From Mycolicibacterium arabiense (GTDB lineage Bacteria; Actinomycetota; Actinomycetes; Mycobacteriales; Mycobacteriaceae), in NCBI RefSeq assembly GCF_010731815.2, contig NZ_AP022593.1, forward strand, positions 1,612,001-1,676,000: DNA of 64,000 nucleotides. Direction: 5' to 3'. The notes below the pieces were generated by a model. It saw only the letters and a list, made by a program, of their open reading frames with translations, did no database searches and was not told the DNA's origin. Positions 1 to 64,000 of the stretch are shown in pieces; position 1 is the first letter of the stretch, and each line of letters starts with the position of its first letter. The position numbers and the translations under genes are program-made.

Positions 1-382
1 CCACGGCGCGCCCCATCTCGACCATCGACGGCCGGATCCCGTCGAGCGCGCTGACATCGAACTCGGTGGCCGTGTAGAGGCCGCCGGCGGCGATCGCACC
101 CGGCGGCGGCAGCATGCGGTAGCAGCCGACGATCTCCTGCGACTCGTCCTCGCGTACCAGCAGGTGGTCGCAGAACTCGTCGAAGCGGTCGGCGTCGCGC
201 CCGTCGGTCGACCCGGCCAGATCGAACCCGGGTTCGGAGGTGAACACCTCGTGGCGCAACCGCTGGGCGGCGTCCACGAGTTCGGAATCGGTGGACAGCA
301 ACAGTGTGTAGCGCGGCCCGGTCCCCCCGGACGCCGTGCCTTCGGTTTCGTCGGCGGCAATGAGTACGGATGCCATGCTCAT
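1..382 (-). CDS. GNAT-family N-acyltransferase (OlsB/hemolysin-like), 3' part beyond window
   Basis: Partial gene: the first 127 codons are visible and the C-terminus lies beyond base 1. The protein starts MSMASVLIAADE, and a second ATG two codons in (position 376) is an alternative start. After a short lead it shows RYTLLLSTDSELVDAAQRLR, then HEVFTSEPGFDL, DHLLVRE and a GCYRMLPP strand, the pattern of the GNAT acyltransferases related to ornithine lipid synthase OlsB. In M. tuberculosis the equivalent gene (Rv3027c) precedes a PlsC-like acyltransferase and iscS, which would lie off the left edge. A role in N-acylation of an amino-lipid is inferred from family only. It reads away from the tetR-like gene at 493. 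Confidence 0.7.
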   Translation of the reverse strand, partial: MSMASVLIAADETEGTASGGTGPRYTLLLSTDSELVDAAQRLRHEVFTSEPGFDLAGSTDGRDADRFDEFCDHLLVREDESQEIVGCYRMLPPPGAIAAGGLYTATEFDVSALDGIRPSMVEMGRAV

Positions 383-492
383 GGCTTGCACGCTCGCCCA
401 GGTGTCGGGCGGGATGCCTACGACGGCGTGACGTGTTCGTGCACGCTGGGTGACGACTCCGTGCGCCCCGGGGGGGCTTCGGCGGCGGGCCG

Positions 493-1071
493 CTAGCGAA
501 CGCCGTGGAAAGCGACGTCCAAGATGGCGTCGACGTGTCCCGGTTCGATCGGCATCGCGTGGAACATTCGGTACTCGATGACCCCGTACAGCACGTCGCG
601 CAGGGTCTGTACGTCGGCGTCGGCGCGAATCTCGCCGCGCTCGCGAGCCGCGGCGAGCCGGGCGCTGAACGCGGTGACGTTGGGCGCGATGATCTGGTCG
701 AACACTGCGCGCAACAGATCGGGGTCGGACTGGCCGGCGGCGATCACGCCTCGATAGGCCGGTCCGAAGCCCGTGGTCGTGACGATCTCCAGAATCCCCA
801 ACAGCTGCACGCGCAGGTCGGCGACGATGTCCCCCGTGTCGGGGAAGGCCACCACGGGGTCCAGACTCTGCGTGGCGGCTTCGAGCATCACCGCTCCCTT
901 GGACGGCCACCAGCGATAGATCGTCTGCTTGCCCACACAGGCCCGCCGCGCGATCGACTCGATCGAGACGTTGTCGTATCCCACCTCGCCGACCAGGGCG
1001 ATGGACGCGTCCAGGATGGCTCGACGCGAGTGCTCGCTGCGTCGGCTGGGGTCACTGGGGTTCGCGGGCAT
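493..1071 (-). CDS. TetR/AcrR-family transcriptional regulator
   Basis: A 192-aa one-domain repressor. The N-terminal helix-turn-helix runs over residues ~15-60, with the recognition helix read as ARRACVGKQTIYRWW followed by PSKGAVMLEA. The C-terminal ligand domain (~75-190) is of the TetR_C type seen beside actinobacterial accessory genes. A 22-bp near-perfect palindrome lies 31 bp upstream of the ATG, in the gap shared with the divergent DUF5996 gene. Autorepression and control of that neighbour are therefore likely. The ligand cannot be read from the sequence. Confidence 0.9.
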   Translation of the reverse strand: MPANPSDPSRRSEHSRRAILDASIALVGEVGYDNVSIESIARRACVGKQTIYRWWPSKGAVMLEAATQSLDPVVAFPDTGDIVADLRVQLLGILEIVTTTGFGPAYRGVIAAGQSDPDLLRAVFDQIIAPNVTAFSARLAAARERGEIRADADVQTLRDVLYGVIEYRMFHAMPIEPGHVDAILDVAFHGVR

Positions 1072-1101
1072 GTCAGCACCCTAGACGAGTGTCCAGTTCA
1101 A

Positions 1102-1123
1102 CAAGACGGACCGGTTCGTCTTG
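1102..1123. promoter_or_regulatory. Palindromic operator in tetR/DUF5996 divergent promoter
   Basis: The arms CAAGACG and CGTCTTG flank a GACCGGTT core that is itself almost symmetric, with one mismatched pair. The site lies between the divergent starts at 1071 and 1210. It is the expected binding site of the adjacent TetR protein (inference). Confidence 0.65.
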
Positions 1124-1209
1124 ACCAAGAATTGACCCGACCGTACTGTCAGCCCGGTGACTGGCGCTTCGTCGTGCAGCCGCACGATTCGCCGACCGAG
1201 GAGGTTCGA

Positions 1210-2154
1210 ATGACCGATGTCCGAGCGGGTCGGGGTTGGCCGGCACTACGGGTCGATGACTGGGAGCCCACGCGACGGTCCCTGCACATGTGGACTCAGA
1301 TCGTGGGCAAGGTCCGACTCGCCCACGCGCCGCTGCTCAACCACTGGTGGCAGGTGCCGCTCTACGTCTCACCCCGAGGGTTGACCACCTCGGCGATCCC
1401 CATCGGGACCGAATCCTTCGACATGGAGTTCGACTTCGTCGACCACGTACTGACCGTGCGGGTCAGCGACGGCGGTGCCGCCACCATCGACCTACGAGAC
1501 ACCTCGGTGGCGGGCTTCCACCGCGCAGTGCTCGACACCCTCGCCACACTGGGCGTCGAGACGCGCATCTCCACCGGGCCCAACGAGGTAGACCCCGCCA
1601 TCCCGTTCGCCGAGGACACCCACGTCGGCTACGACCCCACCGCGGCCAACGCGTTCTGGCGCCAGCTGGTGCAAGCCGACCGGGTCATCGACGAGTTCCG
1701 TGCCCACTTCGTCGGCAAGGTCAGCCCCGTGCACTTCTTCTGGGGTTCCTTCGACCTGGCCTGCACCCGGTTCTCCGGCCGCACCGCACCACGACATCCC
1801 GGAGGCGCCCCCAATTGCGGCGACTGGGTGATGGAGGAGGGCTACTCCCACGAACTGAGTAGTTGCGGCTTCTGGCCCGGCGGTGGGGCCGAAGGCGCGT
1901 TCTACTCATACGCCTACCCGGAACCGGCCGGATTCGCCGACGCCGCAGGCCTTCCCGACGGCGCCTTCTACGACACCGGGTTGCGGCAGTTCCTCCTGCC
2001 GTACGAGGCGGCGCGGCAGGCCGACGATCCCGATCGGGCAGTGCTGGACTTCCTCGAGGCCACCTACGGCGCGGCCGCAGACCTGATGGACTGGGATCGC
2101 AACGCGCTCGAAGACGACCCGCACCGCTGGACGCACAAGACGCAGTCGTCGTAA
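1210..2154 (+). CDS. DUF5996 family protein
   Basis: A 314-aa protein preceded by a GAGGAGG-type ribosome site about 7 nt before the ATG, which fixes the start; longer in-frame openings upstream would run through the operator. It carries the hallmarks of DUF5996: WTQIVGKVRLAHAP, NHWWQVPLYVSPRGLTT near the N-terminus and SPVHFFWGSFDLACTRFSGR in the middle. No signal peptide or membrane span is visible. The biochemical role of the family is unknown. The many Trp/His/Tyr residues in conserved blocks suggest an enzyme or ligand-binding fold. It is divergent from the TetR gene and probably under its control. Confidence 0.85.
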   Translation: MTDVRAGRGWPALRVDDWEPTRRSLHMWTQIVGKVRLAHAPLLNHWWQVPLYVSPRGLTTSAIPIGTESFDMEFDFVDHVLTVRVSDGGAATIDLRDTSVAGFHRAVLDTLATLGVETRISTGPNEVDPAIPFAEDTHVGYDPTAANAFWRQLVQADRVIDEFRAHFVGKVSPVHFFWGSFDLACTRFSGRTAPRHPGGAPNCGDWVMEEGYSHELSSCGFWPGGGAEGAFYSYAYPEPAGFADAAGLPDGAFYDTGLRQFLLPYEAARQADDPDRAVLDFLEATYGAAADLMDWDRNALEDDPHRWTHKTQSS

Positions 2155-2163
2155 AGCCGGCGT

Positions 2164-2814
2164 CTACAACAGCCACTGAGCGAGCGGGTGCACGAAGTAT
2201 CTCAGCGAGAACGCCTCGTACACGGCGCCGACTACGAGCAGGACGAAGGCAGCCAGGGCCAGCGAACCAAGCTGCCGTAGACCTTCGAGGTAGCCCCCTC
2301 GTCGGCTCTCGGCCCCGACGGACCGGGGCCAGATCCAGTGCCGGCCAAGCACGTACGCGCCCAGCATCAACAGGACGTAGGCCTGGAGTTCGATGACCAA
2401 CGTGAGGGAATGCGGGATGAGGGCCACCCAGCCGATGTCACTCACCGGAACGAGGGTGATGCCCGTCTTGAAGGCCCAGTAGGCGAACAACGGGATGCCC
2501 GCGAACGGCACGATCAGCGACGGCAACACGATGGTCGCCACCCCCATCTTCACGGTGTTCACCCCGAGAATGGTCAGCGCGAACAACCAGGGTTGGTTGA
2601 TCAGCGACCGCACGAGATCCGTTGTGCCATCCTCGTCCAACCGTGTCACCTGCGCCTCGTTGAGATGGGGAAAGAGGAGGCCGACGACGAAGCCGACGAG
2701 GCACAGGCCGTACGCGATCCCGTTCAGTCCGAGATATGCGCGGCCGTTCTCGCGGGTGATGCGCAACGGCCGCCGCGATGGCTTCAACGCGTGGACGTGT
2801 TCGTGCAGTGCCAT
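2164..2814 (-). CDS. Integral membrane protein, SpoIIM-like (DUF95)
   Basis: A 216-aa polytopic membrane protein with about five to six hydrophobic segments: ~28-50, 75-100, 100-120, 125-160 and 185-205. The segment ALIPHSLTLVIELQAYVLL followed by GAYVLG resembles the 'PHG..ELxA' core of the SpoIIM/DUF95 superfamily, whose members sit beside RDD or transglutaminase genes. No such partners are seen here. It is convergent with the DUF5996 gene, with a 9-bp gap. Function unknown; the SpoIIM assignment rests on the motif alone. Confidence 0.6.
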   Translation of the reverse strand: MALHEHVHALKPSRRPLRITRENGRAYLGLNGIAYGLCLVGFVVGLLFPHLNEAQVTRLDEDGTTDLVRSLINQPWLFALTILGVNTVKMGVATIVLPSLIVPFAGIPLFAYWAFKTGITLVPVSDIGWVALIPHSLTLVIELQAYVLLMLGAYVLGRHWIWPRSVGAESRRGGYLEGLRQLGSLALAAFVLLVVGAVYEAFSLRYFVHPLAQWLL

Positions 2815-2848
2815 GCCGTCAAGGAGACACTCGGACGTTGCGGCACAG

Positions 2849-3199
2849 TCAAATCGACCGATGGTCTTCCATGGTGTCGAGGATGCCGCCGAGCTTCTTT
2901 CGGGCAGCGGTGAGTTCCTCGATGCGCAGCTCGATTCGAGCCATCTGATGACGGACCACCCTGAGCATGTCGTCGGTCACGTCCTTGGTGGACTCGCACG
3001 GCAGCAGGGCCGCGATGGCCTGGCTCGACAATCCCGCGGCGTAGAGCCGCTGGATCAGCCGAACCCGATCGGCTGCATCGTCGTCGTAGGTGCGGTGTCC
3101 GCCGAGCGTGCGTTCCGAGGTCAGCAGCAATTGCTGCTCGTAATACCGCAGCGATCGCACGCTGACACCCGTCGCGTGAGCGAGGTCTCCGATGCGCAC
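2849..3199 (-). CDS. MerR-family transcriptional regulator
   Basis: The MerR winged helix begins VRIGDLAHATGVSVRSLRYY and continues through GHRTYDDDAADRVRLIQRL. A coiled-coil dimerisation helix covers ~residues 70-115 (RHQMARIELRIEELTAARKK). I chose the GTG at 3199 (116 aa), preceded by a GAGG-type site. The longer ATG start at 3238 would put the start codon inside a perfect 20-bp palindrome and add a non-conserved lead. No effector cysteines are seen beyond one Cys (LLPCES), so it is more likely a small-molecule than a metal sensor. It is divergent from the SDR gene at 3300, its likely target. Confidence 0.85.
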   Translation of the reverse strand: MRIGDLAHATGVSVRSLRYYEQQLLLTSERTLGGHRTYDDDAADRVRLIQRLYAAGLSSQAIAALLPCESTKDVTDDMLRVVRHQMARIELRIEELTAARKKLGGILDTMEDHRSI

Positions 3200-3225
3200 G
3201 TGAACCTGCCTCGTCGTCGACTTGA

Positions 3226-3245
3226 ATCTGACACCCATGTCAGAT
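3226..3245. promoter_or_regulatory. MerR-type operator palindrome
   Basis: A perfect inverted repeat, ATCTGACA-CCCA-TGTCAGAT, lies between the MerR gene and the divergent SDR gene. MerR regulators usually bind such palindromes inside an over-long promoter spacer. The site overlaps the longer annotated start of the MerR gene, which argues for the downstream GTG. Confidence 0.75.
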
Positions 3246-3299
3246 CTTAGTCTGTCGTGGCAAGCCCGGAGTGCGGGGTGATCGAAGCAGAGGAGATTG

Positions 3300-4028
3300 A
3301 TGAAGATCAGCGATCAGGTCGTGTTCGTCACCGGCGCCAACAGAGGGATAGGTCGAGCCTTCGTGTCGGAGTTGCTGATTCGCGGGGTCGGGAAGGTCTA
3401 CGCCGGTGTGCGCGATCCCCACGCGGTGGATCAGCAGTTGGCAGGCGATCCACGCGTCGAGGTCGTCCGTCTCGACGTCACCGACCCGGACGAGGTCGCA
3501 CGCGCAGCGGCTGCGGCCACCGACACCTCGATTCTCGTCAACAATGCCGGCATCGTCACGTTCGAATCGCTCCTCGACGGGTCCGTCGCCGAGATGCGAC
3601 GACAATTCGAGACGAACGTCTTCGGCGTGCTGGAGATGACCAGGGCGTTCGCCCCTACCGTGCGAGCCCGTCGAGGTGCCGTCGTCAACGTGCTGTCCGC
3701 CGCAGCCTGGTTCTCCGCGCCACTCAACGGGGCGTACTGCGCCTCGAAGGCTGCGGCGTGGAGCATCACCAACGGAATCCGCACGGAACTCGAACCCGCC
3801 GGGGTACTCGTGCAGAGCCTGCACTTCGGAGCCGTCGACACCGATTTCTCGTCGGGGTACGACGGACCGAAGATCACCGCCGACGACGTGGCGAGAGCGG
3901 CACTGGACGGCTTGGCATCCGATGCGCCCGAAGTCCTGGTCGACGCCCATGCCCGCATGGCGAAGGCAGCGCTGACCGGCCCACCCAACGGCTTCCTCGA
4001 GCACATGCGCGCGGGAACCGGGGCCTAG
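3300..4028 (+). CDS. Short-chain dehydrogenase/reductase
   Basis: A 242-aa classical SDR. Cofactor motif TGANRGIG (~residues 10-17), NNAG (~82-85), catalytic Ser in VVNVLSAAAW and the YCASK active-site Tyr/Lys pair are all present. An AGGAG ribosome site at 3291-3295 sits 4 nt before the ATG; a TTG one codon upstream is a less likely start. Length and motifs fit an NAD(P)H-dependent oxidoreductase of unknown substrate. It is divergent from, and probably regulated by, the MerR protein. Its last 4 bp overlap the convergent gene at 4025. Confidence 0.9.
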   Translation: MKISDQVVFVTGANRGIGRAFVSELLIRGVGKVYAGVRDPHAVDQQLAGDPRVEVVRLDVTDPDEVARAAAAATDTSILVNNAGIVTFESLLDGSVAEMRRQFETNVFGVLEMTRAFAPTVRARRGAVVNVLSAAAWFSAPLNGAYCASKAAAWSITNGIRTELEPAGVLVQSLHFGAVDTDFSSGYDGPKITADDVARAALDGLASDAPEVLVDAHARMAKAALTGPPNGFLEHMRAGTGA

Positions 4029-4765
4029 CGAGACAGCCAGTCGTCGAACCGCGTGGTACCCAGCGTGGCGCCCGGGCCGGTCACCAGGCTGTCCTGCCCG
4101 ACCGGCGTGCCGAAGTAGGTGGCCGCCGCATCCACCACCACCGCCATGTCGGCACCCTGGGCGGCGAGTACGGCCGTGGCCATGTCGGCGAACGAGATCT
4201 TCTCCGGCCCACCGAAGTCGACGGTGCCGTTCGTGGGCTCGGCGGTGGCCGCACGGGCCACCTCGGCGGACACGTCGGCCGCCGCCACGGGCTGGATCCG
4301 GGCGTCGGGGGCGCGCACCTCGCCCTCGACGATCAGCGAACCGGTGATGGCCTCGGCGAATTCGTGGAACTGCGTGGCCCGCACGATCGTGTACGCCAGG
4401 CCCGACTCGGCGATCGTGCGTTCCTGCACGACCTTCGCCCGCATGTAGCCGCTCTCGGGCAGACCGTCGACCCCGACGATCGACAGCGCCACGTAGTGCC
4501 CCACGCCCTCCGCCTTGGCCGCGGCGACGAGGTTCGCCGACGACCGGGTGAAGAAGTCGAGCACCGGGCCGTCCTCGAACGACGGCGAGTTGGTGACGTC
4601 GACCAGCACGGCGGCCCCCGCCACCGCGTCAGCGAGACCTTCTCCGGTCAACACGTCCGCACCGGTGGACCGAGACGCCGCGACGACCTCGTGCCCGCCC
4701 GCGGCGAGCAGTTCGACGAGCTTGCTTCCGACGAGGCCCGTGGCCCCAACCACTGTGATCTTCAT
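4025..4765 (-). CDS. NAD(P)-binding atypical SDR, NmrA-like
   Basis: A 246-aa protein opening [20 protein letters not shown], a Rossmann GxxGxxG motif typical of NmrA-like/atypical SDRs. It continues with [24 protein letters not shown] and YMRAKVVQE, where the Tyr and Lys keep the YxxxK spacing. Such proteins act as NAD(P)H-dependent reductases or as redox-sensing regulators; the substrate cannot be predicted. It converges on the SDR gene with a 4-bp overlap and lies downstream of the etfA terminator, so it should have its own promoter in 4766-4847. Confidence 0.85.
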
Positions 4766-4847
4766 GCCTTCGAGCCTGGCACCGAGTCCCCGGGTCCGGA
4801 CCCTTGAGAGTTCGTGGTCGGCCGCGGACCGGGGGGTTCGGAGAACG

Positions 4848-4882
4848 CGAAACCCCGGCGTCGCGGGGACGCCGGGGTTTCG
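4848..4882 (-). terminator. Intrinsic hairpin after etfBA
   Basis: A perfect 15-bp stem (arms CGAAACCCCGGCGTC and its complement) with a 5-nt loop, 21 bp past the etfA stop. No clear T-run follows, as is common in mycobacteria. It would also separate the etf operon from the NmrA-like gene downstream. Confidence 0.75.
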
Positions 4883-4903
4883 TGTGGTGCTGGGACCGGG
4901 AGG

Positions 4904-5857
4904 TCAGCCCTTGCGGGCCTTGACCGCCTCGGTCAGCTGCGGCGTCACCTTGAACAGGTCGCCGACGATGCCGAGATCGGCGATCTCGAAGATCGGCGAC
5001 TCTTCGTCCTTGTTGACCGCGACGATGGTCTTCGACGTCTGCATGCCCGCCCGGTGCTGGATCGCACCGGAGATGCCGAGGGCGATGTACAGCTGCGGCG
5101 CGACGGTCTTGCCCGTCTGCCCCACCTGGAACTGGCCTTCGTAGAAGCCGGAGTCGACGGCCGCACGCGAGGCGCCAACGGCGCCGCCCAGTGCGTCGGC
5201 GAGATCCTCGACGATCGCGAAGTTGTCCTTGCTGCCGACACCACGACCGCCTGCGACGACGACCTTGGCCTCGGTCAGCTCGGGACGGGCGCTCTTCTGT
5301 GCGGGCTGACGGGACACGATCTTGGTCGAGTTCTCCGGCACCTCGGGCACCTCGACGGTGACCAGCTCGCCTGCACCGGCCTCCGGCGCCGCCTCGACGG
5401 CACCCGGGCGCAGCGCGATGATCGGCGTGTCACCAGCGGTCGCCTCGACGGTGTACGCACCACCGAAGACCGAGTGCACGGCGACGCCGCCGTCCTTGAC
5501 GCCGACGACGTCCCACAGTGCGCCGAAGCCGGTCTCCGCGGCCAACCGGCCCGCGATTTCCTTGCCCTCGGCGCTGGACGCCACCAGGATGCCCGCGGGG
5601 CTGGCAGACTCCGCCAGCGCCGCCAGCACTGCCACCTGCGGGGTGACCAGGTACTGCTCGGCGGTGTCGGACTCGGCGGCGTAGATCTTCGCCGCGCCCG
5701 CTGCCTTGAGCCCATCGGCCAACTTCTCGGCGGTGCCGGGGCCTGCGACCACGACGGCCGACGGCTCACCCAATACCCGAGCGGCGGTGATGAGTTCGTT
5801 CGTGATGCTCTTCAGATTGCCTTCTGCGTGCTCGACGAGCACGAGTACTTCTGCCAT
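4904..5857 (-). CDS. etfA: Electron transfer flavoprotein subunit alpha
   Basis: A 317-aa ETF alpha chain (FixB). The N-terminal domain starts [13 protein letters not shown]. The C-terminal FAD domain has the family signature [40 protein letters not shown] and [19 protein letters not shown]. With EtfB it accepts electrons from acyl-CoA dehydrogenases of beta-oxidation and passes them to an ETF:quinone oxidoreductase. It lies 55 bp downstream of etfB in the same operon and is followed by a strong hairpin. Corresponds to Rv3028c. Confidence 0.97.
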
Positions 5858-5912
5858 TGCCTATACGCCTCTTGCTAGATCCGTGAAGTCTTGGTGATCA
5901 GGGTGGTGGAAC

Positions 5913-6704
5913 TCAGAGAAGCTTCTGTCCGACCAGGTACTCGGCGATCTTCTGACCGCCCTCGCCCTCGTCGGTGATCTTCTCGCCTGCGGTCTTCGGC
6001 GGCTTGGGAGCGGCCGACTGCACCTTGGACTCGGATACGGCGCCACCGACGATGCCGTCTTCGACGCCGATGCCCTCGAGGGTCAACGGGGTCACGGTCT
6101 TCTTCTTGGCGGCCATGATGCCCTTGAAGGACGGGAACCTGGCGTCCTCGACGATCTTCTCGCTGATGCTCACCACGGCGGGCAGCGAGGCCTCGAGTTC
6201 GAAGATGCCGTCGTCGGTTTCGCGCTCGCCGGTGATCTTGCCGTCGGCGACGTCGATCTTGCGCATGTGCGTCAGCTGCGGCACGCCCAGGTAGTAGCTC
6301 AGGATCGCCGGTACGGCGCCACCGACGCCATCGCTGGACTCGTTGCCCGCGATGACGAGTTCGACGTCTTCGATCTGGCCCAGCGCACTGGCCAACGCGT
6401 AGCCGGTTTGGACGATGTCGGAGCCGTGCAGGCCCTCGTCGGACAGGTGGTAGGCCTCGTCGGCGCCCATGGACAGCGCCTTGCGGATCGCGGTCTCGGC
6501 ACCGGACGGGCCTGCGGTCAGCACGACGACGTTGTATCCGGCGTCGGTGTGCTTCTCCTTGAGCTGCAGTGCGACCTCGACCGCCTTCTCGTTGATCTCG
6601 TCCAGCACCGCGTCGCTCCCGGCGCGGTCCAGGGTGTGATCGTCCGCGAGCTTGCGGTCTTCGTAGTCAGGGACCTGCTTGATCAGGACCACGATGTTCG
6701 TCAT
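5913..6704 (-). CDS. etfB: Electron transfer flavoprotein subunit beta
   Basis: A 263-aa ETF beta chain (FixA), starting MTNIVVLIKQVPDYEDRK. The AMP/FAD-interface motifs VVVLTAGPSGAETAIRKALSMGADEA and ELVIAGNESSDGVGGAVPA are intact. It pairs with EtfA from the next gene. A GTTACC-CGGC-GGTAAC palindrome 72 bp upstream of the ATG is a likely control site shared with the divergent methyltransferase gene. Corresponds to Rv3029c. Confidence 0.97.
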   Translation of the reverse strand: MTNIVVLIKQVPDYEDRKLADDHTLDRAGSDAVLDEINEKAVEVALQLKEKHTDAGYNVVVLTAGPSGAETAIRKALSMGADEAYHLSDEGLHGSDIVQTGYALASALGQIEDVELVIAGNESSDGVGGAVPAILSYYLGVPQLTHMRKIDVADGKITGERETDDGIFELEASLPAVVSISEKIVEDARFPSFKGIMAAKKKTVTPLTLEGIGVEDGIVGGAVSESKVQSAAPKPPKTAGEKITDEGEGGQKIAEYLVGQKLL

Positions 6705-6775
6705 AGATCTGGTTCGTCCTCCTCGATGAGGCCGTTGGGCGGCCGCAATACCACGTATTTCGGGTTCGCCACCAT

Positions 6776-6791
6776 GTTACCCGGCGGTAAC
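6776..6791. promoter_or_regulatory. GTTACC-N4-GGTAAC palindrome upstream of etfBA
   Basis: A perfect 6+4+6 inverted repeat in the 207-bp gap between the divergent etfB (start 6704) and the methyltransferase gene (start 6912). TetR-type sites of fatty-acid regulators often look like this. The protein that binds it is not identified here. Confidence 0.6.
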
Positions 6792-6911
6792 TTGGAGTGG
6801 CTGCAACCCCACCATAACCTGTGGCAGTTTGCCCTTTGACCTCCCCTGAAAGTGGCATCACTCACACGTGAACCGGTGCCGCCCCGCCAGGCTGGGTTAG
6901 CCTGCCTCTCG

Positions 6912-7721
6912 ATGAGCGCCATTTCTCCCCACCACTCCGACGCCGGGCCGTCGGCCGAGGACACCGGTCACGCGACCCTGCCGTTGACAGGCGAACGGAC
7001 GGTGCCGGGGCTCGCCGAGGAGAACTACTGGTTCCGCCGACACGAGGTCGTCTACCAGCGCCTCGCGCAGCGCTGCGCGGGCCGCGACGTGCTCGAGGCA
7101 GGCTCGGGCGAGGGGTACGGGGCCGATCTGCTCGCCGGCGTGGCCCGCCGCGTGGTCGGCCTCGACTACGACGACTCCGCCGTCGCGCACGTCCGCGCCC
7201 GCTACCCGCGCGTCGAGATGCTGCACGGCAACCTCGCCGAACTTCCGCTCACCGACGGCGAGGTCGACGTCGTCGTCAACTTCCAGGTGATCGAGCACCT
7301 CTGGGATCAGGGGCAGTTCGTCGCCGAATGCCGCCGGGTACTGCGACAGTCGGGGACGCTGCTGATGTCGACGCCCAACCGCATCACCTTCTCCCCTGGC
7401 CGCGACACCCCGATCAACCCGTTCCACACGCGCGAACTGAACGCCGACGAACTAGGTGAACTGTTGACCGGCAACGGTTTCGAGATCGAGGCGATGCTCG
7501 GCGTCTTCCACGGTGCGCGGCTGCGCGATCTCGACGCGCGCCACGACGGGTCGATCATCGACGCCCAGATCGAACGCGCCCTGGCGGGCACGCCGTGGCC
7601 CGCCGAACTCCTCGAGGACGTGGCCTCGATCAGCACCGACGACTTCGACCTGCTCGACGCGTCCGACCGCGACATCGACGAGAGCCTCGACCTGGTCGCG
7701 ATCGCGGTGCGCCGTGAGTGA
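6912..7721 (+). CDS. SAM-dependent methyltransferase (Rv3030-like, MGLP cluster)
   Basis: A 269-aa class I methyltransferase. Motif I reads VLEAGSGEGYGADLL (~residues 60-74), followed by VVGLDYDD, the acidic motif II end, and NFQVIEHLWDQG. It is the first gene of a three-gene plus-strand run with a GH57 enzyme and a GT4 glycosyltransferase. In mycobacteria this cluster is tied to 6-O-methylglucose lipopolysaccharide and alpha-glucan synthesis, so sugar O-methylation is the likely role (inference). The ATG at 6912 matches the length of Rv3030; upstream in-frame codons are not conserved in character. Its stop overlaps the next start by 8 bp. Confidence 0.9.
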   Translation: MSAISPHHSDAGPSAEDTGHATLPLTGERTVPGLAEENYWFRRHEVVYQRLAQRCAGRDVLEAGSGEGYGADLLAGVARRVVGLDYDDSAVAHVRARYPRVEMLHGNLAELPLTDGEVDVVVNFQVIEHLWDQGQFVAECRRVLRQSGTLLMSTPNRITFSPGRDTPINPFHTRELNADELGELLTGNGFEIEAMLGVFHGARLRDLDARHDGSIIDAQIERALAGTPWPAELLEDVASISTDDFDLLDASDRDIDESLDLVAIAVRRE

Positions 7722-9321
7722 CACCGGTCGCGACTCCTCGGTGTCATCCCCCGAGGCGCTTCGCTCCAGCCCGCCGGTGCCGGGGATGTTCACCATGGTG
7801 CTGCACACGCACCTGCCGTGGCTGGCGCATCACGGCCGCTGGCCGGTCGGCGAGGAGTGGCTCTACCAGTCGTGGGCGACGTCCTACCTGCCGCTGATGC
7901 GAGCCTTCAACACCCTGGCCGCCGAAGGCCGCGAGAACCTCGTCACGCTCGGCATGACACCGGTGGTGACGGCGCAACTCGACGACCCGTACTGCCTCAC
8001 CGGCATGCACCACTGGCTGGCCAACTGGGAGCTGCGGGCCCGCGAGGCCACCACCCGCACCAGCGGCGAGGACACCGGCTTCGCCGCACCGGAAGCCATG
8101 CGCGCCTTCGGGATTCGTGAACGCGAGGACGCTGCGCGGGCGCTCGACGACTTCGCTGTCGGGTGGCGCCACGGCGGCAGCCCCCTGCTGCGCAGGCTCG
8201 TCGACGCGGGCACGATCGAACTGCTCGGCGGACCGCTGGCGCACCCGTTCCAGCCCCTGCTCAACCCGCGGTTGCGCGAGTTCGCACTGCGCGAGGGGCT
8301 CGCCGACGCCAACGCGCGGTTCGCGCACACCCCTGGCGGCATCTGGGCGCCGGAATGCGCGTACGCGCCGGGCATGGAGCACGACTACGCCGCTGCGGGC
8401 GTCACGCACTTCATGGTCGACGGCCCGTCGCTGCACGGCGACACCGCGCTGGGTCGACCGGTCACCGACTCCGGCGTCACCGCGTTCGGACGCGACCTGC
8501 AGGTGAGTTACCGCGTGTGGTCGCCGAAGTCGGGCTATCCCGGCCATGCCGCCTACCGCGACTTCCACACCTACGACCACGTCACGGGCCTCAAGCCGGC
8601 CCGCGTCACCGGCCGCAACGTGCCATCGCAGGAGAAGGCGCCCTATGACGCCGAACGCGCCGATCACGCCGTCGACGTGCACGTCGCCGACTTCGTCGAC
8701 GTGGTGCGCAGGCGGTTGATCTCGGAGTCCGAGCGCATCGGCAGACCCGCCCACGTGGTCGCCGCGTTCGACACCGAGCTGTTCGGGCACTGGTGGCACG
8801 AGGGGCCGCTATGGCTCGAACGGGTGCTGCGGGCACTCCCCGCGGCGGGCATCCGGGTCGGCACGCTGACCGACGCGATCACCGACGGCTTCGTGGGCGA
8901 CGCCGTCGACCTGCCGCCGGGTTCGTGGGGATCGGGCAAGGACTGGCAGGTGTGGTCGGGCGAGCAGGTCGCCGACCTGGTGGCGCTCAACGCCGAGGTG
9001 GTCGACACCGCGCTGGCGACGGTCGACAAGGCCCTCGATCAGGCCGCGTCGACGGGATCGTGGGCGCCTCGGGACACCGTCGCCGACCAGATCCTGCGCG
9101 AGACGCTGCTGACCGTGTCGAGCGACTGGCCGTTCATGGTCAGCAAGGACACCGCGGCCGAATACGCCCGCTACCGTGCGCATCTGCACGCCCACGCCAC
9201 CCGCGAGATCGCCGGTGCGCTCGCATCGGGCCGGCGCGAACACGCCCAGCGACTGGCCGACGGCTGGAACCACGCCGACGGACTCTTCGGCGCACTCGAC
9301 GCCCGGCGGCTTCCCCGATGA
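7714..9321 (+). CDS. GH57 alpha-glucan branching enzyme (Rv3031-like)
   Basis: A 535-aa glycoside hydrolase family 57 protein. The GH57 motifs are visible in order: HTHLPWLAHHGRWP near residue 30, GGPLAHPFQPLL (~175), IWAPECAYAPG with the candidate nucleophile Glu (~210), and AFDTELFGHWWHEGP with the acid/base Asp (~350). A C-terminal helical domain follows. Homologues branch alpha-1,4-glucans. The GTG start overlaps the upstream methyltransferase stop by 8 bp, implying translational coupling; an ATG at 7787 is a shorter alternative. It acts with the following glycosyltransferase on cytosolic glucan or MGLP precursors. Confidence 0.92.
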   Translation: MSDTGRDSSVSSPEALRSSPPVPGMFTMVLHTHLPWLAHHGRWPVGEEWLYQSWATSYLPLMRAFNTLAAEGRENLVTLGMTPVVTAQLDDPYCLTGMHHWLANWELRAREATTRTSGEDTGFAAPEAMRAFGIREREDAARALDDFAVGWRHGGSPLLRRLVDAGTIELLGGPLAHPFQPLLNPRLREFALREGLADANARFAHTPGGIWAPECAYAPGMEHDYAAAGVTHFMVDGPSLHGDTALGRPVTDSGVTAFGRDLQVSYRVWSPKSGYPGHAAYRDFHTYDHVTGLKPARVTGRNVPSQEKAPYDAERADHAVDVHVADFVDVVRRRLISESERIGRPAHVVAAFDTELFGHWWHEGPLWLERVLRALPAAGIRVGTLTDAITDGFVGDAVDLPPGSWGSGKDWQVWSGEQVADLVALNAEVVDTALATVDKALDQAASTGSWAPRDTVADQILRETLLTVSSDWPFMVSKDTAAEYARYRAHLHAHATREIAGALASGRREHAQRLADGWNHADGLFGALDARRLPR

Positions 9322-9333
9322 GCCCCTTTTCCG

Positions 9334-9393
9334 GCGAGCGTGCGTGTCTGCGGGCGACACGCCGCGTCGGAACCCGAGTTCACGCACGCTCGC
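9334..9393. repeat. 60-bp palindromic intergenic element, copy A
   Basis: Fills most of the 91-bp gap between the GH57 and GT4 genes. Its ends form a 13-bp perfect inverted repeat (9334-9346 and 9381-9393, unit GCGAGCGTGCGTG). The reverse complement of copy B at 10657-10716 matches it over nearly the full length, differing mainly in the centre. Confidence 0.85.
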
Positions 9394-9412
9394 GCAGCCG
9401 GAGCCGCTCTCG

Positions 9413-10651
9413 ATGAAGGTCCTGATGGTGTCCTGGGAGTACCCGCCGGTCGTGATCGGCGGACTCGGCAGGCACGTGCACCATCTCGCGACCGCACTCG
9501 CCGACGCGGGTCACGAGGTCGTGGTGCTCAGCCGCCGACCCACCGACACCGACCCCAGCACGCACCCCACGACCGACGAGGTCGCCGAGGGCGTCCGCGT
9601 GATCGCCGCCGCGCAGGATCCCCACGAGTTCGGCTTCGGCACCGACATGATGGCGTGGACGCTGGCGATGGGCCACGCGATGGTGCGCGCCGGGCTGAGC
9701 ATCGAGGCGGACGGCACCCGCTGGCAGCCCGACGTCGTGCACGCCCACGACTGGCTGGTCGCGCACCCCGCCGTCGCACTGGCCGAATTCTTCGACGTGC
9801 CACTGGTTTCGACGATCCACGCCACCGAGGCGGGCAGGCACTCGGGTTGGGTGTCGGGCACCATCAGCAGGCAGGTGCACGCCGTCGAATCGTGGTTGGT
9901 GCACGAATCCGATTCCCTCATCACGTGTTCGGCGTCGATGGGTGATGAGATCGACGAGCTCTTCGGACCAGGACTGGCCGAGCGCCACGTGATCCGCAAC
10001 GGCATCGACGCCGCGCAGTGGCCGTTCGCGCGACGCACCTCCCGGCCTGGGCCTGCGAAGCTGCTCTACCTCGGTCGCCTGGAGTACGAGAAGGGCGTGC
10101 ACGAGGCGATCGCCGCGCTGCCACGCATCCGGCGCACCCACCCCGGCACCACGCTGACCATCGCGGGTGACGGCACGCAGGAGGCCTGGCTGGTCGAGCA
10201 GGCGCGAAAGCACAAGGTACTCAAGGCCGTGACGTTCGTCGGCCGCGTCGACCACCAGGGCCTGATCCGGCTGCTGCACGACACCGACGCCGCCGTGCTG
10301 CCGAGCCACTACGAACCGTTCGGCATCGTCGCGCTCGAGGCAGCCGCGACCGGGGCGCCGCTGGTGGTCTCGAACGTCGGCGGTCTCGGCGAAGCGGTGA
10401 TCGACGGCCACACCGGGCTGTCGTTCCCACCGCGCGACGTCGCCGCATTGGCCTCGGCCGTCCGCGCCGTGCTCGACGATCCGGCCGCCGCGCAACGGCG
10501 GGCCGACGCCGCACGGAAACGCCTGAACTCCGACTTCGAGTGGCACACCGTGGCCGTCGAGACCGCCCAGGTGTACCTCGCCGCCAAACGCCGTGAACGC
10601 GAACCGCACCGGCGACGGACGATCGTGGAGCAGGCTTTACCGGGTCGGTAG
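9413..10651 (+). CDS. GT4 glycosyltransferase (Rv3032-like alpha-glucan/MGLP elongation)
   Basis: A 412-aa GT-B glycosyltransferase of family GT4. The N-terminal domain starts MKVLMVSWEYPPVVIGGLG with the glycogen-synthase-like acceptor loop and has VVHAHDWLVAHP (~105). The C-terminal donor domain shows LLYLGRLEYEKGVHEAI (~220) and the EX7E motif in YEPFGIVALEAAATG (~300). Its counterpart Rv3032 makes alpha-1,4-glucan for MGLP and capsule or glycogen. The ATG at 9413 gives the family length. Copies of the palindromic element lie on both sides of the gene. Confidence 0.93.
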   Translation: MKVLMVSWEYPPVVIGGLGRHVHHLATALADAGHEVVVLSRRPTDTDPSTHPTTDEVAEGVRVIAAAQDPHEFGFGTDMMAWTLAMGHAMVRAGLSIEADGTRWQPDVVHAHDWLVAHPAVALAEFFDVPLVSTIHATEAGRHSGWVSGTISRQVHAVESWLVHESDSLITCSASMGDEIDELFGPGLAERHVIRNGIDAAQWPFARRTSRPGPAKLLYLGRLEYEKGVHEAIAALPRIRRTHPGTTLTIAGDGTQEAWLVEQARKHKVLKAVTFVGRVDHQGLIRLLHDTDAAVLPSHYEPFGIVALEAAATGAPLVVSNVGGLGEAVIDGHTGLSFPPRDVAALASAVRAVLDDPAAAQRRADAARKRLNSDFEWHTVAVETAQVYLAAKRREREPHRRRTIVEQALPGR

Positions 10652-10656
10652 TCCGA

Positions 10657-10716
10657 CGAGCGTGCGTGAACTCACGTCAGAACGCGGCGTGTCGCCCGCA
10701 GACACGCACGCTCGCC
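10657..10716. repeat. 60-bp palindromic intergenic element, copy B (inverted)
   Basis: An inverted copy of the element at 9334-9393, starting 5 bp after the glycosyltransferase stop. Terminal arms CGAGCGTGCGTG at 10657-10668 and its complement at 10703-10714 are perfect. It could work as a transcript-end hairpin for the plus-strand operon. Confidence 0.85.
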
Positions 10717-10720
10717 GAAG

Positions 10721-10767
10721 GAGGCAACCCCCAAAAGAGGCAACCCCCGAAGAGGCAACCCCGAAAC
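10721..10767. repeat. Short tandem repeat, three ~16-bp units
   Basis: Units GAGGCAACCCCCAAAA, GAGGCAACCCCCGAA and GAGGCAACCCCGAAAC follow one another directly after palindromic element B, before the stop of the convergent acyltransferase gene. Unit length varies 15-16 bp, so slippage is possible. No gene reads through it convincingly. Confidence 0.75.
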
Positions 10768-10787
10768 AGGCGAGCCCGCAGGGACGG

Positions 10788-11525
10788 CTAGCGGGCGGCC
10801 TTCTTGCGTTCGATGTCCGCCAGCGCGGCGGCCAGCTCGGCGCGTTCGGCGGCCGACGTCTCCCAGGCGAGCTTGCGGTTCTTGACCACCTTGGCCGGCG
10901 CGCCGACCGCGATGGAGAAGTCGGGCACCTCGCCCTTCACCACCGCGTGCGCGCCGAGGACGCAGCCCCGCCCGACGCTCGTGCCGCGCAGGACGGTCAC
11001 CTTGGCCGCGACCCAGGTGTCCGGGCCGATCCGCACCGGGGCCTTGACGATGCCCTGGTCCTTGATCGGCATCTCGACGTTGTCCATCTTGTGGTCGAAG
11101 TCGCAGACGTAGCACCAGTCCGCCATCAGCACGGAGTCGCCAATCTCGATGTCGAGGTAGGTGTTGATGACGTTGTCGCGGCCGAGCACCACCTTGTCGC
11201 CGAACCGCAGCGAGCCCTCGTGGCAGCGGATGGTGTTCTTGTCGCCGATGTGGACCCAGCGGCCGATCTCCATGGTCGACAGCTCGGGGGTCGCCTGGAT
11301 CTCGACGTCCTTGCCGAGGAAGACCATGCCGCGGGTGATGATGTGCGGGTTGGCGAGCTTGAACTTGAGCAGCCGCCAGTACCGAACCAGGTACCACGGG
11401 GTGTAGGCCTTGTTGTCCATCACCCACTTGAACGACGCCGGGGTCAGGAACCGGGCCTGCCGGGGGTCGCGCAACCGTGAGCCGCGCCAGCGAACGTGTA
11501 TCGGGGCGCCCCACATGGTCGTCAT
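10788..11525 (-). CDS. Left-handed beta-helix acyltransferase (Rv3034c-like)
   Basis: A 245-aa hexapeptide-repeat transferase. Repeating turns such as GKDVEIQATPELSTMEIG, IGDKNTIRCHEG and VRIGPDTWVAAKVTVLRGTSVGRGCVLGAHAVV (~170-205) form the left-handed beta-helix, followed by the usual VGAPAKVVKNRKL end. Families of this type transfer acetyl or other acyl groups to sugars. The Rv3034c homologue is placed with the MGLP genes, so acylation of the methylglucose polymer is the favoured role. The ATG at 11525 was chosen because the longer frame would run into the divergent gene's promoter. Confidence 0.88.
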   Translation of the reverse strand: MTTMWGAPIHVRWRGSRLRDPRQARFLTPASFKWVMDNKAYTPWYLVRYWRLLKFKLANPHIITRGMVFLGKDVEIQATPELSTMEIGRWVHIGDKNTIRCHEGSLRFGDKVVLGRDNVINTYLDIEIGDSVLMADWCYVCDFDHKMDNVEMPIKDQGIVKAPVRIGPDTWVAAKVTVLRGTSVGRGCVLGAHAVVKGEVPDFSIAVGAPAKVVKNRKLAWETSAAERAELAAALADIERKKAAR

Positions 11526-11578
11526 GGCCGGACAGCCTACGCGAGCCACGTGATGGGTCCAGCTAGTCTTTGCACCCG

Positions 11579-12883
11579 ATGCCTGCTCCACGAACGGCCG
11601 TGCGCCGAATGGTTGCCGTGACGGCCGCAGCGGTTCTCACGGTGCTGCCCACCGCGTGTGGGACCACCGACTCGTGGGTGGAGTCGACGGCCTCGGACGG
11701 CTGGCCCGCGCAGTACGGCAACGCGTCCAACAGCAGTTTCGTCGACCTGCCAGGGGCCGAGGCCCTGCGGCTGGACTGGGTGCGCTCGGTGAAGGGCGAA
11801 CTGGCCGCGCAGGTGGCGCTCGGGTCGGGTGAATACCTCGCCGCCAACGCCCAGACCGAGAGCGGCTGCTCCCTCATGGTCTGGGAGGCCGACAACGAGG
11901 GCAGACAGCGCTGGTGCACCAGGCTCTGGCAGGGCGGCGGACTCACCAGCCCCTTGTTCGACGGTTTCGACAACGTCTACATCGGACAGCCGGGCGCGCT
12001 GCTGTCCTTCCCCTTCACGCAGTGGATTCGGTGGCGTCAGCCGGTCATCGGGCTGCCGCTGACACCGCGCATCGTCGCGCCCGGCCAACTGCTGGTGGTC
12101 ACCCACCTCGGCCAGGTGCTGGTGTTCGACACCCACCGCGGCACGCTCGAAGGCACACCACTGGACCTGGTGGAGGGCGTCGACCCCACCGACTCGGGCC
12201 GGGGCCTGGCCGACTGCGGGCAGGGGCGGCCGGCGTGCCCGGTCGCGGCCGCGCCTGCGTATTCGCCCGCGAACGGACTGATCGTGGTCAGCCTGTGGGA
12301 ACCCGGCGCCGAGGCACCGGTGCTGGTGGGTCTGCGGTACCGGCAGGACCAGAAGCCGATGCTGAGCCGGGAGTGGACGAGCACGGCGGTCGGGGGCGGA
12401 CCGTTCGCCAGCCCGGTCGTGTCGGACGACGGCGAGACGGTCTACGTCAACGGCCGCGACGACCGGCTGTGGGCGCTCGACGCCGACGACGGCTCCGCCA
12501 AGTGGTCGGTGGCACTCGGGTATCAACCGCAGACCCCACCCTCGGTGTCCCCCGACGGGCTCGTCATCGCAGGCGGCGGGCCCGACGCGAAGCTCACCGC
12601 CGTGCGCGACGACGGCGACGCCGGCGAGGTGGTCTGGACGCGCGACGACGTCGAACCGCTGGCGACGTCGAGTTGGGCGGGTACCGACGTGGCGTACACG
12701 GTGGCGCGGGACGGGGAACGCGGTATGGCCTTGCTGGCCTTCGATCCGGAGGACGGCCGCTCGCTGAACCGGTACCCGTTGCCGAACGCCGAGGGTTACC
12801 CCGTTGGCGTGTCCATCGGCCACGACCGTCGGGTGGTCACGGCGACCAGCGCCGGCCGGGTGTACGCGTTCGCGCCGGCCTGA
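11579..12883 (+). CDS. PQQ-like beta-propeller lipoprotein (Rv3035-like)
   Basis: A 434-aa exported protein. Residues 1-27 form a signal peptide ending in TVLPTAC, a loose lipobox with Cys ~27, so lipidation is probable but not certain. The rest consists of repeated propeller blades with PQQ/YVTN-type motifs: NVYIGQPGALLSF, VYVNGRDDRLWALDADDGSAKWSV and VYAFAPA at the end. Likely a cell-envelope scaffold or binding protein; no catalytic residues are recognised. It is divergent from the acyltransferase gene (53-bp gap), so the two may share a control region. Confidence 0.8.
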   Translation: MPAPRTAVRRMVAVTAAAVLTVLPTACGTTDSWVESTASDGWPAQYGNASNSSFVDLPGAEALRLDWVRSVKGELAAQVALGSGEYLAANAQTESGCSLMVWEADNEGRQRWCTRLWQGGGLTSPLFDGFDNVYIGQPGALLSFPFTQWIRWRQPVIGLPLTPRIVAPGQLLVVTHLGQVLVFDTHRGTLEGTPLDLVEGVDPTDSGRGLADCGQGRPACPVAAAPAYSPANGLIVVSLWEPGAEAPVLVGLRYRQDQKPMLSREWTSTAVGGGPFASPVVSDDGETVYVNGRDDRLWALDADDGSAKWSVALGYQPQTPPSVSPDGLVIAGGGPDAKLTAVRDDGDAGEVVWTRDDVEPLATSSWAGTDVAYTVARDGERGMALLAFDPEDGRSLNRYPLPNAEGYPVGVSIGHDRRVVTATSAGRVYAFAPA

Positions 12884-12889
12884 CCCCGC

Positions 12890-13585
12890 TCAGGCGAGCA
12901 TCGCGGCGACCGCACTGCGCGGTACCGAGACCTCGAGCGCGCCCGCCGCTTCCGGGAGCAGCTCGCCCTGGCCGAAGAAGAAGATGAGCGCGTCGTCGGT
13001 GACGGCGAAGTTCTCATACGTCTGCGGGTCGAGTCCCACCCCTGGTGAGATCGCGACCTGCTGACCGGACTGCTTCTCCAGTTCGCTGGTGACGATCGGC
13101 AGGATCACCGGGAACGGATCGGTGCCTGCCCGGAACAGCTCGCCGACGGTGACCGGCCGGCGCAGTGCCTGGTCCCAGGTGAACGACTGGTAGTAGGTCT
13201 GCGGGTGTGCGCCGCCGACGTCCTGGAACGTCTTCAGCACCACGCCCTGCGTGGCGCGCGAGCCATAGCGGGTGGCGGTCGTGTCCAGCTCGTACGGCAT
13301 CTCGTGGGGGCCGGGTGCGTTGGCCACGTTGAGGAACCCGTCGCGGGTCTGCTGCACGTAGTCGACCACCGCCGCCTGGTCGGGATAGTCCACCGGGTAG
13401 CTGATCGTGAGCGAATACGCGGGGTCGGTGGCCTGGATGCGGCAGATCTGCCCGGCGTCGAGGACCCCTGAGAGTTCCGCGCAGGTGGGCACGGCCGGGA
13501 CCGTTGCCGGGGCCGCCGAGGCGACGGCCGGGGTCCACAGCCCAGCCGCCAGGACGACTGCCGCCGCGGCCATTGCGGGCTTCAT
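12890..13585 (-). CDS. Secreted DUF3298/RsiV-like protein (Rv3036c, TB22.2 family)
   Basis: About 231 aa. The signal peptide ends near AVASA-AP (~residue 23). Conserved blocks of the mycobacterial TB22.2/Rv3036c family follow: YSLTISYPVDYPDQAAVVDYVQ, KTFQDVGGAHPQTYYQSFTWD and NFAVTDDALIFFFGQGELLPEAAG, corresponding to a DUF3298-type domain. Rv3036c has been described as a cell-wall esterase; that activity is transferred by family only. ATG at 13585 is preferred over a GTG two codons upstream. It converges on the propeller gene with a 6-bp gap. Confidence 0.85.
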   Translation of the reverse strand: MKPAMAAAAVVLAAGLWTPAVASAAPATVPAVPTCAELSGVLDAGQICRIQATDPAYSLTISYPVDYPDQAAVVDYVQQTRDGFLNVANAPGPHEMPYELDTTATRYGSRATQGVVLKTFQDVGGAHPQTYYQSFTWDQALRRPVTVGELFRAGTDPFPVILPIVTSELEKQSGQQVAISPGVGLDPQTYENFAVTDDALIFFFGQGELLPEAAGALEVSVPRSAVAAMLA

Positions 13586-13612
13586 GATCACGACGCCACG
13601 ATACCTGCGGTT

Positions 13613-14791
13613 TCAGTGCGTCGGCCTACACACGTAGGCCACCGCCCTGCTGTCGCGGCCCGTTCCGAGCCTGGTGATGACCACCGACAGCCGCCGGCCG
13701 CCCCGCAACCGAAGCCGGGGCCGCAGGGCATCCGGGTCGACGTCGACACCGCGGACCAGGATCTCCACCGCGCCGACGTCGTGCGCCGAAAGCACTTGCC
13801 GTAGCCGCCGTTCGTCGAAGTCGATCTGGTCGAGCACCTCGAAGCCGCGCACGCCGGGCGGCAGCGTGTCCCCGGACAGGTAGGCGATGTCCGGATCGAG
13901 CTGCCACAGGCCGTGTCGTGCGGCGTAGTGCCGCACCAGCCCTGCGCGCACGACGGCGCCGTCGGGGTCGACGATCCACCGACCCGCCGGGGCGACGGGG
14001 CAGTCGTCGGGCTCGGCATCGGTCACGGTCTCGGTGCCGACGCCGGTACGGTCGAGCACCGTGGCCCGGCGGGTGACGCCCGCGCTCGAGAGCCCACCCG
14101 ACCATAGGCACGCCTCCCGTACGCCGCCCGCCAGTGAGGTCACCTCGATCTCGCCGCGGAAGCCGAGGCGGGCGAGCTGGTCGAAATCGATTCCGGGAGC
14201 GCACTTCACGGCGAGGTCGCGGCCGGCGTAGACCTCGAGCAGACCGTCCAGCGCGGGCGTGTAGTCGCGCGGGTCGAATCGCCGTCGGCCACCGCTGCGG
14301 CGGGCGGGGTCGGCCACCACGACCGCCGACCGCGTCACCGGCGCCAGTGCGTCGGCGCGTAGCACCGGCACCCCGGGTACGTTGTTCCGAGCCATCGCCA
14401 GCCGGACCGGGTCTACGTCGCTGCCGACGACCATCGACGCCGTCGCGCTCAGCGCTGAGAGTTCGGCGCCGATCGAGCACGTCACGTCGTGCACCACGGC
14501 GCCTGCCAGGCGGGTGGCGCGGTGTGCGGCAACGGGTTCCGGGGTGGCCTGCTGCATCGCCTCGTCGGTCAACAGCCACGCGCCTGGCTCGGAGAACTTG
14601 GCCGCCGCACGCCTGCGCAGCAGCACCGTCTCGACCAGGACCGCCGTGCGGTCGCCGAAACGCGTTCGCACCGAACCGATGTCGGCGACGCGGGTGGCGT
14701 CGGTGAACCCGAGTGAGGACACCGCGTCGAGCGCCGCGCGGCCGTCGTCACCGCTGAGGTAGGCGACGTCGTCGAGGGTGAAGTCGAGCAC
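13613..14791 (-). CDS. Class I methyltransferase with THUMP-like C-terminal domain (Rv3037c-like)
   Basis: A 392-aa protein. The SAM-binding core shows VVHDVTCSIGAELSAL (~residues 100-115), GSDVDPVRLAMARNN and VVVADPARRSGGRRRF (~165-180), resembling the nucleic-acid methyltransferase NPPY region as DPAR. The C-terminal 100 residues (RQVLSAHDVGAVEILVRG, VVITRLGTGRDSRAV) form the THUMP-like domain typical of this actinobacterial family. RNA or small-molecule methylation are both possible. It is 9 bp upstream of the stop of the next methyltransferase gene and is likely cotranscribed with it. Confidence 0.85.
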   Translation of the reverse strand: MLDFTLDDVAYLSGDDGRAALDAVSSLGFTDATRVADIGSVRTRFGDRTAVLVETVLLRRRAAAKFSEPGAWLLTDEAMQQATPEPVAAHRATRLAGAVVHDVTCSIGAELSALSATASMVVGSDVDPVRLAMARNNVPGVPVLRADALAPVTRSAVVVADPARRSGGRRRFDPRDYTPALDGLLEVYAGRDLAVKCAPGIDFDQLARLGFRGEIEVTSLAGGVREACLWSGGLSSAGVTRRATVLDRTGVGTETVTDAEPDDCPVAPAGRWIVDPDGAVVRAGLVRHYAARHGLWQLDPDIAYLSGDTLPPGVRGFEVLDQIDFDERRLRQVLSAHDVGAVEILVRGVDVDPDALRPRLRLRGGRRLSVVITRLGTGRDSRAVAYVCRPTH

Positions 14792-14800
14792 CGGCGCCGT

Positions 14801-15769
14801 CTAGGACGGCTTGACCCCGGTGATCATGACGTTGTAGAACCAGCCCTTGGGCACGACATGACGCCACAGGGTCTCGTCCACCCAGCTCAGAGTCCTCCAG
14901 CCACCGAAGGCGAACCTGCCCCAGCCCCAACCGAGCTTGCCCGGCGGCACCGTCGACTCGAACGTCCGGACCGGCCAGCCCAGCATCGCCGCGGTGAACT
15001 CGTCGGTGGCCGTGTCGACCTCGACCGCACCGGCGTTGCGCGCCATCGTCTCCAGGTCGGCCGGGTCGAACGTGTGCAGGTCGACGATCCACTCCAGCGC
15101 GGCCGCCCGGGAGTTCTCGTCGAGTTCGGCCTGCGGGCGGCGCCAGCTGCTCAGTCCGGGCAGCTTCATCGCCGCGACCGTCGTCTTCCAGGTGAGGTCG
15201 GCGAGCCGCCGCGCGTAGGCGTTGCCGACCGTGGTGGGTTCTCCGGCGAAGACGAACCTGCCGCCCGGCTTGAGCACGCGCACGACCTCGCGCAGCGACA
15301 GCTGGACGTCGGGGATGTGGTGCAGCACGGCGTGCCCGACCACCAGGTCGAAGGTGTCGTCCTCGTACGGGATTCCCTCGGCATCGGCGACGCGGCCGTC
15401 GATGTCGAGGCCCAGCGACTGGCCGTTGCGGGTAGCGACCTTCACCATGCCGGGCGACAAGTCGGTCACCGACCCACGCCGCGCGACGCCGGACTGGATC
15501 AGGTTCAGCAGGAAGAAGCCGGTGCCGCAGCCGAGCTCCAGGGCCCTGTCGTAGGGCAGTTCACGCTGAACCTGCTCGGGCACGATCGCGTCGAAGCGGC
15601 TGCGGGCGTACTCGACGCAGCGCTGGTCGTAGGAGATCGACCACTTGTCGTCGTAGCTCTCGGCCTCCCAGTCGTGGTACAGGACCTGGGCCAGCTTGGT
15701 GTCGTGGCGGGCGGCCTCGACCTCCGCCGCGGTGGCGTGCGGGTTGGGAGCCTGATTTGTGCTCGTCAT
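14801..15769 (-). CDS. SAM-dependent methyltransferase (Rv3038c-like)
   Basis: A 322-aa methyltransferase of the Methyltransf_11 type. Motif I RALELGCGTGFFLLNLI (~80), RGSVTDLSPGMVKVA, DTFDLVVGHAVLHHIPDV (~135) and LKPGGRFVFAGEP (~160) are intact. The C-terminal 130 residues are Trp-rich and mycobacteria-specific in appearance. It is part of a minus-strand series with echA17, the Nudix gene and an ABC ATPase, with gaps under 20 bp. Substrate unknown; small lipids or quinones are typical for this type. Confidence 0.9.
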   Translation of the reverse strand: MTSTNQAPNPHATAAEVEAARHDTKLAQVLYHDWEAESYDDKWSISYDQRCVEYARSRFDAIVPEQVQRELPYDRALELGCGTGFFLLNLIQSGVARRGSVTDLSPGMVKVATRNGQSLGLDIDGRVADAEGIPYEDDTFDLVVGHAVLHHIPDVQLSLREVVRVLKPGGRFVFAGEPTTVGNAYARRLADLTWKTTVAAMKLPGLSSWRRPQAELDENSRAAALEWIVDLHTFDPADLETMARNAGAVEVDTATDEFTAAMLGWPVRTFESTVPPGKLGWGWGRFAFGGWRTLSWVDETLWRHVVPKGWFYNVMITGVKPS

Positions 15770-15787
15770 GAAGGGCAGCCTAACGGC

Positions 15788-16441
15788 CTAGCGGTCGGAC
15801 GCGAACGCTGCCTTCGCGGCGGCCAGCGCCGCTCGGGGTGAGCCGGCGAACCGACCGGCCCAGCGCAGCGCAGCGTCGTAGACGTGGTCGGGAGCCACCA
15901 TCTCGTCGATCAGCCCGATCGCCAGTGCCTCCCTGGCGTCGACGAACCGGCCGGTGAACACCATGTCCTTGGCCCTGCTCTCCCCCACGGCGCGCGTCAG
16001 CCTGACCGACGCACCGCTGGAGGCGACCAGTCCGTCGAGGATCTCGGTGGCGCCGAACTTGGCATTGTCACCGCTGACCCGCCAGTCCGCGGCCAACGCC
16101 AGGGTGAGCCCGCCCCCGAGCGCGTAACCGGTGACGGCGGCCACGGTGGGCTTGCTGATCGCGGCCACTGCGTCGACCGCGGTGCGCAGGACGTCGGCGG
16201 CGACGGCCGACTCCTCGGCCGTGAGGCTGCGGCGTTCGGGCAGGTCGTCACCCGCGCAGAAGATCTCGTGCCCGCCGAACACGATGACCGCCGTGACGTC
16301 GTCGCGCGCACTGAGGTCGGCAGCCGCGGTCGCGATCTCGCGGCACATCTGGCGGGTCAGCGTGTTGGTGGGCGGCCGGGACAGCAGCAGGGTGCCGATG
16401 CCGTCGTGCACGTGGACGCCGACGAACTCCAGGTCGCTCAC
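15788..16441 (-). CDS. echA17: Enoyl-CoA hydratase/isomerase family protein
   Basis: A 217-aa crotonase-fold protein, shorter than the usual ~255 aa. The oxyanion-hole regions [12 protein letters not shown] (~60) and [18 protein letters not shown] (~105) are present. The first catalytic Glu of rat crotonase (GGGCE) is replaced by Thr in GGGLT. A Glu near the second catalytic position is kept in FGATEILDG. The protein may therefore be a weak hydratase, an isomerase or a thioester-binding protein. Position and neighbours match Rv3039c (echA17). Confidence 0.85.
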
Positions 16442-16454
16442 GACGCGCGATCGT

Positions 16455-17294
16455 TCACGACGAGGCGCCGGGACCGTACCCCTGGGGGGCCCGGCGGTTG
16501 CGAGCCGCGTTGTAGCGCTCGCCGTTGAAGAACTCGATCTCCCAGTTGCCGGTGTCCTTGTTCGCGGCGAGGTGCGGCTCGACCGCGACGATCTTGCGTT
16601 CGACGGCGAGCACCTCCTCGACGGTGTGGCCGGCCAGCGAGTCCAGCTGGGTCCACGTCGGGGGCAGCAGGAACGACCGGCCTTCGGCGAACTCCTCGAG
16701 CGCCGCTTCCGGAGTGCTCCAGAACGCGCGGTCGGTCTCGGTGTTCTCGCCGTCGGCGCGCTGGCCCTCGGGTAGCGCGGCGACGAAGAAGTACGTGTCG
16801 TAACGGCGGGTGCGCTCCTCCTTGGGAGTCACCCAGTTCGCCCACGGCCGCAGCAGATCGGCCCGCAGCACCAGCTTCTCGTCGCGCAGGAAGTCGGCGA
16901 ACGACAGCGAGTGGTTGGCCAGTGCGGTGCGCGCGTCGCGGTAGACCGACGCGTCGGACACGATGCCGTCCGGGTCGTCGGCGGGGCCTGCGAACAGGAC
17001 GCCGGACTCCTCGAACGTCTCGCGCGCGGCGGCGCACACCAGTGCCTCGGCGAGGTCGACGTCGACGCCGAGACGCTCGGCCCACCAGGCCGGTTCGGGT
17101 CCGAACCACGCGATGTCCTTGCCGCGGTCGCGGTCGTCGACGCCACCGCCGGGGAACACCATCACGCCTGCGACGAAGTCCATCGCCGAGTGCCTGCGCA
17201 TCAGGAAGACCTCGATGCTCGAGCGCTCGCGCACCAGCATCACCGTCGATGCCGGTCTCGGCACCAGTGGATCGGCGTTCTGGGCCTCGGTCAT
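16455..17294 (-). CDS. Nudix hydrolase (Rv3040c-like)
   Basis: A 279-aa Nudix protein. The box is split by an insertion: [12 protein letters not shown] (~residue 45) followed about 40 residues later by [17 protein letters not shown], giving the REXXEE-type metal-binding helix. The fold and spacing resemble the NUDT19/CoA-pyrophosphatase-like branch, so an acyl-CoA or nucleotide diphosphate is a plausible substrate. Its start overlaps the stop of the upstream ABC ATPase gene by 4 bp (ATGA), so the two are coupled. Confidence 0.88.
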
Positions 17295-18142
17295 GCACGC
17301 CTCCTGTGTGCCGCGCGGGTGCGGGTGCGCCGCGCGAAGTATCGGCCGTCGATGAGATCCAGGGCGATGGACTGCCCGAACGCCTTCGACAAGTTCTCCG
17401 ACGTGAGCACGTCGGTCAGCAGCCCGGCGGCGACGACCTCGCCCTCCGACAGCAGCAGGCAGTGGCTGAACCCCTGCGGGATCTCCTCGACGTGGTGGGT
17501 GACCAGGACCGTGGCGGGCGCGTCGGGATCGGCGGCGAGGTCAGCCAGTCGTGCCACCAGCTCCTCGCGCCCACCGAGGTCGAGCCCGGCGGCGGGTTCG
17601 TCGAGCAGCAGCAGTTCGGGGTCGGTCATCATCGACCGGGCGATCAGCACGCGCTTGCGTTCACCCTCGGACAACGTGCCGTACGTGCGTTCGGCGAGGT
17701 GCTCGGCCCCGACGCTCTCGAGCATCTCGACGGCCTGCTCGTAGTCGACGTCCTCGTACTGCTCACGCCACCGGCCCAGTACGGCGTAGCCGGCCGACAC
17801 CACGAGGTCGCGGACCACTTCCCCGTCGGGAACCCGTTGCGACAGCGCCGAACTGCTGAGCCCGACCCGGGAGCGCAGCTCGGCCATGTCGGTCTTGCCG
17901 AGGCGTTCGCCGAGGACGTAGGCGGTGCCGGACGACGGATGCTCCATCGCCGCGGCCATCCGCAGCAGCGAGGTCTTGCCCGCGCCGTTGGGGCCCACGA
18001 CGACCCAGCGCTCGTCGAGTTCGACGGCCCAGGTGATGGGACCGACCAGCGTCTTGCCGCCCCGCCGCAGGGTGACCTTGGCGAAGTCGATCAACAGGTC
18101 TGGGTCGGCTGCCTCGTCTGGTGTCTCTCCTGCCCCGGGCAC
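17291..18142 (-). CDS. ABC-type ATPase (Rv3041c-like)
   Basis: A 283-aa single ATP-binding cassette. Walker A VVGPNGAGKTSLLRM (~55), signature LSEGERKRVLIARSM (~150), Walker B LLLLDEPAAGLDLGG and the H-loop VTHHVEEIP are all intact. No permease gene is adjacent. The cassette resembles the stand-alone YlmA/ModF-type ATPases, so it could act on nucleic acid or with a distant permease. The GTG at 18142 gives the length of Rv3041c; a TTG at 18094 is the alternative that would almost remove the 52-bp overlap with the YczE-like gene. Confidence 0.88.
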   Translation of the reverse strand: MPGAGETPDEAADPDLLIDFAKVTLRRGGKTLVGPITWAVELDERWVVVGPNGAGKTSLLRMAAAMEHPSSGTAYVLGERLGKTDMAELRSRVGLSSSALSQRVPDGEVVRDLVVSAGYAVLGRWREQYEDVDYEQAVEMLESVGAEHLAERTYGTLSEGERKRVLIARSMMTDPELLLLDEPAAGLDLGGREELVARLADLAADPDAPATVLVTHHVEEIPQGFSHCLLLSEGEVVAAGLLTDVLTSENLSKAFGQSIALDLIDGRYFARRTRTRAAHRRRA

Positions 18143-18777
18143 TCGCCCATCGTAGTCAGGCGGGGCGTGACGATCGCCCACCCGCTGACGGCGAGCCACC
18201 GATCCGGTGTCAGGCGCAGGACGAGTTGGACGAGCGGGCCGATGCCGAACGCGTAGACGAGGGTGCCGACGCCGACGGTGCCGCCGAGCAGCCACCCGAC
18301 GGCCAGCACCGTGGCCTCGATCGACGTGCGGACCAGTCGCACGGACAGCCCGGTCCGCTTGACGAGGCCGGTCATGAGGCCGTCACGCGGGCCGGGGCCG
18401 AGTCCGGCGCCGATGTAGAGCACGGTGCTGACCGCGTTCAGCGACACCGCACCGAGCATCATCGCGATGCGCACCGCGAGGTTGGACGGTTCGGGCAGCA
18501 AGGCCATGCCCAGGTCGACGGTGATCGCGATGACGATGACGTTGGCCACGGTTCCGATGCCAGGCCGGTTGCGCAGCGGGATCCAGGCCAGCAGGACCGC
18601 CACGCCGACGACGGCCGAGGCCACGCCGATCGTCATGCCGGTCCGCTCGGCCAGCCCCTGATGGAACACGTCCCACGGATCGAGGCCGAGGTTGGCGCGC
18701 ACCATGATCGCCATCGAGAAGCCGTAGCCGGTCAGGCCGAGCAGCAGTGCTGCTCCGCGGGCTGCGCCGCGCCTCAT
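18091..18777 (-). CDS. YczE/YitT-type integral membrane protein
   Basis: A 228-aa polytopic protein with about five to six hydrophobic spans. It starts with a glycine-rich LLLGLTGYGFSMAIMVRANLGLDPWDVFH block and has a second GAGLGPGPRDGLMTGLVKRTG block, both typical of the YczE/YyaS family. These proteins are regularly encoded back-to-back with MocR-type regulators, as here with the gene at 19006. A role in export or uptake of a vitamin-like compound has been suggested for the family but is unproven. Its C-terminus overlaps the next ATPase gene by up to 52 bp. Confidence 0.85.
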   Translation of the reverse strand: MRRGAARGAALLLGLTGYGFSMAIMVRANLGLDPWDVFHQGLAERTGMTIGVASAVVGVAVLLAWIPLRNRPGIGTVANVIVIAITVDLGMALLPEPSNLAVRIAMMLGAVSLNAVSTVLYIGAGLGPGPRDGLMTGLVKRTGLSVRLVRTSIEATVLAVGWLLGGTVGVGTLVYAFGIGPLVQLVLRLTPDRWLAVSGWAIVTPRLTTMGECPGQERHQTRQPTQTC

Positions 18778-18944
18778 GCGTGGTCGGGGAAGCGGGCGCG
18801 GATGGCGTCGAGGTCGGCGCTCATCCGGCGGGCGTCGGCGTCGTCGGCATGGCCTGCCGACCCCGCCGCGCGGGGCGTCGTGCGGAACACCCGTCCCAGC
18901 TTGTGAGCCGAGTGCGTCATGCGAGAGGTCCAGTGTTGTGCCAT
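18774..18944 (-). CDS. 56-aa ORF translationally coupled to the YczE-like gene
   Basis: Small basic protein beginning MAQHWTSRMTHSAHKLGRVF and ending RARFPDHA, with no membrane span or known domain. Its TGA overlaps the ATG of the membrane protein gene as ATGA, the classic coupling arrangement, and its ATG sits at the edge of the MocR repeat region. I do not recognise the family. It could be a small partner of the membrane protein or a leader that sets its expression. Confidence 0.5.
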   Translation of the reverse strand: MAQHWTSRMTHSAHKLGRVFRTTPRAAGSAGHADDADARRMSADLDAIRARFPDHA

Positions 18945-18952
18945 GACCCGAT

Positions 18953-19002
18953 ACTGGCTCTCGATACCCTTGTGATCAATAGCCAGTTCGGGCAAACTGG
19001 CT
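18953..19002. promoter_or_regulatory. Triple ACTGGCT/AGCCAGT motif, MocR binding region
   Basis: The heptamer occurs at 18953-18959 (ACTGGCT), 18981-18987 (AGCCAGT) and 18996-19002 (ACTGGCT) in the 61-bp gap between the 56-aa ORF and the MocR gene. The last copy ends 3 bp before the MocR ATG. MocR proteins bind spaced repeats of this sort, so autoregulation and control of the membrane gene are likely. Confidence 0.65.
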
Positions 19003-19005
19003 CGA

Positions 19006-23592
<4,587 letters not shown>

Positions 23593-23606
23593 TTAACGTC
23601 GGCGCC

Positions 23607-24707
23607 GTGCCGATCTTCCGACCTCGACTGGGTCCGCTGGCGGCGGGTGCCGCAGTCCTGGTGGCACTTCCGGTCGTCTTCCTCGGCGGCTGCGGCGAGT
23701 CCGGCGACGATGCCACGACGGCGACCCCCAACGCCTCGGGTGCGCCCATCACCAGCACCACCAGGGTGGCCGGGGCCAACGTGCTGGGCAATGACCGCCG
23801 ACCCGACGAGTCGTGCCCGGCCGACCCGCCGCCACCTGCCGAGGGGCCGGAGCGGCGCGAGGTGCGACATGCCGCGGGCAGCACGGAGGTGGTCGCCGAT
23901 CCGCGGCGCATCGTGGTGCTCTCCGGCGATCAGCTCGATGCGCTGTGCGCACTCGGCATGCAGTCGCGGATCGTCGCCGCGGCGGTGCCGGACGGATCGC
24001 AGGAGCAGCCGTCCTACCTCGGCTCGGTCATCCACGATCTGCCCGCGGCGGGTTCGGAGACGGAACCCGACCTCGACGCGATCCGCGAGGCGAACCCCGA
24101 CCTCATCCTCGGCTCCGAGGGGCTCACCCCCGGCGAGTTCGGCGACCTGTCCCGGATCGCGCCGACGGTGTTCACCGGCCCGCCCGGTCCGGGTTGGCAG
24201 GACACCCTGCGGACGGTCGCCGCGGCCGTGGGCCGCGAAGGTGCCGCCACCCCGTTGCTCGAGGGCTTCGACGCCGACGCCAAGAAGCGGGCGGCCCAGA
24301 ACGACACCACGCACTTCCAGGCGTCGGTGGTGCGCCTGATGGACGACACCGCCCAGATCTCCGGGATCGACGACTTCCCGGGCAGCGTGCTGGCCATCGC
24401 CGGCGTGGACCGGCCGTCGGCGCAGCGCTTCACCGACAAGCCCTACGTGGAGATCGGCACCGCCGACCTGTCCGAGGCCGACTTCGCCCAGGCCGAGGGT
24501 GACGTGGTCTTCGTCTCCTTCGGTTCGCCAGCCGCCAGGCAACGGGCCCGCGACGTGCTCGACAGCGAGGCGTGGCGGCGCTTGTCGGCGTCCAAGGACG
24601 GCCGCGTGTTCGTGGTCAACGACGAGGTGTGGCAGTCGGGTGAGGGCATCGTCGCCGCCCGGGCCATGCTCCCCGACCTGCGCTTCGTGAACTCGCCGGT
24701 CAACTAG
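23607..24707 (+). CDS. fecB: Iron/siderophore-type substrate-binding lipoprotein FecB
   Basis: A 366-aa exported lipoprotein with a GTG start. The signal peptide ends VVFLGGC with lipidated Cys29. The mature part is a two-lobe class III (BtuF/FecB) fold: RRIVVLSGDQLDALCALG (~105), NPDLILGSEGLTPGEFGDL and the closing GRVFVVNDEVWQSGEGIVAARAMLPDLR. The mycobacterial homologue Rv3044 is linked to siderophore and heme binding. It precedes adhC in M. tuberculosis, but here 19 kb of accessory DNA follows. Its stop overlaps the convergent dioxygenase gene by 8 bp. Confidence 0.92.
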   Translation: MPIFRPRLGPLAAGAAVLVALPVVFLGGCGESGDDATTATPNASGAPITSTTRVAGANVLGNDRRPDESCPADPPPPAEGPERREVRHAAGSTEVVADPRRIVVLSGDQLDALCALGMQSRIVAAAVPDGSQEQPSYLGSVIHDLPAAGSETEPDLDAIREANPDLILGSEGLTPGEFGDLSRIAPTVFTGPPGPGWQDTLRTVAAAVGREGAATPLLEGFDADAKKRAAQNDTTHFQASVVRLMDDTAQISGIDDFPGSVLAIAGVDRPSAQRFTDKPYVEIGTADLSEADFAQAEGDVVFVSFGSPAARQRARDVLDSEAWRRLSASKDGRVFVVNDEVWQSGEGIVAARAMLPDLRFVNSPVN

Positions 24708-25755
24708 CCGCGGACGCCCCGTGCAGCGCCTGCTGACCGAACTGGCCCAACGCCAGCGACCCCTCGGGCAGGACGAGGTCGCCGCTGTCGATCCGTCGCC
24801 GCAGGTATGCGAACGACTGGGCGGTCTGGGCGAACAGGTGCTCCCCCGCGCGCAGCGGTGCCCGCCGCGCACCGTCCCCGGCGAACTGCGGCAACGGCTC
24901 GACCACGGTGTCGTAGTCGACGTTGAAGAACAGCGGAAACGAGTACCGCTCCTCCTTCACCTTCCGCACCCGGTGACTGGTGGCGACGAACGCACCGTTG
25001 GTCCACAGCTCGAGCAGGTCGCCGATGTTCACGACGAAGGTGCCCGGTACCGGGGGAACGTCGATCCACTCCCCCGCTCCGTTCATCACCTCGAGGCCAG
25101 GTGCGGTGCCCTTGAGCAGTGTGAAGCACTCGTAGTCGGTGTGGGCGCCGATCCCGATCACGTCGTGGGCGTCCGCGTCGAACGGATAGTGCACCAGCCG
25201 CAGCTGACTGGGCGTCTTGATCGCGTGCCGGGAGAACACGTCCGGGTCCTCGCCGAGGGCGACCGCGAACGCCCACAGCAGCCGGTGCCCGACCTCGAGC
25301 ACGGCGTCGTAGTAGGCGGTGACGGCCTCGGCGAAGCCGGGCAGGTCGGGCCATGCGTTCGGGCCGAGCATCGGGTTGCCTGCCAGGTAGTCCGGGTCGT
25401 CGGCCGGAAGGTCGAGCGCGGTGTCGAACGCCTCCTTGAGATCGGGCGTGCCGCTCTCCCCAGCCTGTTCGATGCCCTCCTCGCCGATCGGCACGTAACC
25501 GCGGTGGCACCGCGAGAGCCCGATGTAGCTGCGCATCTTCTCCTCGAGCGGCAGCGCGAAGAATTCCTTGGTGGCCTCGAGCATGTCGTCGAACAGTGCG
25601 TCGTCGACACCGGAACCGCTGACGTAGAGGAACCCGACGTCGCGGGCCGCGCGGCCGATCTCGGCGGCGACGCGTTCCCGTTCAGCGCGATCGGGCGATC
25701 GGAGCCCGCTGATGTCCACGACCGGTACCGACGTGAAAGACGTTGCGCCACTCAT
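24700..25755 (-). CDS. 2-oxoglutarate/Fe(II)-dependent oxygenase (isopenicillin N synthase family)
   Basis: A 351-aa oxygenase with an N-terminal DIOX_N domain (VPVVDISGLRSPDR) and a 2OG-Fe(II) core. Iron ligands are the HTD of IGAHTDYECFTLL and the His of ATSHRVRKV; the 2-oxoglutarate Arg is in ERYSFPLFFN. It is the last gene of the ten-gene ureide/transport operon, overlapping the upstream unknown gene by 4 bp. Some EFE-related members of this superfamily release guanidine from arginine or homoarginine, and others oxidise purines. The substrate here is not known, but the company suggests a nitrogen-rich small molecule. Confidence 0.88.
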   Translation of the reverse strand: MSGATSFTSVPVVDISGLRSPDRAERERVAAEIGRAARDVGFLYVSGSGVDDALFDDMLEATKEFFALPLEEKMRSYIGLSRCHRGYVPIGEEGIEQAGESGTPDLKEAFDTALDLPADDPDYLAGNPMLGPNAWPDLPGFAEAVTAYYDAVLEVGHRLLWAFAVALGEDPDVFSRHAIKTPSQLRLVHYPFDADAHDVIGIGAHTDYECFTLLKGTAPGLEVMNGAGEWIDVPPVPGTFVVNIGDLLELWTNGAFVATSHRVRKVKEERYSFPLFFNVDYDTVVEPLPQFAGDGARRAPLRAGEHLFAQTAQSFAYLRRRIDSGDLVLPEGSLALGQFGQQALHGASAAS

Positions 25756-26279
25756 TGGTTCACCACTCCCTCGTATCGTTCGATGATCCAGCGCACGCCG
25801 TTGGCCCGAATCTGGTTGTCGGAAGGCTGCAATGCGGTCCAGCGCGGACTGCCGACCGCGTCGATCACCACCACCCCGCCGCCGGCCCACCCGAACAGGT
25901 CACCGGCGCGGACGACGAGCCCGGGACGGCCGTCGGGACCGCGGACGAAGACGGCGCCGCACGGCGACGTCGGGCGCGCCTCGCGTTGCCAGTGCTCGAC
26001 GTAGGACTCGTGCACGCCGGTCTCGACGAGGGTGTCCCCGTCCCAGTGCATGGCGCCGGCATCGGGATGCGGTCCCGGCGGTTCGACGTCGACCTCGCGA
26101 TGCCACTCGAACACGTCGCCCCGCTGGTGCAGCGTGCCTGCGAAGCCCCTGGTGTCGACGTAGGCGGTGGGGCCCTGCAGCCACATCACGTCGGTGCCGG
26201 TGTCACGCGTGCCGTCCGCACCGATGAGCAGCGTGCGCCGCCACAGGCCCGCGCAATCGGACGCGATCACCGACGTCAT
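25752..26279 (-). CDS. Uncharacterised protein of the ureide operon (possible HRI1-like fold)
   Basis: A 175-aa soluble protein without signal peptide, coupled by 4-bp ATGA overlaps to allantoicase upstream and the oxygenase downstream. Trp/His-rich strands (CAGLWRRTLLIGADGTRDT, VMWLQGPTAYVDTRG, VFEWHREVDVEPPGPHPDAG) suggest a lipocalin-like or HRI1-type beta barrel; this is a weak resemblance. No ureidoglycolate lyase is recognised in the island, so this gene is one candidate for that step. The sequence does not resemble the cupin-fold AllA. Confidence 0.6.
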   Translation of the reverse strand: MTSVIASDCAGLWRRTLLIGADGTRDTGTDVMWLQGPTAYVDTRGFAGTLHQRGDVFEWHREVDVEPPGPHPDAGAMHWDGDTLVETGVHESYVEHWQREARPTSPCGAVFVRGPDGRPGLVVRAGDLFGWAGGGVVVIDAVGSPRWTALQPSDNQIRANGVRWIIERYEGVVNQ

Positions 26280-27289
26280 GACGACTCCTCCCACCTGGTT
26301 CGTAGCGCATCCCAGCCGTTCGCGGTCGGCGTGCCGGAGGCGCGAACCCTCGCGATGCCCCCGTCCGGGTAGGCCTGGACCCGCAACGCCGTGACGTCCG
26401 GGCAGTGCACGGCGAAGACCTGCCGGGTGTCCGCGGCCAGTCGCGTCCTCGGCAGTACCTCGACGTCGAATGGCACCAGCGCCCAACCGTGTTCGCCGTC
26501 GGGCCGGATGCGGCTACCCAGCACGGAGACCTCGGGCGATGCGTTGAACACGAAGTAGGACGTATCGATCTCGATGCGTCGCAGGTCGGTCGGCACGGCG
26601 AAGGAGATCAGCACGGCGTCGTGCGTGTCGGGCCCGACGTCGCGGCGGCGCCGGGTCTCCCACCCGTCGCCCATGTTGGCGGGGCGGTTGGGTCTGATGA
26701 GGGCGCCGGCATCGGAATAGAAGCCGTCGCTGCACCATTCGACGCGACCGCCCTGTTCGAGCCCGGACACCTCGACGGTGACGTCGGCCCACGTGACCGG
26801 GTCCGGGATCACCTCGCCGTAGACGCGTAGCCGGGCCACGCCGCCGTCGGAGGACAGCCGCAGGCGCAGGTGCGTCCAGCGCCGCCTGCTCGACACCGGG
26901 AAGACGTTGTGGCAGTCGGCCTTCAGTGCCACGTCCGCCACCAGCGTCGTCCACTCGACTCCTGGCAGCATCGCGTCCGCCGTGGGGTCCAGCACGCACG
27001 CCTCGATTCGGCACCCCGTCGGGTGATTGCCCGAGAAGTACCGGGTGTCGACGTCGATGGCGTGGATGCGACCCGCGGCGCCGAGCCGCACGACGGCCCA
27101 GTCACCGTCGGCTCCGGCGTGCCGCCGCGTCTCCCAGCCGTCGACCACCTCGCCGCGCAGGTCGTAGGTGCCAGGGACGAAGGCGGGTTCTGCCGGGTCG
27201 ATCAGACGCTCCTTGACGCCGAACGACTCGTCGCTCGCGGCGATCACGCTCCCGCCGACGATGCGCGACGCGAGATCCACCTCAGTCAT
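26276..27289 (-). CDS. alc: Allantoicase
   Basis: A 337-aa enzyme made of two related allantoicase domains. Domain one holds DLASRIVGGSVIAASDESFG, VDGWETRRHAG and IHAIDVDTRYFSGNHP; domain two (from ~175) repeats this with GDGWETRRRRDVG and IEIDTSYFVFNASPEVSV. It hydrolyses allantoate to ureidoglycolate and urea. It follows allantoinase with a 21-bp gap and overlaps the next gene by 4 bp. The urea released would be used by the carboxylase operon at 36.4-43.3 kb. Confidence 0.95.
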   Translation of the reverse strand: MTEVDLASRIVGGSVIAASDESFGVKERLIDPAEPAFVPGTYDLRGEVVDGWETRRHAGADGDWAVVRLGAAGRIHAIDVDTRYFSGNHPTGCRIEACVLDPTADAMLPGVEWTTLVADVALKADCHNVFPVSSRRRWTHLRLRLSSDGGVARLRVYGEVIPDPVTWADVTVEVSGLEQGGRVEWCSDGFYSDAGALIRPNRPANMGDGWETRRRRDVGPDTHDAVLISFAVPTDLRRIEIDTSYFVFNASPEVSVLGSRIRPDGEHGWALVPFDVEVLPRTRLAADTRQVFAVHCPDVTALRVQAYPDGGIARVRASGTPTANGWDALRTRWEESS

Positions 27290-27310
27290 CGGACGCCAGG
27301 GTCGAGATCC

Positions 27311-28612
27311 TCACGCGGCCACCGCCGCTCGCTGGTACGCCGATCGTCCGGCGACCCAGGTCTGCGCATTGGTTCCGCGCAGCGTCATGCCGTCGTACGG
27401 GGTCACCCGGTGGCGGTGCAGCAGCCGGGTTCCATCCACCACGTCGGTGCCGTCGGGGTCGAAGGCGCACAGGTCGGCTCGTAGGCCCACGGCGATCCTG
27501 CCGCGGTCGGCCAGACCTGCCAGCGCTGCGGGACGCTCCGCCATCCAGCGGCTGACTTCGGCGAGCCCGAAGCCTCGTTCGGCGGCATGGGACCACACCG
27601 CGCTGGGACCCAGTTGCAGTGAGCTGATGCCGCCGAACGCGCGGCCGAAGTCACCGTCGCCCTTGAGTTCCGGTGCGCACGGCGAGTGGTCGGAGACCAC
27701 CATGTCGACGGTGCCGTCTAACAGCGCCGCCCAGAGCGGTTCGCGATTTCGGTCGTGCCGGATCGGCGGGCACGCGGTGTACTCGGTGGCGCCGTCGCCG
27801 ACGTCCTCTGCCGCGAAGGTGAGGTAGTGCGGGCACGTCTCGGCGCTGACCCGGATGCCCTCTCTCTTGGCCTGCGCCAGCGCCGGCAGGACGGTCGCGC
27901 TCGAGACGTGCACGACGTGGAGGTGAGCGCCGGTGTCCCTGGCCGTCTCGATCACCAGCGCGACGGCGTCCTCCTCCGCGGCAGGTGGCCGCGACTCCAG
28001 GAACGACGCGTAGTCGACACCGGACGGTGGCGCACTGGCGTCGATGACGGCGTGACTCTCGGCGTGCACCAGCAGCACCGAGTCCAACTCGGCGATCCGT
28101 GCGGCCGCGGACCGGAACCGGGCGGTGTCGAGGTGCCCGAAGTCCGGGTTGCCCGAGTCGGCGAGGAAGCACTTGAATCCGGCGACGCCCGCGGCGGCCA
28201 GTGCCGCGAGGTCGCCGAGGTTGTCCGGCACCACGCCACCCCAGTAGCCGACAGCGACGCGGCAGTTGCCTGCGGCCGCCGCCTGTTTGGCGCGCAGGGC
28301 GGCGACGGTGGTCGTCACCGGAACCGAGTCCAGCGGCATGTCGACCAGCGTCGTGATACCCGCTGCCGCAGCGGCGGCGGTGGCGGTCGCGAAGCCCTCC
28401 CAGTCGGTGCCGGGGTCGTTGACGTGCACGTGGGTGTCGACGAAGCCGGGCAACAGCACGATCCCGGGTGGCAGCACCGTCTCGGTGACCGCGCGATGGT
28501 GCGCGTCCACCGGTGCGACGTCGACGACCGTGCCGCCCGCGATGGCCACCGACGCCGCCCGCAGTTCGCCGTCGAGCAGGACCCGTTCGGCCCGCAGCAC
28601 CAGATCGATCAC
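27311..28612 (-). CDS. allB: Allantoinase
   Basis: A 433-aa cyclic amidohydrolase. The metal-binding motif DTHVHVNDPG (~residue 58), the Lys to be carboxylated in VAGFKCFLAD (~145), HAESHAVID, HVVHVSSATVL and the catalytic Asp in MVVSDHSPCAPELK (~305) are present. It opens the hydantoin ring of allantoin to allantoate. The GTG start overlaps the upstream hydrolase stop by 4 bp (GTGA). An earlier in-frame ATG would lie inside that gene. Confidence 0.95.
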   Translation of the reverse strand: MIDLVLRAERVLLDGELRAASVAIAGGTVVDVAPVDAHHRAVTETVLPPGIVLLPGFVDTHVHVNDPGTDWEGFATATAAAAAAGITTLVDMPLDSVPVTTTVAALRAKQAAAAGNCRVAVGYWGGVVPDNLGDLAALAAAGVAGFKCFLADSGNPDFGHLDTARFRSAAARIAELDSVLLVHAESHAVIDASAPPSGVDYASFLESRPPAAEEDAVALVIETARDTGAHLHVVHVSSATVLPALAQAKREGIRVSAETCPHYLTFAAEDVGDGATEYTACPPIRHDRNREPLWAALLDGTVDMVVSDHSPCAPELKGDGDFGRAFGGISSLQLGPSAVWSHAAERGFGLAEVSRWMAERPAALAGLADRGRIAVGLRADLCAFDPDGTDVVDGTRLLHRHRVTPYDGMTLRGTNAQTWVAGRSAYQRAAVAA

Positions 28613-29451
28613 GGAACGCCGAATCGGTGGTGGAAGTGCTGGGTCATCTCCGGCCACACGTGCGGATCGTGGCCGGGGATCAAGGGGTAGCCCTTGTCCG
28701 CGGCGAGCTTCTTGAGCCTGCGGATCGGTTCGATAGTCTCCTCGGGTTCGACGTCGACGAATCCGCCGATCGCGAGTTCGTGCTCGATGTTCTCGGTCAG
28801 GTCGGCCGCGTCGAACGCGAAGACGTAGCCGTTCGGACCGTCCCCGCCGGTCACCGACTGATCGAGTTCGACGACGAAGCTCTGGTGCCCAGGGGTGTGG
28901 CCGTACGTCGGCACGGCGGTGATCCCCGGCGCGACGTCCGACTCCCCGTCCGCGAGCTGCCAGTCGATGTTCGGGTCGTCGAAGTCCACCCGGAAGATGG
29001 CGTGCCGCTCGGGTTCCGGGTGATTCGACAGTCCGTACTCGAGTTCGCGTCGCTGCGCGTGCACGGGCACCCTGCCTGCGAACAGCTTGAGCCCGCCCGC
29101 GTGATCGGTGTGCAGGTGGGATACGGCGACGAGGTGGATGTCGTCGACGTCCACGCCGATCTCGGCCAGTGACTCCTCGATCGGCTCCCCCGGCCCGGGC
29201 AGCACCGGCTGGTACTCGACGCTCGGGTAGAACCGCCTGCGCAGGTGCGGATCCCGGATCAGCGCCGTGTTGAACCCGGTGTCGAGCAGCACCCAGCCGC
29301 CGTCGGTCTGCAGCAGCACGCCCGGGACGGGTTCACGCATCGACTGGTCCGCCGGAGCCCCGTGCACCGAGACGGACTTCGGCAGGTCCTCCCACCCGAG
29401 GGTCAGGAGGATGATCCGGCGGACACCGCTGCGGTGGACCAGCGTGGCCAT
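28609..29451 (-). CDS. Metallo-beta-lactamase-fold hydrolase, lactonase-like
   Basis: A 280-aa MBL-fold protein. The dinuclear metal motif is SHLHTDHAGG (~residue 115); further ligands are the His in GHTPGHQSF (~195), the Asp of FAFDAADLTEN and PGHDPHVWPEM near the C-terminus. This layout is that of the AttM/AiiA-type N-acyl homoserine lactonases. In a ureide operon the substrate may instead be a lactone or ester breakdown product. It is coupled to the binding-protein gene by stop/start overlap and to allantoinase by GTGA. Confidence 0.85.
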   Translation of the reverse strand: MATLVHRSGVRRIILLTLGWEDLPKSVSVHGAPADQSMREPVPGVLLQTDGGWVLLDTGFNTALIRDPHLRRRFYPSVEYQPVLPGPGEPIEESLAEIGVDVDDIHLVAVSHLHTDHAGGLKLFAGRVPVHAQRRELEYGLSNHPEPERHAIFRVDFDDPNIDWQLADGESDVAPGITAVPTYGHTPGHQSFVVELDQSVTGGDGPNGYVFAFDAADLTENIEHELAIGGFVDVEPEETIEPIRRLKKLAADKGYPLIPGHDPHVWPEMTQHFHHRFGVP

Positions 29452-31031
29452 CAGCCCGCCGACAGTTCGAACAGCCGCAGCGAGTTTGGGTTCGTCACGA
29501 CGTGCGCCTGCTCGACGCCCTTGAGCCAGGGTTGGGCGACCACGAAGTCGTCGACGTCGGCCATGTTGAGCCAGCACCCCGTCTTGATCGCCTCCTCGGC
29601 AGCGGTCGAGAACGGTTCCGAAGCACCGGTTTTCAGGCCCTCGGCGAGCGCGGCGGTGACGGGTGGGGCCGAGCAACCGAGGTAGTTCAGGCCGCCGTCG
29701 GGGTCGAACGAGATGTGTCCCCAGGTGTACGGCGACGGGGCGTCCGGCCACGCGGTGGCGGAGAAGATCTCCGGTGCCGACTGCCCGTCGGTGCCGATCC
29801 AGCCGTAGATCTCCGACGTCGGGTAGCTCTGCACCTTGGCGGTCAGGCCGGCCGCGGCGAGCTGCGTCTGGATCAGGTTGCTGATCAACTGGTTGTCCGG
29901 GTTCGACGAGTCGTAGCCGATGGTGATGGACTTCTGGTCCGGCGGTAGGCCCGCGGCCACCCCGCTGAGTACCGACGGGTCGTGGGTCACGTTCTGCTTG
30001 GCGAACTCCGGGGCCATCATGTTCGGCGGGTACACCTGTTCGGCCTTCTTGCCGCGGCCGAAGTAGGTCTGCTTCACCAGGGCGTCGACGTCGATGGCCT
30101 GCATCACGGCGTTGCGCTTCGCGGGGTCGGTGAGCATGCCCTTGTGCGGGTTCAGGTACAGGTAGTTCGACATCATCGTCGGCAGCGAGTAGTGCGCGTA
30201 CTTGTCGTCGTTCAGGTACTGCTCGACGGCCGAGGACGGCAGGTCGTGCAGGATCGCTGCGATCTGCCCGTTGTTGAACTGCAACTGCTGGGCGGAGACA
30301 TCGGTGATGACGGGGATCTCGACCTGCTCGAAATACGGCTTCTCACCCCAGTACTGGGGGTAGGCCGCCAGCGCGTAGCGCGAGCCCACCTCGGCGGCGG
30401 TCAGGGTGTACGGGCCGGTGCCGAGGTCGTGATTCGTGAGATAGGCCTGGGCGTTGTCGCCGCCCCCGTTCTTCTTCAACCCCTCGGGGCTGACCATCCT
30501 CGGGCCGTACGGCGAGGCGAGGTAGTCGAGGAACGCCGAGTTGGGTGCCTTGAGCGTGATGGTCGCGGCGAAATCACCCTGGGTGGTCACCGATTCGACG
30601 TCCTTGACCATGTACGCCGGACCCTGGTCGACCGCCAGACGACGGTCGAAGGACGCCTTGATGGCCGCCGACGTGAACGGCGTGCCGTCGTGGAACGTGA
30701 CGCCCTCGCGCAGCTTGAACGTGAACACCCGGTGGTCGGGCGATTCGGTCCACTCGGTGGCCAGCAGCGGTTCGATCTCGGGCTTCTCGGTGCCGCCCTT
30801 GTACTGCAGCAGACCCTCGTAGAGGTTGGTGGTGAGCAGCAGACCCTGACCGGCGTAGAAGATGTCGGGGTCCGGCGGCTGCCCCGGGTCCTGCAGGAAC
30901 GACACGTGCAGCACCTTGTCGGTGGGTGCGGCGTTGGGTGCGCCGCCGCCCGAATCGGAACCGCCACATGCGGTGAGCGCCAGCACTGTCGCCGCGCCCA
31001 GTGCGAGGGCGGCGCGCAACGGCTTCTTCAT
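29451..31031 (-). CDS. ABC transporter substrate-binding lipoprotein, SBP family 5
   Basis: A 526-aa lipoprotein: MKKPLRAALALGAATVLALTAC with lipidated Cys22, then a family 5 (peptide/nickel/opine) binding fold. HVSFLQDPGQPPDPDIFY, the family strand FTFKLREGVTFHDGTPFTSA (~105) and LDYLASPYGPRMVSPEG (~170) are clear. It works with the two permeases and the fused ATPase at 31679-35553. A related binding protein lies at 53732-55294. Gene overlaps of 1-4 bp on both sides place it mid-operon. The ligand is probably a ureide, guanidine compound or related nitrogen source (inference). Confidence 0.9.
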   Translation of the reverse strand: MKKPLRAALALGAATVLALTACGGSDSGGGAPNAAPTDKVLHVSFLQDPGQPPDPDIFYAGQGLLLTTNLYEGLLQYKGGTEKPEIEPLLATEWTESPDHRVFTFKLREGVTFHDGTPFTSAAIKASFDRRLAVDQGPAYMVKDVESVTTQGDFAATITLKAPNSAFLDYLASPYGPRMVSPEGLKKNGGGDNAQAYLTNHDLGTGPYTLTAAEVGSRYALAAYPQYWGEKPYFEQVEIPVITDVSAQQLQFNNGQIAAILHDLPSSAVEQYLNDDKYAHYSLPTMMSNYLYLNPHKGMLTDPAKRNAVMQAIDVDALVKQTYFGRGKKAEQVYPPNMMAPEFAKQNVTHDPSVLSGVAAGLPPDQKSITIGYDSSNPDNQLISNLIQTQLAAAGLTAKVQSYPTSEIYGWIGTDGQSAPEIFSATAWPDAPSPYTWGHISFDPDGGLNYLGCSAPPVTAALAEGLKTGASEPFSTAAEEAIKTGCWLNMADVDDFVVAQPWLKGVEQAHVVTNPNSLRLFELSAG

Positions 31032-31678
31032 CGGACGGCTCCTTCGAGGACGGGCGTTGCGGCGGGGGCGAGTGCGGCAAAGGCCTTGAGGATTTCGTCG
31101 GTGGTGCGCATCGCGCCGGTCTGCAGGTACTCCATGGCGTCCAGGGCCGCGTCGTGGCGGTACTGGGTCGAGCCGCCCACGCAGTCGGTGACCACGCGCA
31201 CGTAGAAGTCGCGCTGGTGTGCGTCGGCGAAGGTGTAGTGCACGCACACGTCGGTGAGCCCGCCGACGAGGATCAGCGTCGACGCCTTCAACCCGGACAG
31301 CACGATCTCGAATTCCGTTCCGATGAAACCGGAGTAACGGCGCTTGACGATGTGGAACTCGTGGTTGGGGCCGTCGAAGTTCGGCAGCAGCGCGGGGTGC
31401 AGAGGCGTGCCGGGCCTGCCGTCGACGCAGTGCTCGCCCTCGACACCGTCGAGTTCGCGTCCGAAGTCGATCCCGCTGGGGCGGTGCACCTCCTGGAAGA
31501 ACACGATGGGGATCAGGGCCGCCCGCGCCGTCTCGATCAGGCGCTGGGCCCGCTCGATGCGTCCGTCGTAACCCGGCATGTGCTCGATGCCGACTTCCTC
31601 GGCGGGCATGTCGCCGGCTTCCTGCATGTCGACGACGACCAGAACGGGGTTGCCCACGATGAGTGGCTGTTTCGGCAC
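31028..31678 (-). CDS. Isochorismatase-fold cysteine hydrolase
   Basis: A 216-aa member of the cysteine hydrolase branch. Catalytic Asp in VLVVVDMQEAG (~18), Lys in HIVKRRYSGF (~112) and nucleophilic Cys in VGGLTDVCVHYTFADA (~144) form the triad. Enzymes of this branch cleave ureido and carbamoyl compounds (N-carbamoylsarcosine, ureidoacrylate, biuret, oxamate). It lies between the permease genes and the binding-protein gene, overlapping the latter by 4 bp, so it may process the imported compound. The exact substrate cannot be read. Confidence 0.88.
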   Translation of the reverse strand: MPKQPLIVGNPVLVVVDMQEAGDMPAEEVGIEHMPGYDGRIERAQRLIETARAALIPIVFFQEVHRPSGIDFGRELDGVEGEHCVDGRPGTPLHPALLPNFDGPNHEFHIVKRRYSGFIGTEFEIVLSGLKASTLILVGGLTDVCVHYTFADAHQRDFYVRVVTDCVGGSTQYRHDAALDAMEYLQTGAMRTTDEILKAFAALAPAATPVLEGAVR

Positions 31679-32683
31679 TTATCCTCCTATGACTGCGATG
31701 CGTGGATCAGCGGCGGCCTGCAACAGGTCGACCGCCGTGTTGATGAACACGTAGAGGGCGCCGAGCATCAGGGTGACGCCGGCGATGGCTGGGAAGTCGG
31801 CGACGGGGATGCTCTGCGCGATGTACTGGCCGATGCCCGGCCAGCCGAACACCTGCTCCACCACCAGGACGCCGGAGAACATCAGGCCCACTTGCAAACC
31901 CGTCATCGACAGCGCGGCGCCGACGCAGTTGCGCAGGACGTGACCGGCCATGATCCGGCTCTCCGAGAGTCCCTTGGCGCGGGCCGTGCGTGCGTAGTCG
32001 CTGTCGATGTCCGAGAGCAGGCTGCTGCGCAGCACCCGGCCGATGGCGACCGCGGGGCCGAGCGCGATGACGCAGGCGGGCAGGATCAGGTGGTGCAGGG
32101 CGTCGGCGACGACGTCGAACCGTCCGTTGAGCAGGCCGTCGACCGTCAGCAGCCCGGTGGGCCCGTCGGGAGGGTTGGGTATCGCCAGGCGGCCGTTGGC
32201 CGGTACCCAGCCGAGGTTCTGGTAGAAGACGATCAGGCCGAGGATGCCGAGCAGGAACATCGGCGCCGACGATCCGGTGAACAGCACTGCGCGCAGTACG
32301 CCCGCGCCACGCCACTTCAGCGTCGTGCTGAATGCCAGCAGCACCGCGAACACGATCGCGATCGCCATCCCGAAGAGGGCCAATTCCAGTGTGGCGGGCA
32401 GAAAGTCGCCCAGATCCGACAGCACGGCGTGCCGCGTCCGGTACGACGTGCCGAGATCACCACCGACGGCGCCGGTGAGGTAGTTCCAGAACTGGACGAG
32501 AATCGGCTCGTTGAGGCCGAGCGCCTCACGCCGCGCGGCCACCGCTTCTGCGGACGCCTGCGCACCGAGCTGCGCCTTGACGGGGTCGAGTGGTGAGACG
32601 TGCTGCAGGATGAACAGCACGCCGGTCAGGGCGACGAGGATCGCCACCATCGCGCCCAGCCGGGTCGCCACGAACGTCTTCAT
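31679..32683 (-). CDS. ABC transporter permease, DppB/OppB type
   Basis: A 334-aa permease with six hydrophobic spans. It starts MKTFVATRLGAMVAILVALTG with the usual DppB N-terminal region and has the LGLNEPILVQFWNYL periplasmic segment. The cytoplasmic EAA-like loop reads DYARTARAKGLSESRIMAGHVLRN (~225), followed by VVEQVFGWPGIGQYI. It forms the membrane channel with the DppC-type subunit encoded just upstream (4-bp overlap). Its stop abuts the hydrolase start. Confidence 0.93.
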   Translation of the reverse strand: MKTFVATRLGAMVAILVALTGVLFILQHVSPLDPVKAQLGAQASAEAVAARREALGLNEPILVQFWNYLTGAVGGDLGTSYRTRHAVLSDLGDFLPATLELALFGMAIAIVFAVLLAFSTTLKWRGAGVLRAVLFTGSSAPMFLLGILGLIVFYQNLGWVPANGRLAIPNPPDGPTGLLTVDGLLNGRFDVVADALHHLILPACVIALGPAVAIGRVLRSSLLSDIDSDYARTARAKGLSESRIMAGHVLRNCVGAALSMTGLQVGLMFSGVLVVEQVFGWPGIGQYIAQSIPVADFPAIAGVTLMLGALYVFINTAVDLLQAAADPRIAVIGG

Positions 32684-33552
32684 CGGGACCCCTTCATGAG
32701 ATTTCGTAGGCAATCCCCCGCCACGTTGCCGATTAGCGCCAGCACCAGGACGCCGATGCCTGGCATCACCGGAATCCACCACTGCTGCAGGAAGTAACTG
32801 AGGTTGCGGGCGGAGTCGGCGCCGAGCTCCGGTGCGGGAGCGGACTGCCCGAGTCCGAGGAACGACAGCGCGGCGAGCGTCAGGATCAACGTTCCGATGT
32901 CGAGGCTGGCCGCCACGATCGCATTGGGCACCGCACCCGGGAGCAGGTGGCGCCGGGCCAGGCGGATCGGGCCGACCCCGGCCAGCTTGGCCGCCTCGAC
33001 GTGTGGTCGCGCCGCCAGTCGTACGACCTCGCCACGGACCAGCCGGGCGTAGAACGGCCACCACACGATCGACACCGCGATCAGGGTGTGCACGAACCCG
33101 GGTCCGAGCGCTGCGACCACCGCGATGGCGAGAACCGGTGCGGGCAGGGACAGGAACGCGTCGGTGATCCGCATCAGCACGGTGTCGACCCAGCCGCCGA
33201 CCGTGCCGGCGATCAGGCCGACCAGCCCGCCGATGAGCAGGCCGATCGCGACCACCACCAGCGCGGCGAACCAGCTCGAGCGGGCGCCGTAGAGCACGCG
33301 GGACAAGATGTCGCGGCCGATGCTGTCGGTGCCGAGCAGGAACCCGCCCTTGCCCGGTGCCTGCAGCGGCATGCCCGCGGGCGTCAGCGGGTCGTAGGGG
33401 GCGAGCACGGGGACGGCCAGGCAGACCAGGGTCACCACGATCACCATCGAGAAGCCGACCCAGCTGACGATGCTCGACGTCGACTCGGGCAGCGAGAAGA
33501 CCCGGCGTGAGCCACCGCGCACCAGCGGGGCGGCGGGTAGGGCGATGGCCAT
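32680..33552 (-). CDS. ABC transporter permease, DppC/OppC type
   Basis: A 290-aa permease. FLLGTDSIGRDILSRVLYGARSSW (~75) is the DppC hallmark, and the EAA-like loop is PHVEAAKLAGVGPIRLARRHLLP (~190). It pairs with the DppB-type protein. The ATG follows the fused ATPase gene stop directly, and its stop overlaps the next start as ATGA, so stoichiometric coupled translation is expected. Confidence 0.93.
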   Translation of the reverse strand: MAIALPAAPLVRGGSRRVFSLPESTSSIVSWVGFSMVIVVTLVCLAVPVLAPYDPLTPAGMPLQAPGKGGFLLGTDSIGRDILSRVLYGARSSWFAALVVVAIGLLIGGLVGLIAGTVGGWVDTVLMRITDAFLSLPAPVLAIAVVAALGPGFVHTLIAVSIVWWPFYARLVRGEVVRLAARPHVEAAKLAGVGPIRLARRHLLPGAVPNAIVAASLDIGTLILTLAALSFLGLGQSAPAPELGADSARNLSYFLQQWWIPVMPGIGVLVLALIGNVAGDCLRNLMKGSR

Positions 33553-35553
33553 CTAGAGGGCCCTCCGTTCGACGCACGCCACCTGGTGCGGATTGCCGGG
33601 GCTACCTTCGAGGCGGACGTCGAGTTCTTCGCCGCCGCACGCGTCGACCGAGATCGGGCACCGCGGGTGGAACGCGCATCCCGGCGGCGGGGACAGCGGG
33701 CTGGCGGGTTCGCCTGCGAGCATGCGTGATTCGCGGCCGAGGTCGGGGATGGAGTCGACCAGCGCCTGGGTGTAGGGGTGCGCGGGGTTGCCGATGACCC
33801 GTTCGGCCGGACCGACCTCCACGATGCGCCCGAGGTACATGACGGCGATGCGGTCGGCGACGACACGGGCCACGGACAGGTCATGGGTGACGAACACGAC
33901 CGACATGTCGAGACTGCGGCGCAGGTCGCCGATCAGATTGAGCACCGATGCCGCCAGTGACACGTCGAGCGCGCTGGTGGGTTCGTCGCACAGCAGGACC
34001 GACGGTGGCACCACCGTGGCGCGCGCCAGCGACACCCGCTGACGCTGCCCGCCGGAGAGTTGGCTGGCGCGGGACTTCGCGACGTCGCCGGGCAGCCCGA
34101 CGCGCTCGAGCACCTCGACGACGGCGGCCTGGCGCTGCTTGCGTGACATCGAGGTACTGCGTAGGCGTTCGGCGATCAGCTCGCCGACCGACATCCACGG
34201 GGTGAGCGAGGCGCCCGCGTCCTGGAACACCATCTGCGGACGTTCGCCGTCGGCGAGTTCGACGGTTCCCGAGGTCGCCTTCTCCAGTCCGGCGATGACG
34301 CGCAGCAGCGTCGACTTGCCCGACCCGCTCTCGCCGACGAGGGCGACCGATTCACCGTGTCCCACGCGCAGCGTCACCCCGCGCAGCGCCTGCAGTTTCC
34401 CGCCGCCGTCGTTCGAGCGGTCCAGCCATCGCCGGGTCACCGCGAAGGTCTTCGTGACGTCCTGCAGCACCACCGACGGAGGGTGCGCGGCGCGCTCCAC
34501 CTCGGGGTACGGCTGCGCGGTGTTGGTGGTCGCTGCGCCGAGTCCTTCGGCGACGGCGTCGAGCGGTCGGATGCACGCGCTGACCCGGTCCGGTTCCACG
34601 GGGATCGGCGCGGGCGGCGCCTTGGTGCAGTCGTCGGTGGAAAGCGCGCAGCGCGGGACGAACGCGCAGCCCGGCAGCGGGGTGACCGGGCTGGGCACCG
34701 ATCCCGCGAGGGCGGCGAGCTTGCGGTCGCGTGCGGTCTCGAGCGTGAGCCGGGAACGCAGCAGGCCGTGGGTGTAGGGATGCGCGGGCCGGCCGAGCAC
34801 CTCTGCGGCGGGGCCGATCTCGGCGATGCGGCCGGCGTAGAGCACCGCGATGCGATCCGAGATCTGGGCTGCCACACCGAGGTCGTGGGTGATCAGCACG
34901 ATGCTGCAGCCGATCTCGTCGCGAAGGCGCTGAAGCAACCGCAGCACCTGGGCCTGGACGGTGACGTCGAGCGCGGTGGTGGGCTCGTCGGCGATGATGA
35001 GTTCGGGGTCGCCTGCGATGGCGATGGCGATCATCACCCGCTGGCGGAGCCCGCCGGAGAGTTCGTGGGGGTAGGCCCGCATCCGGCGCTTCGGGTCGGG
35101 GATGCCGACCGCGGTGAGCAGCCGCAGGGCGTCGTCGTCGCTGCCTGCCGCCTCCGCGACCTGCCTGCCGATGCGCATCGTCGGGTTCAGTGACGTCATC
35201 GGGTCCTGGAACACCGCGCCGAGGTCGAGCCTGCGGACCTTGCGCAACGCCTTCGGGTCACCGTCGACCATGTCGGAGCCGGTCACGCGCACGGCGCCGT
35301 CGACCTTGGCCGCCTTGGGCAGCAGACCCAGCATCGTGAAGCCCAGGACACTCTTGCCGGAGCCCGACTCCCCGACCAGGCCGAGGATCTCGCCCGGTGC
35401 GATGGTCAGTGACACCCCGCGCAACGCGTGCACGTCATGGCCGTTGCGGCGGAACGTGACTCGCAGATCGCTGACGGTGGCCACGGCGTCGGGGATCGCC
35501 GGCACCTCGGGGTGCTCTGCGGCTACGTCCACTGCGGAAGCGGCGATGCCCAT
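33553..35553 (-). CDS. Fused dual ATP-binding protein of the ABC importer (DppD-DppF type)
   Basis: A 666-aa protein with two complete nucleotide-binding domains. Domain 1 has Walker [50 protein letters not shown] and the family CxxxC-type tail. Domain 2 (from ~residue 380) has [32 protein letters not shown] and [13 protein letters not shown]. It powers the importer. It is the first gene of the operon: the ATG at 35553 is preceded by GGGAG and sits 36 bp from an AmtR-type palindrome. Confidence 0.93.
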
Positions 35554-35588
35554 GGAACTCCCGGTGGTGTGTTCGGATGCCTGCTGGC

Positions 35589-35602
35589 CTGTCAGTTGAC
35601 AG
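35589..35602. promoter_or_regulatory. AmtR-type box 1 (ABC/ureide operon side)
   Basis: CTGTC-AGTT-GACAG, an exact match to the CTGTC-N4-GACAG operator described for M. smegmatis AmtR. It lies 36 bp upstream of the ATPase gene start and 94 bp from the second box. Confidence 0.8.
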
Positions 35603-35627
35603 TTTTCCGGCGTCGCGGCCCCGGTGG

Positions 35628-35643
35628 GTGTCGCTGGCGTAAC
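35628..35643. promoter_or_regulatory. Possible GlnR element 1
   Basis: GTGTC-GCTGGC-GTAAC. On the minus strand it reads GTTAC-N6-GACAC, one base off the GTnAC-N6-GnAAC pattern of mycobacterial GlnR sites. It starts 39 bp from AmtR box 1, the same offset as in the carboxylase promoter. Confidence 0.4.
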
Positions 35644-35679
35644 CAAATGACGGCTCGCGTAACCGATGCGTATCGCGCG

Positions 35680-35699
35680 TTTCTGTCGTGTGACAGAAA
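35680..35699. promoter_or_regulatory. AmtR-type box 2 (amtR side)
   Basis: TTTCTGTC-GTGT-GACAGAAA, a perfect 8+4+8 palindrome containing CTGTC-N4-GACAG. It lies about 45 bp upstream of the regulator's start, so autoregulation is likely. Confidence 0.8.
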
Positions 35700-35744
35700 C
35701 GGTAGGGCTACCGCATCGGGCTTTCCATGGTCCACGATGGGTGC

Positions 35745-36434
35745 ATGCCGCTCACCCGGGCCGGGCGTCCCCGACTGCACGACCAGAGACGTCCGGGCAC
35801 CACCGCCCGCGACGAAATCCTGGATGCCGCAGGCGAATTGTTCACCACGCTGGGCTACACGGGCACGTCGACGAGGTCGATCGCCGAGTCGGTCGGGATC
35901 CGGCAGGCCTCGCTGTACCACTACTTCAAGACCAAGGACGACATCCTGTGCGCGCTGCTGGGCCAGACCGTGGCTCCCACGCTGTCGTTCATCCCGAACC
36001 TGCTCGGCGCCGAACCCGCGTTGTCGGCGGCCGAGCATCTGCACGCTCTGGCAGCCTTCGACGGTGACCAGCTGCTGTCGGGTCAGTGGAATCTCGGTGC
36101 GCTGTACCTTCTTCCGGAACTGCGCGACGCCCGGCTCGAGCCGTTCTGGTCCGACCGCGAGCGGCTGCGGCTGCACTACCTGGCGCTCAGCAGCGCGGTC
36201 GTCGACCAGACCGGCGTGCACCAGGCCGCCGCCGATCTGCCGTTCCGGCTCGTCGAGTCACTGGTGAACATGTGGACGGTGCCCGAGGGTCCCGAACGCT
36301 CGGCGCTGCCCATCCACGTGGCCGATGCCTGCCTGCGGGTGCTGGGCATCCCCGACGAAGCCACGCCCGCGGTGCGGCAGCGCAGCCTGCGCGAGGTCGA
36401 GCGCTACGCCCGGGACGGGGCGGCTTCGGCGTAG
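35745..36434 (+). CDS. amtR: AmtR-type TetR regulator of nitrogen-source genes
   Basis: A TetR-family protein (229 aa from the ATG at 35745; an ATG 18 bp upstream is possible). The helix-turn-helix reads FTTLGYTGTSTRSIAESVG then IRQASLYHYFKTKDDIL. It stands between two minus-strand operons whose promoters carry CTGTC-N4-GACAG palindromes, the operator known for AmtR in M. smegmatis, where AmtR represses a urea-degradation operon. The AmtR call rests on this context plus fold, not on an alignment. Its end overlaps the convergent allophanate hydrolase gene by 31 bp. Confidence 0.8.
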   Translation: MPLTRAGRPRLHDQRRPGTTARDEILDAAGELFTTLGYTGTSTRSIAESVGIRQASLYHYFKTKDDILCALLGQTVAPTLSFIPNLLGAEPALSAAEHLHALAAFDGDQLLSGQWNLGALYLLPELRDARLEPFWSDRERLRLHYLALSSAVVDQTGVHQAAADLPFRLVESLVNMWTVPEGPERSALPIHVADACLRVLGIPDEATPAVRQRSLREVERYARDGAASA

Positions 36435-38119
36435 CGCAGGTAGCTCGGCCAGTCGCCGAACTGCGAGATGTCGGCACCGTCGCGCCAGGCGTCGAGAGCA
36501 CAGCCGAACCCGACCACCTCGGTGCCGTCGGCGAGCGTGACGCGGCCGAGCGCCATCGGTGCGGGCAGCGCGGCGAGGAACTCCCCCAGCATGGCCGTTC
36601 CGACCAGCCACAGCTCGCCGCCGATCGACGTGCCGTCCTCGGCCCCGACCCGCATCAGGCCCGGCTTGGGCGGCGTGGTGTCCAGCCGCGCGAAGCGGTA
36701 CAGCGGCGCCGTCCGCGCCGGGCCGAGCCAGCGTGCCCCGCGGTCGGTCAGCTGCCAGGCCAGGGGCTGACCGCGCAGATGAGCGCCCACCACCATCAGT
36801 GGCGTCGCGGAAAGCCCTGCCCGCGTTGGCCAGGGCGCACGGGTCGTGTCGCCGGATCCGGTGAGCAGCCGCGCCACGTCCAGCGCGACGGCGTCGGCTC
36901 CTGACCGCGCCACGACCGTGACGCCGAACTGATCGTCGCCGGCTGTGCCCGCCGGCACCGCGACCGCGCACATGTCCATGAGGTTGCAGAAGTTGGTGTA
37001 GGTGCCGAACCGGGAGTTGACGACGATCGGGTCGTCCGCGACCTCGGCGATCGTGGGATGTTCGGTGGTCGTCGGGACGAGCAGCGCATCGCAGTCACCG
37101 AGTTCGGCGAGTGCCACGGCGGTGAGATCGCGCAGGCGGACGCGGTCGCGCAGCAGCGCGGTGGCAGGCACCGAGCCTGCGGCCGCGACGATCGAGCCGA
37201 CGATCGGGTCCACCTCGGCGCGGTGCGCGTCGACGAACTCACCGACCGCTTCGTGCCGTTCGGCGACCAGGCCACCGTCGTAAAGCAGTCTCGCGGCCTC
37301 GAGAAACGGGGTGAGATCGATCTCCCGCAGTGTCGCACCGGCTTTCACGAGCCGATCTTTGGCCTCGCCGAATGCCGCCCGCCAGGAGCCCGACAGTCCC
37401 GGCAGCTCCCGCGGGACGGCCACCACCGGCGTCTGTGGCGCGGACAGCGGCGCGTCGGGCGGGAACGGTCGCGTCCCGGGCCCGCCTGCCATTACCCCCA
37501 TCACCACGTCGGCCGTGTCGAGGTCGCGTGCGAACACCGTCACGCAGTCATAGGAACGGCAGGCGGGCACGACGCCCTCGGTCGGTACGACGCCCAGGGT
37601 CGGCTTGATGCCGACGATGCCCTGCAGCGCCGCGGGCACCCTGCCCGATCCCGCCGTGTCGGTGCCGATCGCGACGTCCACCAGGCGCAGCGACACCGCG
37701 ACCGCGGATCCAGAACTGGAGCCGCCGGAGATGCGGTCGGGCCTGCGCGAGTCGCGCACGGCCCCGTGCGGGCTGCGCGTCCCCACCAGGCCGGTGGCGA
37801 ACTGGTCGAGGTTGGTGGCGCCGATGACGACCGCGCCTGCCTGCCGCAGGCGTGCGACGACGGGGGCATCGGCGGCGGCGGGCGCCGACGCGTAGGTGGG
37901 GCAGCCCGCGGTGGTCGGCAGCCCGGCGACGTCGACGTTGTTCTTCACCGCCACGGTCGTTCCGGCCAACGGCAGGTCGTCCCCCGCTGCGACCGCGGCG
38001 TCGACGGCGGTGGCATCGGCGAGCGCATCGGTCAACGGGCGCAGGAAGATCCAGATCTCGGGTCGGTTGGCCGCCTCGATCGCGGCGTACGTCGCGCGGA
38101 CCCGTTCGACGGCCGTCAT
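36404..38119 (-). CDS. atzF: Allophanate hydrolase
   Basis: A 571-aa amidase-signature enzyme. The Ser-cisSer-Lys triad is K59 (VAVKNNVD), S134 (SGGSSSGSA) and S158 (GTDTAGSGRVP). The C-terminal ~130 residues (LMVVGAHLRGQPLAWQL to VVGFGCALDAWRDG) are the AtzF-type second domain, which completes allophanate breakdown. It converts allophanate to ammonia and CO2 after the carboxylase step. It overlaps the carboxylase gene by 4 bp and is the last gene of its operon. Confidence 0.96.
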   Translation of the reverse strand: MTAVERVRATYAAIEAANRPEIWIFLRPLTDALADATAVDAAVAAGDDLPLAGTTVAVKNNVDVAGLPTTAGCPTYASAPAAADAPVVARLRQAGAVVIGATNLDQFATGLVGTRSPHGAVRDSRRPDRISGGSSSGSAVAVSLRLVDVAIGTDTAGSGRVPAALQGIVGIKPTLGVVPTEGVVPACRSYDCVTVFARDLDTADVVMGVMAGGPGTRPFPPDAPLSAPQTPVVAVPRELPGLSGSWRAAFGEAKDRLVKAGATLREIDLTPFLEAARLLYDGGLVAERHEAVGEFVDAHRAEVDPIVGSIVAAAGSVPATALLRDRVRLRDLTAVALAELGDCDALLVPTTTEHPTIAEVADDPIVVNSRFGTYTNFCNLMDMCAVAVPAGTAGDDQFGVTVVARSGADAVALDVARLLTGSGDTTRAPWPTRAGLSATPLMVVGAHLRGQPLAWQLTDRGARWLGPARTAPLYRFARLDTTPPKPGLMRVGAEDGTSIGGELWLVGTAMLGEFLAALPAPMALGRVTLADGTEVVGFGCALDAWRDGADISQFGDWPSYLRYAEAAPSRA

Positions 38120-41100
38120 GCGGGGATGTCCGACACGTCGGCCTCGGCGGCACCGACCACGACGAGCGGCGCACCCGGGTCGACCTGGTTGCCCGCCGCC
38201 ACCAGCACGCGGGTCACCGTCCCGTCGGTCGGGGCGGTCAAGACGGTCTCCATCTTCATGGCCTCCAGTGCGAGTAGCGGCTGTCCGGCCGTGACGGGGT
38301 CACCGACGGCGACGTCGACCTTCCACACGCTCGAGGCGAACGGTGCGTCGACCCGCTGTTCGCCGTCGGCCAGGACGAGGTCGGACGTCAGAGGTACGGC
38401 TCGCGACTGCGCCCGTTCCGCACGGTCGAACTCTCCTGCCGCAGCCCAGGCGGCGCGTTCGGTGCCGAACGCAGCGGCCTGTGTCGCGCGGAACCGCGCG
38501 ATCGAGTCGGCGTTGTCGGCCAGGAACCGTTCGTGCTCGGCCAGTGAGAACGTGCCCTCGGTGATGTCGACCGACCCGCGGCCGGCGGCCAGATCGGCAC
38601 GCAGGTCCAGCAATTCGTCGGCCGACACCGGGTACCAGGAGATCCGGTCGAAGAATCGGAGCAGCCACGGGGTGCCCGCTTCGAACGGCGCCGTGTGGCG
38701 GTAACGGCTCCACACCTGCGTGGTGCGCCCGACGAATTGGTAGCCGCCGGGGCCCTCCATGCCGTATATGCACAGATAGGCCCCGCCGATGCCGACGGAG
38801 TTCTCCGCCGTCCAGGTCCTGGCCGGGTTGTACTTGGTGGTGACGAGGCGGTGCCGCGGGTCGAGCGGAGTGGCCACGGGCGCACCGAGGTACACGTCGC
38901 CCAGACCCAGGGTCAGGTACTCCGCGGCGAACACCACGTCCATCACGTCTGCCTGGGACGCCAAACCGTTGACGCGCCGGATGAATTCGATGTTCGACGG
39001 GCACCACGGTGCGTCGTCGCGCACGCCGGAGGTGTAGCGGGCGATGGCTTCCCGGGTCGCGGGATCGTCCCACGACAGCGGCAGCCGGACCGACCGGCTC
39101 GGCACGACCAGTTCCGAGGTGGCGGGGAGTTCGTCCTCCAGCTCGACGAGCAGCCCGAGTAATTTCTCGATCGATAGCCGGTCGGGGTCGACGTGGACCT
39201 GTAGCGAGCGGATGCCGGGCGTGAGGTCCCGGATGCCGTCGACCGTGCCATCGGACATCGCCGTCCGCAACGACTGGTGCAGGGCGTGCACCCGGGCCCG
39301 CAACGCGAGGTCGAGCACCATGTCGCCGTACTCGATCAGCACGTGGTCGTCGCCGTTGCGGCGGTAGGTGACGGCAGGCGCGCGGTCACCGGGGCGCCGG
39401 GCGAGCACGCCGTCGTCGCCGTCCCCCCCGGTGCGCGGCAGGACCGTCGTCATGGCGATCCGGGCCGGCACGTCGCCGACCGAAGGGGCGTCGGCCACCC
39501 GGATCGGGACGAACCGCACCGTGTCCCCGGGACGCAGCTGTCCGAGCTTCCACCGCTCGGCGGAGACCACCGTCACCGGACACGTGAACCCGCCGAGGCT
39601 GGGTCCGTCGGGCCCGAGCAGGATCGGGGTGTCCCCGGTGAAGTCGAGCGCGCCCACCGAGTAGGCGGTGTCGTGGATGTTCGAGGGGTGCAGCCCCGCC
39701 TCACCGCCGTCCGGACGCGCCCATTCGGGGCGCGGCCCCTCGAGCCGAACGCCGGTGCGCGCGGAGTTGAAGTGCACACGGTAGGGGGCGCCGTAGAGCG
39801 TCTCGACGTCGCCGCGGGTGAAGAACTCCGGTGCGCCGTGCGGTCCCTCCGTGACCGCAAGTTCCCACTCCGACGACATGGCGGGCCGCTCCCCGACCGG
39901 GATGGCGGTGCGCGTGCCCGACACCGACGGCGCCGCGCGCAGCACGTCGCCGACGACGAGTTGCCTGCCCCCGTGCCCGCCGAAGCGACCGAGGGTGAAC
40001 GTCGACGCGCTGCCGAGGTAGGCCGGCACGTCGAACCCGCCGTCGACGAGCACGTAGGTCCGCAGGCCCGTCGTCTCGGCCGCTCCCACGTCGAGCACTC
40101 CCCCGGCCGGTACCTCGACGGGCTCCCACATCGGGACCACCGCGTCGTTCACCCGCACCGTGCACTCGGCGCCCGTCACGCAGAACGTGGTCGGGTGCGT
40201 GACGCGAAGCAGGGGTCCTGAGGCCGTGCACTCCAGACCGGGTGCGCCGTAATGGTTTCCGAGCGTCTGGTTGCCGAGACGGAACGACAGGTCGTCCATC
40301 GGCCCGCTGGGGGGAACGCCGACGTCCCACATGCCCACTCGGCCGGGGAGGTCCTGCACCGTCGTCATCAGGCCAGGACGGTCGACGGTGATGCGAGGTC
40401 TCGGATCGCTGACGTCGGCGAGCGTAGCGGTGCTGTGCGTCGCCGCGCGGACGTCGGCGCGGTCGATCGAGGCACGCAGCATCCCGACGTTGACCTCGAT
40501 GCCGTGCAGCACGGTGTCGTCGAGCGCGGCGCCCAGTGCGTCGAGCGCCTCGTCGCGATCGGCGCCCGTCGTGATGACCTTGGCGAGCAGCGGGTCGTAG
40601 AAAGCAGAGACCTCGGTGCCGTCGTCGACCCAGGTGTCGACGCGCACCCCAGCCTGGCCGGGGAACGCGACGGAGGTGAGCGTGCCCGTGCTCGGGCGGT
40701 AGTCACGTGCCGGGTCCTCGGCGTACACGCGTGCCTCGACGGCATGGCCACGCACGGGCACCTCGCCGTCGGGGTGGGCGTCGAGCAGGCCGCGCTCGCC
40801 GCGCGCGAGGCGGAACATCCAGCCCGCCAGGTCGATACCCGTGACCGCCTCGGTCACCGGGTGCTCCACCTGCAGCCGCGCGTTGACCTCGAGGAAGGAC
40901 GCCTCACGGCGCTCGGCGTCGTAGACGAACTCCACGGTGCCCGCCGAGCGATAGGCGACCGACCCGGCGAGCGCGCGTGACGACGAATGCAGAAGTGCGC
41001 GAACGTCGTCCGGCAGGCCCGGTGCCGGGGCCTCCTCGATCACCTTCTGGTTGCGGCGTTGCAGTGAGCAGTCGCGGTCGCCGAGGGACACCACCCGCCC

Positions 41101-41784
41101 CGACCCGTCGCCGAAGATCTGCACCTCGACGTGGCGGGCACGCTCCACGAACCGCTCGACGAACACGCCCGCCGACCCGAAGCTGCGCTCGGCCAGGCGG
41201 GTGACGCGGTCGAAGGCCGCGCGCAGCTCGGCGGCGCTCCGGCACACCTGCATGCCGATGCCGCCGCCACCGCCGGTCGCCTTGAGCATCACCGGGTAGC
41301 CGATGGTGTCGGCGGCGGCGACCGCGTCGGCGGAACCGTCGAGCAGGTCCGAACCTGCGAAGACCGGCACGCCCGCAGCCATGGCCGCGGCACGGGCGGT
41401 GTGCTTGGTGCCGAACACGCGCAGCTGGTGTGGTGTCGGTCCGACGAACGTCAGGCCGGCGTCTTCGACCATGTCGGCGAAATCGGCGTCCTCGGAGAGG
41501 AAGCCGTATCCCGGATGGATCATGCCGGCGCCGGACGCCAGCGCCGCTGCGACGATGGCGTCGGCACGTAGGTAGCTCTCGCTCGGCGCGGCGGGGCCCA
41601 GTCGCACGGCGTGGTCGGCGAGCAGGACGTGCGGCGAGCCGCGGTCGGCGTCGGAGAAGACCGCCACGGTGCGCAGGCCCAGCAATTGGGCCGCGCGCAC
41701 CAGCCGGACGGCGATCTCGCCGCGGTTGGCGACGAGGACGGTGCCGGCCGACTGCTCCTCGCCCGAGCGCTCGTCGGTGCTCAT
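38116..41784 (-). CDS. Biotin-dependent urea/guanidine carboxylase
   Basis: A 1222-aa single-chain carboxylase. An N-terminal biotin carboxylase (VLVANRGEIAVRLVRAAQ; ATP-grasp GGGGGIGMQV; EVNARLQVEHPVTE) is followed by the KipA/AHS2 domain (~485-780) and the KipI/AHS1 domain (~800-1080). The C-terminal biotinyl domain has Lys1177 in LALEAMKMETVL. It uses ATP and bicarbonate to carboxylate urea to allophanate. Close relatives with paired DUF1989 genes, as here, act on guanidine. The two activities cannot be separated by eye. It is linked by 4-bp overlaps to genes on both sides. Confidence 0.93.
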   Translation of the reverse strand: MSTDERSGEEQSAGTVLVANRGEIAVRLVRAAQLLGLRTVAVFSDADRGSPHVLLADHAVRLGPAAPSESYLRADAIVAAALASGAGMIHPGYGFLSEDADFADMVEDAGLTFVGPTPHQLRVFGTKHTARAAAMAAGVPVFAGSDLLDGSADAVAAADTIGYPVMLKATGGGGGIGMQVCRSAAELRAAFDRVTRLAERSFGSAGVFVERFVERARHVEVQIFGDGSGRVVSLGDRDCSLQRRNQKVIEEAPAPGLPDDVRALLHSSSRALAGSVAYRSAGTVEFVYDAERREASFLEVNARLQVEHPVTEAVTGIDLAGWMFRLARGERGLLDAHPDGEVPVRGHAVEARVYAEDPARDYRPSTGTLTSVAFPGQAGVRVDTWVDDGTEVSAFYDPLLAKVITTGADRDEALDALGAALDDTVLHGIEVNVGMLRASIDRADVRAATHSTATLADVSDPRPRITVDRPGLMTTVQDLPGRVGMWDVGVPPSGPMDDLSFRLGNQTLGNHYGAPGLECTASGPLLRVTHPTTFCVTGAECTVRVNDAVVPMWEPVEVPAGGVLDVGAAETTGLRTYVLVDGGFDVPAYLGSASTFTLGRFGGHGGRQLVVGDVLRAAPSVSGTRTAIPVGERPAMSSEWELAVTEGPHGAPEFFTRGDVETLYGAPYRVHFNSARTGVRLEGPRPEWARPDGGEAGLHPSNIHDTAYSVGALDFTGDTPILLGPDGPSLGGFTCPVTVVSAERWKLGQLRPGDTVRFVPIRVADAPSVGDVPARIAMTTVLPRTGGDGDDGVLARRPGDRAPAVTYRRNGDDHVLIEYGDMVLDLALRARVHALHQSLRTAMSDGTVDGIRDLTPGIRSLQVHVDPDRLSIEKLLGLLVELEDELPATSELVVPSRSVRLPLSWDDPATREAIARYTSGVRDDAPWCPSNIEFIRRVNGLASQADVMDVVFAAEYLTLGLGDVYLGAPVATPLDPRHRLVTTKYNPARTWTAENSVGIGGAYLCIYGMEGPGGYQFVGRTTQVWSRYRHTAPFEAGTPWLLRFFDRISWYPVSADELLDLRADLAAGRGSVDITEGTFSLAEHERFLADNADSIARFRATQAAAFGTERAAWAAAGEFDRAERAQSRAVPLTSDLVLADGEQRVDAPFASSVWKVDVAVGDPVTAGQPLLALEAMKMETVLTAPTDGTVTRVLVAAGNQVDPGAPLVVVGAAEADVSDIPA

Positions 41785-42419
41785 TCTGCGCCCGGTCGGG
41801 TGACGATCATCCGCACCGGCGTCGGGTCGAATGCGTTGCACGGGTTGTTGATCTGCGGGCAGTTCGACACCAGCACCAGGGTGTCGACGTCGGCGCGCAG
41901 CGCGACGCGCTTGCCCGGACCCGACAGTCCGTCGACGATGCCCAGGGCGCCGTCCGGGTCGACCGGCACGTTCATGAACCAGTTGATGTTGCTCGCCAGG
42001 TCGCGCGCCCCGAGGCCGTACCGGGCGCCTTCGAGCAGGAAGTTCTCCATGCAGCCGTGCTGGGCACGGGTGTGCTGGCCGTAGCGCAGCGTGTTGGACT
42101 CCTTCGAGCACGCTCCGCCGAGGGTGTCGTGCACGCCCACTTCGTCGTCGACCACCGTCATCAGTGCCGCACCGGTGTCGGCCCGCAGTACCGACCCGGT
42201 GGTCAGCGCGATGCGGCCCTGTCTGCTGATGGTCTCCTGCGCGGAGTACCGCACCGACGTGTCGGCTGCGGCATACAGCAGACAGTCCACGGCCTGGTTG
42301 CCTGCGAGGTCGACGATCGTGAGTACGTCGCCGGCTTTCACCACCGCCGACCAGGACGCCCGCGCGGGGACTGTCTGGTCGAGAACCACGGCGCCGGGCA
42401 CGAGCGCGGGGGCGGTCAC
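41781..42419 (-). CDS. DUF1989 urea-amidolyase-associated protein 2 (possible carboxyguanidine deiminase subunit)
   Basis: A 212-aa DUF1989 protein. IVDLAGNQAVDCLLYAA (~45), HDTLGGACSKESNTLRYG (~105) with a conserved Cys, NWFMNVPVDPDG and the terminal VSNCPQINNPCNAFDP metal/Cys motif are visible. In guanidine-degrading bacteria the UAAP1/UAAP2 pair forms the deiminase turning carboxyguanidine into allophanate. The GTG start overlaps the UAAP1 stop by 4 bp, and the stop overlaps the carboxylase ATG likewise. Confidence 0.88.
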   Translation of the reverse strand: MTAPALVPGAVVLDQTVPARASWSAVVKAGDVLTIVDLAGNQAVDCLLYAAADTSVRYSAQETISRQGRIALTTGSVLRADTGAALMTVVDDEVGVHDTLGGACSKESNTLRYGQHTRAQHGCMENFLLEGARYGLGARDLASNINWFMNVPVDPDGALGIVDGLSGPGKRVALRADVDTLVLVSNCPQINNPCNAFDPTPVRMIVTRPGAE

Positions 42420-43276
42420 AGGACGCCCCGTGCGATCAGGTCGGCGTCGGTGTTCGCCAGTGCCTGAACGTGTTCCGGGCCGAGCGGGCCGACCAGTTCG
42501 GTGAGGCGACCGAGGTCGTCGTCGGCCGACCAGGCGTGCACCCGCAGCGGTGAGCACGTGAACTGCGGCCGCGGATCCAGCGGATGAGCCGTGTTGGCCA
42601 GCAGCACGATCGCGTCGACGTGCAGCAGCAGGTCGACGGCCGTGTCCGGCCCGGCCGAACCGGTCCAGCGCAGGCTCCCGTCGACGTCGACGCGCACACC
42701 CTTGAAGAACGACAGCGACGGGGGCAGATCTCGTTGCGAGAGACCGTGTTTGAGTGCGCCGAGGAGGAGCAGCTCCCGCCCGGCGGGCGACGGGGATTCT
42801 GGCGCCGAGGCACCGTAGCGGGCCAGGTTGCCCTCTCCGGTGGTGGTGCCCGCGAGTGCGTCGTGCGCCGTCGAGGTGTCGGCGACGATGGTCGCCAGGA
42901 CGCGGCCGAAGCCACTGAGCAGCGGATGCCCCGTCGACGGGTAGGCCTGCCATGGGACCTTGACGGTGTCGGCGATGTTGAGCCGCTCGTGGGGCGCGTC
43001 GGCGCGATGCAGGAGTAGGTGCGCACATGCGTCGCCAAAGGGGTCGGCCAGGCGGATGCGGGTGCCGCGGGCCAGCACAGCCGTCGAATAGCCGCCCGAG
43101 GCAACGACTTCCGACCACACCAGGCGGTCGGCCGGGACGTCGGCGGGCACCGTGGTGCTGGCCGTGGCGGGCACGTGGCGCATCTCGTCCACCGTGCGTC
43201 CGTGCTGGGCGCGGGCATGGGCCTTCGCGCCGGCGGTCGTCGCCGTACTCGTGACGGTGGTCAGGTCGCTGGTCAC
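42416..43276 (-). CDS. DUF1989 urea-amidolyase-associated protein 1 (possible carboxyguanidine deiminase subunit)
   Basis: A 286-aa DUF1989 protein and first gene of the carboxylase operon. After a variable 40-residue lead it shows LADPFGDACAHLLLHRADAPHERLNIADTVK (conserved Asp/Cys/His), then HDALAGTTTGEGN and SLSFFKGVRVDVDGSL. It probably forms a heteromer with UAAP2. The start lies 25 bp from an AmtR-type palindrome and 64 bp from a GlnR-like element. A urea-only role is possible, but DUF1989 pairs are not needed for urea breakdown. Confidence 0.88.
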   Translation of the reverse strand: MTSDLTTVTSTATTAGAKAHARAQHGRTVDEMRHVPATASTTVPADVPADRLVWSEVVASGGYSTAVLARGTRIRLADPFGDACAHLLLHRADAPHERLNIADTVKVPWQAYPSTGHPLLSGFGRVLATIVADTSTAHDALAGTTTGEGNLARYGASAPESPSPAGRELLLLGALKHGLSQRDLPPSLSFFKGVRVDVDGSLRWTGSAGPDTAVDLLLHVDAIVLLANTAHPLDPRPQFTCSPLRVHAWSADDDLGRLTELVGPLGPEHVQALANTDADLIARGVL

Positions 43277-43300
43277 ACCACACTCCCGGTTCGACTATTT

Positions 43301-43314
43301 CTGTCGGTTGATAG
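43301..43314. promoter_or_regulatory. AmtR-type box 3 (carboxylase operon side)
   Basis: CTGTC-GGTT-GATAG, one base away from the CTGTC-N4-GACAG operator, 25 bp upstream of the UAAP1 start. Like box 1 it is followed by AGTTTTC-type sequence. Confidence 0.7.
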
Positions 43315-43339
43315 TTTTCGCCTCCCAGCAGCGCCGGTG

Positions 43340-43355
43340 GTTGCCCGCGTGTAAC
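43340..43355. promoter_or_regulatory. Possible GlnR element 2
   Basis: On the minus strand this reads GTTAC-ACGCGG-GCAAC, a full match to the GTnAC-N6-GnAAC form of GlnR sites. It is oriented toward the carboxylase operon and starts 39 bp from box 3, the same offset as element 1 from box 1. Confidence 0.55.
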
Positions 43356-43395
43356 CGATCACGCGGACTGCGTTAACAACGAGAGACGGGTGTGT

Positions 43396-43409
43396 CTGTC
43401 ATGTGACAG
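43396..43409. promoter_or_regulatory. AmtR-type box 4 (YciI side)
   Basis: CTGTC-ATGT-GACAG, an exact operator match, 95 bp from box 3 and 41 bp before the YciI-like gene start. Confidence 0.8.
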
Positions 43410-43449
43410 GTATTCGGTCGCCCCGGCGCTGGGCCGATAGGGTGATCGC

Positions 43450-43725
43450 GTGTTCCACGTCCTCACGCTGACCTATGTGCAACCACTCGACGTCATCGAT
43501 CAGACGCGACCGGCCCACCTCGAGTGGATCGACGCTGAGATCGCGTCCGGCCGCCTGATCCTGGCCGGCCGGCAGGAATCGGGCGCTGGTGGCGTGCTGG
43601 TCACCGGAGACATCACCGCCGAGGAGGCCGACGACCTGATCGCGAACGACCCGTACCAACTGGCGGGCCTCGTCGACTACGAGCGGGTCGGCTTCAACGC
43701 CGGGAAGCGTGCGCCAGGTCTCTGA
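43450..43725 (+). CDS. YciI-like protein
   Basis: A 91-aa YciI-family protein with a GTG start. The conserved HLEWIDAEIASGRLILAGRQ region contains the family His, and later comes ITAEEADDLIANDPYQLAGLVDYE with the characteristic acidic residues. YciI folds as a ferredoxin-like dimer and is sometimes an enzyme accessory domain. Function unknown. It lies divergently from the carboxylase operon with an AmtR-type box 41 bp upstream, so it may belong to the same regulon. Confidence 0.85.
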   Translation: MFHVLTLTYVQPLDVIDQTRPAHLEWIDAEIASGRLILAGRQESGAGGVLVTGDITAEEADDLIANDPYQLAGLVDYERVGFNAGKRAPGL

Positions 43726-43826
43726 CGCGCGAGACCAGCCGAAACGCGCGATCATGGTGACGCGGGATTAAACCCGGGACGTGGGCCGTTGGACCGGCCG
43801 GAAGGGCTCGATGCTGCGCCCATAAT

Positions 43827-43860
43827 CATTACCTTTGCTAAACGTCACAGCGAAGTAATG
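43827..43860. promoter_or_regulatory. Imperfect inverted repeat upstream of adhC
   Basis: CATTAC...GTAATG ends with further near-complementary bases inside (CTTTGCT against AGCGAAG). It lies 35 bp before the adhC ATG. It could be an operator or a 5'-leader hairpin; the binder is unknown. Confidence 0.45.
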
Positions 43861-43894
43861 TTTGCCAGACGATACGAAGAGGCACTTGGGAGAC

Positions 43895-44950
43895 ATGACC
43901 ACAACCGTTAACGCATACGCCGCGACCGCAGCCTGGGGCGCGGACGCACCGCTGACCAAGACCACCATCGAGCGCCGCGACGTCGGCCCGAACGAGGTGT
44001 CGATCGACATCAAGTTCGCCGGCATCTGCCACTCGGACCTGCACACCGTCAGCGGCGAATGGGGCAAGGTGAAGTACCCGATGGTCCCCGGTCACGAGAT
44101 CGCGGGCATCGTCACAGAGGTCGGCTCCGACGTCACGAAGTACGCCGTCGGCGACCGCGTCGGCGTGGGCTGCTTCGTGGACTCTTGCCGCGAGTGCGAG
44201 TACTGCCAGGCCGGCGAGGAGCAGTACTGCAACAACCCCGGCATGATCGGCACCTACAACGGCGTCGGCCGCGACGGTCAGCCCACCCAGGGCGGCTACA
44301 GCGATGCCATCGTCGTCGACGAGAACTACGTATTGCGCATCCCCGACTCGATCGAGTTGGACAAGGCGGCCCCGCTGCTGTGCGCCGGCATCACCACCTA
44401 CTCACCGCTGCACCACTGGGGCGCAGGCCCCGGCAAGCGCGTCGCGGTGATCGGCCTCGGCGGCCTCGGCCACCTCGGCGTGAAGATCGCCAAGGCGATG
44501 GGCGCAGAGGTCGCCGTGCTGAGCCAGTCGCTCAAGAAGATGGAGGACGGCCTGCGGCTCGGCGCGTCCGAGTACTACGCGACCAGCGATCCCGACACGT
44601 TCAAGAAGCTTCGCGGTTCGTTCGACCTCATCCTGAATACGGTGTCGGCGAACCTCGACATGGCCGACTACCTGGGCCTGCTCAAGCTCGACGGCACGCT
44701 GGTCGAGCTGGGCATGCCGGAGAACCCGATGCCCGTGCCCGCCGGCGCGCTGATCTTCGGCCGCAAGAGCCTGTCGGGCTCATTGATCGGCGGCATCCGC
44801 GAGACGCAGGAGATGCTCGACTTCTGCGCCGAGCACGACGTGACCCCGGAGATCGAGGTCATCGAGGCGTCGTACGTGAACGAGGCCTACCAGCGCATGC
44901 TCGCCAGCGACGTGCGCTACCGCTTCGTGATCGACAACTCGACGCTGTAA
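43895..44950 (+). CDS. adhC: Zinc-dependent alcohol dehydrogenase AdhC (NADP-type)
   Basis: A 351-aa medium-chain dehydrogenase. Catalytic zinc ligands: Cys in GICHSDLHT (~residue 48), His/Glu in PGHEIAGIV (~68) and a Cys near 170 in [12 protein letters not shown]. The structural zinc site is [15 protein letters not shown] (~102-116). The nucleotide motif is [18 protein letters not shown] (~183). It is of the cinnamyl-alcohol-dehydrogenase type that uses NADPH to reduce aldehydes. It matches Rv3045, which directly follows fecB in M. tuberculosis. ATG at 43895 is preceded by GGGAG. Confidence 0.93.
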
Positions 44951-44958
44951 CCGACTCG

Positions 44959-45004
44959 ACGACGACGCGGGCGGGCCTCACCGGAGCCCCGCCCGCGTCG
45001 TCGT
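44959..45004. terminator. Bidirectional hairpin between convergent dehydrogenase genes
   Basis: A perfect 17-bp stem (ACGACGACGCGGGCGGG and its complement) with a 12-nt loop, starting 9 bp after the adhC stop and ending 10 bp before the stop of the opposite gene. It can serve both strands. Confidence 0.8.
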
Positions 45005-45013
45005 TTGGTTGCC

Positions 45014-46057
45014 TTAGCGCAACCCGGCCATGTCCAGGCTGAAGCGGAACTCGACGTCGTTGCGCGCCAATCGATCGAAGGCGTCGCCAACAGCGGAGGC
45101 GGGCACCACCTCGACGTCGGCGGTGATGCCGTGTCGGCCGCAGAACTCGAGCATTCGCCGCGTCGCGGGCCTCCCACCACCGCCTGCGACTGTGAGGTTG
45201 CGCCCGAGCATGGCCAGCGGGTTGATCGACGTCGGGTCCAAGGCGCCCACCAGACACAGCGTGCCGCCGAACTTCAGGGCCATCGTGTAGCCGGAGACGT
45301 CGTGGGCGACGGCCACGGTGTCGATGATGAAGTCGTAGCGGCTCCGCGCCTCGGCCATCTGCTCCTCGTCGGTGGACACGACCACCTGCCGCACCCCGAG
45401 CCGCCGTGCCGCGTCGGCCTTGCTCGGTGACGTCGTGAACAGGTCGACCTCGGCGCCGAGGGCCGCGGCGAACTTGACCGCGAGATGGCCGAGGCCACCC
45501 AGCCCGACGACACCGACCGTCATGCCCGGCCCAATCGCCCACTGCTCCAGCGGTTCCCACACTGTGACGCCCGCGCACATCAGTGGTGCCACGCCGGCCG
45601 GATCGAGACCCTCGGGCAGGCGGTAGACGAATCCCTCGGTCACGACGTACTCCGTCGAGTACGCACCGTGGGTGGGCCGGCCGTCGCGCCGGTCGACACC
45701 GCCATAGGTGAGAGTGGGGAACTCCACGCAGAACTGCTCGTGCCCGCCGACGCACATGTCGCACACCCCGCACGAGTCCACGATGTTGCCGACCGCGACG
45801 GCGTCACCGACGGCGAAGTCGCGCACGGCATCCCCGATCTCGGCCACCTCACCGACGAATTCGTGGCCCGGTACCAGCGGAAAGACGTTGCCGTAGGCGG
45901 GTTCTCCATGCCAGGCGTGCAGGTCGGTATGGCACACGCCGCAGTGGGTGATCCGCACTGCGACGTCGTCGGGGCGCAGATCGCGCCGCTCGAACTCCCA
46001 TTCGGCCAACGGCTGGTCGGCCGCGGAGGCGGCCAGTCCTCGTACTCGTCGCGCCAT
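45014..46057 (-). CDS. Zinc-dependent alcohol dehydrogenase (second AdhC-type)
   Basis: A 347-aa medium-chain dehydrogenase with the same layout as its neighbour: CGVCHTDLHAW, PGHEFVGEVAEIG, structural zinc CGVCDMCVGGHEQFC (~95-110), [18 protein letters not shown] (~180). It has diverged clearly from the adhC product, so it is a distinct paralogue rather than a recent duplication. GGAG lies 5 nt before the ATG. Two copies of a GACCA-N2-TGGTC-like operator lie between it and the divergent TetR gene, so its expression is probably inducible. Confidence 0.92.
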   Translation of the reverse strand: MARRVRGLAASAADQPLAEWEFERRDLRPDDVAVRITHCGVCHTDLHAWHGEPAYGNVFPLVPGHEFVGEVAEIGDAVRDFAVGDAVAVGNIVDSCGVCDMCVGGHEQFCVEFPTLTYGGVDRRDGRPTHGAYSTEYVVTEGFVYRLPEGLDPAGVAPLMCAGVTVWEPLEQWAIGPGMTVGVVGLGGLGHLAVKFAAALGAEVDLFTTSPSKADAARRLGVRQVVVSTDEEQMAEARSRYDFIIDTVAVAHDVSGYTMALKFGGTLCLVGALDPTSINPLAMLGRNLTVAGGGGRPATRRMLEFCGRHGITADVEVVPASAVGDAFDRLARNDVEFRFSLDMAGLR

Positions 46058-46075
46058 CGTCACTCCATCCGAATA

Positions 46076-46087
46076 AACCAACTAGTC
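46076..46087. promoter_or_regulatory. Candidate TetR operator, copy 1 (ADH side)
   Basis: AACCAACTAGTC differs at two positions from copy 2 and overlaps the region where the ADH promoter should be. Confidence 0.5.
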
Positions 46088-46116
46088 TGTTTTAGAGTAC
46101 GCCGCTTCGCGATAAA

Positions 46117-46128
46117 GACCAACTGGTC
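46117..46128. promoter_or_regulatory. Candidate TetR operator, copy 2 (tetR side)
   Basis: GACCA-AC-TGGTC, a perfect 5+2+5 inverted repeat 17 bp before the TetR gene ATG and 41 bp (about four helical turns) from copy 1. Confidence 0.65.
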
Positions 46129-46144
46129 GGTTTACACTCGACGG

Positions 46145-46735
46145 ATGAAGACGGCACCCACCGCTCGCGGCGAGGCCACGCGTCAACGACTGATGGACGC
46201 CGCCGCCTCCGAGTTCGCCGAACGTGGGATCGCCGGCGCCCGCGTGGACAGGATCGTCGCAGCGGCACAGTCCAACAAGGCGCAGCTCTACCAGTATTTC
46301 GGCAGCAAGGATCGCCTGTTCGACGCCGTCTTCGAGAGCCACATCGCATGGCTGGTCGACGAGGTGCCGCTCGACGCGAGGGATCTGCCCGGGTACGCCG
46401 TGGCGCTGTACGACAACTGCCTCAAGCGCCCCGCCCTCGTCCGGCTCGCCGCCTGGATGCGGCTGGAACGCAACCCCACCGGCACGCTGCTTCCCGATGG
46501 GCGGGACGCGGAGAAGGTGACACTGATCGAAGCGGCCCAGGCAAGCGGCCACGTAGATCCGTCGATCGATCCGGTGGACGTGCTGTCCATGCTGACCGCG
46601 ATCGCGCTCAGCTGGTCGCCGTCGTCCCTTCAGGTGACGGCGTCGGCGCGGGAACCGCGCAAGGTGCACGACCGCCGCCGCGCCGCGCTGGCCCGGGCGG
46701 TGAGCCAGGCCTTCGATGCGTCCCCGTCAGGGTGA
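46145..46735 (+). CDS. TetR-family regulator
   Basis: A 196-aa repressor. HTH at ~15-60: ASEFAERGIAGARVDRIVAA, SNKAQLYQYFGSKDRLFDAV. The C-terminal domain (~75-190) is of the type seen in actinobacterial repressors next to oxidoreductase genes. Divergent from the second alcohol dehydrogenase, with two matching operator-like sites in between; autorepression and control of that enzyme are likely. It overlaps the convergent NTF2-like gene by 9 bp. Confidence 0.92.
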   Translation: MKTAPTARGEATRQRLMDAAASEFAERGIAGARVDRIVAAAQSNKAQLYQYFGSKDRLFDAVFESHIAWLVDEVPLDARDLPGYAVALYDNCLKRPALVRLAAWMRLERNPTGTLLPDGRDAEKVTLIEAAQASGHVDPSIDPVDVLSMLTAIALSWSPSSLQVTASAREPRKVHDRRRAALARAVSQAFDASPSG

Positions 46736-47230
46736 GGCGAGTCGTGGTGGGGTGATGTTCCGATCGGGATGGGGTCCGGGAATCGCCATCCCGGGACCCG
46801 GCGTCCACGCGGATTCGCCGATCAGCTCGCCGATCTCGGCGATGTTCAGCACGTCCAGCTCGTAGTCGAAGAGTCCGTCGCCCGCGTGGTGGAGCAGCGA
46901 GAACGCCGGTGCCTGATAGTGGGAACCGTCGGCGCGACTCCCGGGCAGCCGATTCCACCAGTACGTCACCAGACGGTCGCCGTCGACCATCGTCCACTCC
47001 TCCGGGAAGGTCCACCCCTGGAAGCCGGCCATCGAGTGGTCGAGGTAACGGGTGATCTCGTCACGACCCTGCACCCGGCCCCAGGCCGGATCGACGAAGA
47101 CCGCACCCTCGGTGAACCAGGCGCCAATGGTCGACCACGGCGCCTCTCCCGTCACGCAGAGTTCCCGCTGCGCGACGTATCGGCGGTAGGACTCCAGGGC
47201 TTCCCGTTCGCGGGCGTTCAACTCTGCCAT
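46727..47230 (-). CDS. SnoaL/NTF2-like family protein
   Basis: A 167-aa alpha+beta barrel protein. The N-terminal helix (LNAREREALESYRRYVAQRELC) is followed by GAWFTEGAVFVDPAWGRVQGRDEITRYLDHSM, WTFPEEWTMVDGDRLVTYWWNRLPG and YQAPAFSLLHHAGDGLFDYE, the usual strand order of the fold. Such proteins are small enzymes (isomerases, hydratases) or ligand binders; none can be chosen here. It lies 29 bp downstream of nrdF on the same strand and might be read through from it. Confidence 0.8.
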   Translation of the reverse strand: MAELNAREREALESYRRYVAQRELCVTGEAPWSTIGAWFTEGAVFVDPAWGRVQGRDEITRYLDHSMAGFQGWTFPEEWTMVDGDRLVTYWWNRLPGSRADGSHYQAPAFSLLHHAGDGLFDYELDVLNIAEIGELIGESAWTPGPGMAIPGPHPDRNITPPRLASP

Positions 47231-47259
47231 CGTCGCCTCGAGGTCTCGGCGCCCGAGAG

Positions 47260-48246
<987 letters not shown>

Positions 48247-48367
48247 TCACTGCAGAAGAGTTGTCGCCGAGACGACTTGGCCAGCTGAAGGCGACACTAC
48301 CCCTGGGGTCCGACATCGCGGGAGAACACAACCACTTGTGGTCGCGTGTCGTGACGCGAACCGTTCG

Positions 48368-49888
48368 TCAGCGTCCGGAGAACGTGAACTCCGAGCGACG
48401 CAGGCGACGCGTGGCGAGCCAGTACTGCCAGGTCATCCCGCCCCACAGCGTCCGGTTCCTGCCGTGGGAGTCCATGTACCAGCTGCTGCAGCCGCCCGTG
48501 CTCCACACCGACCTGTCCAGGTCGGCGTGCAGCTGCCGGTTGAACTCGTCCTGTGCGCTGCGCTTGGGCGCCAGCGCCTTGACGCCTGCCTTGTCGACGG
48601 CGGCGATGGCCTGGGCGACGTAGCGAATCTGCGCCTCGATCATGAACACCACCGAGTTGTGGCCGAGACCGGTGTTCGGCCCGAGCAGGAAGAACAGGTT
48701 GGGCATGTCGGCGACGGCGATGCCGCGGTGCGCCTCGACGCCCTCCCGGTTCCACCGGTCCACCAGGTCCTCGCCGCCGGGGCCCTTGATGTCGACGTAG
48801 GTGTAGGAGTCGGTCACGTGGAAGCCGGTGGCGAACACCACCACGTCCACTGGGCGCTCGCGCCCGTCGGCGGTCTTGATCCCGTTGGCCGTGAACCGGT
48901 CGATGCGGTCGGTGACCACCTCGGTCTTCGGGTTCGCGATGCCGCCGTAGTACGTGTCCGAGTTGAGGATGCGCTTGCAGCCCGCGCGGTAGTCCGGCGT
49001 GAGCTTGCGGCGCAGTTCGCGGTCCTTCACGCTGCGGCGGATGTTCCACTTGCCGAGCCACGACCCGACGCGCAACAGAGCCGGCTGCTTGGTCATGCCG
49101 AAGCCGACCACCTCGTGGGCCCAGTAGATGCCGAGCCGGGTCAGCGCCCTGGTGCCCGGGACTTCGGTGAACACGCGCCGGATCCACTCGGGCAGCGCGT
49201 TGTTGGGCCGCGGCATCACCCACGGTGGGGTGCGCTGGTAGACCTGCAGCTCGGCCACCTGATCGACGATGGCGGGCACCAGCTGGATCGCGCTGGCGCC
49301 GGTGCCGATCACCGCGACGCGCCTGCCGGTGATGTCGACGTCGTGGTTCCACTGGGCCGAGTGGAAAGACTCTCCCTCGAACTCGTCGAGCCCGGCGAAC
49401 TCGGGCACCAGCGGAATGTGCAGTGCCCCGGCGCCCGAGATCAGGAACTGTGCGACGTACTCGTCGCCGTCGGCGGTGAAGACGTGCCACGCCGACTCGT
49501 CCTCGTCCCAGTGCGCACGCTCGACGTGAGAGTCGAACCGTACGTAGCGGCGCAGGCCGTACTTGTCGGCGACGCCCTTGAGGTAGTCGAAGATCTCGGG
49601 CTGCAACGACCACATGTGGCGCCAGTCCGGCTTGGGCTCGAAGGAGAAGGAGTACATGTGCGACGGGATGTCGCAGGCGCAGCCCGGGTAGGTGTTGTCG
49701 CGCCAGGTGCCGCCGACGTCGTTGGCCTTCTCAAGGATGACGAAGTCGACGTCCTGCTTCTGCAGCGCGATGGCCATGCCCAGCCCGGAGAATCCGGTGC
49801 CGATGATGAGTGCGCGGGTGCGGACGGGCTCCGAACGAACGGAATCTGAGCGGACGGACGTGTCGTCGGCCTGAGCGGCTACGGTCAT
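48368..49888 (-). CDS. Flavin-containing monooxygenase, Baeyer-Villiger type (Rv3049c-like)
   Basis: A 506-aa flavoprotein. FAD-binding motif ALIIGTGFSGLGMAIAL (~28), the BVMO fingerprint-like FEGESFHSAQWNHDV (~155), NADPH motif VAVIGTGASAIQLVPAI (~180) and the ATGFHVTDSY segment (~370). It is expected to insert oxygen into ketones or oxidise heteroatoms using NADPH. A palindrome lies 17 bp upstream of its ATG, before the TetR gene encoded just upstream, so that regulator is the probable repressor. The ethionamide activator EtaA is a distant relative, not a synonym. Confidence 0.9.
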   Translation of the reverse strand: MTVAAQADDTSVRSDSVRSEPVRTRALIIGTGFSGLGMAIALQKQDVDFVILEKANDVGGTWRDNTYPGCACDIPSHMYSFSFEPKPDWRHMWSLQPEIFDYLKGVADKYGLRRYVRFDSHVERAHWDEDESAWHVFTADGDEYVAQFLISGAGALHIPLVPEFAGLDEFEGESFHSAQWNHDVDITGRRVAVIGTGASAIQLVPAIVDQVAELQVYQRTPPWVMPRPNNALPEWIRRVFTEVPGTRALTRLGIYWAHEVVGFGMTKQPALLRVGSWLGKWNIRRSVKDRELRRKLTPDYRAGCKRILNSDTYYGGIANPKTEVVTDRIDRFTANGIKTADGRERPVDVVVFATGFHVTDSYTYVDIKGPGGEDLVDRWNREGVEAHRGIAVADMPNLFFLLGPNTGLGHNSVVFMIEAQIRYVAQAIAAVDKAGVKALAPKRSAQDEFNRQLHADLDRSVWSTGGCSSWYMDSHGRNRTLWGGMTWQYWLATRRLRRSEFTFSGR

Positions 49889-49904
49889 GCCGACAGAATA
49901 CCTG

Positions 49905-49918
49905 GGAACCCGGGTACC
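49905..49918. promoter_or_regulatory. Near-palindrome upstream of the monooxygenase
   Basis: GGAACCC-GGGTACC is symmetric apart from one base pair and lies in the 35-bp gap between the TetR stop and the monooxygenase start. Confidence 0.5.
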
Positions 49919-49923
49919 GGATA

Positions 49924-50664
49924 TCAGGCGACGGATTCGCGGCGCTGCACGCCCTCGTGCAGCGGCAGTTCTGCGTCGATCTCGATGCCGAGCAGCTCGC
50001 ACGTGCCGTTGATCGCGCCCAGCATGATCGTCGCCATGTACCCGACGAATTGCTCGCGTGGCATCCGGCGCTCGCTGTCCACCTGAGGCCCGAGCCACCA
50101 ATCGGTGGCGGCCGCCGCCGACCCGTAGGTGGTGTACGCGGCCAACTCGATCGCAGCGCTGTCGAGTTCTATCTCGCGCAGTTCGTTGCTGAACATGCTC
50201 GCCATCGCGAGCGTGACCTCGCGACCCTCGTTCAGCGCTCGCATCGTCGACTCGCTCTGCTCGGCGAACCGCCCCTGGATCAGGAACCGGCAGACGTTGG
50301 GATGCTGATCGACCAGTAGGACGTACTGCTCGACGCTGCGCCGGATCACCTCGCGGGCCGGGTCCTTGGCGATGTCGATGTGCGGGAAGATCGCCGCCCA
50401 CAGCATGTCCCGCAGCCGCTCGCCGATCGCCTGGAACAGGTCCGACTTGTCGGTGAAGTGGCGATAGATCTTCGGCTTGGCGGTGCCCGCTTCCTCGGCA
50501 ATCTCGCGGAGGCTTACCTCGGGACCGAGGGTGTCGATGGCGCGAAACGCCGCGTCGACGATCTCCGAACGGACCTTCTTGCGGTGCTCCCGCCAGCGTT
50601 CGCTGCGCGCGTCGACCTTCACCCCGGGTTGGGGCCCCGGACGGGGTATCGACGGTCTGCGCAC
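49924..50664 (-). CDS. TetR-family regulator (Rv3050c-like)
   Basis: A 246-aa regulator with a GTG start; this length equals that of Rv3050c. A Pro-rich 20-residue lead precedes the HTH: AFRAIDTLGPEVSLREIAEE, GTAKPKIYRHFTDKSDLF (~45-85). A long C-terminal domain follows (~95-240). The gene reads into the monooxygenase gene and is divergent from the geranylgeranyl-reductase family gene. A GTACC-N4-GGTAC palindrome lies 10 bp upstream of its start, so autoregulation is likely. Confidence 0.92.
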   Translation of the reverse strand: MRRPSIPRPGPQPGVKVDARSERWREHRKKVRSEIVDAAFRAIDTLGPEVSLREIAEEAGTAKPKIYRHFTDKSDLFQAIGERLRDMLWAAIFPHIDIAKDPAREVIRRSVEQYVLLVDQHPNVCRFLIQGRFAEQSESTMRALNEGREVTLAMASMFSNELREIELDSAAIELAAYTTYGSAAAATDWWLGPQVDSERRMPREQFVGYMATIMLGAINGTCELLGIEIDAELPLHEGVQRRESVA

Positions 50665-50673
50665 GAAGTTACT

Positions 50674-50687
50674 GTACCCGCTGGTAC
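50674..50687. promoter_or_regulatory. GTACC-N4-GGTAC palindrome upstream of the Rv3050c-like gene
   Basis: Perfect 5+4+5 inverted repeat in the 126-bp divergent gap between the TetR gene (start 50664) and the flavoprotein gene (start 50791). Confidence 0.6.
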
Positions 50688-50790
50688 CGCCTGACCTGCT
50701 GTACCGCGCCGTTCCGCTCGGCCCGCTGGGCCCTGTCGCCGCGGGTACGATCATCGCCGAGATGCAGCCCCCGCGAGTGAGACGAGGCCC

Positions 50791-51975
50791 ATGACGCAGC
50801 GATACGACCTGGTGATCGCCGGAGGTGGACCCTCGGGTTCGGCCGCGGCGTGGCAGGCCGCTCGAACCGGCGCCAAGGTCGTCGTCCTGGACAAGGCTCA
50901 GTTCCCGCGCGACAAGCCCTGCGGTGACGGCCTCACCGCTCGCGCCGTCAGCTATCTGCAGAAGATGGGTCTGGCCCACGAGGTGTCCGCGTTCCACCGG
51001 GTCAACCGCGTGACGGTGTTCAGCCCCAGCGCGTGGGAGCTGTCGTTTCCCCGGCGGCCGGGCATGCCCGACCACGGCCACACCGTCAGTCGCACCGAAC
51101 TCGACACCCTGCTGCTCAAGCATGCGGAGTCCGCGGGCGCCGAGGTGCGCCAGGGCGCGGAGGTCAGCGCGCCGGAGGTCGACGCGAACGGTCGCGTCGT
51201 CGGCGTCGTGCTCAAGGGCGGCGAGAAGGTCTTCGGCGACGCGGTGATCGCAGCCGACGGCGCCTACTCCCCCATCAAGCGAGCGCTCAAGATCGACTCG
51301 GAGTACAACGGCTATTCGGCTATCGCGATCCGCTCGGAGATGCACGCCAACCGCCCGGACACGGACTCGCTCGACATCTACCTGAAGCTGGTGTTCGAGG
51401 GTGACCAGCTGCCCGGGTACGGCTGGGTGTTCCCGATGGGCAACGGCGTGTTCAACATTGGGCTCGGCTACGTCAACAGCTACAAGAACTGGCAGTCGAT
51501 CAACGCGACGCAGTTCCTCGGCGAGTTCCTACGCACGCTGCCGCGGGATTGGGAACTGCCGCCGATCGAGGAACTCAAGAAGAACAAGAGCGTGCGGGCC
51601 TGGCGGCTGCCGATGGGCTTCACGGCATGGCCGCCGTGGCGGCCCGGCGTGCTGTTCACCGGCGACTCGCTGGGTGCAGGCAAGCCGGCGTCGGGCGCGG
51701 GCATCTCCAAGGCGCTCGAATCCGGTCTGGCGGCAGGCGAATGCGCGATCGCAGCGCTCACCAACGGCGGGCCCGACGACTTCACGAACTACGCCCAGCG
51801 CATGGAGGCGGCGTGGGGCCGGGAGTACCGGCGTGGTCGCTACATGCACCAGTTGATCGGCCGGCCGAAGCTCGCAGGCGCTGGTGTCAAGCTGATCGAC
51901 AACGCCGCGTTCCGCGACCGCATGCTCAAGGCGCTGTACAAGAAGGCCCAGGGGCCGCAGCACACCCCGAAGTAG
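50791..51975 (+). CDS. FAD-dependent geranylgeranyl reductase family protein
   Basis: A 394-aa flavoprotein. The FAD motif is VIAGGGPSGSAAAWQAARTG; then comes the family signature DKPCGDGLTARAVSYL (~residue 48). LPGYGWVFPMGNGVFNIGLGY (~205) and LFTGDSLGAGKPASGAGISKALESG (~285) complete the fold. The family reduces isoprenoid double bonds (for example beta-isoprene reduction of menaquinone by MenJ). Quinone or other polyprenyl lipids are possible substrates. It is divergent from the TetR gene and convergent with the ureohydrolase gene (8-bp gap). Confidence 0.9.
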   Translation: MTQRYDLVIAGGGPSGSAAAWQAARTGAKVVVLDKAQFPRDKPCGDGLTARAVSYLQKMGLAHEVSAFHRVNRVTVFSPSAWELSFPRRPGMPDHGHTVSRTELDTLLLKHAESAGAEVRQGAEVSAPEVDANGRVVGVVLKGGEKVFGDAVIAADGAYSPIKRALKIDSEYNGYSAIAIRSEMHANRPDTDSLDIYLKLVFEGDQLPGYGWVFPMGNGVFNIGLGYVNSYKNWQSINATQFLGEFLRTLPRDWELPPIEELKKNKSVRAWRLPMGFTAWPPWRPGVLFTGDSLGAGKPASGAGISKALESGLAAGECAIAALTNGGPDDFTNYAQRMEAAWGREYRRGRYMHQLIGRPKLAGAGVKLIDNAAFRDRMLKALYKKAQGPQHTPK

Positions 51976-51983
51976 TCGGCGCC

Positions 51984-53081
51984 CTAGTGGTGGTGGTGAT
52001 GCGGTCGGGCCCCGCCCTCCCCACGTCGGCGCGCGGCCTCGCCTTCGGCGATCAGGCGGAGCTGTTCGTCGACCTCCCGTCCCGCGAGCAGCGGCTGACT
52101 GGGATCCCAGGTCGTCCCCTGTTCGGCGTCCTTGCGGCGGCGCGCGATGGCCGATATCACCTCCAGGACGACGCGGTTGCCGAGCAGTGCCGTGATGTCG
52201 GCGTGGTCATACGGCGGTGCGACCTCGACGACGTCGACGCCCAGGACGGGCAGCTCGTAACAGATCCGCCGCACGGCATCGAGTAGCTCGCGCGCCGAGA
52301 AGCCGCCCGGCTCAGGGGTTCCCGTGCCCGGTGCATGACCCGGGTCGCACACGTCGATGTCGACCGACAGGAACACGCCGTCGCAGTCGTCGGTGGCGAT
52401 CGCGAAGGCCTCGGTCAGGCAGGTCTCCAACCCCCGGCTCACGATCTCGGTCATCTCGTAGGACCGTAGGCCCTGGGCGGCCATCCACTGCAGCACCGGC
52501 TCGTCGGGCCAGTACCCGCGCAGCCCGAGCTGCAGGAAGCGATCACCGCGCAGTGCGCCGGACTCGATCAGCCGCCGCATCGGCAGACCGTGCCCTACCA
52601 GCGATCCCGAGTGGAGGTCGCCGGTATCGGCGTGGGCGTCGAAGTGGATCATCGACACCTTGCCGAACCCGTGCTGACGGGCCACCCCGGTGTGATCGGG
52701 CCAGGCGATCGTGTGGTCGCCGCCGAGGATGATCGGGATCGCGCCGGCGGCGGAGACCTTGTAGACCTCTTCCTCAATCAAACCGACTGCCTGCTCGATG
52801 TTTCCGTTGTAGAGGGCGACGTCGCCCGCGTCGTACACCTTCAGGTCCTTGAGCCCGTCGACCCGCAGCGCCAGGCTGGGGCGGGACCCGTCCTGCGGCA
52901 GGTAGCAGGCCTGGCGTAGCGCCGACGGCCCGAAGCGGGCGCCCGAACGGTACGTCGTGCCGCCGTCGAGCGGCGCTCCCAGGATGACGATGTCGGCATC
53001 GGCGTAACTCGACACGTCGTCGAGGTCACACCGCGGCACGCCGAGGAAGGTGATGTCCGGTCCGAATGCGCTGCCCAGCAA
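51984..53081 (-). CDS. Ureohydrolase (agmatinase/guanidinase family) with C-terminal five-His tail
   Basis: A 365-aa arginase-fold enzyme. Dinuclear metal ligands: the His in PIILGGDHTIAWPDH (~120), FDAHADTGDLHSG (~145) and SVDIDVCDPGHAPGTGTPE (~240). The metal core is complete. The family covers agmatinase, guanidinobutyrase and the nickel-dependent guanidine hydrolase, which cannot be told apart by eye. The product ends GARPHHHHH, a natural poly-His tail that could bind or receive a metal ion. The start is TTG at 53081 with GGAAG upstream. It follows a TetR gene and a binding-protein gene on the same strand. Confidence 0.9.
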   Translation of the reverse strand: MLGSAFGPDITFLGVPRCDLDDVSSYADADIVILGAPLDGGTTYRSGARFGPSALRQACYLPQDGSRPSLALRVDGLKDLKVYDAGDVALYNGNIEQAVGLIEEEVYKVSAAGAIPIILGGDHTIAWPDHTGVARQHGFGKVSMIHFDAHADTGDLHSGSLVGHGLPMRRLIESGALRGDRFLQLGLRGYWPDEPVLQWMAAQGLRSYEMTEIVSRGLETCLTEAFAIATDDCDGVFLSVDIDVCDPGHAPGTGTPEPGGFSARELLDAVRRICYELPVLGVDVVEVAPPYDHADITALLGNRVVLEVISAIARRRKDAEQGTTWDPSQPLLAGREVDEQLRLIAEGEAARRRGEGGARPHHHHH

Positions 53082-53114
53082 TTGACTTCCGCCTTCTGTG
53101 TGGTGAGCTGACGC

Positions 53115-53726
53115 TCAGGTGGTTTCGTGCATGGCGATCAAGGCCCGGAACGCGTGCCGGATGGTGGCGCGGATCCGTCGCTTGTCCACCGGTCCCAGCG
53201 GTCGGTAGATGTTGTCGATCTCCAACCCCGCGGTCACCGCCATGATGGTGCGGGAATCCAGTTCGGGCTGACGGGAGCCGAGATCGCGGAACAGCCGGCT
53301 CAGCGCCGGAACCATTGCGGCATACCATGCTTCGAACATCGGGCGCAGCCGCTCATCCCGGCTGGCCTCGGTCACCAGTTCGTAGCGCGTGACGATCGCG
53401 CCCTGCGGTGACGTGAACCCGTCGATGATCATGTCGGCCACGGCGTCGGCCAGTTGGTCTGGCGACATCGACGGCGACAACTGCTCGGCGGTGCGGACCA
53501 CCCGTTCGATCTCGCGGTCCGACAGCTGCGCGAAGGCCTGCGCGACCAGATCGGCCTTGTCGTTGAAGTAGTAGCTCAGCGCACCCAGTGGGATTCCGGC
53601 CTGATTGGCCACCACCCGCATCGAGAGCCCGGCCAGGCCCACCTGCGCCATGACCGCTATCGCGGCGTCGATGATCGCGGTGCGACGCTGCACGCCACGG
53701 GCGGTGTTGCCCGTCTGGGTCGCCAC
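53115..53726 (-). CDS. TetR-family regulator of the ureohydrolase locus
   Basis: A 203-aa repressor. HTH: AIAVMAQVGLAGLSMRVVAN, AGIPLGALSYYFNDKADLV (~25-65), with the LSYYF recognition helix of the BetI-like branch, and a C-terminal domain of the TetR_C_6 type. It lies 33 bp upstream of the ureohydrolase start and 5 bp downstream of the binding-protein stop, so the three genes form one transcription unit. It probably senses the imported compound. Confidence 0.92.
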   Translation of the reverse strand: MATQTGNTARGVQRRTAIIDAAIAVMAQVGLAGLSMRVVANQAGIPLGALSYYFNDKADLVAQAFAQLSDREIERVVRTAEQLSPSMSPDQLADAVADMIIDGFTSPQGAIVTRYELVTEASRDERLRPMFEAWYAAMVPALSRLFRDLGSRQPELDSRTIMAVTAGLEIDNIYRPLGPVDKRRIRATIRHAFRALIAMHETT

Positions 53727-53731
53727 TCACC

Positions 53732-55294
53732 TCACCCCTGATACGTGACCGTGGAGAAGTCGGTGTCCCACATCCAGGCCGGCTGGCTGCTCCAGTTGGA
53801 GTAGCCCTTCCGGGCGGCGATCGTGTTGTGGAGGTCTCCCAGATTCACCCAGCACATCGAGTCACGGTAGGCCTTCGCCGCGTCGACATACAGTGCCTGC
53901 GACCTGGCCGGGTCGGGCTCGGCGCTTCCGGCGTCGAGCAATTCGTCCGCTGCGGGCACCGTGCAGCCCTGCAGGTTGACCGGTGCGTTCGTGTACTGAT
54001 AGATCCGCGACCACGTATCCGGGTGCGCGGCATCGGGATTGAAGGAGGCCAGCAGCAGGTCGGGCCGCTGGTCGGGGTTGTCGACGAGCGCGAAGAACTG
54101 CGCGAGGGGGAAGTCGCGGACTGTGGCGGTCAGCCCCGCCTGCTGCAGGATCACCTGCATCTGGTTCGCCAAGTCCTGCAGGCTGCTGTCGCCGGTGGGG
54201 AAGCCGATCTCGACGTCGCCCCCTGCGGCACCCAAGGCCTTCAGCTTCGACGGGTCGAAGGCGTGGACGTCGGGGACGGCGCCGTCGGGCAGCATCCCGG
54301 TCGGATAGAACTGCGTGGACGGGGTCCCCTGATCGCCGAACACGGCTGCGGTGAGCGCGGTTTGGTCGAGGCCGGCGGTCAGCGCCGCCCGGGCCGGGGC
54401 CGGCCCGAAGACGCGCGAGTCGGGGTTGACCATCACCAGTGCCTTCACGAGAGCGCTCTCCTGCCGCACCTCGGTGTTGGGGTTGGTGCTCAGCCCCTCG
54501 TAGTCGCCCTTGGACAGCCCGTGCAGGATCATGTCGAGCTGACCGTTCTCCAACTGCAGCCGTTGCACGGCGGTCGCTGGGATGACCGGCAACGAGACCG
54601 TGGAGATCTGCGGCTTCTCGCCCCAGTAATTCGCATTGGCACTGAGCGTGTAGTGACTCGCCGGAACCGCCTCGGTCAGCTCGTAGGGCCCGGTGCCCGC
54701 GGTGTGCGATGCCAGCCATGCCGCGGCGCGGTCATCCCCGGCGGCGTTCCCGGCGATGGCGGCAGGACTGGTCATCAGCGGACCGTAGGGCGAGGCCAGA
54801 TAGTCGAGGAACGGCGCCACCGGCTTGCCGAGCGTGACGACGAAGGTCTTGGGGTCGGGTGTCGTCATGCCCGTGACGTCGGCGAGCATGTACGACGGAC
54901 CGGCTGCCATGTCGATCCGGCGCTGGAAGCTGGCCATGGCTGCTGCGGAGTCGAACGGCGTTCCGTCGGAGAACTTCACACCGTCTCGCAACGTGAACGT
55001 GTACGTCAGACCGTCTGGTGAGACAGCCCATTTCGTGGCGAGCAGGCCCTCCACCTTCGTCGTCCCCGGTGCATAGCGCAGCAGACCCTGGTACGCCGAG
55101 GTCATGATCAGCAGTCCCTCGGGCTGGTAGAACACGTCGGGGTCCAGCGGCGGCGGGTCGGACATCATCGGGGTCCGGATCGACGACGTCAACGCCTCGG
55201 CGTCGGTCGCCTGATTGCTGGAACCCGAGCAGGCCGTGGTCGCCAACAGCAGGACGGTCGCGGCCAGGGATGCGAGGCCGGACATGCGATTCAT
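53732..55294 (-). CDS. Orphan ABC substrate-binding lipoprotein, SBP family 5
   Basis: A 520-aa lipoprotein: MNRMSGLASLAATVLLLATTAC with lipid-anchored Cys22, then a family 5 fold (LDPDVFYQPEGLL, YTFTLRDGVKFSDGTPFDSA, LDYLASPYGPLMTSPA). It is clearly paralogous to the protein encoded at 29451-31031, sharing DGTPF and the LDYLASPYGP block. No permease or ATPase gene is adjacent, so it may dock onto the island's importer. It is the first gene of the binding protein-tetR-ureohydrolase unit. GTG at 55300 is a slightly longer alternative start. Confidence 0.9.
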   Translation of the reverse strand: MNRMSGLASLAATVLLLATTACSGSSNQATDAEALTSSIRTPMMSDPPPLDPDVFYQPEGLLIMTSAYQGLLRYAPGTTKVEGLLATKWAVSPDGLTYTFTLRDGVKFSDGTPFDSAAAMASFQRRIDMAAGPSYMLADVTGMTTPDPKTFVVTLGKPVAPFLDYLASPYGPLMTSPAAIAGNAAGDDRAAAWLASHTAGTGPYELTEAVPASHYTLSANANYWGEKPQISTVSLPVIPATAVQRLQLENGQLDMILHGLSKGDYEGLSTNPNTEVRQESALVKALVMVNPDSRVFGPAPARAALTAGLDQTALTAAVFGDQGTPSTQFYPTGMLPDGAVPDVHAFDPSKLKALGAAGGDVEIGFPTGDSSLQDLANQMQVILQQAGLTATVRDFPLAQFFALVDNPDQRPDLLLASFNPDAAHPDTWSRIYQYTNAPVNLQGCTVPAADELLDAGSAEPDPARSQALYVDAAKAYRDSMCWVNLGDLHNTIAARKGYSNWSSQPAWMWDTDFSTVTYQG

Positions 55295-55359
55295 GCTCAC
55301 GTCAACGAGTGTCGGCGCGGTCCATTTCGTCGGCGTGACATGGCGGTTACTAGTTTGTA

Positions 55360-55384
55360 CGAACGTCCAAGTTTTGGTCGTTCG
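55360..55384. promoter_or_regulatory. Inverted repeat between SBP and SDR genes
   Basis: CGAACG at 55360-55365 and CGTTCG at 55379-55384 form a spaced palindrome (13-nt spacer) in the 183-bp divergent gap. It is a candidate operator for the TetR encoded at 53115. No AmtR-type CTGTC-N4-GACAG site is seen here. Confidence 0.45.
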
Positions 55385-55477
55385 ACCTAGAAACGGGTCG
55401 GATGGCGATCTAGTGTTCTCGCCGACAGGCCCGCCCAGCATGGGTTGGCACGCTGAAATCGGAAGGGACGTAACACG

Positions 55478-56275
55478 ATGCCCACAAAGGTGCCCGCTGC
55501 ATTCGATCTGACCGGCCAGGTGGCGCTCGTCACGGGATCGAGCAGCGACCTGGGGATTGGGTTCGCATCAGCCCGACTCCTGGGCCAGTTCGGTGCGTCG
55601 GTGATGGTCACCGGGACCACCGATCGCGCGGCCGAACGGGCCGCCGACCTGCAGGCCGAGGGCATTGCCGCGCATTCGTTCGTCGCGGACCTGATGGATC
55701 CCGACGCAGCTCGCGAGCTGGTCGCCGCGACGGAGGCGGCGTTCGGCAAGGTCGACATCGTCGTCAACAACGCGGGGCTGGCGTCGGTCCACAGCCCAGA
55801 ACGCCCCAACTCGCTGATGGTGATGACCGACGACGAGTGGGCGCTGGCGCTACGGCGAAACGTGGATAGCGCGTTCTTCGTCACCCGGGCCGCGCTGCCC
55901 GGCATGGTCGAGCGCGGGTACGGGCGGATCATCAACGTGGCCTCGACCGCCGGCATCCTCACCGCCTACACCGGGGACGTCGGCTACCACACCGCCAAGG
56001 CAGCGATGCTGGGGATGACCCGGTCGGTCGCGGTCGACTACGCGGCCGACGGCGTGACCGCCAACGTGGTGGTGCCGGGCTGGATCGCGACGGCCGCCCA
56101 GCTTCCGTCCGAGGTCATCGCGGGCATGGCCACACCGCTGGGCCGGTCGGCGACCGCCGCAGAGGTGGCCGCGGGTGTCGCGTTCCTGGCCGTACCGGCC
56201 GCCTCGTACGTCACGGGCACCACGTTGGCGATCGACGGCGGGAACTCGATCACGGGCGCGAAGGTGGCCGGCTGA
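55478..56275 (+). CDS. Short-chain dehydrogenase/reductase
   Basis: A 265-aa classical SDR. Cofactor motif VTGSSSDLGIGFASARLL (~18), NNAG (~97), catalytic Ser in NVASTAGIL (~150), Tyr/Lys in GYHTAKAAM (~170) and a TG-T-x-I-DGG C-terminus (VTGTTLAIDGGNSITG), as in FabG-like enzymes. The TGSSSDLGIG loop is slightly unusual in having Asp before LGIG. It is divergent from the orphan binding-protein gene. Substrate unknown. Confidence 0.92.
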   Translation: MPTKVPAAFDLTGQVALVTGSSSDLGIGFASARLLGQFGASVMVTGTTDRAAERAADLQAEGIAAHSFVADLMDPDAARELVAATEAAFGKVDIVVNNAGLASVHSPERPNSLMVMTDDEWALALRRNVDSAFFVTRAALPGMVERGYGRIINVASTAGILTAYTGDVGYHTAKAAMLGMTRSVAVDYAADGVTANVVVPGWIATAAQLPSEVIAGMATPLGRSATAAEVAAGVAFLAVPAASYVTGTTLAIDGGNSITGAKVAG

Positions 56276-56284
56276 CCCGCCAGG

Positions 56285-56626
56285 TCAGAGCTTCTTGACC
56301 ACCGTCAGCAGGACCACTGCGTCCTCGAGAGCGGCCAGGTTGTGCCGCTCGAGCGGGAGCAGCAGGTAGTCGCCCTCGGCGCACTCCACGGCGTCGGCGT
56401 CGTCTGCGGACGTGGCGACGCGCACCCGTCCACGGAGCACCAACAGCGTTGCCTGGCCGGGGCTTTCGTGATCATCGAGTCGATTGCCCTCGGTCAGCGC
56501 GATCACGGTCTGACGCAATTCGTGGTCGTGCCCACCGTAGATGGTGTGGGCAGAGCGCCCGGCGTGGGCGCTGCGTGCCGCCTCGAGTTGTTCGCCTGCC
56601 AGTGCCGTCAACGACAACGTCTCCAT
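56285..56626 (-). CDS. Small cupin-domain protein
   Basis: A 113-aa single-domain cupin. HDHELRQTVIALTEGNRLDDHESPGQATLLVLRGRVRVA contains the first cupin motif (G-x5-HxH-like, partly degenerate), and GDYLLLPLERHNLAALEDAVVLLTV the second with its His. Few metal ligands are kept, so it may be a binding protein rather than an oxygenase. The ATG at 56626 was chosen; an earlier frame lacks a conserved lead. Confidence 0.8.
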   Translation of the reverse strand: METLSLTALAGEQLEAARSAHAGRSAHTIYGGHDHELRQTVIALTEGNRLDDHESPGQATLLVLRGRVRVATSADDADAVECAEGDYLLLPLERHNLAALEDAVVLLTVVKKL

Positions 56627-56669
56627 GCGTGCTCGCCTACCCACGCCCGCGGGAGTCAAACCGGGTGCG

Positions 56670-57383
56670 TCAGCGTCGACCGCGCTTGGCCGGACCCGGC
56701 TTGCGGGCGACCTTGCCCGCCGCGGCCCGGGCGGCCTGCTTTGCGAGGGTCTTCTCCCGCGCCGTGCGCTTCGGCGGCGGCTCCGCTCGCCCGCGCGACG
56801 AACCCGGGGTGCGTCCCCGGACGATGCCGATGAACTCCTCGACCAGCACCGGCGGCGGCCCCTCGGGGAAGGCGAGCGCCACCGGACAGCCGGGTGCCTC
56901 GGCGATCGGACGGTACGTCAGGTCCTTGCGGTGGTGCAGCCGCGCCAGCGACTGCGGAACGACGAGAACACCGACGCCCGCGGCTACGAGTTCGGTTGCA
57001 TCACGGGTGGTTTCGGGCCGATGCTCGGCCGGCACGCCGGGGGCGGCAGGCCAGGCGACCACGTCGTCCAGTGGGATCAGGACCGGCTCGCCGTGGAGGT
57101 CTGCGGATGTGACGGTGTCGACGGCGGTGAGGACGTGGTCGGCAGGCACCACCACCACCGTCGTCTCCTCGTAGAGGGGGATGACGGCCAGCCCGGACGC
57201 ATCAGCCGGCGGGCGAAGCAGCGCCACGTCGACCGATCCGGTCCGCACTGCGTCGGCGGCGTCAGCGGCATCGACGGCGCTCAACCGGAGCGGCACGTCG
57301 GGGTGGCGTTCGGCCCAGATCCGGGCCCACTTCGCCGGCGTCACACCGGGCACGTACCCAACGGTGAGCGAGGACGGGGCCAC
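56670..57383 (-). CDS. LysR substrate-binding-domain protein without HTH
   Basis: A 237-aa protein that begins directly with the LysR effector domain: SLTVGYVPGVTPAKWARIW, VDVALLRPPADASGLAVIPLYEE, ATELVAAGVGVLVVPQSLARL. The usual ~85-residue N-terminal winged helix is absent, and 28 bp upstream lies the divergent DUF5997 gene, so no DNA-binding part is lost by a frameshift. A basic Lys/Arg/Ala-rich tail (REKTLAKQAARAAAGKVARK) ends the protein and could contact nucleic acid. The GTG start is at 57383. Confidence 0.85.
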   Translation of the reverse strand: MAPSSLTVGYVPGVTPAKWARIWAERHPDVPLRLSAVDAADAADAVRTGSVDVALLRPPADASGLAVIPLYEETTVVVVPADHVLTAVDTVTSADLHGEPVLIPLDDVVAWPAAPGVPAEHRPETTRDATELVAAGVGVLVVPQSLARLHHRKDLTYRPIAEAPGCPVALAFPEGPPPVLVEEFIGIVRGRTPGSSRGRAEPPPKRTAREKTLAKQAARAAAGKVARKPGPAKRGRR

Positions 57384-57411
57384 GGCCTCAGGCTACCGAT
57401 AGGCTCTGCGC

Positions 57412-57798
57412 ATGAGCAGGCCGAACGCGCAGTCCATGAAACCCGCCACCGCGGCAAAGAAGCTGGACGTGTACCTGCTTGCGACACCACCGGAGTTCCA
57501 GGAAAACGCGATCACCCGCTCCGAGCTGGCCGCCTTGGCGGCCGACCCGCCGCAGTGGCTCAAGGACCTCCGCAAGAACGGCCCGCACCCGAAGAACCTC
57601 GTCGCGGCGAAGCTGGGTGTCTCGATCGCCGGCCTCGCGCGCGGCGGCGTCACCGAAGCGCTCACCACCGAGCAGATCAATGCGCTGCTCGAAGAGAAGC
57701 CCGAGTGGCTGATCGCCGAACGCGAGAGCTATCAGACCGTGCTGCGCGAGGAGCGACGCCTCAAGGCGCAGCGCGAGGACCAGGCCCGCGAGGGCTGA
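57412..57798 (+). CDS. DUF5997 family protein
   Basis: A 128-aa soluble protein. MKPATAAKKLDVYLLATPPEFQ, PPQWLKDLRKNGPHPKNLVAAKLGVS and EALTTEQINALLEEKPEWLIAERESY are typical of DUF5997. The middle has a helix-turn-helix look (NLVAAKLGVSIAGLARGGV), so it could be a nucleic-acid binder. It is divergent from the headless LysR gene with a 28-bp gap, a pairing I recall from other actinobacteria. One reading is that the two act together as a split regulator. Confidence 0.85.
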   Translation: MSRPNAQSMKPATAAKKLDVYLLATPPEFQENAITRSELAALAADPPQWLKDLRKNGPHPKNLVAAKLGVSIAGLARGGVTEALTTEQINALLEEKPEWLIAERESYQTVLREERRLKAQREDQAREG

Positions 57799-57804
57799 GA
57801 GCTG

Positions 57805-58284
57805 ATGAACCGGGTAGCCGCAGCGACGGTCGTCTTCGGCGGCTACACCGCGGTGATGATGCGCCTGGACGGTCGAATGCGTGCCGCCGGCGGCCCCGGC
57901 ATCATCGCGTTCGAGCTCGCGGGCACGGCCGCCCGCGCTGAGCGCATCACGAGCGCCTGGGGCCCGGACGGCCGGAGGGCGGCCCGCCAGTCGATGTGGC
58001 TCGATTTCGGCTACATGACCAGTTACGGCGTCTTGCTCGGACTGCTCATCGATCGGCGCAGTCGGCGCCAGGGTCGTCGGGCGTGGCTGCCGGTCGTAGC
58101 CGCCGTAGCCGTCGCGGCCGACGCCGTCGAAGGAGTCGCACTCCTGCGCGTGCTCGACGGGCGGGAAGTCGCAGTGAACGCGCGCCGGGCTCGGGTTGCG
58201 GCGATCAGCAAGTTCGCGACCATCGCGTTGTCGCTGGGTTACGCCGCATGTCCGTGGCCCGCTAGCGGAAGAACTTGTCGCTGA
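57805..58284 (+). CDS. Putative membrane protein of unknown function
   Basis: A 159-aa protein with about three to four hydrophobic segments: residues ~1-20, 65-82, 92-115 and 130-150. Charged loops lie between them (RRSRRQGRR, NARRARV). It starts 6 bp after the DUF5997 stop, so the two are probably cotranscribed. No conserved family is recognised. Its last 23 bp overlap the convergent small membrane-protein gene at 58262. Confidence 0.65.
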   Translation: MNRVAAATVVFGGYTAVMMRLDGRMRAAGGPGIIAFELAGTAARAERITSAWGPDGRRAARQSMWLDFGYMTSYGVLLGLLIDRRSRRQGRRAWLPVVAAVAVAADAVEGVALLRVLDGREVAVNARRARVAAISKFATIALSLGYAACPWPASGRTCR

Positions 58285-58426
58285 CGCGGTCGAAGAAGTC
58301 GTCGATGCGCTTCTCCGCCCGACTGCCCGCGACCCATTTCTCCCAGGCGTAGATCGCGCCGAACATCGCGACGACGATCCCGAGGACCAGGGCGGTGATG
58401 AGGATGACCTCGACGGTCGTCGACAT
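58262..58426 (-). CDS. 54-aa single-span membrane protein downstream of nrdE
   Basis: Translates as MSTTVEVILITALVLGIVV, then AMFGAIYAWEKWVAGSRAEK and a basic/acidic amphipathic tail ending DRVSDKFFR. An N-terminal transmembrane helix (~6-28) is followed by a cytoplasmic helix. The ATG lies 7 bp after the nrdE stop on the same strand, so it is probably read as the last gene of the nrdHIE transcript. No known family; the codon use is high-GC and coding-like throughout. Confidence 0.65.
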   Translation of the reverse strand: MSTTVEVILITALVLGIVVAMFGAIYAWEKWVAGSRAEKRIDDFFDRVSDKFFR

Positions 58427-58433
58427 CAGCTGC

Positions 58434-60596
58434 TCACAACATGCAGCTGACGCAACCCTCCACCTCAGTGCCCTCCAATGCCATTTGGCGTAGGCGGATG
58501 TAGTACAGCGTCTTGATGCCCTTACGCCAGGCGTAGATCTGCGCCTTGTTCACGTCGCGGGTGCTGGCGGTGTCCTTGAAGAACAGCGTCAGCGACAGGC
58601 CCTGGTCCACGTGCTGGGTGGCCGCGGCGTAGGTGTCGATGATCTTCTCGTAGCCGATCTCGTACGCATCCTGGTAGTAGTCCAGGTTGTCGTTGGTGAG
58701 GTACGGCGCCGGGTAGTAGACGCGCCCGATCTTGCCTTCCTTGCGGATCTCGATCTTGCTGGCGACCGGGTGGATCGACGACGTCGAGTGGTTGATGTAG
58801 GAGATCGAGCCGGTCGGCGGAACGGCCTGCAGGTTCTGGTTGTAGATGCCGTGCGTCTGCACCGACTCCTTCAACCGCTTCCAGTCCTCCTGCGTGGGGA
58901 TCCGGATGCCCGCGTCGGCGAACAGCTGTCGCACCCGCGGCGTCGCCGGCTCCCACACCTGATCGGTGTACTTGTCGAAGAACTCACCAGATGCGTACTT
59001 CGAGTCCTCGAAGCCACCGAAGCGCGAACCGCGTTCGATCGCAATGCGATTCGACGCCCGCAGCGCGTGGTAGAGCACCGTGTAGAAGTAGATGTTGGTG
59101 AAGTCGACGCCCTCTTCGGAGCCGTACATGATCCGCTCGCGGGCCAGGTACCCGTGCAGGTTCATCTGGCCCAGCCCGATGGCGTGGGATTCGTTGTTGC
59201 CCTGCTCGATGGACGGCACCGACGTGATCGAGGTCTGATCGCTGACCGCGGTCAGGCCGCGGATCGCCACCTCGATGGTCTGCGCGAAGTCCGGCGAGTC
59301 CATCGCCTTGGCGATGTTGAGCGACCCGAGGTTGCACGAAATGTCCTTGCCGACCTTGGCGTACGACAGGTCCTCGTTGAACTCCGAGGGCGTCGACACC
59401 TGCAGGATCTCCGAGCAGAGGTTGCTGTGGGTGATCTTGCCCTTGATCGGGTTGGCGCGATTCACGGTGTCCTCGTACATGATGTACGGATAACCGGACT
59501 CGAACTGCAGCTCGGCGAGGGTCTGGAAGAACTCGCGCGCCTTGATCTTGGTCTTGCGGATACGGGCGTCGTCGACCATCTCGTAGTACTTCTCGGTGAC
59601 CGAGATATCGGCGAACGGCATCCCGTACACGCGCTCGACGTCGTACGGCGAGAACAGGTACATGTCCTCGTTCTTCTTGGCCAGCTCGAACGTGATGTCC
59701 GGGATCACGACGCCCAGCGAGAGCGTCTTGATCCGGATCTTCTCGTCGGCGTTCTCGCGCTTGGTGTCGAGGAACCGGTAGATGTCGGGGTGGTGCGCGT
59801 GCAGGTACACCGCGCCCGCGCCCTGTCGTGCCCCGAGCTGATTGGCGTACGAGAACGAGTCCTCGAGCAGCTTCATGATCGGGATGACACCGGAACTCTG
59901 GTTCTCGATGTTCTTGATCGGCGCGCCGTGCTCGCGAATGTTGGTCAGCAGCAACGCCACTCCGCCGCCGCGCTTGGACAGCTGGAGCGCCGAGTTGATC
60001 GAGCGGCCGATCGACTCCATGTTGTCCTCGATGCGGAGCAGGAAGCACGACACGGGCTCGCCACGCTGCTTCTTGCCGGAGTTGAGGAACGTCGGGGTGG
60101 CCGGCTGGAACCGGCCGTCGATGATCTCGTCGACGAGCTTCTCCGCCAGTGTGGTGTCACCGGCGGCCAGCGTCAGCGACACCATCACGACGCGGTCCTC
60201 GAAGCGCTCGAGGTAGCGCTTCCCGTCGAACGTCTTGAGCGTGTAGGAGGTGTAGTACTTGAACGCACCGAGGAACGTCGGGAAGCGGAACTTCTTCGCG
60301 TACGCCCGGTCGAGCAGCGTCTTGACGAAGTTGCGCGAGTACTGGTCGAGCACCTCGCGCTCGTAATACTCCTTCTGCACCAGGTAGTCGAGTTTCTCGT
60401 CCTGGTTGTGGAAGAAGACCGTGTTCTGGTTGACGTGCTGCAGGAAGTACTGGTTGGCGGCTTCCCGGTCCTTGTCGAACTGGATCTTGCCGTCGGCGTC
60501 GTACAGATTGAGCATCGCGTTGAGCGCGTGGTAATCCATCTCGCCCGGCAGGGCGTGAGGCGCGACTACAGGTTCTGCAGTGACGGTTGGTGACAC
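58434..60596 (-). CDS. nrdE: Class Ib ribonucleotide reductase large subunit
   Basis: A 720-aa R1E protein. [14 protein letters not shown] and [17 protein letters not shown] hold active-site residues, [23 protein letters not shown] is the substrate-site loop, and the tail EGCVSCML carries the redox Cys pair served by NrdH. The GTG start at 60596 has GGAAGG upstream and overlaps nrdI by 31 bp; a later ATG (MDYHALN) would be shorter and near the length of Rv3051c. It reduces ribonucleoside diphosphates with NrdF. Confidence 0.95.
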
Positions 60597-61015
60597 GTCT
60601 GGTCCTTCCAAAAGTCTTTTAAGCCGGCACGGACGGCGAAGACGTCGTCCGTGGTGCCCATCAGTTCGAAGCGGTACAGGTACGGCACGCCGCACTTGCG
60701 GGAGACGACGTCCCCGGCATAGCCGAACTCGGCGCCGAAGTTGGTGTTGCCCGCGGCGATGACGCCGCGGATCAACGACCGGTTGTGTTCGTCGTTGAGG
60801 AAGGCGATCACCTGCTTGGGGACGTATCCCCCGGCATCGGGATCGGGGCCGTTCGCGTGTCCACCGCCGTATGTCGGCAACACCAGCACGTAGGGGTCGA
60901 GTACCTGAATCCGCTCGCGGAGCGGAATGCGGATCGCAGGCAGTTCCAGCTTCTCGACGAAGCGGTGGGTGTTCTCGGAGACGCTGGAGAAGTAGACGAG
61001 ATTCGTTCCCGACAT
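60566..61015 (-). CDS. nrdI: NrdI flavodoxin-like RNR accessory protein
   Basis: A 149-aa protein. [18 protein letters not shown] is the FMN phosphate loop; [14 protein letters not shown] and [20 protein letters not shown] complete the flavodoxin core. NrdI supplies the oxidant that activates the dimanganese cofactor of NrdF. An AGGAGGA site lies 7 nt before the ATG. It lies between nrdH (37-bp gap) and nrdE (31-bp overlap). Confidence 0.96.
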
Positions 61016-61052
61016 CCCGCTTCCTCCTTCCTGGTCGCCGATCACCCGGTCG

Positions 61053-61295
61053 TCAGGCCGTGACCGCGACGGCTCCGCCGAGGGTCTTGATCCGGTCGGG
61101 CCGGAAGCCCGACCAGTGGTCGCCACCGGCCACCACGACGGGAGCCTGCAGGTAACCGAGCGCCATGACGTAGTCGCGCGCCTCGGGGTTCTCGGTGATG
61201 TCGATGACGTCATACGCGACGCCCTGCTTGTCGAGCGCCTTGTAGGTGGCGTTGCACTGCACGCAAGCCGGCTTGGTGTAAACGGTGACGGTCAT
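61053..61295 (-). CDS. nrdH: Glutaredoxin-like NrdH redoxin
   Basis: An 80-aa redoxin with active-site CVQC in [18 protein letters not shown], then [22 protein letters not shown] containing the NrdH-specific WSGFRP motif. It passes electrons from thioredoxin reductase to NrdE. ATG at 61295 follows GGAG; an upstream in-frame start adds a Ser-rich stretch unlike the family. First gene of nrdHIE, with a leader of about 200 nt. Confidence 0.96.
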
Positions 61296-61501
61296 CTGCG
61301 GCACGACTCCTCTGCGGAAACTGACTGACTGGCTACTGCTGCTCACTGATGTTCAGCGACCCACGGACCCTTGAAATTCCTGCGCTCCCGGCCGATCGGG
61401 GCGACGAATCCACCCGGGTCCGAGACCCGATCCAGCCGGATTGTGCGCTCCGGCCGACCTGCGATTCGGTGAGGAACCGTGGGGGTCTGTCGGTCTGCAA
61501 G

Positions 61502-61517
61502 ACACTACACCTAGTGG
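61502..61517. promoter_or_regulatory. NrdR box 1
   Basis: ACACTACACCTAGTGG resembles the ACACWATATATWGTGT consensus of the NrdR repressor. It lies 207 bp upstream of nrdH, which implies a long untranslated leader if the promoter is at the box. Confidence 0.7.
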
Positions 61518-61533
61518 CCGACAAGCGATACGG

Positions 61534-61549
61534 ATACAAGATGTTCTGA
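61534..61549. promoter_or_regulatory. Degenerate NrdR box 2
   Basis: ATACAAGATGTTCTGA keeps about nine of sixteen consensus positions and starts 32 bp (three helical turns) from box 1, the usual spacing of paired NrdR boxes. Confidence 0.45.
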
Positions 61550-61706
61550 ACGACATTCATGGAATTCCCTGGTCGTAAGCGCTCAGCCCCGGAAATCACC
61601 GGCGTGTCGCACGTCACATCGGCGCCGTGTCGTGCGTTCGACGCCGTTCTATCAGGCGGCACCGACACCGAACCGGCCCGCGGCTTCGGCGGGCCCTCCA
61701 ACAGCA

Positions 61707-61744
61707 AAGCCGCCGGCGCACCCGATCGGGCGCGCCGGCGGCTT
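61707..61744 (-). terminator. Hairpin after the FMN reductase gene
   Basis: A perfect 13-bp stem (AAGCCGCCGGCGC and its complement) with a 12-nt loop that can itself pair (CCCGATCGGG). It lies 14 bp past the stop. Its AA/TT ends would give a short T-tract on either strand. Confidence 0.8.
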
Positions 61745-61757
61745 GGGGACGAGCGGG

Positions 61758-62300
61758 TCAGCCGACCTCGGCCACCAGCTTCTCGACGACGTCTCGCAGG
61801 TCGGAGACCACCTCGGCGTTCTCGCGCGGGTGCTTGCCGTCGAACGACGCGGCCGGGATGGACAGCTTGAGGTCCTCGACCACCCGGGCGCCAGCGATCC
61901 CGAAGGACTTGCGGGTCTCGTCGTGCGCCCACACCCCGCCGTACTGGCCGAGCGCAGCACCCACCACCGCGGCGGGCTTGCCTGCGAACGCGCTGTTGCC
62001 GTACGGCCGCGACAGCCAGTCGATGGCGTTCTTCAACACGCCGGGGATGCTGCCGTTGTACTCGGGCGTGACGATCAGCGCGGCGTCGGCCTCGGCGGCC
62101 GCCGCACGCAGTGCTCGCACCGGTTCCGGGGCGTCGTCGTTGTCGATGTCCTCGTTGTAGAAGGGCACCTCACCCAGCCGGTCGAACAGCTCGACCGTCG
62201 TCCCCGCAGGCGCGACGTCGGTGGCGAGTTCGGCGAGTTGCCGATTCACCGACTCCTTGCGGAGGCTGCCCAGCAGAACCAAAACCTTGGCGTTCGACAT
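61758..62300 (-). CDS. NADPH-dependent FMN reductase (Rv3054c-like)
   Basis: A 180-aa flavodoxin-fold reductase. LVLLGSLRKESVNRQLAEL is the FMN phosphate loop of the NAD(P)H:FMN/azoreductase family; ALIVTPEYNGSIPGVLKNAIDWLSRP is its second signature; AAVVGAALGQYGGVWAH closes the site. It likely reduces flavins, quinones or azo compounds. It is divergent from a TetR gene with a strong palindrome between them. Confidence 0.92.
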   Translation of the reverse strand: MSNAKVLVLLGSLRKESVNRQLAELATDVAPAGTTVELFDRLGEVPFYNEDIDNDDAPEPVRALRAAAAEADAALIVTPEYNGSIPGVLKNAIDWLSRPYGNSAFAGKPAAVVGAALGQYGGVWAHDETRKSFGIAGARVVEDLKLSIPAASFDGKHPRENAEVVSDLRDVVEKLVAEVG

Positions 62301-62340
62301 CTTCCATTCCCTTTCGTAGCCCCTCGATGCTTGCACAGGA

Positions 62341-62362
62341 TAACCGGACCATGGTCCGATTA
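62341..62362. promoter_or_regulatory. TetR operator between FMN reductase and tetR
   Basis: A perfect 14-bp core CGGACCATGGTCCG (62345-62358) extends to 22 bp with TAA/TTA ends and one mismatched pair. It lies 26 bp before the TetR start and 41 bp before the FMN reductase ATG, so it fits control of both genes. Confidence 0.8.
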
Positions 62363-62387
62363 ATTCCGGCTGAGCTAAAGTGCGTTG

Positions 62388-63005
62388 GTGGCAGCCATCA
62401 ACGAGTCAGCTGGGCTGGCCGGGCTGCCGGTCACCGATTCTGCGCCGCACGAGCGTGGCGATGCGGCCCGCAACAGAGCGCTGCTCCTCGACGCGGCGCG
62501 CGCGCTCATCGCCGAGCACGGCGCCGACGCGGTCACCATGGACGACGTCGCCTCGGCTGCCGGGGTCGGCAAGGGCACGCTGTTCCGTCGGTTCGGCAGC
62601 CGCGCGGGCCTGATGATCGTCTTGCTCGACGAGGACGAGAAGGTACAGCAGCAGGCCTTCATGTTCGGGCCGCCGCCGCTCGGACCCGGGGCCTCGCCGG
62701 TGGAGCGGCTGCTGGCCTACGGCCGTGAACGCCTCCGCTTCGTCTGGGACCACCGCGCACTGCTCTCGGACGCCGGCCGCGATCCGCAGACCCGGTTCAA
62801 CGCGCCCGCGATGCTGCACCGCTCCCACGTCCGGATGCTGCTCGCCACCGCGGGCACCAGCGGTGACCTCGACGGCCAGGCCGACGCGCTGCTGTCCCTG
62901 CTCGACTCCGACTACGTCACCCACCAGGTCGAGGACCTCGGCCGCAGCCTCGAGACGCAGGGCCAGGCCTGGGAGGACGTGGTTCGAAAGCTGTGCGGGA
63001 CTTGA
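62388..63005 (+). CDS. TetR-family regulator (Rv3055-like)
   Basis: A 205-aa repressor from the GTG at 62388 (a TTG one codon earlier is possible). HTH: ARALIAEHGADAVTMDDVAS, GVGKGTLFRRFGSRAGLMI (~35-80). The C-terminal helical domain runs ~95-200. It is followed after 4 bp by dinB2, so the polymerase may be cotranscribed with this regulator and thereby come under its control. The divergent FMN reductase is the other likely target. Confidence 0.92.
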   Translation: MAAINESAGLAGLPVTDSAPHERGDAARNRALLLDAARALIAEHGADAVTMDDVASAAGVGKGTLFRRFGSRAGLMIVLLDEDEKVQQQAFMFGPPPLGPGASPVERLLAYGRERLRFVWDHRALLSDAGRDPQTRFNAPAMLHRSHVRMLLATAGTSGDLDGQADALLSLLDSDYVTHQVEDLGRSLETQGQAWEDVVRKLCGT

Positions 63006-63009
63006 GCTC

Positions 63010-64000
63010 GTGAGTTGGGTCCTGCACGTCGACCTCGACCAGTTCCTCGCGTCGGTCGAACTGCGGCGCCGTCCCGACCTCGTCGGGTCGCCGGTGATCG
63101 TCGGCGGCAACGGCGATCCGGCCGAACCACGCAAGGTCGTCACCTGCGCGTCGTACGAGGCACGTGAATTCGGCGTCCACGCGGGCATGCCGCTGCGCGC
63201 GGCGGCACGCAAGTGCCCCGATGCGGTGTTCCTGCCGTCGGACTCCGCCGCCTATGACGAGGCGTCGGAACAGGTGATGGGCCTGCTGCGCGATCTCGGC
63301 CACCCCGTCGAGGTGTGGGGATGGGACGAGGCGTACGTCGGCCTCGACGACCCGGACGGCACGGTCGACCCCGTCGAGTTCGCCGAGCGCATCCGCACCG
63401 TCGTCGCCGCCGAAACGGGCCTGTCGTGCTCGGTCGGCATCAGTGACAACAAGCAACGGGCCAAGGTGGCGACGGGGTTCGGCAAACCGGGCGGGGTCTA
63501 CGCGCTGACCGACGAGAACTGGATGGCCGTCATGGGCGACCGGGGGGTCGACTCGCTGTGGGGCGTCGGCCCGAAGACCACGAAGCGTCTCGCGGGCATG
63601 GGCATCACCACCGTGGCCGACCTCGCGAACACCGACCCCGCGGTGCTCACCGACGCCTTCGGCCCGTCGACGGGACTGGGGATCCTGCTGCTCGCCAAGG
63701 GCGGCGGCGACGAGACCGTCCGGTCCGAGCCGTGGGTGCCGCGCTCGCGCAGTCACGTCACCACGTTCCCGACCGATCTGACCGATCGCGACGAGATGGA
63801 CTCGGCCATCAGGGCATTGGCGAGGCAGACCCTCACCGAGGTGGTGGCGCAGGAACGCATCGTCACCAGGGTCGCGGTGACCGTACGCACCAAGACGTTC
63901 TTCACCAGGACGAAGATCCGCAAGCTGCCCGCACCCACCACCGACGAGGCAACGGTCGTCGAGACGGCGCTCGCAGTGTTCGACCAGTTCGAACTCGACA
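63010..64000 (+). CDS. dinB2: Y-family DNA polymerase IV DinB2, C-terminus beyond window
   Basis: First 330 codons of a DinB-type polymerase, GTG start. Catalytic acidic residues D8 (HVDLDQF) and D106/E107 (WGWDEAYVGLD) are in place. CSVGISDNKQRAKVATGFGKPGG (~145) and the HhH region GVGPKTTKRLAGMGI (~195) follow, then the start of the little finger. The steric-gate position after F12 is Leu13, not the usual Phe/Tyr, as in M. smegmatis DinB2, which accepts ribonucleotides. Corresponds to Rv3056 (dinP). Confidence 0.95.
   Translation, partial: MSWVLHVDLDQFLASVELRRRPDLVGSPVIVGGNGDPAEPRKVVTCASYEAREFGVHAGMPLRAAARKCPDAVFLPSDSAAYDEASEQVMGLLRDLGHPVEVWGWDEAYVGLDDPDGTVDPVEFAERIRTVVAAETGLSCSVGISDNKQRAKVATGFGKPGGVYALTDENWMAVMGDRGVDSLWGVGPKTTKRLAGMGITTVADLANTDPAVLTDAFGPSTGLGILLLAKGGGDETVRSEPWVPRSRSHVTTFPTDLTDRDEMDSAIRALARQTLTEVVAQERIVTRVAVTVRTKTFFTRTKIRKLPAPTTDEATVVETALAVFDQFELD

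Follow-up and report, generated by a model that had tools for sequence, protein, structure and literature searches.

Two intergenic regions in a 64-kb stretch of DNA from Mycolicibacterium arabiense (GCF_010731815.2, contig NZ_AP022593.1, positions 1,612,001 to 1,676,000 of the forward strand; hereafter the window, to which all positions refer) each carry two putative boxes for the repressor AmtR about nine helical turns apart, together with sites resembling those of the activator GlnR. The question raised by this locus is what holds the two boxes at such a distance. A first-pass annotation, made from the letters of the DNA, had proposed that AmtR closes a DNA loop with GlnR inside it. We examined the anatomy of both regions and their counterparts in related genomes.

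Genes and AmtR boxes of the two elements

We refer to the intergenic element between the ABC transporter gene and amtR as P1 and to that between the UAAP1 and YciI-related genes, upstream of the urea-carboxylase operon, as P2 (Table 1). The ABC ATPase gene to the left of P1 is the first gene of an ABC/ureide cluster, which continues farther on along the same strand with genes for a permease, a solute-binding protein, an MBL-fold protein, allantoinase, and allantoicase. The true start of urea carboxylase probably lies inside its listed open reading frame (ORF). AmtR is encoded next to P1 (its gene may begin at the ATG at 35745), and by their sequence the boxes are predicted AmtR sites. No second close AmtR was found in this genome, the next match having an E value of 1.8e-13; several relatives have a second AmtR, about 50 to 58% identical. 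GlnR is encoded as well, since an ORF of the same genome (in L240) matches PDB entries 8hih (E value, 1.7e-125) and 4o1h (9e-34); 4o1h is named GlnR, and 8hih, named only "Transcriptional regulatory protein," is presumably GlnR of Mycobacterium tuberculosis.

Table 1. Predicted regulatory sites of P1 and P2 and genes around them, in window positions
Feature	Position	Strand	Sequence or evidence
P1 AmtR box 1	35589..35602		CTGTCAGTTGACAG, then TTTTC; exact CTGTC-N4-GACAG
P1 AmtR box 2	35683..35696		CTGTCGTGTGACAG within GTTTCTGTCGTGTGACAGAAAC; exact CTGTC-N4-GACAG
P2 AmtR box 1	43301..43314		CTGTCGGTTGATAG, then TTTTC; one mismatch (GATAG)
P2 AmtR box 2	43396..43409		CTGTCATGTGACAG; exact CTGTC-N4-GACAG
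P1 proximal GlnR pair	35628..35643	-	leftward GTTAC-N6-GACAC; GTRTC at +39 in 79/79 loci
P1 middle GlnR pair	35659..35674	-	leftward GATAC-N6-GTTAC; half-sites at 20/31
P1 distal GlnR pair	35679..35694	-	leftward GTCAC-N6-GAAAC; perfect match; on AmtR box 2
P2 proximal GlnR pair	43340..43355	-	leftward GTTAC-N6-GCAAC; perfect consensus
P2 middle GlnR pair, degenerate	43372..43387	-	leftward GTCTC-N6-TTAAC; P1 register
P2 distal GlnR pair	43392..43407	-	leftward GTCAC-N6-GACAC; on AmtR box 2
Fused OppD/OppF-type ABC ATPase, P1 left gene	33553..35553	-	Pfam ABC_tran x2 + oligo_HPY; NCBIfam peptide/nickel ATPases
amtR, TetR-family AmtR, P1 right gene	35727..36434	+	Pfam TetR_N; best PDB match 5e57 AmtR, E 1e-52
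Allophanate hydrolase	36404..38119	-	Pfam Amidase + AH_C; TIGR02713 over cut-off
Urea carboxylase	38116..42111	-	Biotin_carb_N/C, CPSase_L_D2, CT_A_B, CT_C_D, Biotin_lipoyl
UAAP1 (urea amidolyase associated protein), P2 left gene	42416..43276	-	DUF1989; TIGR03425 over cut-off
YciI-related small protein, P2 right gene	43450..43725	+	Pfam YCII over cut-off; homologues by tblastn

The first-pass annotation had listed four CTGTC-N4-GACAG palindromes, of which three are exact and the one at 43301 has one mismatch; it had placed their starts correctly, 94 bp (P1) and 95 bp (P2) apart. Single boxes are common by chance: with up to two mismatches, the window holds 32 versus 45 expected, and with up to one mismatch, the genome holds 185 (12 of them exact) versus 181 for the reversed pattern. 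The paired composite is beyond chance. The P1 and P2 spacers in the window are identical at 43 of 80 positions (the maximum in 5000 mononucleotide shuffles was 38), and the two elements look homologous by this comparison.

A one-way array of GlnR half-sites

In both elements a GTnAC-N6-GnAAC-like element had been reported at exactly 39 bp from box 1 (35628 and 43340). The offset is correct, and the elements are better read on the opposite strand: on the forward strand the first half of each copy lacks its A (GTGTC, GTTGC), whereas on the reverse strand 43340-43355 matches GnnAC-N6-GnAAC perfectly and 35628-35643 is one base off. This strand, read leftward, faces the ABC operon in P1 and the urea-carboxylase operon in P2.

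Leftward GNNAC half-sites recur at positions 0/11 and 20/31 and then at 51/62 in elements with a 94-bp box spacing or 52/63 in those with 95 bp, so that in these two classes P1 has six and P2 has four half-sites in 11-bp pairs. Rightward, the same classes have three (P1) or two (P2) half-sites, no two of them 11 bp apart. One extra GNNAC match overlaps the leftward row of P1 at +41. A symmetric layout, with a central GlnR site for two divergent promoters, was ruled out, as 11-bp GNNAC pairs occur leftward only.

Within the window, P1 matches all six half-sites of the array perfectly, and P2 matches them with two mismatches in total; each is the sole match with up to three mismatches in the 64 kb, and since the pattern was built from P1, only the P2 match is semi-independent. 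The P2 proximal and P1 distal pairs match the GlnR consensus perfectly, and the others are GNNAC in register except for the degenerate P2 middle pair; across relatives, the 0/11 and 52/63 pairs of P2 are strong and its middle pair is weak. Elements with a 106-bp box spacing have a partly changed array, in which the first half-site on box 2 is kept in 75% of 12. The window shows no excess of perfect GnnAC-N6-GnAAC matches (8 versus 7.6 expected); the evidence for these putative GlnR sites is their conservation.

The distal GlnR pair is nested on AmtR box 2

Nesting was counted in 70 distinct P1 elements and in 33 P2 elements, that is, 40 minus 7 with a lost box 2. Both halves of the distal pair (GTCAC-N6-GAAAC or GACAC) are GNNAC on box 2 in 65/70 P1 and 29/33 P2 elements, versus none of the 70 and none of the 33 in the control readings (box 2 rightward, box 1 either way). 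Two bases that contribute to the GlnR half-sites beyond the AmtR core (G at -4 and G at the third N) show conservation in box 2 but not in box 1, and the nested motif GTTTCTRTCNNGTGACAG occurs once per genome in 12 of 61 genomes, always at such an element. Because P1 adjoins amtR, GNNAC in box 2 could partly reflect the needs of the amtR promoter.

Activator and repressor sites thus overlap, as they should in a promoter at which AmtR and GlnR compete; with the repressor site lying over the far end of the GlnR row, the two proteins probably compete for the same DNA. The idea that GlnR sits only inside a loop between the boxes does not hold, as the distal GlnR pair coincides with box 2.

Box spacing and length changes across relatives

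An AmtR match was present in 98 loci; removing three copies from the window's own genome and 16 loci that lacked the ABC gene left 79 P1 loci, in which a few species occur twice and which give the 70 distinct elements. Among the 16 loci lacking the ABC gene, five from Gordonia have boxes 32 bp apart; for the remaining eleven, the 350 bp ahead of amtR contain one box (up to one mismatch) in four loci and none in seven. Box 1 (up to two mismatches) is present in all 79 loci with both neighboring genes, and the spacing is 94 bp (36 loci), 95 bp (30 loci), or 106 bp (13 loci), so the spacing is indeed conserved in orthologues.

A paired-box search of 396 genus genomes, allowing 80 to 110 bp, returned 132 matches spread over 114 genomes and none for the reversed control pattern, and over these 114 genomes the only lengths are 84, 94 to 96, and 106 to 107 bp. 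Split by labels assigned by eye, with neighbors checked for 10 of the 132, P1-type matches measure 94 (36), 95 (43), 96 (3), 106 (18), and 107 bp (1), and P2-type matches 95 (30) and 84 bp (1). One of the ten checked matches, L221, is not at ABC/amtR. Box pairs 111 to 141 bp apart were not found in 158 genus genomes; pairs 80 to 110 bp apart were found in 0 of 145 genomes of other genera and in 3 of 160 genomes order-wide, all three in the genus of the window.

At 10.5 bp per turn, the boxes lie about 8, 9, or 10 turns apart, with deviations of -17 to 69 degrees, which puts two operators in helical phase. If the six distinct lengths are taken as draws from 80 to 110, the clustering p values are 0.0009 (10.5 bp) and 0.00004 (11 bp), a rough guide only since the lengths did not arise independently. 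A period of 11.0 bp fits the distinct lengths better (0.925) than one of 10.5 bp (0.874).

In repression loops of the lac/gal type, two operators lie about nine turns apart, and P1 and P2 are similar in this respect. They differ in that there is no sign of AmtR tetramers, none of which has been reported to our knowledge, and in that the phasing is explained by the activator array. A loop of this kind, 84 to 107 bp long, closed by touching AmtR dimers on boxes 1 and 2 and opposed by GlnR in the spacer, is in our estimate unlikely. It would account for spacings near whole turns and for the lack of pairs at 111 to 141 bp, and it would suit L221, a P1-type element that precedes an ABC solute-binding gene and on whose right no ORF passes the coding filter before +1310, as well as the P2 elements without a right-hand gene found near, described below. 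The positions of the length changes point elsewhere.

In P1, GTRTC follows box 1 at 39 bp in all 79 loci and GTAAC precedes box 2 by 24 bp in 77 of 79; the middle segment, GTRTC to GTAAC, measures 31, 32, or 43 bp. In P2, the distance from box 1 to GlnR, for which 10 to 30 bp was allowed, is identical in 40/40 matched genomes, and the only 84-bp case (L069) is 11 bp shorter than L071 between GlnR pairs. The length changes are thus located between GlnR pairs and amount to 1 bp or 11 to 12 bp, the half-site step being 11 bp, which suggests that the register of GlnR dimers along the promoter is maintained in evolution. Against a loop, then, both halves are rigid separately around the GlnR pairs, with indels between the pairs; the steps of 11 to 12 bp and the better-fitting 11.0-bp period favor the GlnR pitch; and a GlnR pair on box 2 would be superfluous. 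AmtR, moreover, is thought to act as a dimer, as stated for Corynebacterium glutamicum. The phasing appears to have a simpler visible cause in GlnR pairs lying on one face, with indels between them, and a loop is compatible with the data but unnecessary. Of the first-pass proposal, the conserved geometry stood, with lengths that change in steps of about one helical turn, and the loop is the less probable part.

We also find it doubtful that a small repressor loop, between boxes 8, 9, or 10 turns apart, and a GlnR filament are two exclusive states of the same 110-bp DNA. On that reading, the loop would spring open once GlnR occupied the whole array together with the half-sites that underlie box 2.

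The fixed spacing might instead reflect shared ancestry or a low indel rate, with no functional phasing. P1 and P2 look homologous, and the tree of the 79 AmtR rows needs as few as 6 length changes in P1, so independent events are few; the best tree has the 106-bp length arising twice, with one origin as the minimum. The distance from box 2 to amtR likewise takes only 7 values in 79 loci. The distance from box 1 to the ABC gene, however, takes 34 distinct values in 77 loci and that from box 1 to the YciI-like start of P2 takes 13 in 18 genomes, against the handful of lengths between the boxes over 114 genomes, which makes such an explanation very improbable.

Box 2 and the right-hand gene of P2

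The 40 P2 elements, collected without using box 2, were divided into 23 that have a right-hand gene start no more than 100 bp from box 2 and 17 that do not. Box 2 is lost in 1/23 and in 6/17, respectively (Fisher p = 0.03 with kinship ignored, in a small sample whose losses are clumped in the tree); an independent-pairs sign test gave a median p of 1. The P2 tree holds 38 of the 40 rows, two having been left out for insufficient UAAP1. Five of the six losses among the 17 belong to one clade and the sixth to G207. In five related genomes without the YciI-like gene, box 2 has decayed to 2 to 4 mismatches.

The more frequent loss where no divergent gene is close suggests that box 2 serves the right-hand gene too. 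It could even be that each divergent promoter has one AmtR box, box 1 for the left operon and box 2 for the right gene, with the shared GlnR sites fixing the spacing. The decay in those five genomes, the retention of box 2 in 22/23 elements with a close right-hand start, and the autoregulation of AmtR in M. smegmatis are in line with this division of labor, which we nevertheless hold to be rather improbable. Box 2 is kept in 11 of the 17 elements lacking a gene start within 100 bp: six have a start 140 to 501 bp beyond, one (G183) has a broken YciI-like gene, and four have no near gene found. In three of the six (G340, G224, and G408), the right-hand gene starts 140 to 166 bp past box 2, directly after TAGGAT; in the others, the YciI-like start lies 156 bp (G002), 147 bp (G076), and 501 bp (G014) past it.

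ORF inspection with a simple codon score found no right-hand gene near P2 in G092, G079, G409, G119, and G207, and in the first three the neighboring gene runs toward box 2. Box 2 is nonetheless kept, exact at +95, in four of these five (it is lost in G207), and among the four keepers the box core is identical in 6/6 pairs, whereas the next 90 bp are 24 to 32% identical. This retention makes it probable that box 2 acts for the left operon, and the same four cases favor a paired-box function. The paired GNNAC half-sites, running leftward only, also argue against one box per promoter.

A composite promoter model

The reading that we favor, at a probability of roughly 0.57, is a composite promoter in which box 1 lies on the core promoter, box 2 excludes GlnR from its far site, and GlnR stacking sets the spacing between them. 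P1 and P2 would each be one composite element facing left, toward the ABC/ureide genes and the urea-carboxylase genes, respectively. Under nitrogen shortage, GlnR would occupy the head-to-tail row of paired GNNAC half-sites and bring RNA polymerase to the left promoter. With nitrogen in good supply, AmtR would repress at two points: on box 1, near the expected place of the core promoter, it would block polymerase, and on box 2, over the distal GlnR pair, it would keep GlnR off the distal site. The need for GlnR dimers to stack in register along a single face would fix the box-to-box distance, which would consequently vary in steps of 1 bp or of roughly 11 bp, the spacing of half-sites. Box 2 would in addition mediate autoregulation of amtR in P1 and probably exert some control over the right-hand gene in P2. 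We infer the promoter positions, since a search by eye for a conserved -10 beside each box yielded none that was convincing.

Some features sit less easily with the composite promoter. The P2 middle pair is weak, and the array of the 106-bp class is partly changed; the distance from box 2 to amtR is itself fairly constant; and part of the role of box 2 seems to belong to the right gene.

Relation to known systems

The literature covered includes PMC5137332 and, in the portions accessible, PMC4222082, PMC3662644, PMC10704036, PMC4617892, PMC5826061, and PMC2723105; the statements below reflect those portions. In M. smegmatis, AmtR lowers the expression of msmeg_2184 and binds its upstream DNA; without AmtR the operon rises yet stays nitrogen controlled, and without GlnR the control is lost. 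The autoregulation of amtR there is independent of GlnR. GlnR chromatin immunoprecipitation (ChIP) peak 17 lies between the divergent MSMEG_2183 and MSMEG_2184, and the GlnR effect is one-sided (38.8-fold for MSMEG_2184 and 2.3-fold for MSMEG_2183), which fits a one-way array when the loci are compared by regulation rather than sequence. As far as such a comparison goes, the published M. smegmatis data on AmtR and GlnR fit the proposed mechanism. The regulators and the pathway of the MSMEG_2184-2189 urea-degradation promoter are common to P1 and P2; M. smegmatis differs in having amtR elsewhere (MSMEG_4300) and an amino acid permease gene first.

The amtB promoter of Streptomyces coelicolor, at which PhoP and GlnR compete, has three GlnR boxes with a PhoP-protected site among them, and resembles P1 and P2 in combining several GlnR boxes with the site of another regulator among them. 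It differs in that the competitor is PhoP, not a TetR-family repressor, and in that nothing in the accessible description matches the second repressor box. A 16-bp spacer between GlnR sites b1 and b2, apparently of the Amycolatopsis nas promoter, is close to the 15 to 16 bp between the middle and proximal pairs here, although the available account of that promoter describes no AmtR. According to a review, four GlnR DNA-binding domains bind head to tail, with tetrameric receiver domains.

Competition of AmtR with GlnR is stated in a review, and in one of the forms in which the title of a 2016 paper by Petridis is cited. In the literature searched, which excluded most subscription journals, we found no description of nested AmtR/GlnR sites or of AmtR looping. 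The regulators, the motif, and the AmtR/GlnR competition are already known; new with respect to that literature are the nesting, the array of GlnR pairs, and the stepwise spacing. AmtR/GlnR competition in mycobacteria is in print, and a physical site for the conflict was not found described in that literature; an AmtR palindrome inside a GlnR pair supplies such a site, and both the nesting and the 11-bp register are directly testable with short DNA variants.

Gene order and AmtR elements in related genomes

The MBL-fold gene of the window is located between the allantoinase gene and the solute-binding gene; its product shows a distant likeness to the AttM/AiiA lactonases, with scores far under the cut-offs of those families. 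Apart from the island copy of amtR, the genome yielded no close AmtR match, whereas several relatives have a second AmtR as well, approximately 50 to 58% identical.

Coordinates of two features in the window
Feature	Position	Pfam
MBL-fold protein	28609-29751	Lactamase_B
AmtR, island copy	35727-36434	

Upstream of the AmtR homologue in Gordonia, all five loci (L110 to L114) carry pairs of AmtR boxes with 0 to 1 mismatch each, spaced 32 bp, or about three turns, apart. These loci lack the mycobacterial layout, in which the boxes are 84, 94 to 96 or 106 to 107 bp apart and a GlnR half-site array fills the spacer and extends over box 2. At locus L221 (G288:C161), an element of the ABC/amtR promoter type (P1) precedes an ABC solute-binding protein gene (Pfam SBP_bac_5), a possible third target; neither an amtR nor an ABC ATPase match was found adjoining this element.

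The YciI-like gene is absent from one clade (L187, L197, L202, L204, and L216), in which box 1 of the urea-carboxylase promoter (P2), near the left operon, is retained and box 2, the far one, is decaying (2 to 4 mismatches). Gene order was compared between window positions 36404 to 43725 and five other loci (L219, L222, L226, L227, and L228), where the YciI-like gene lies directly downstream of amtR; therefore, the urea-carboxylase cassette, together with its promoter P2, may have been inserted between these two genes in the window's lineage.
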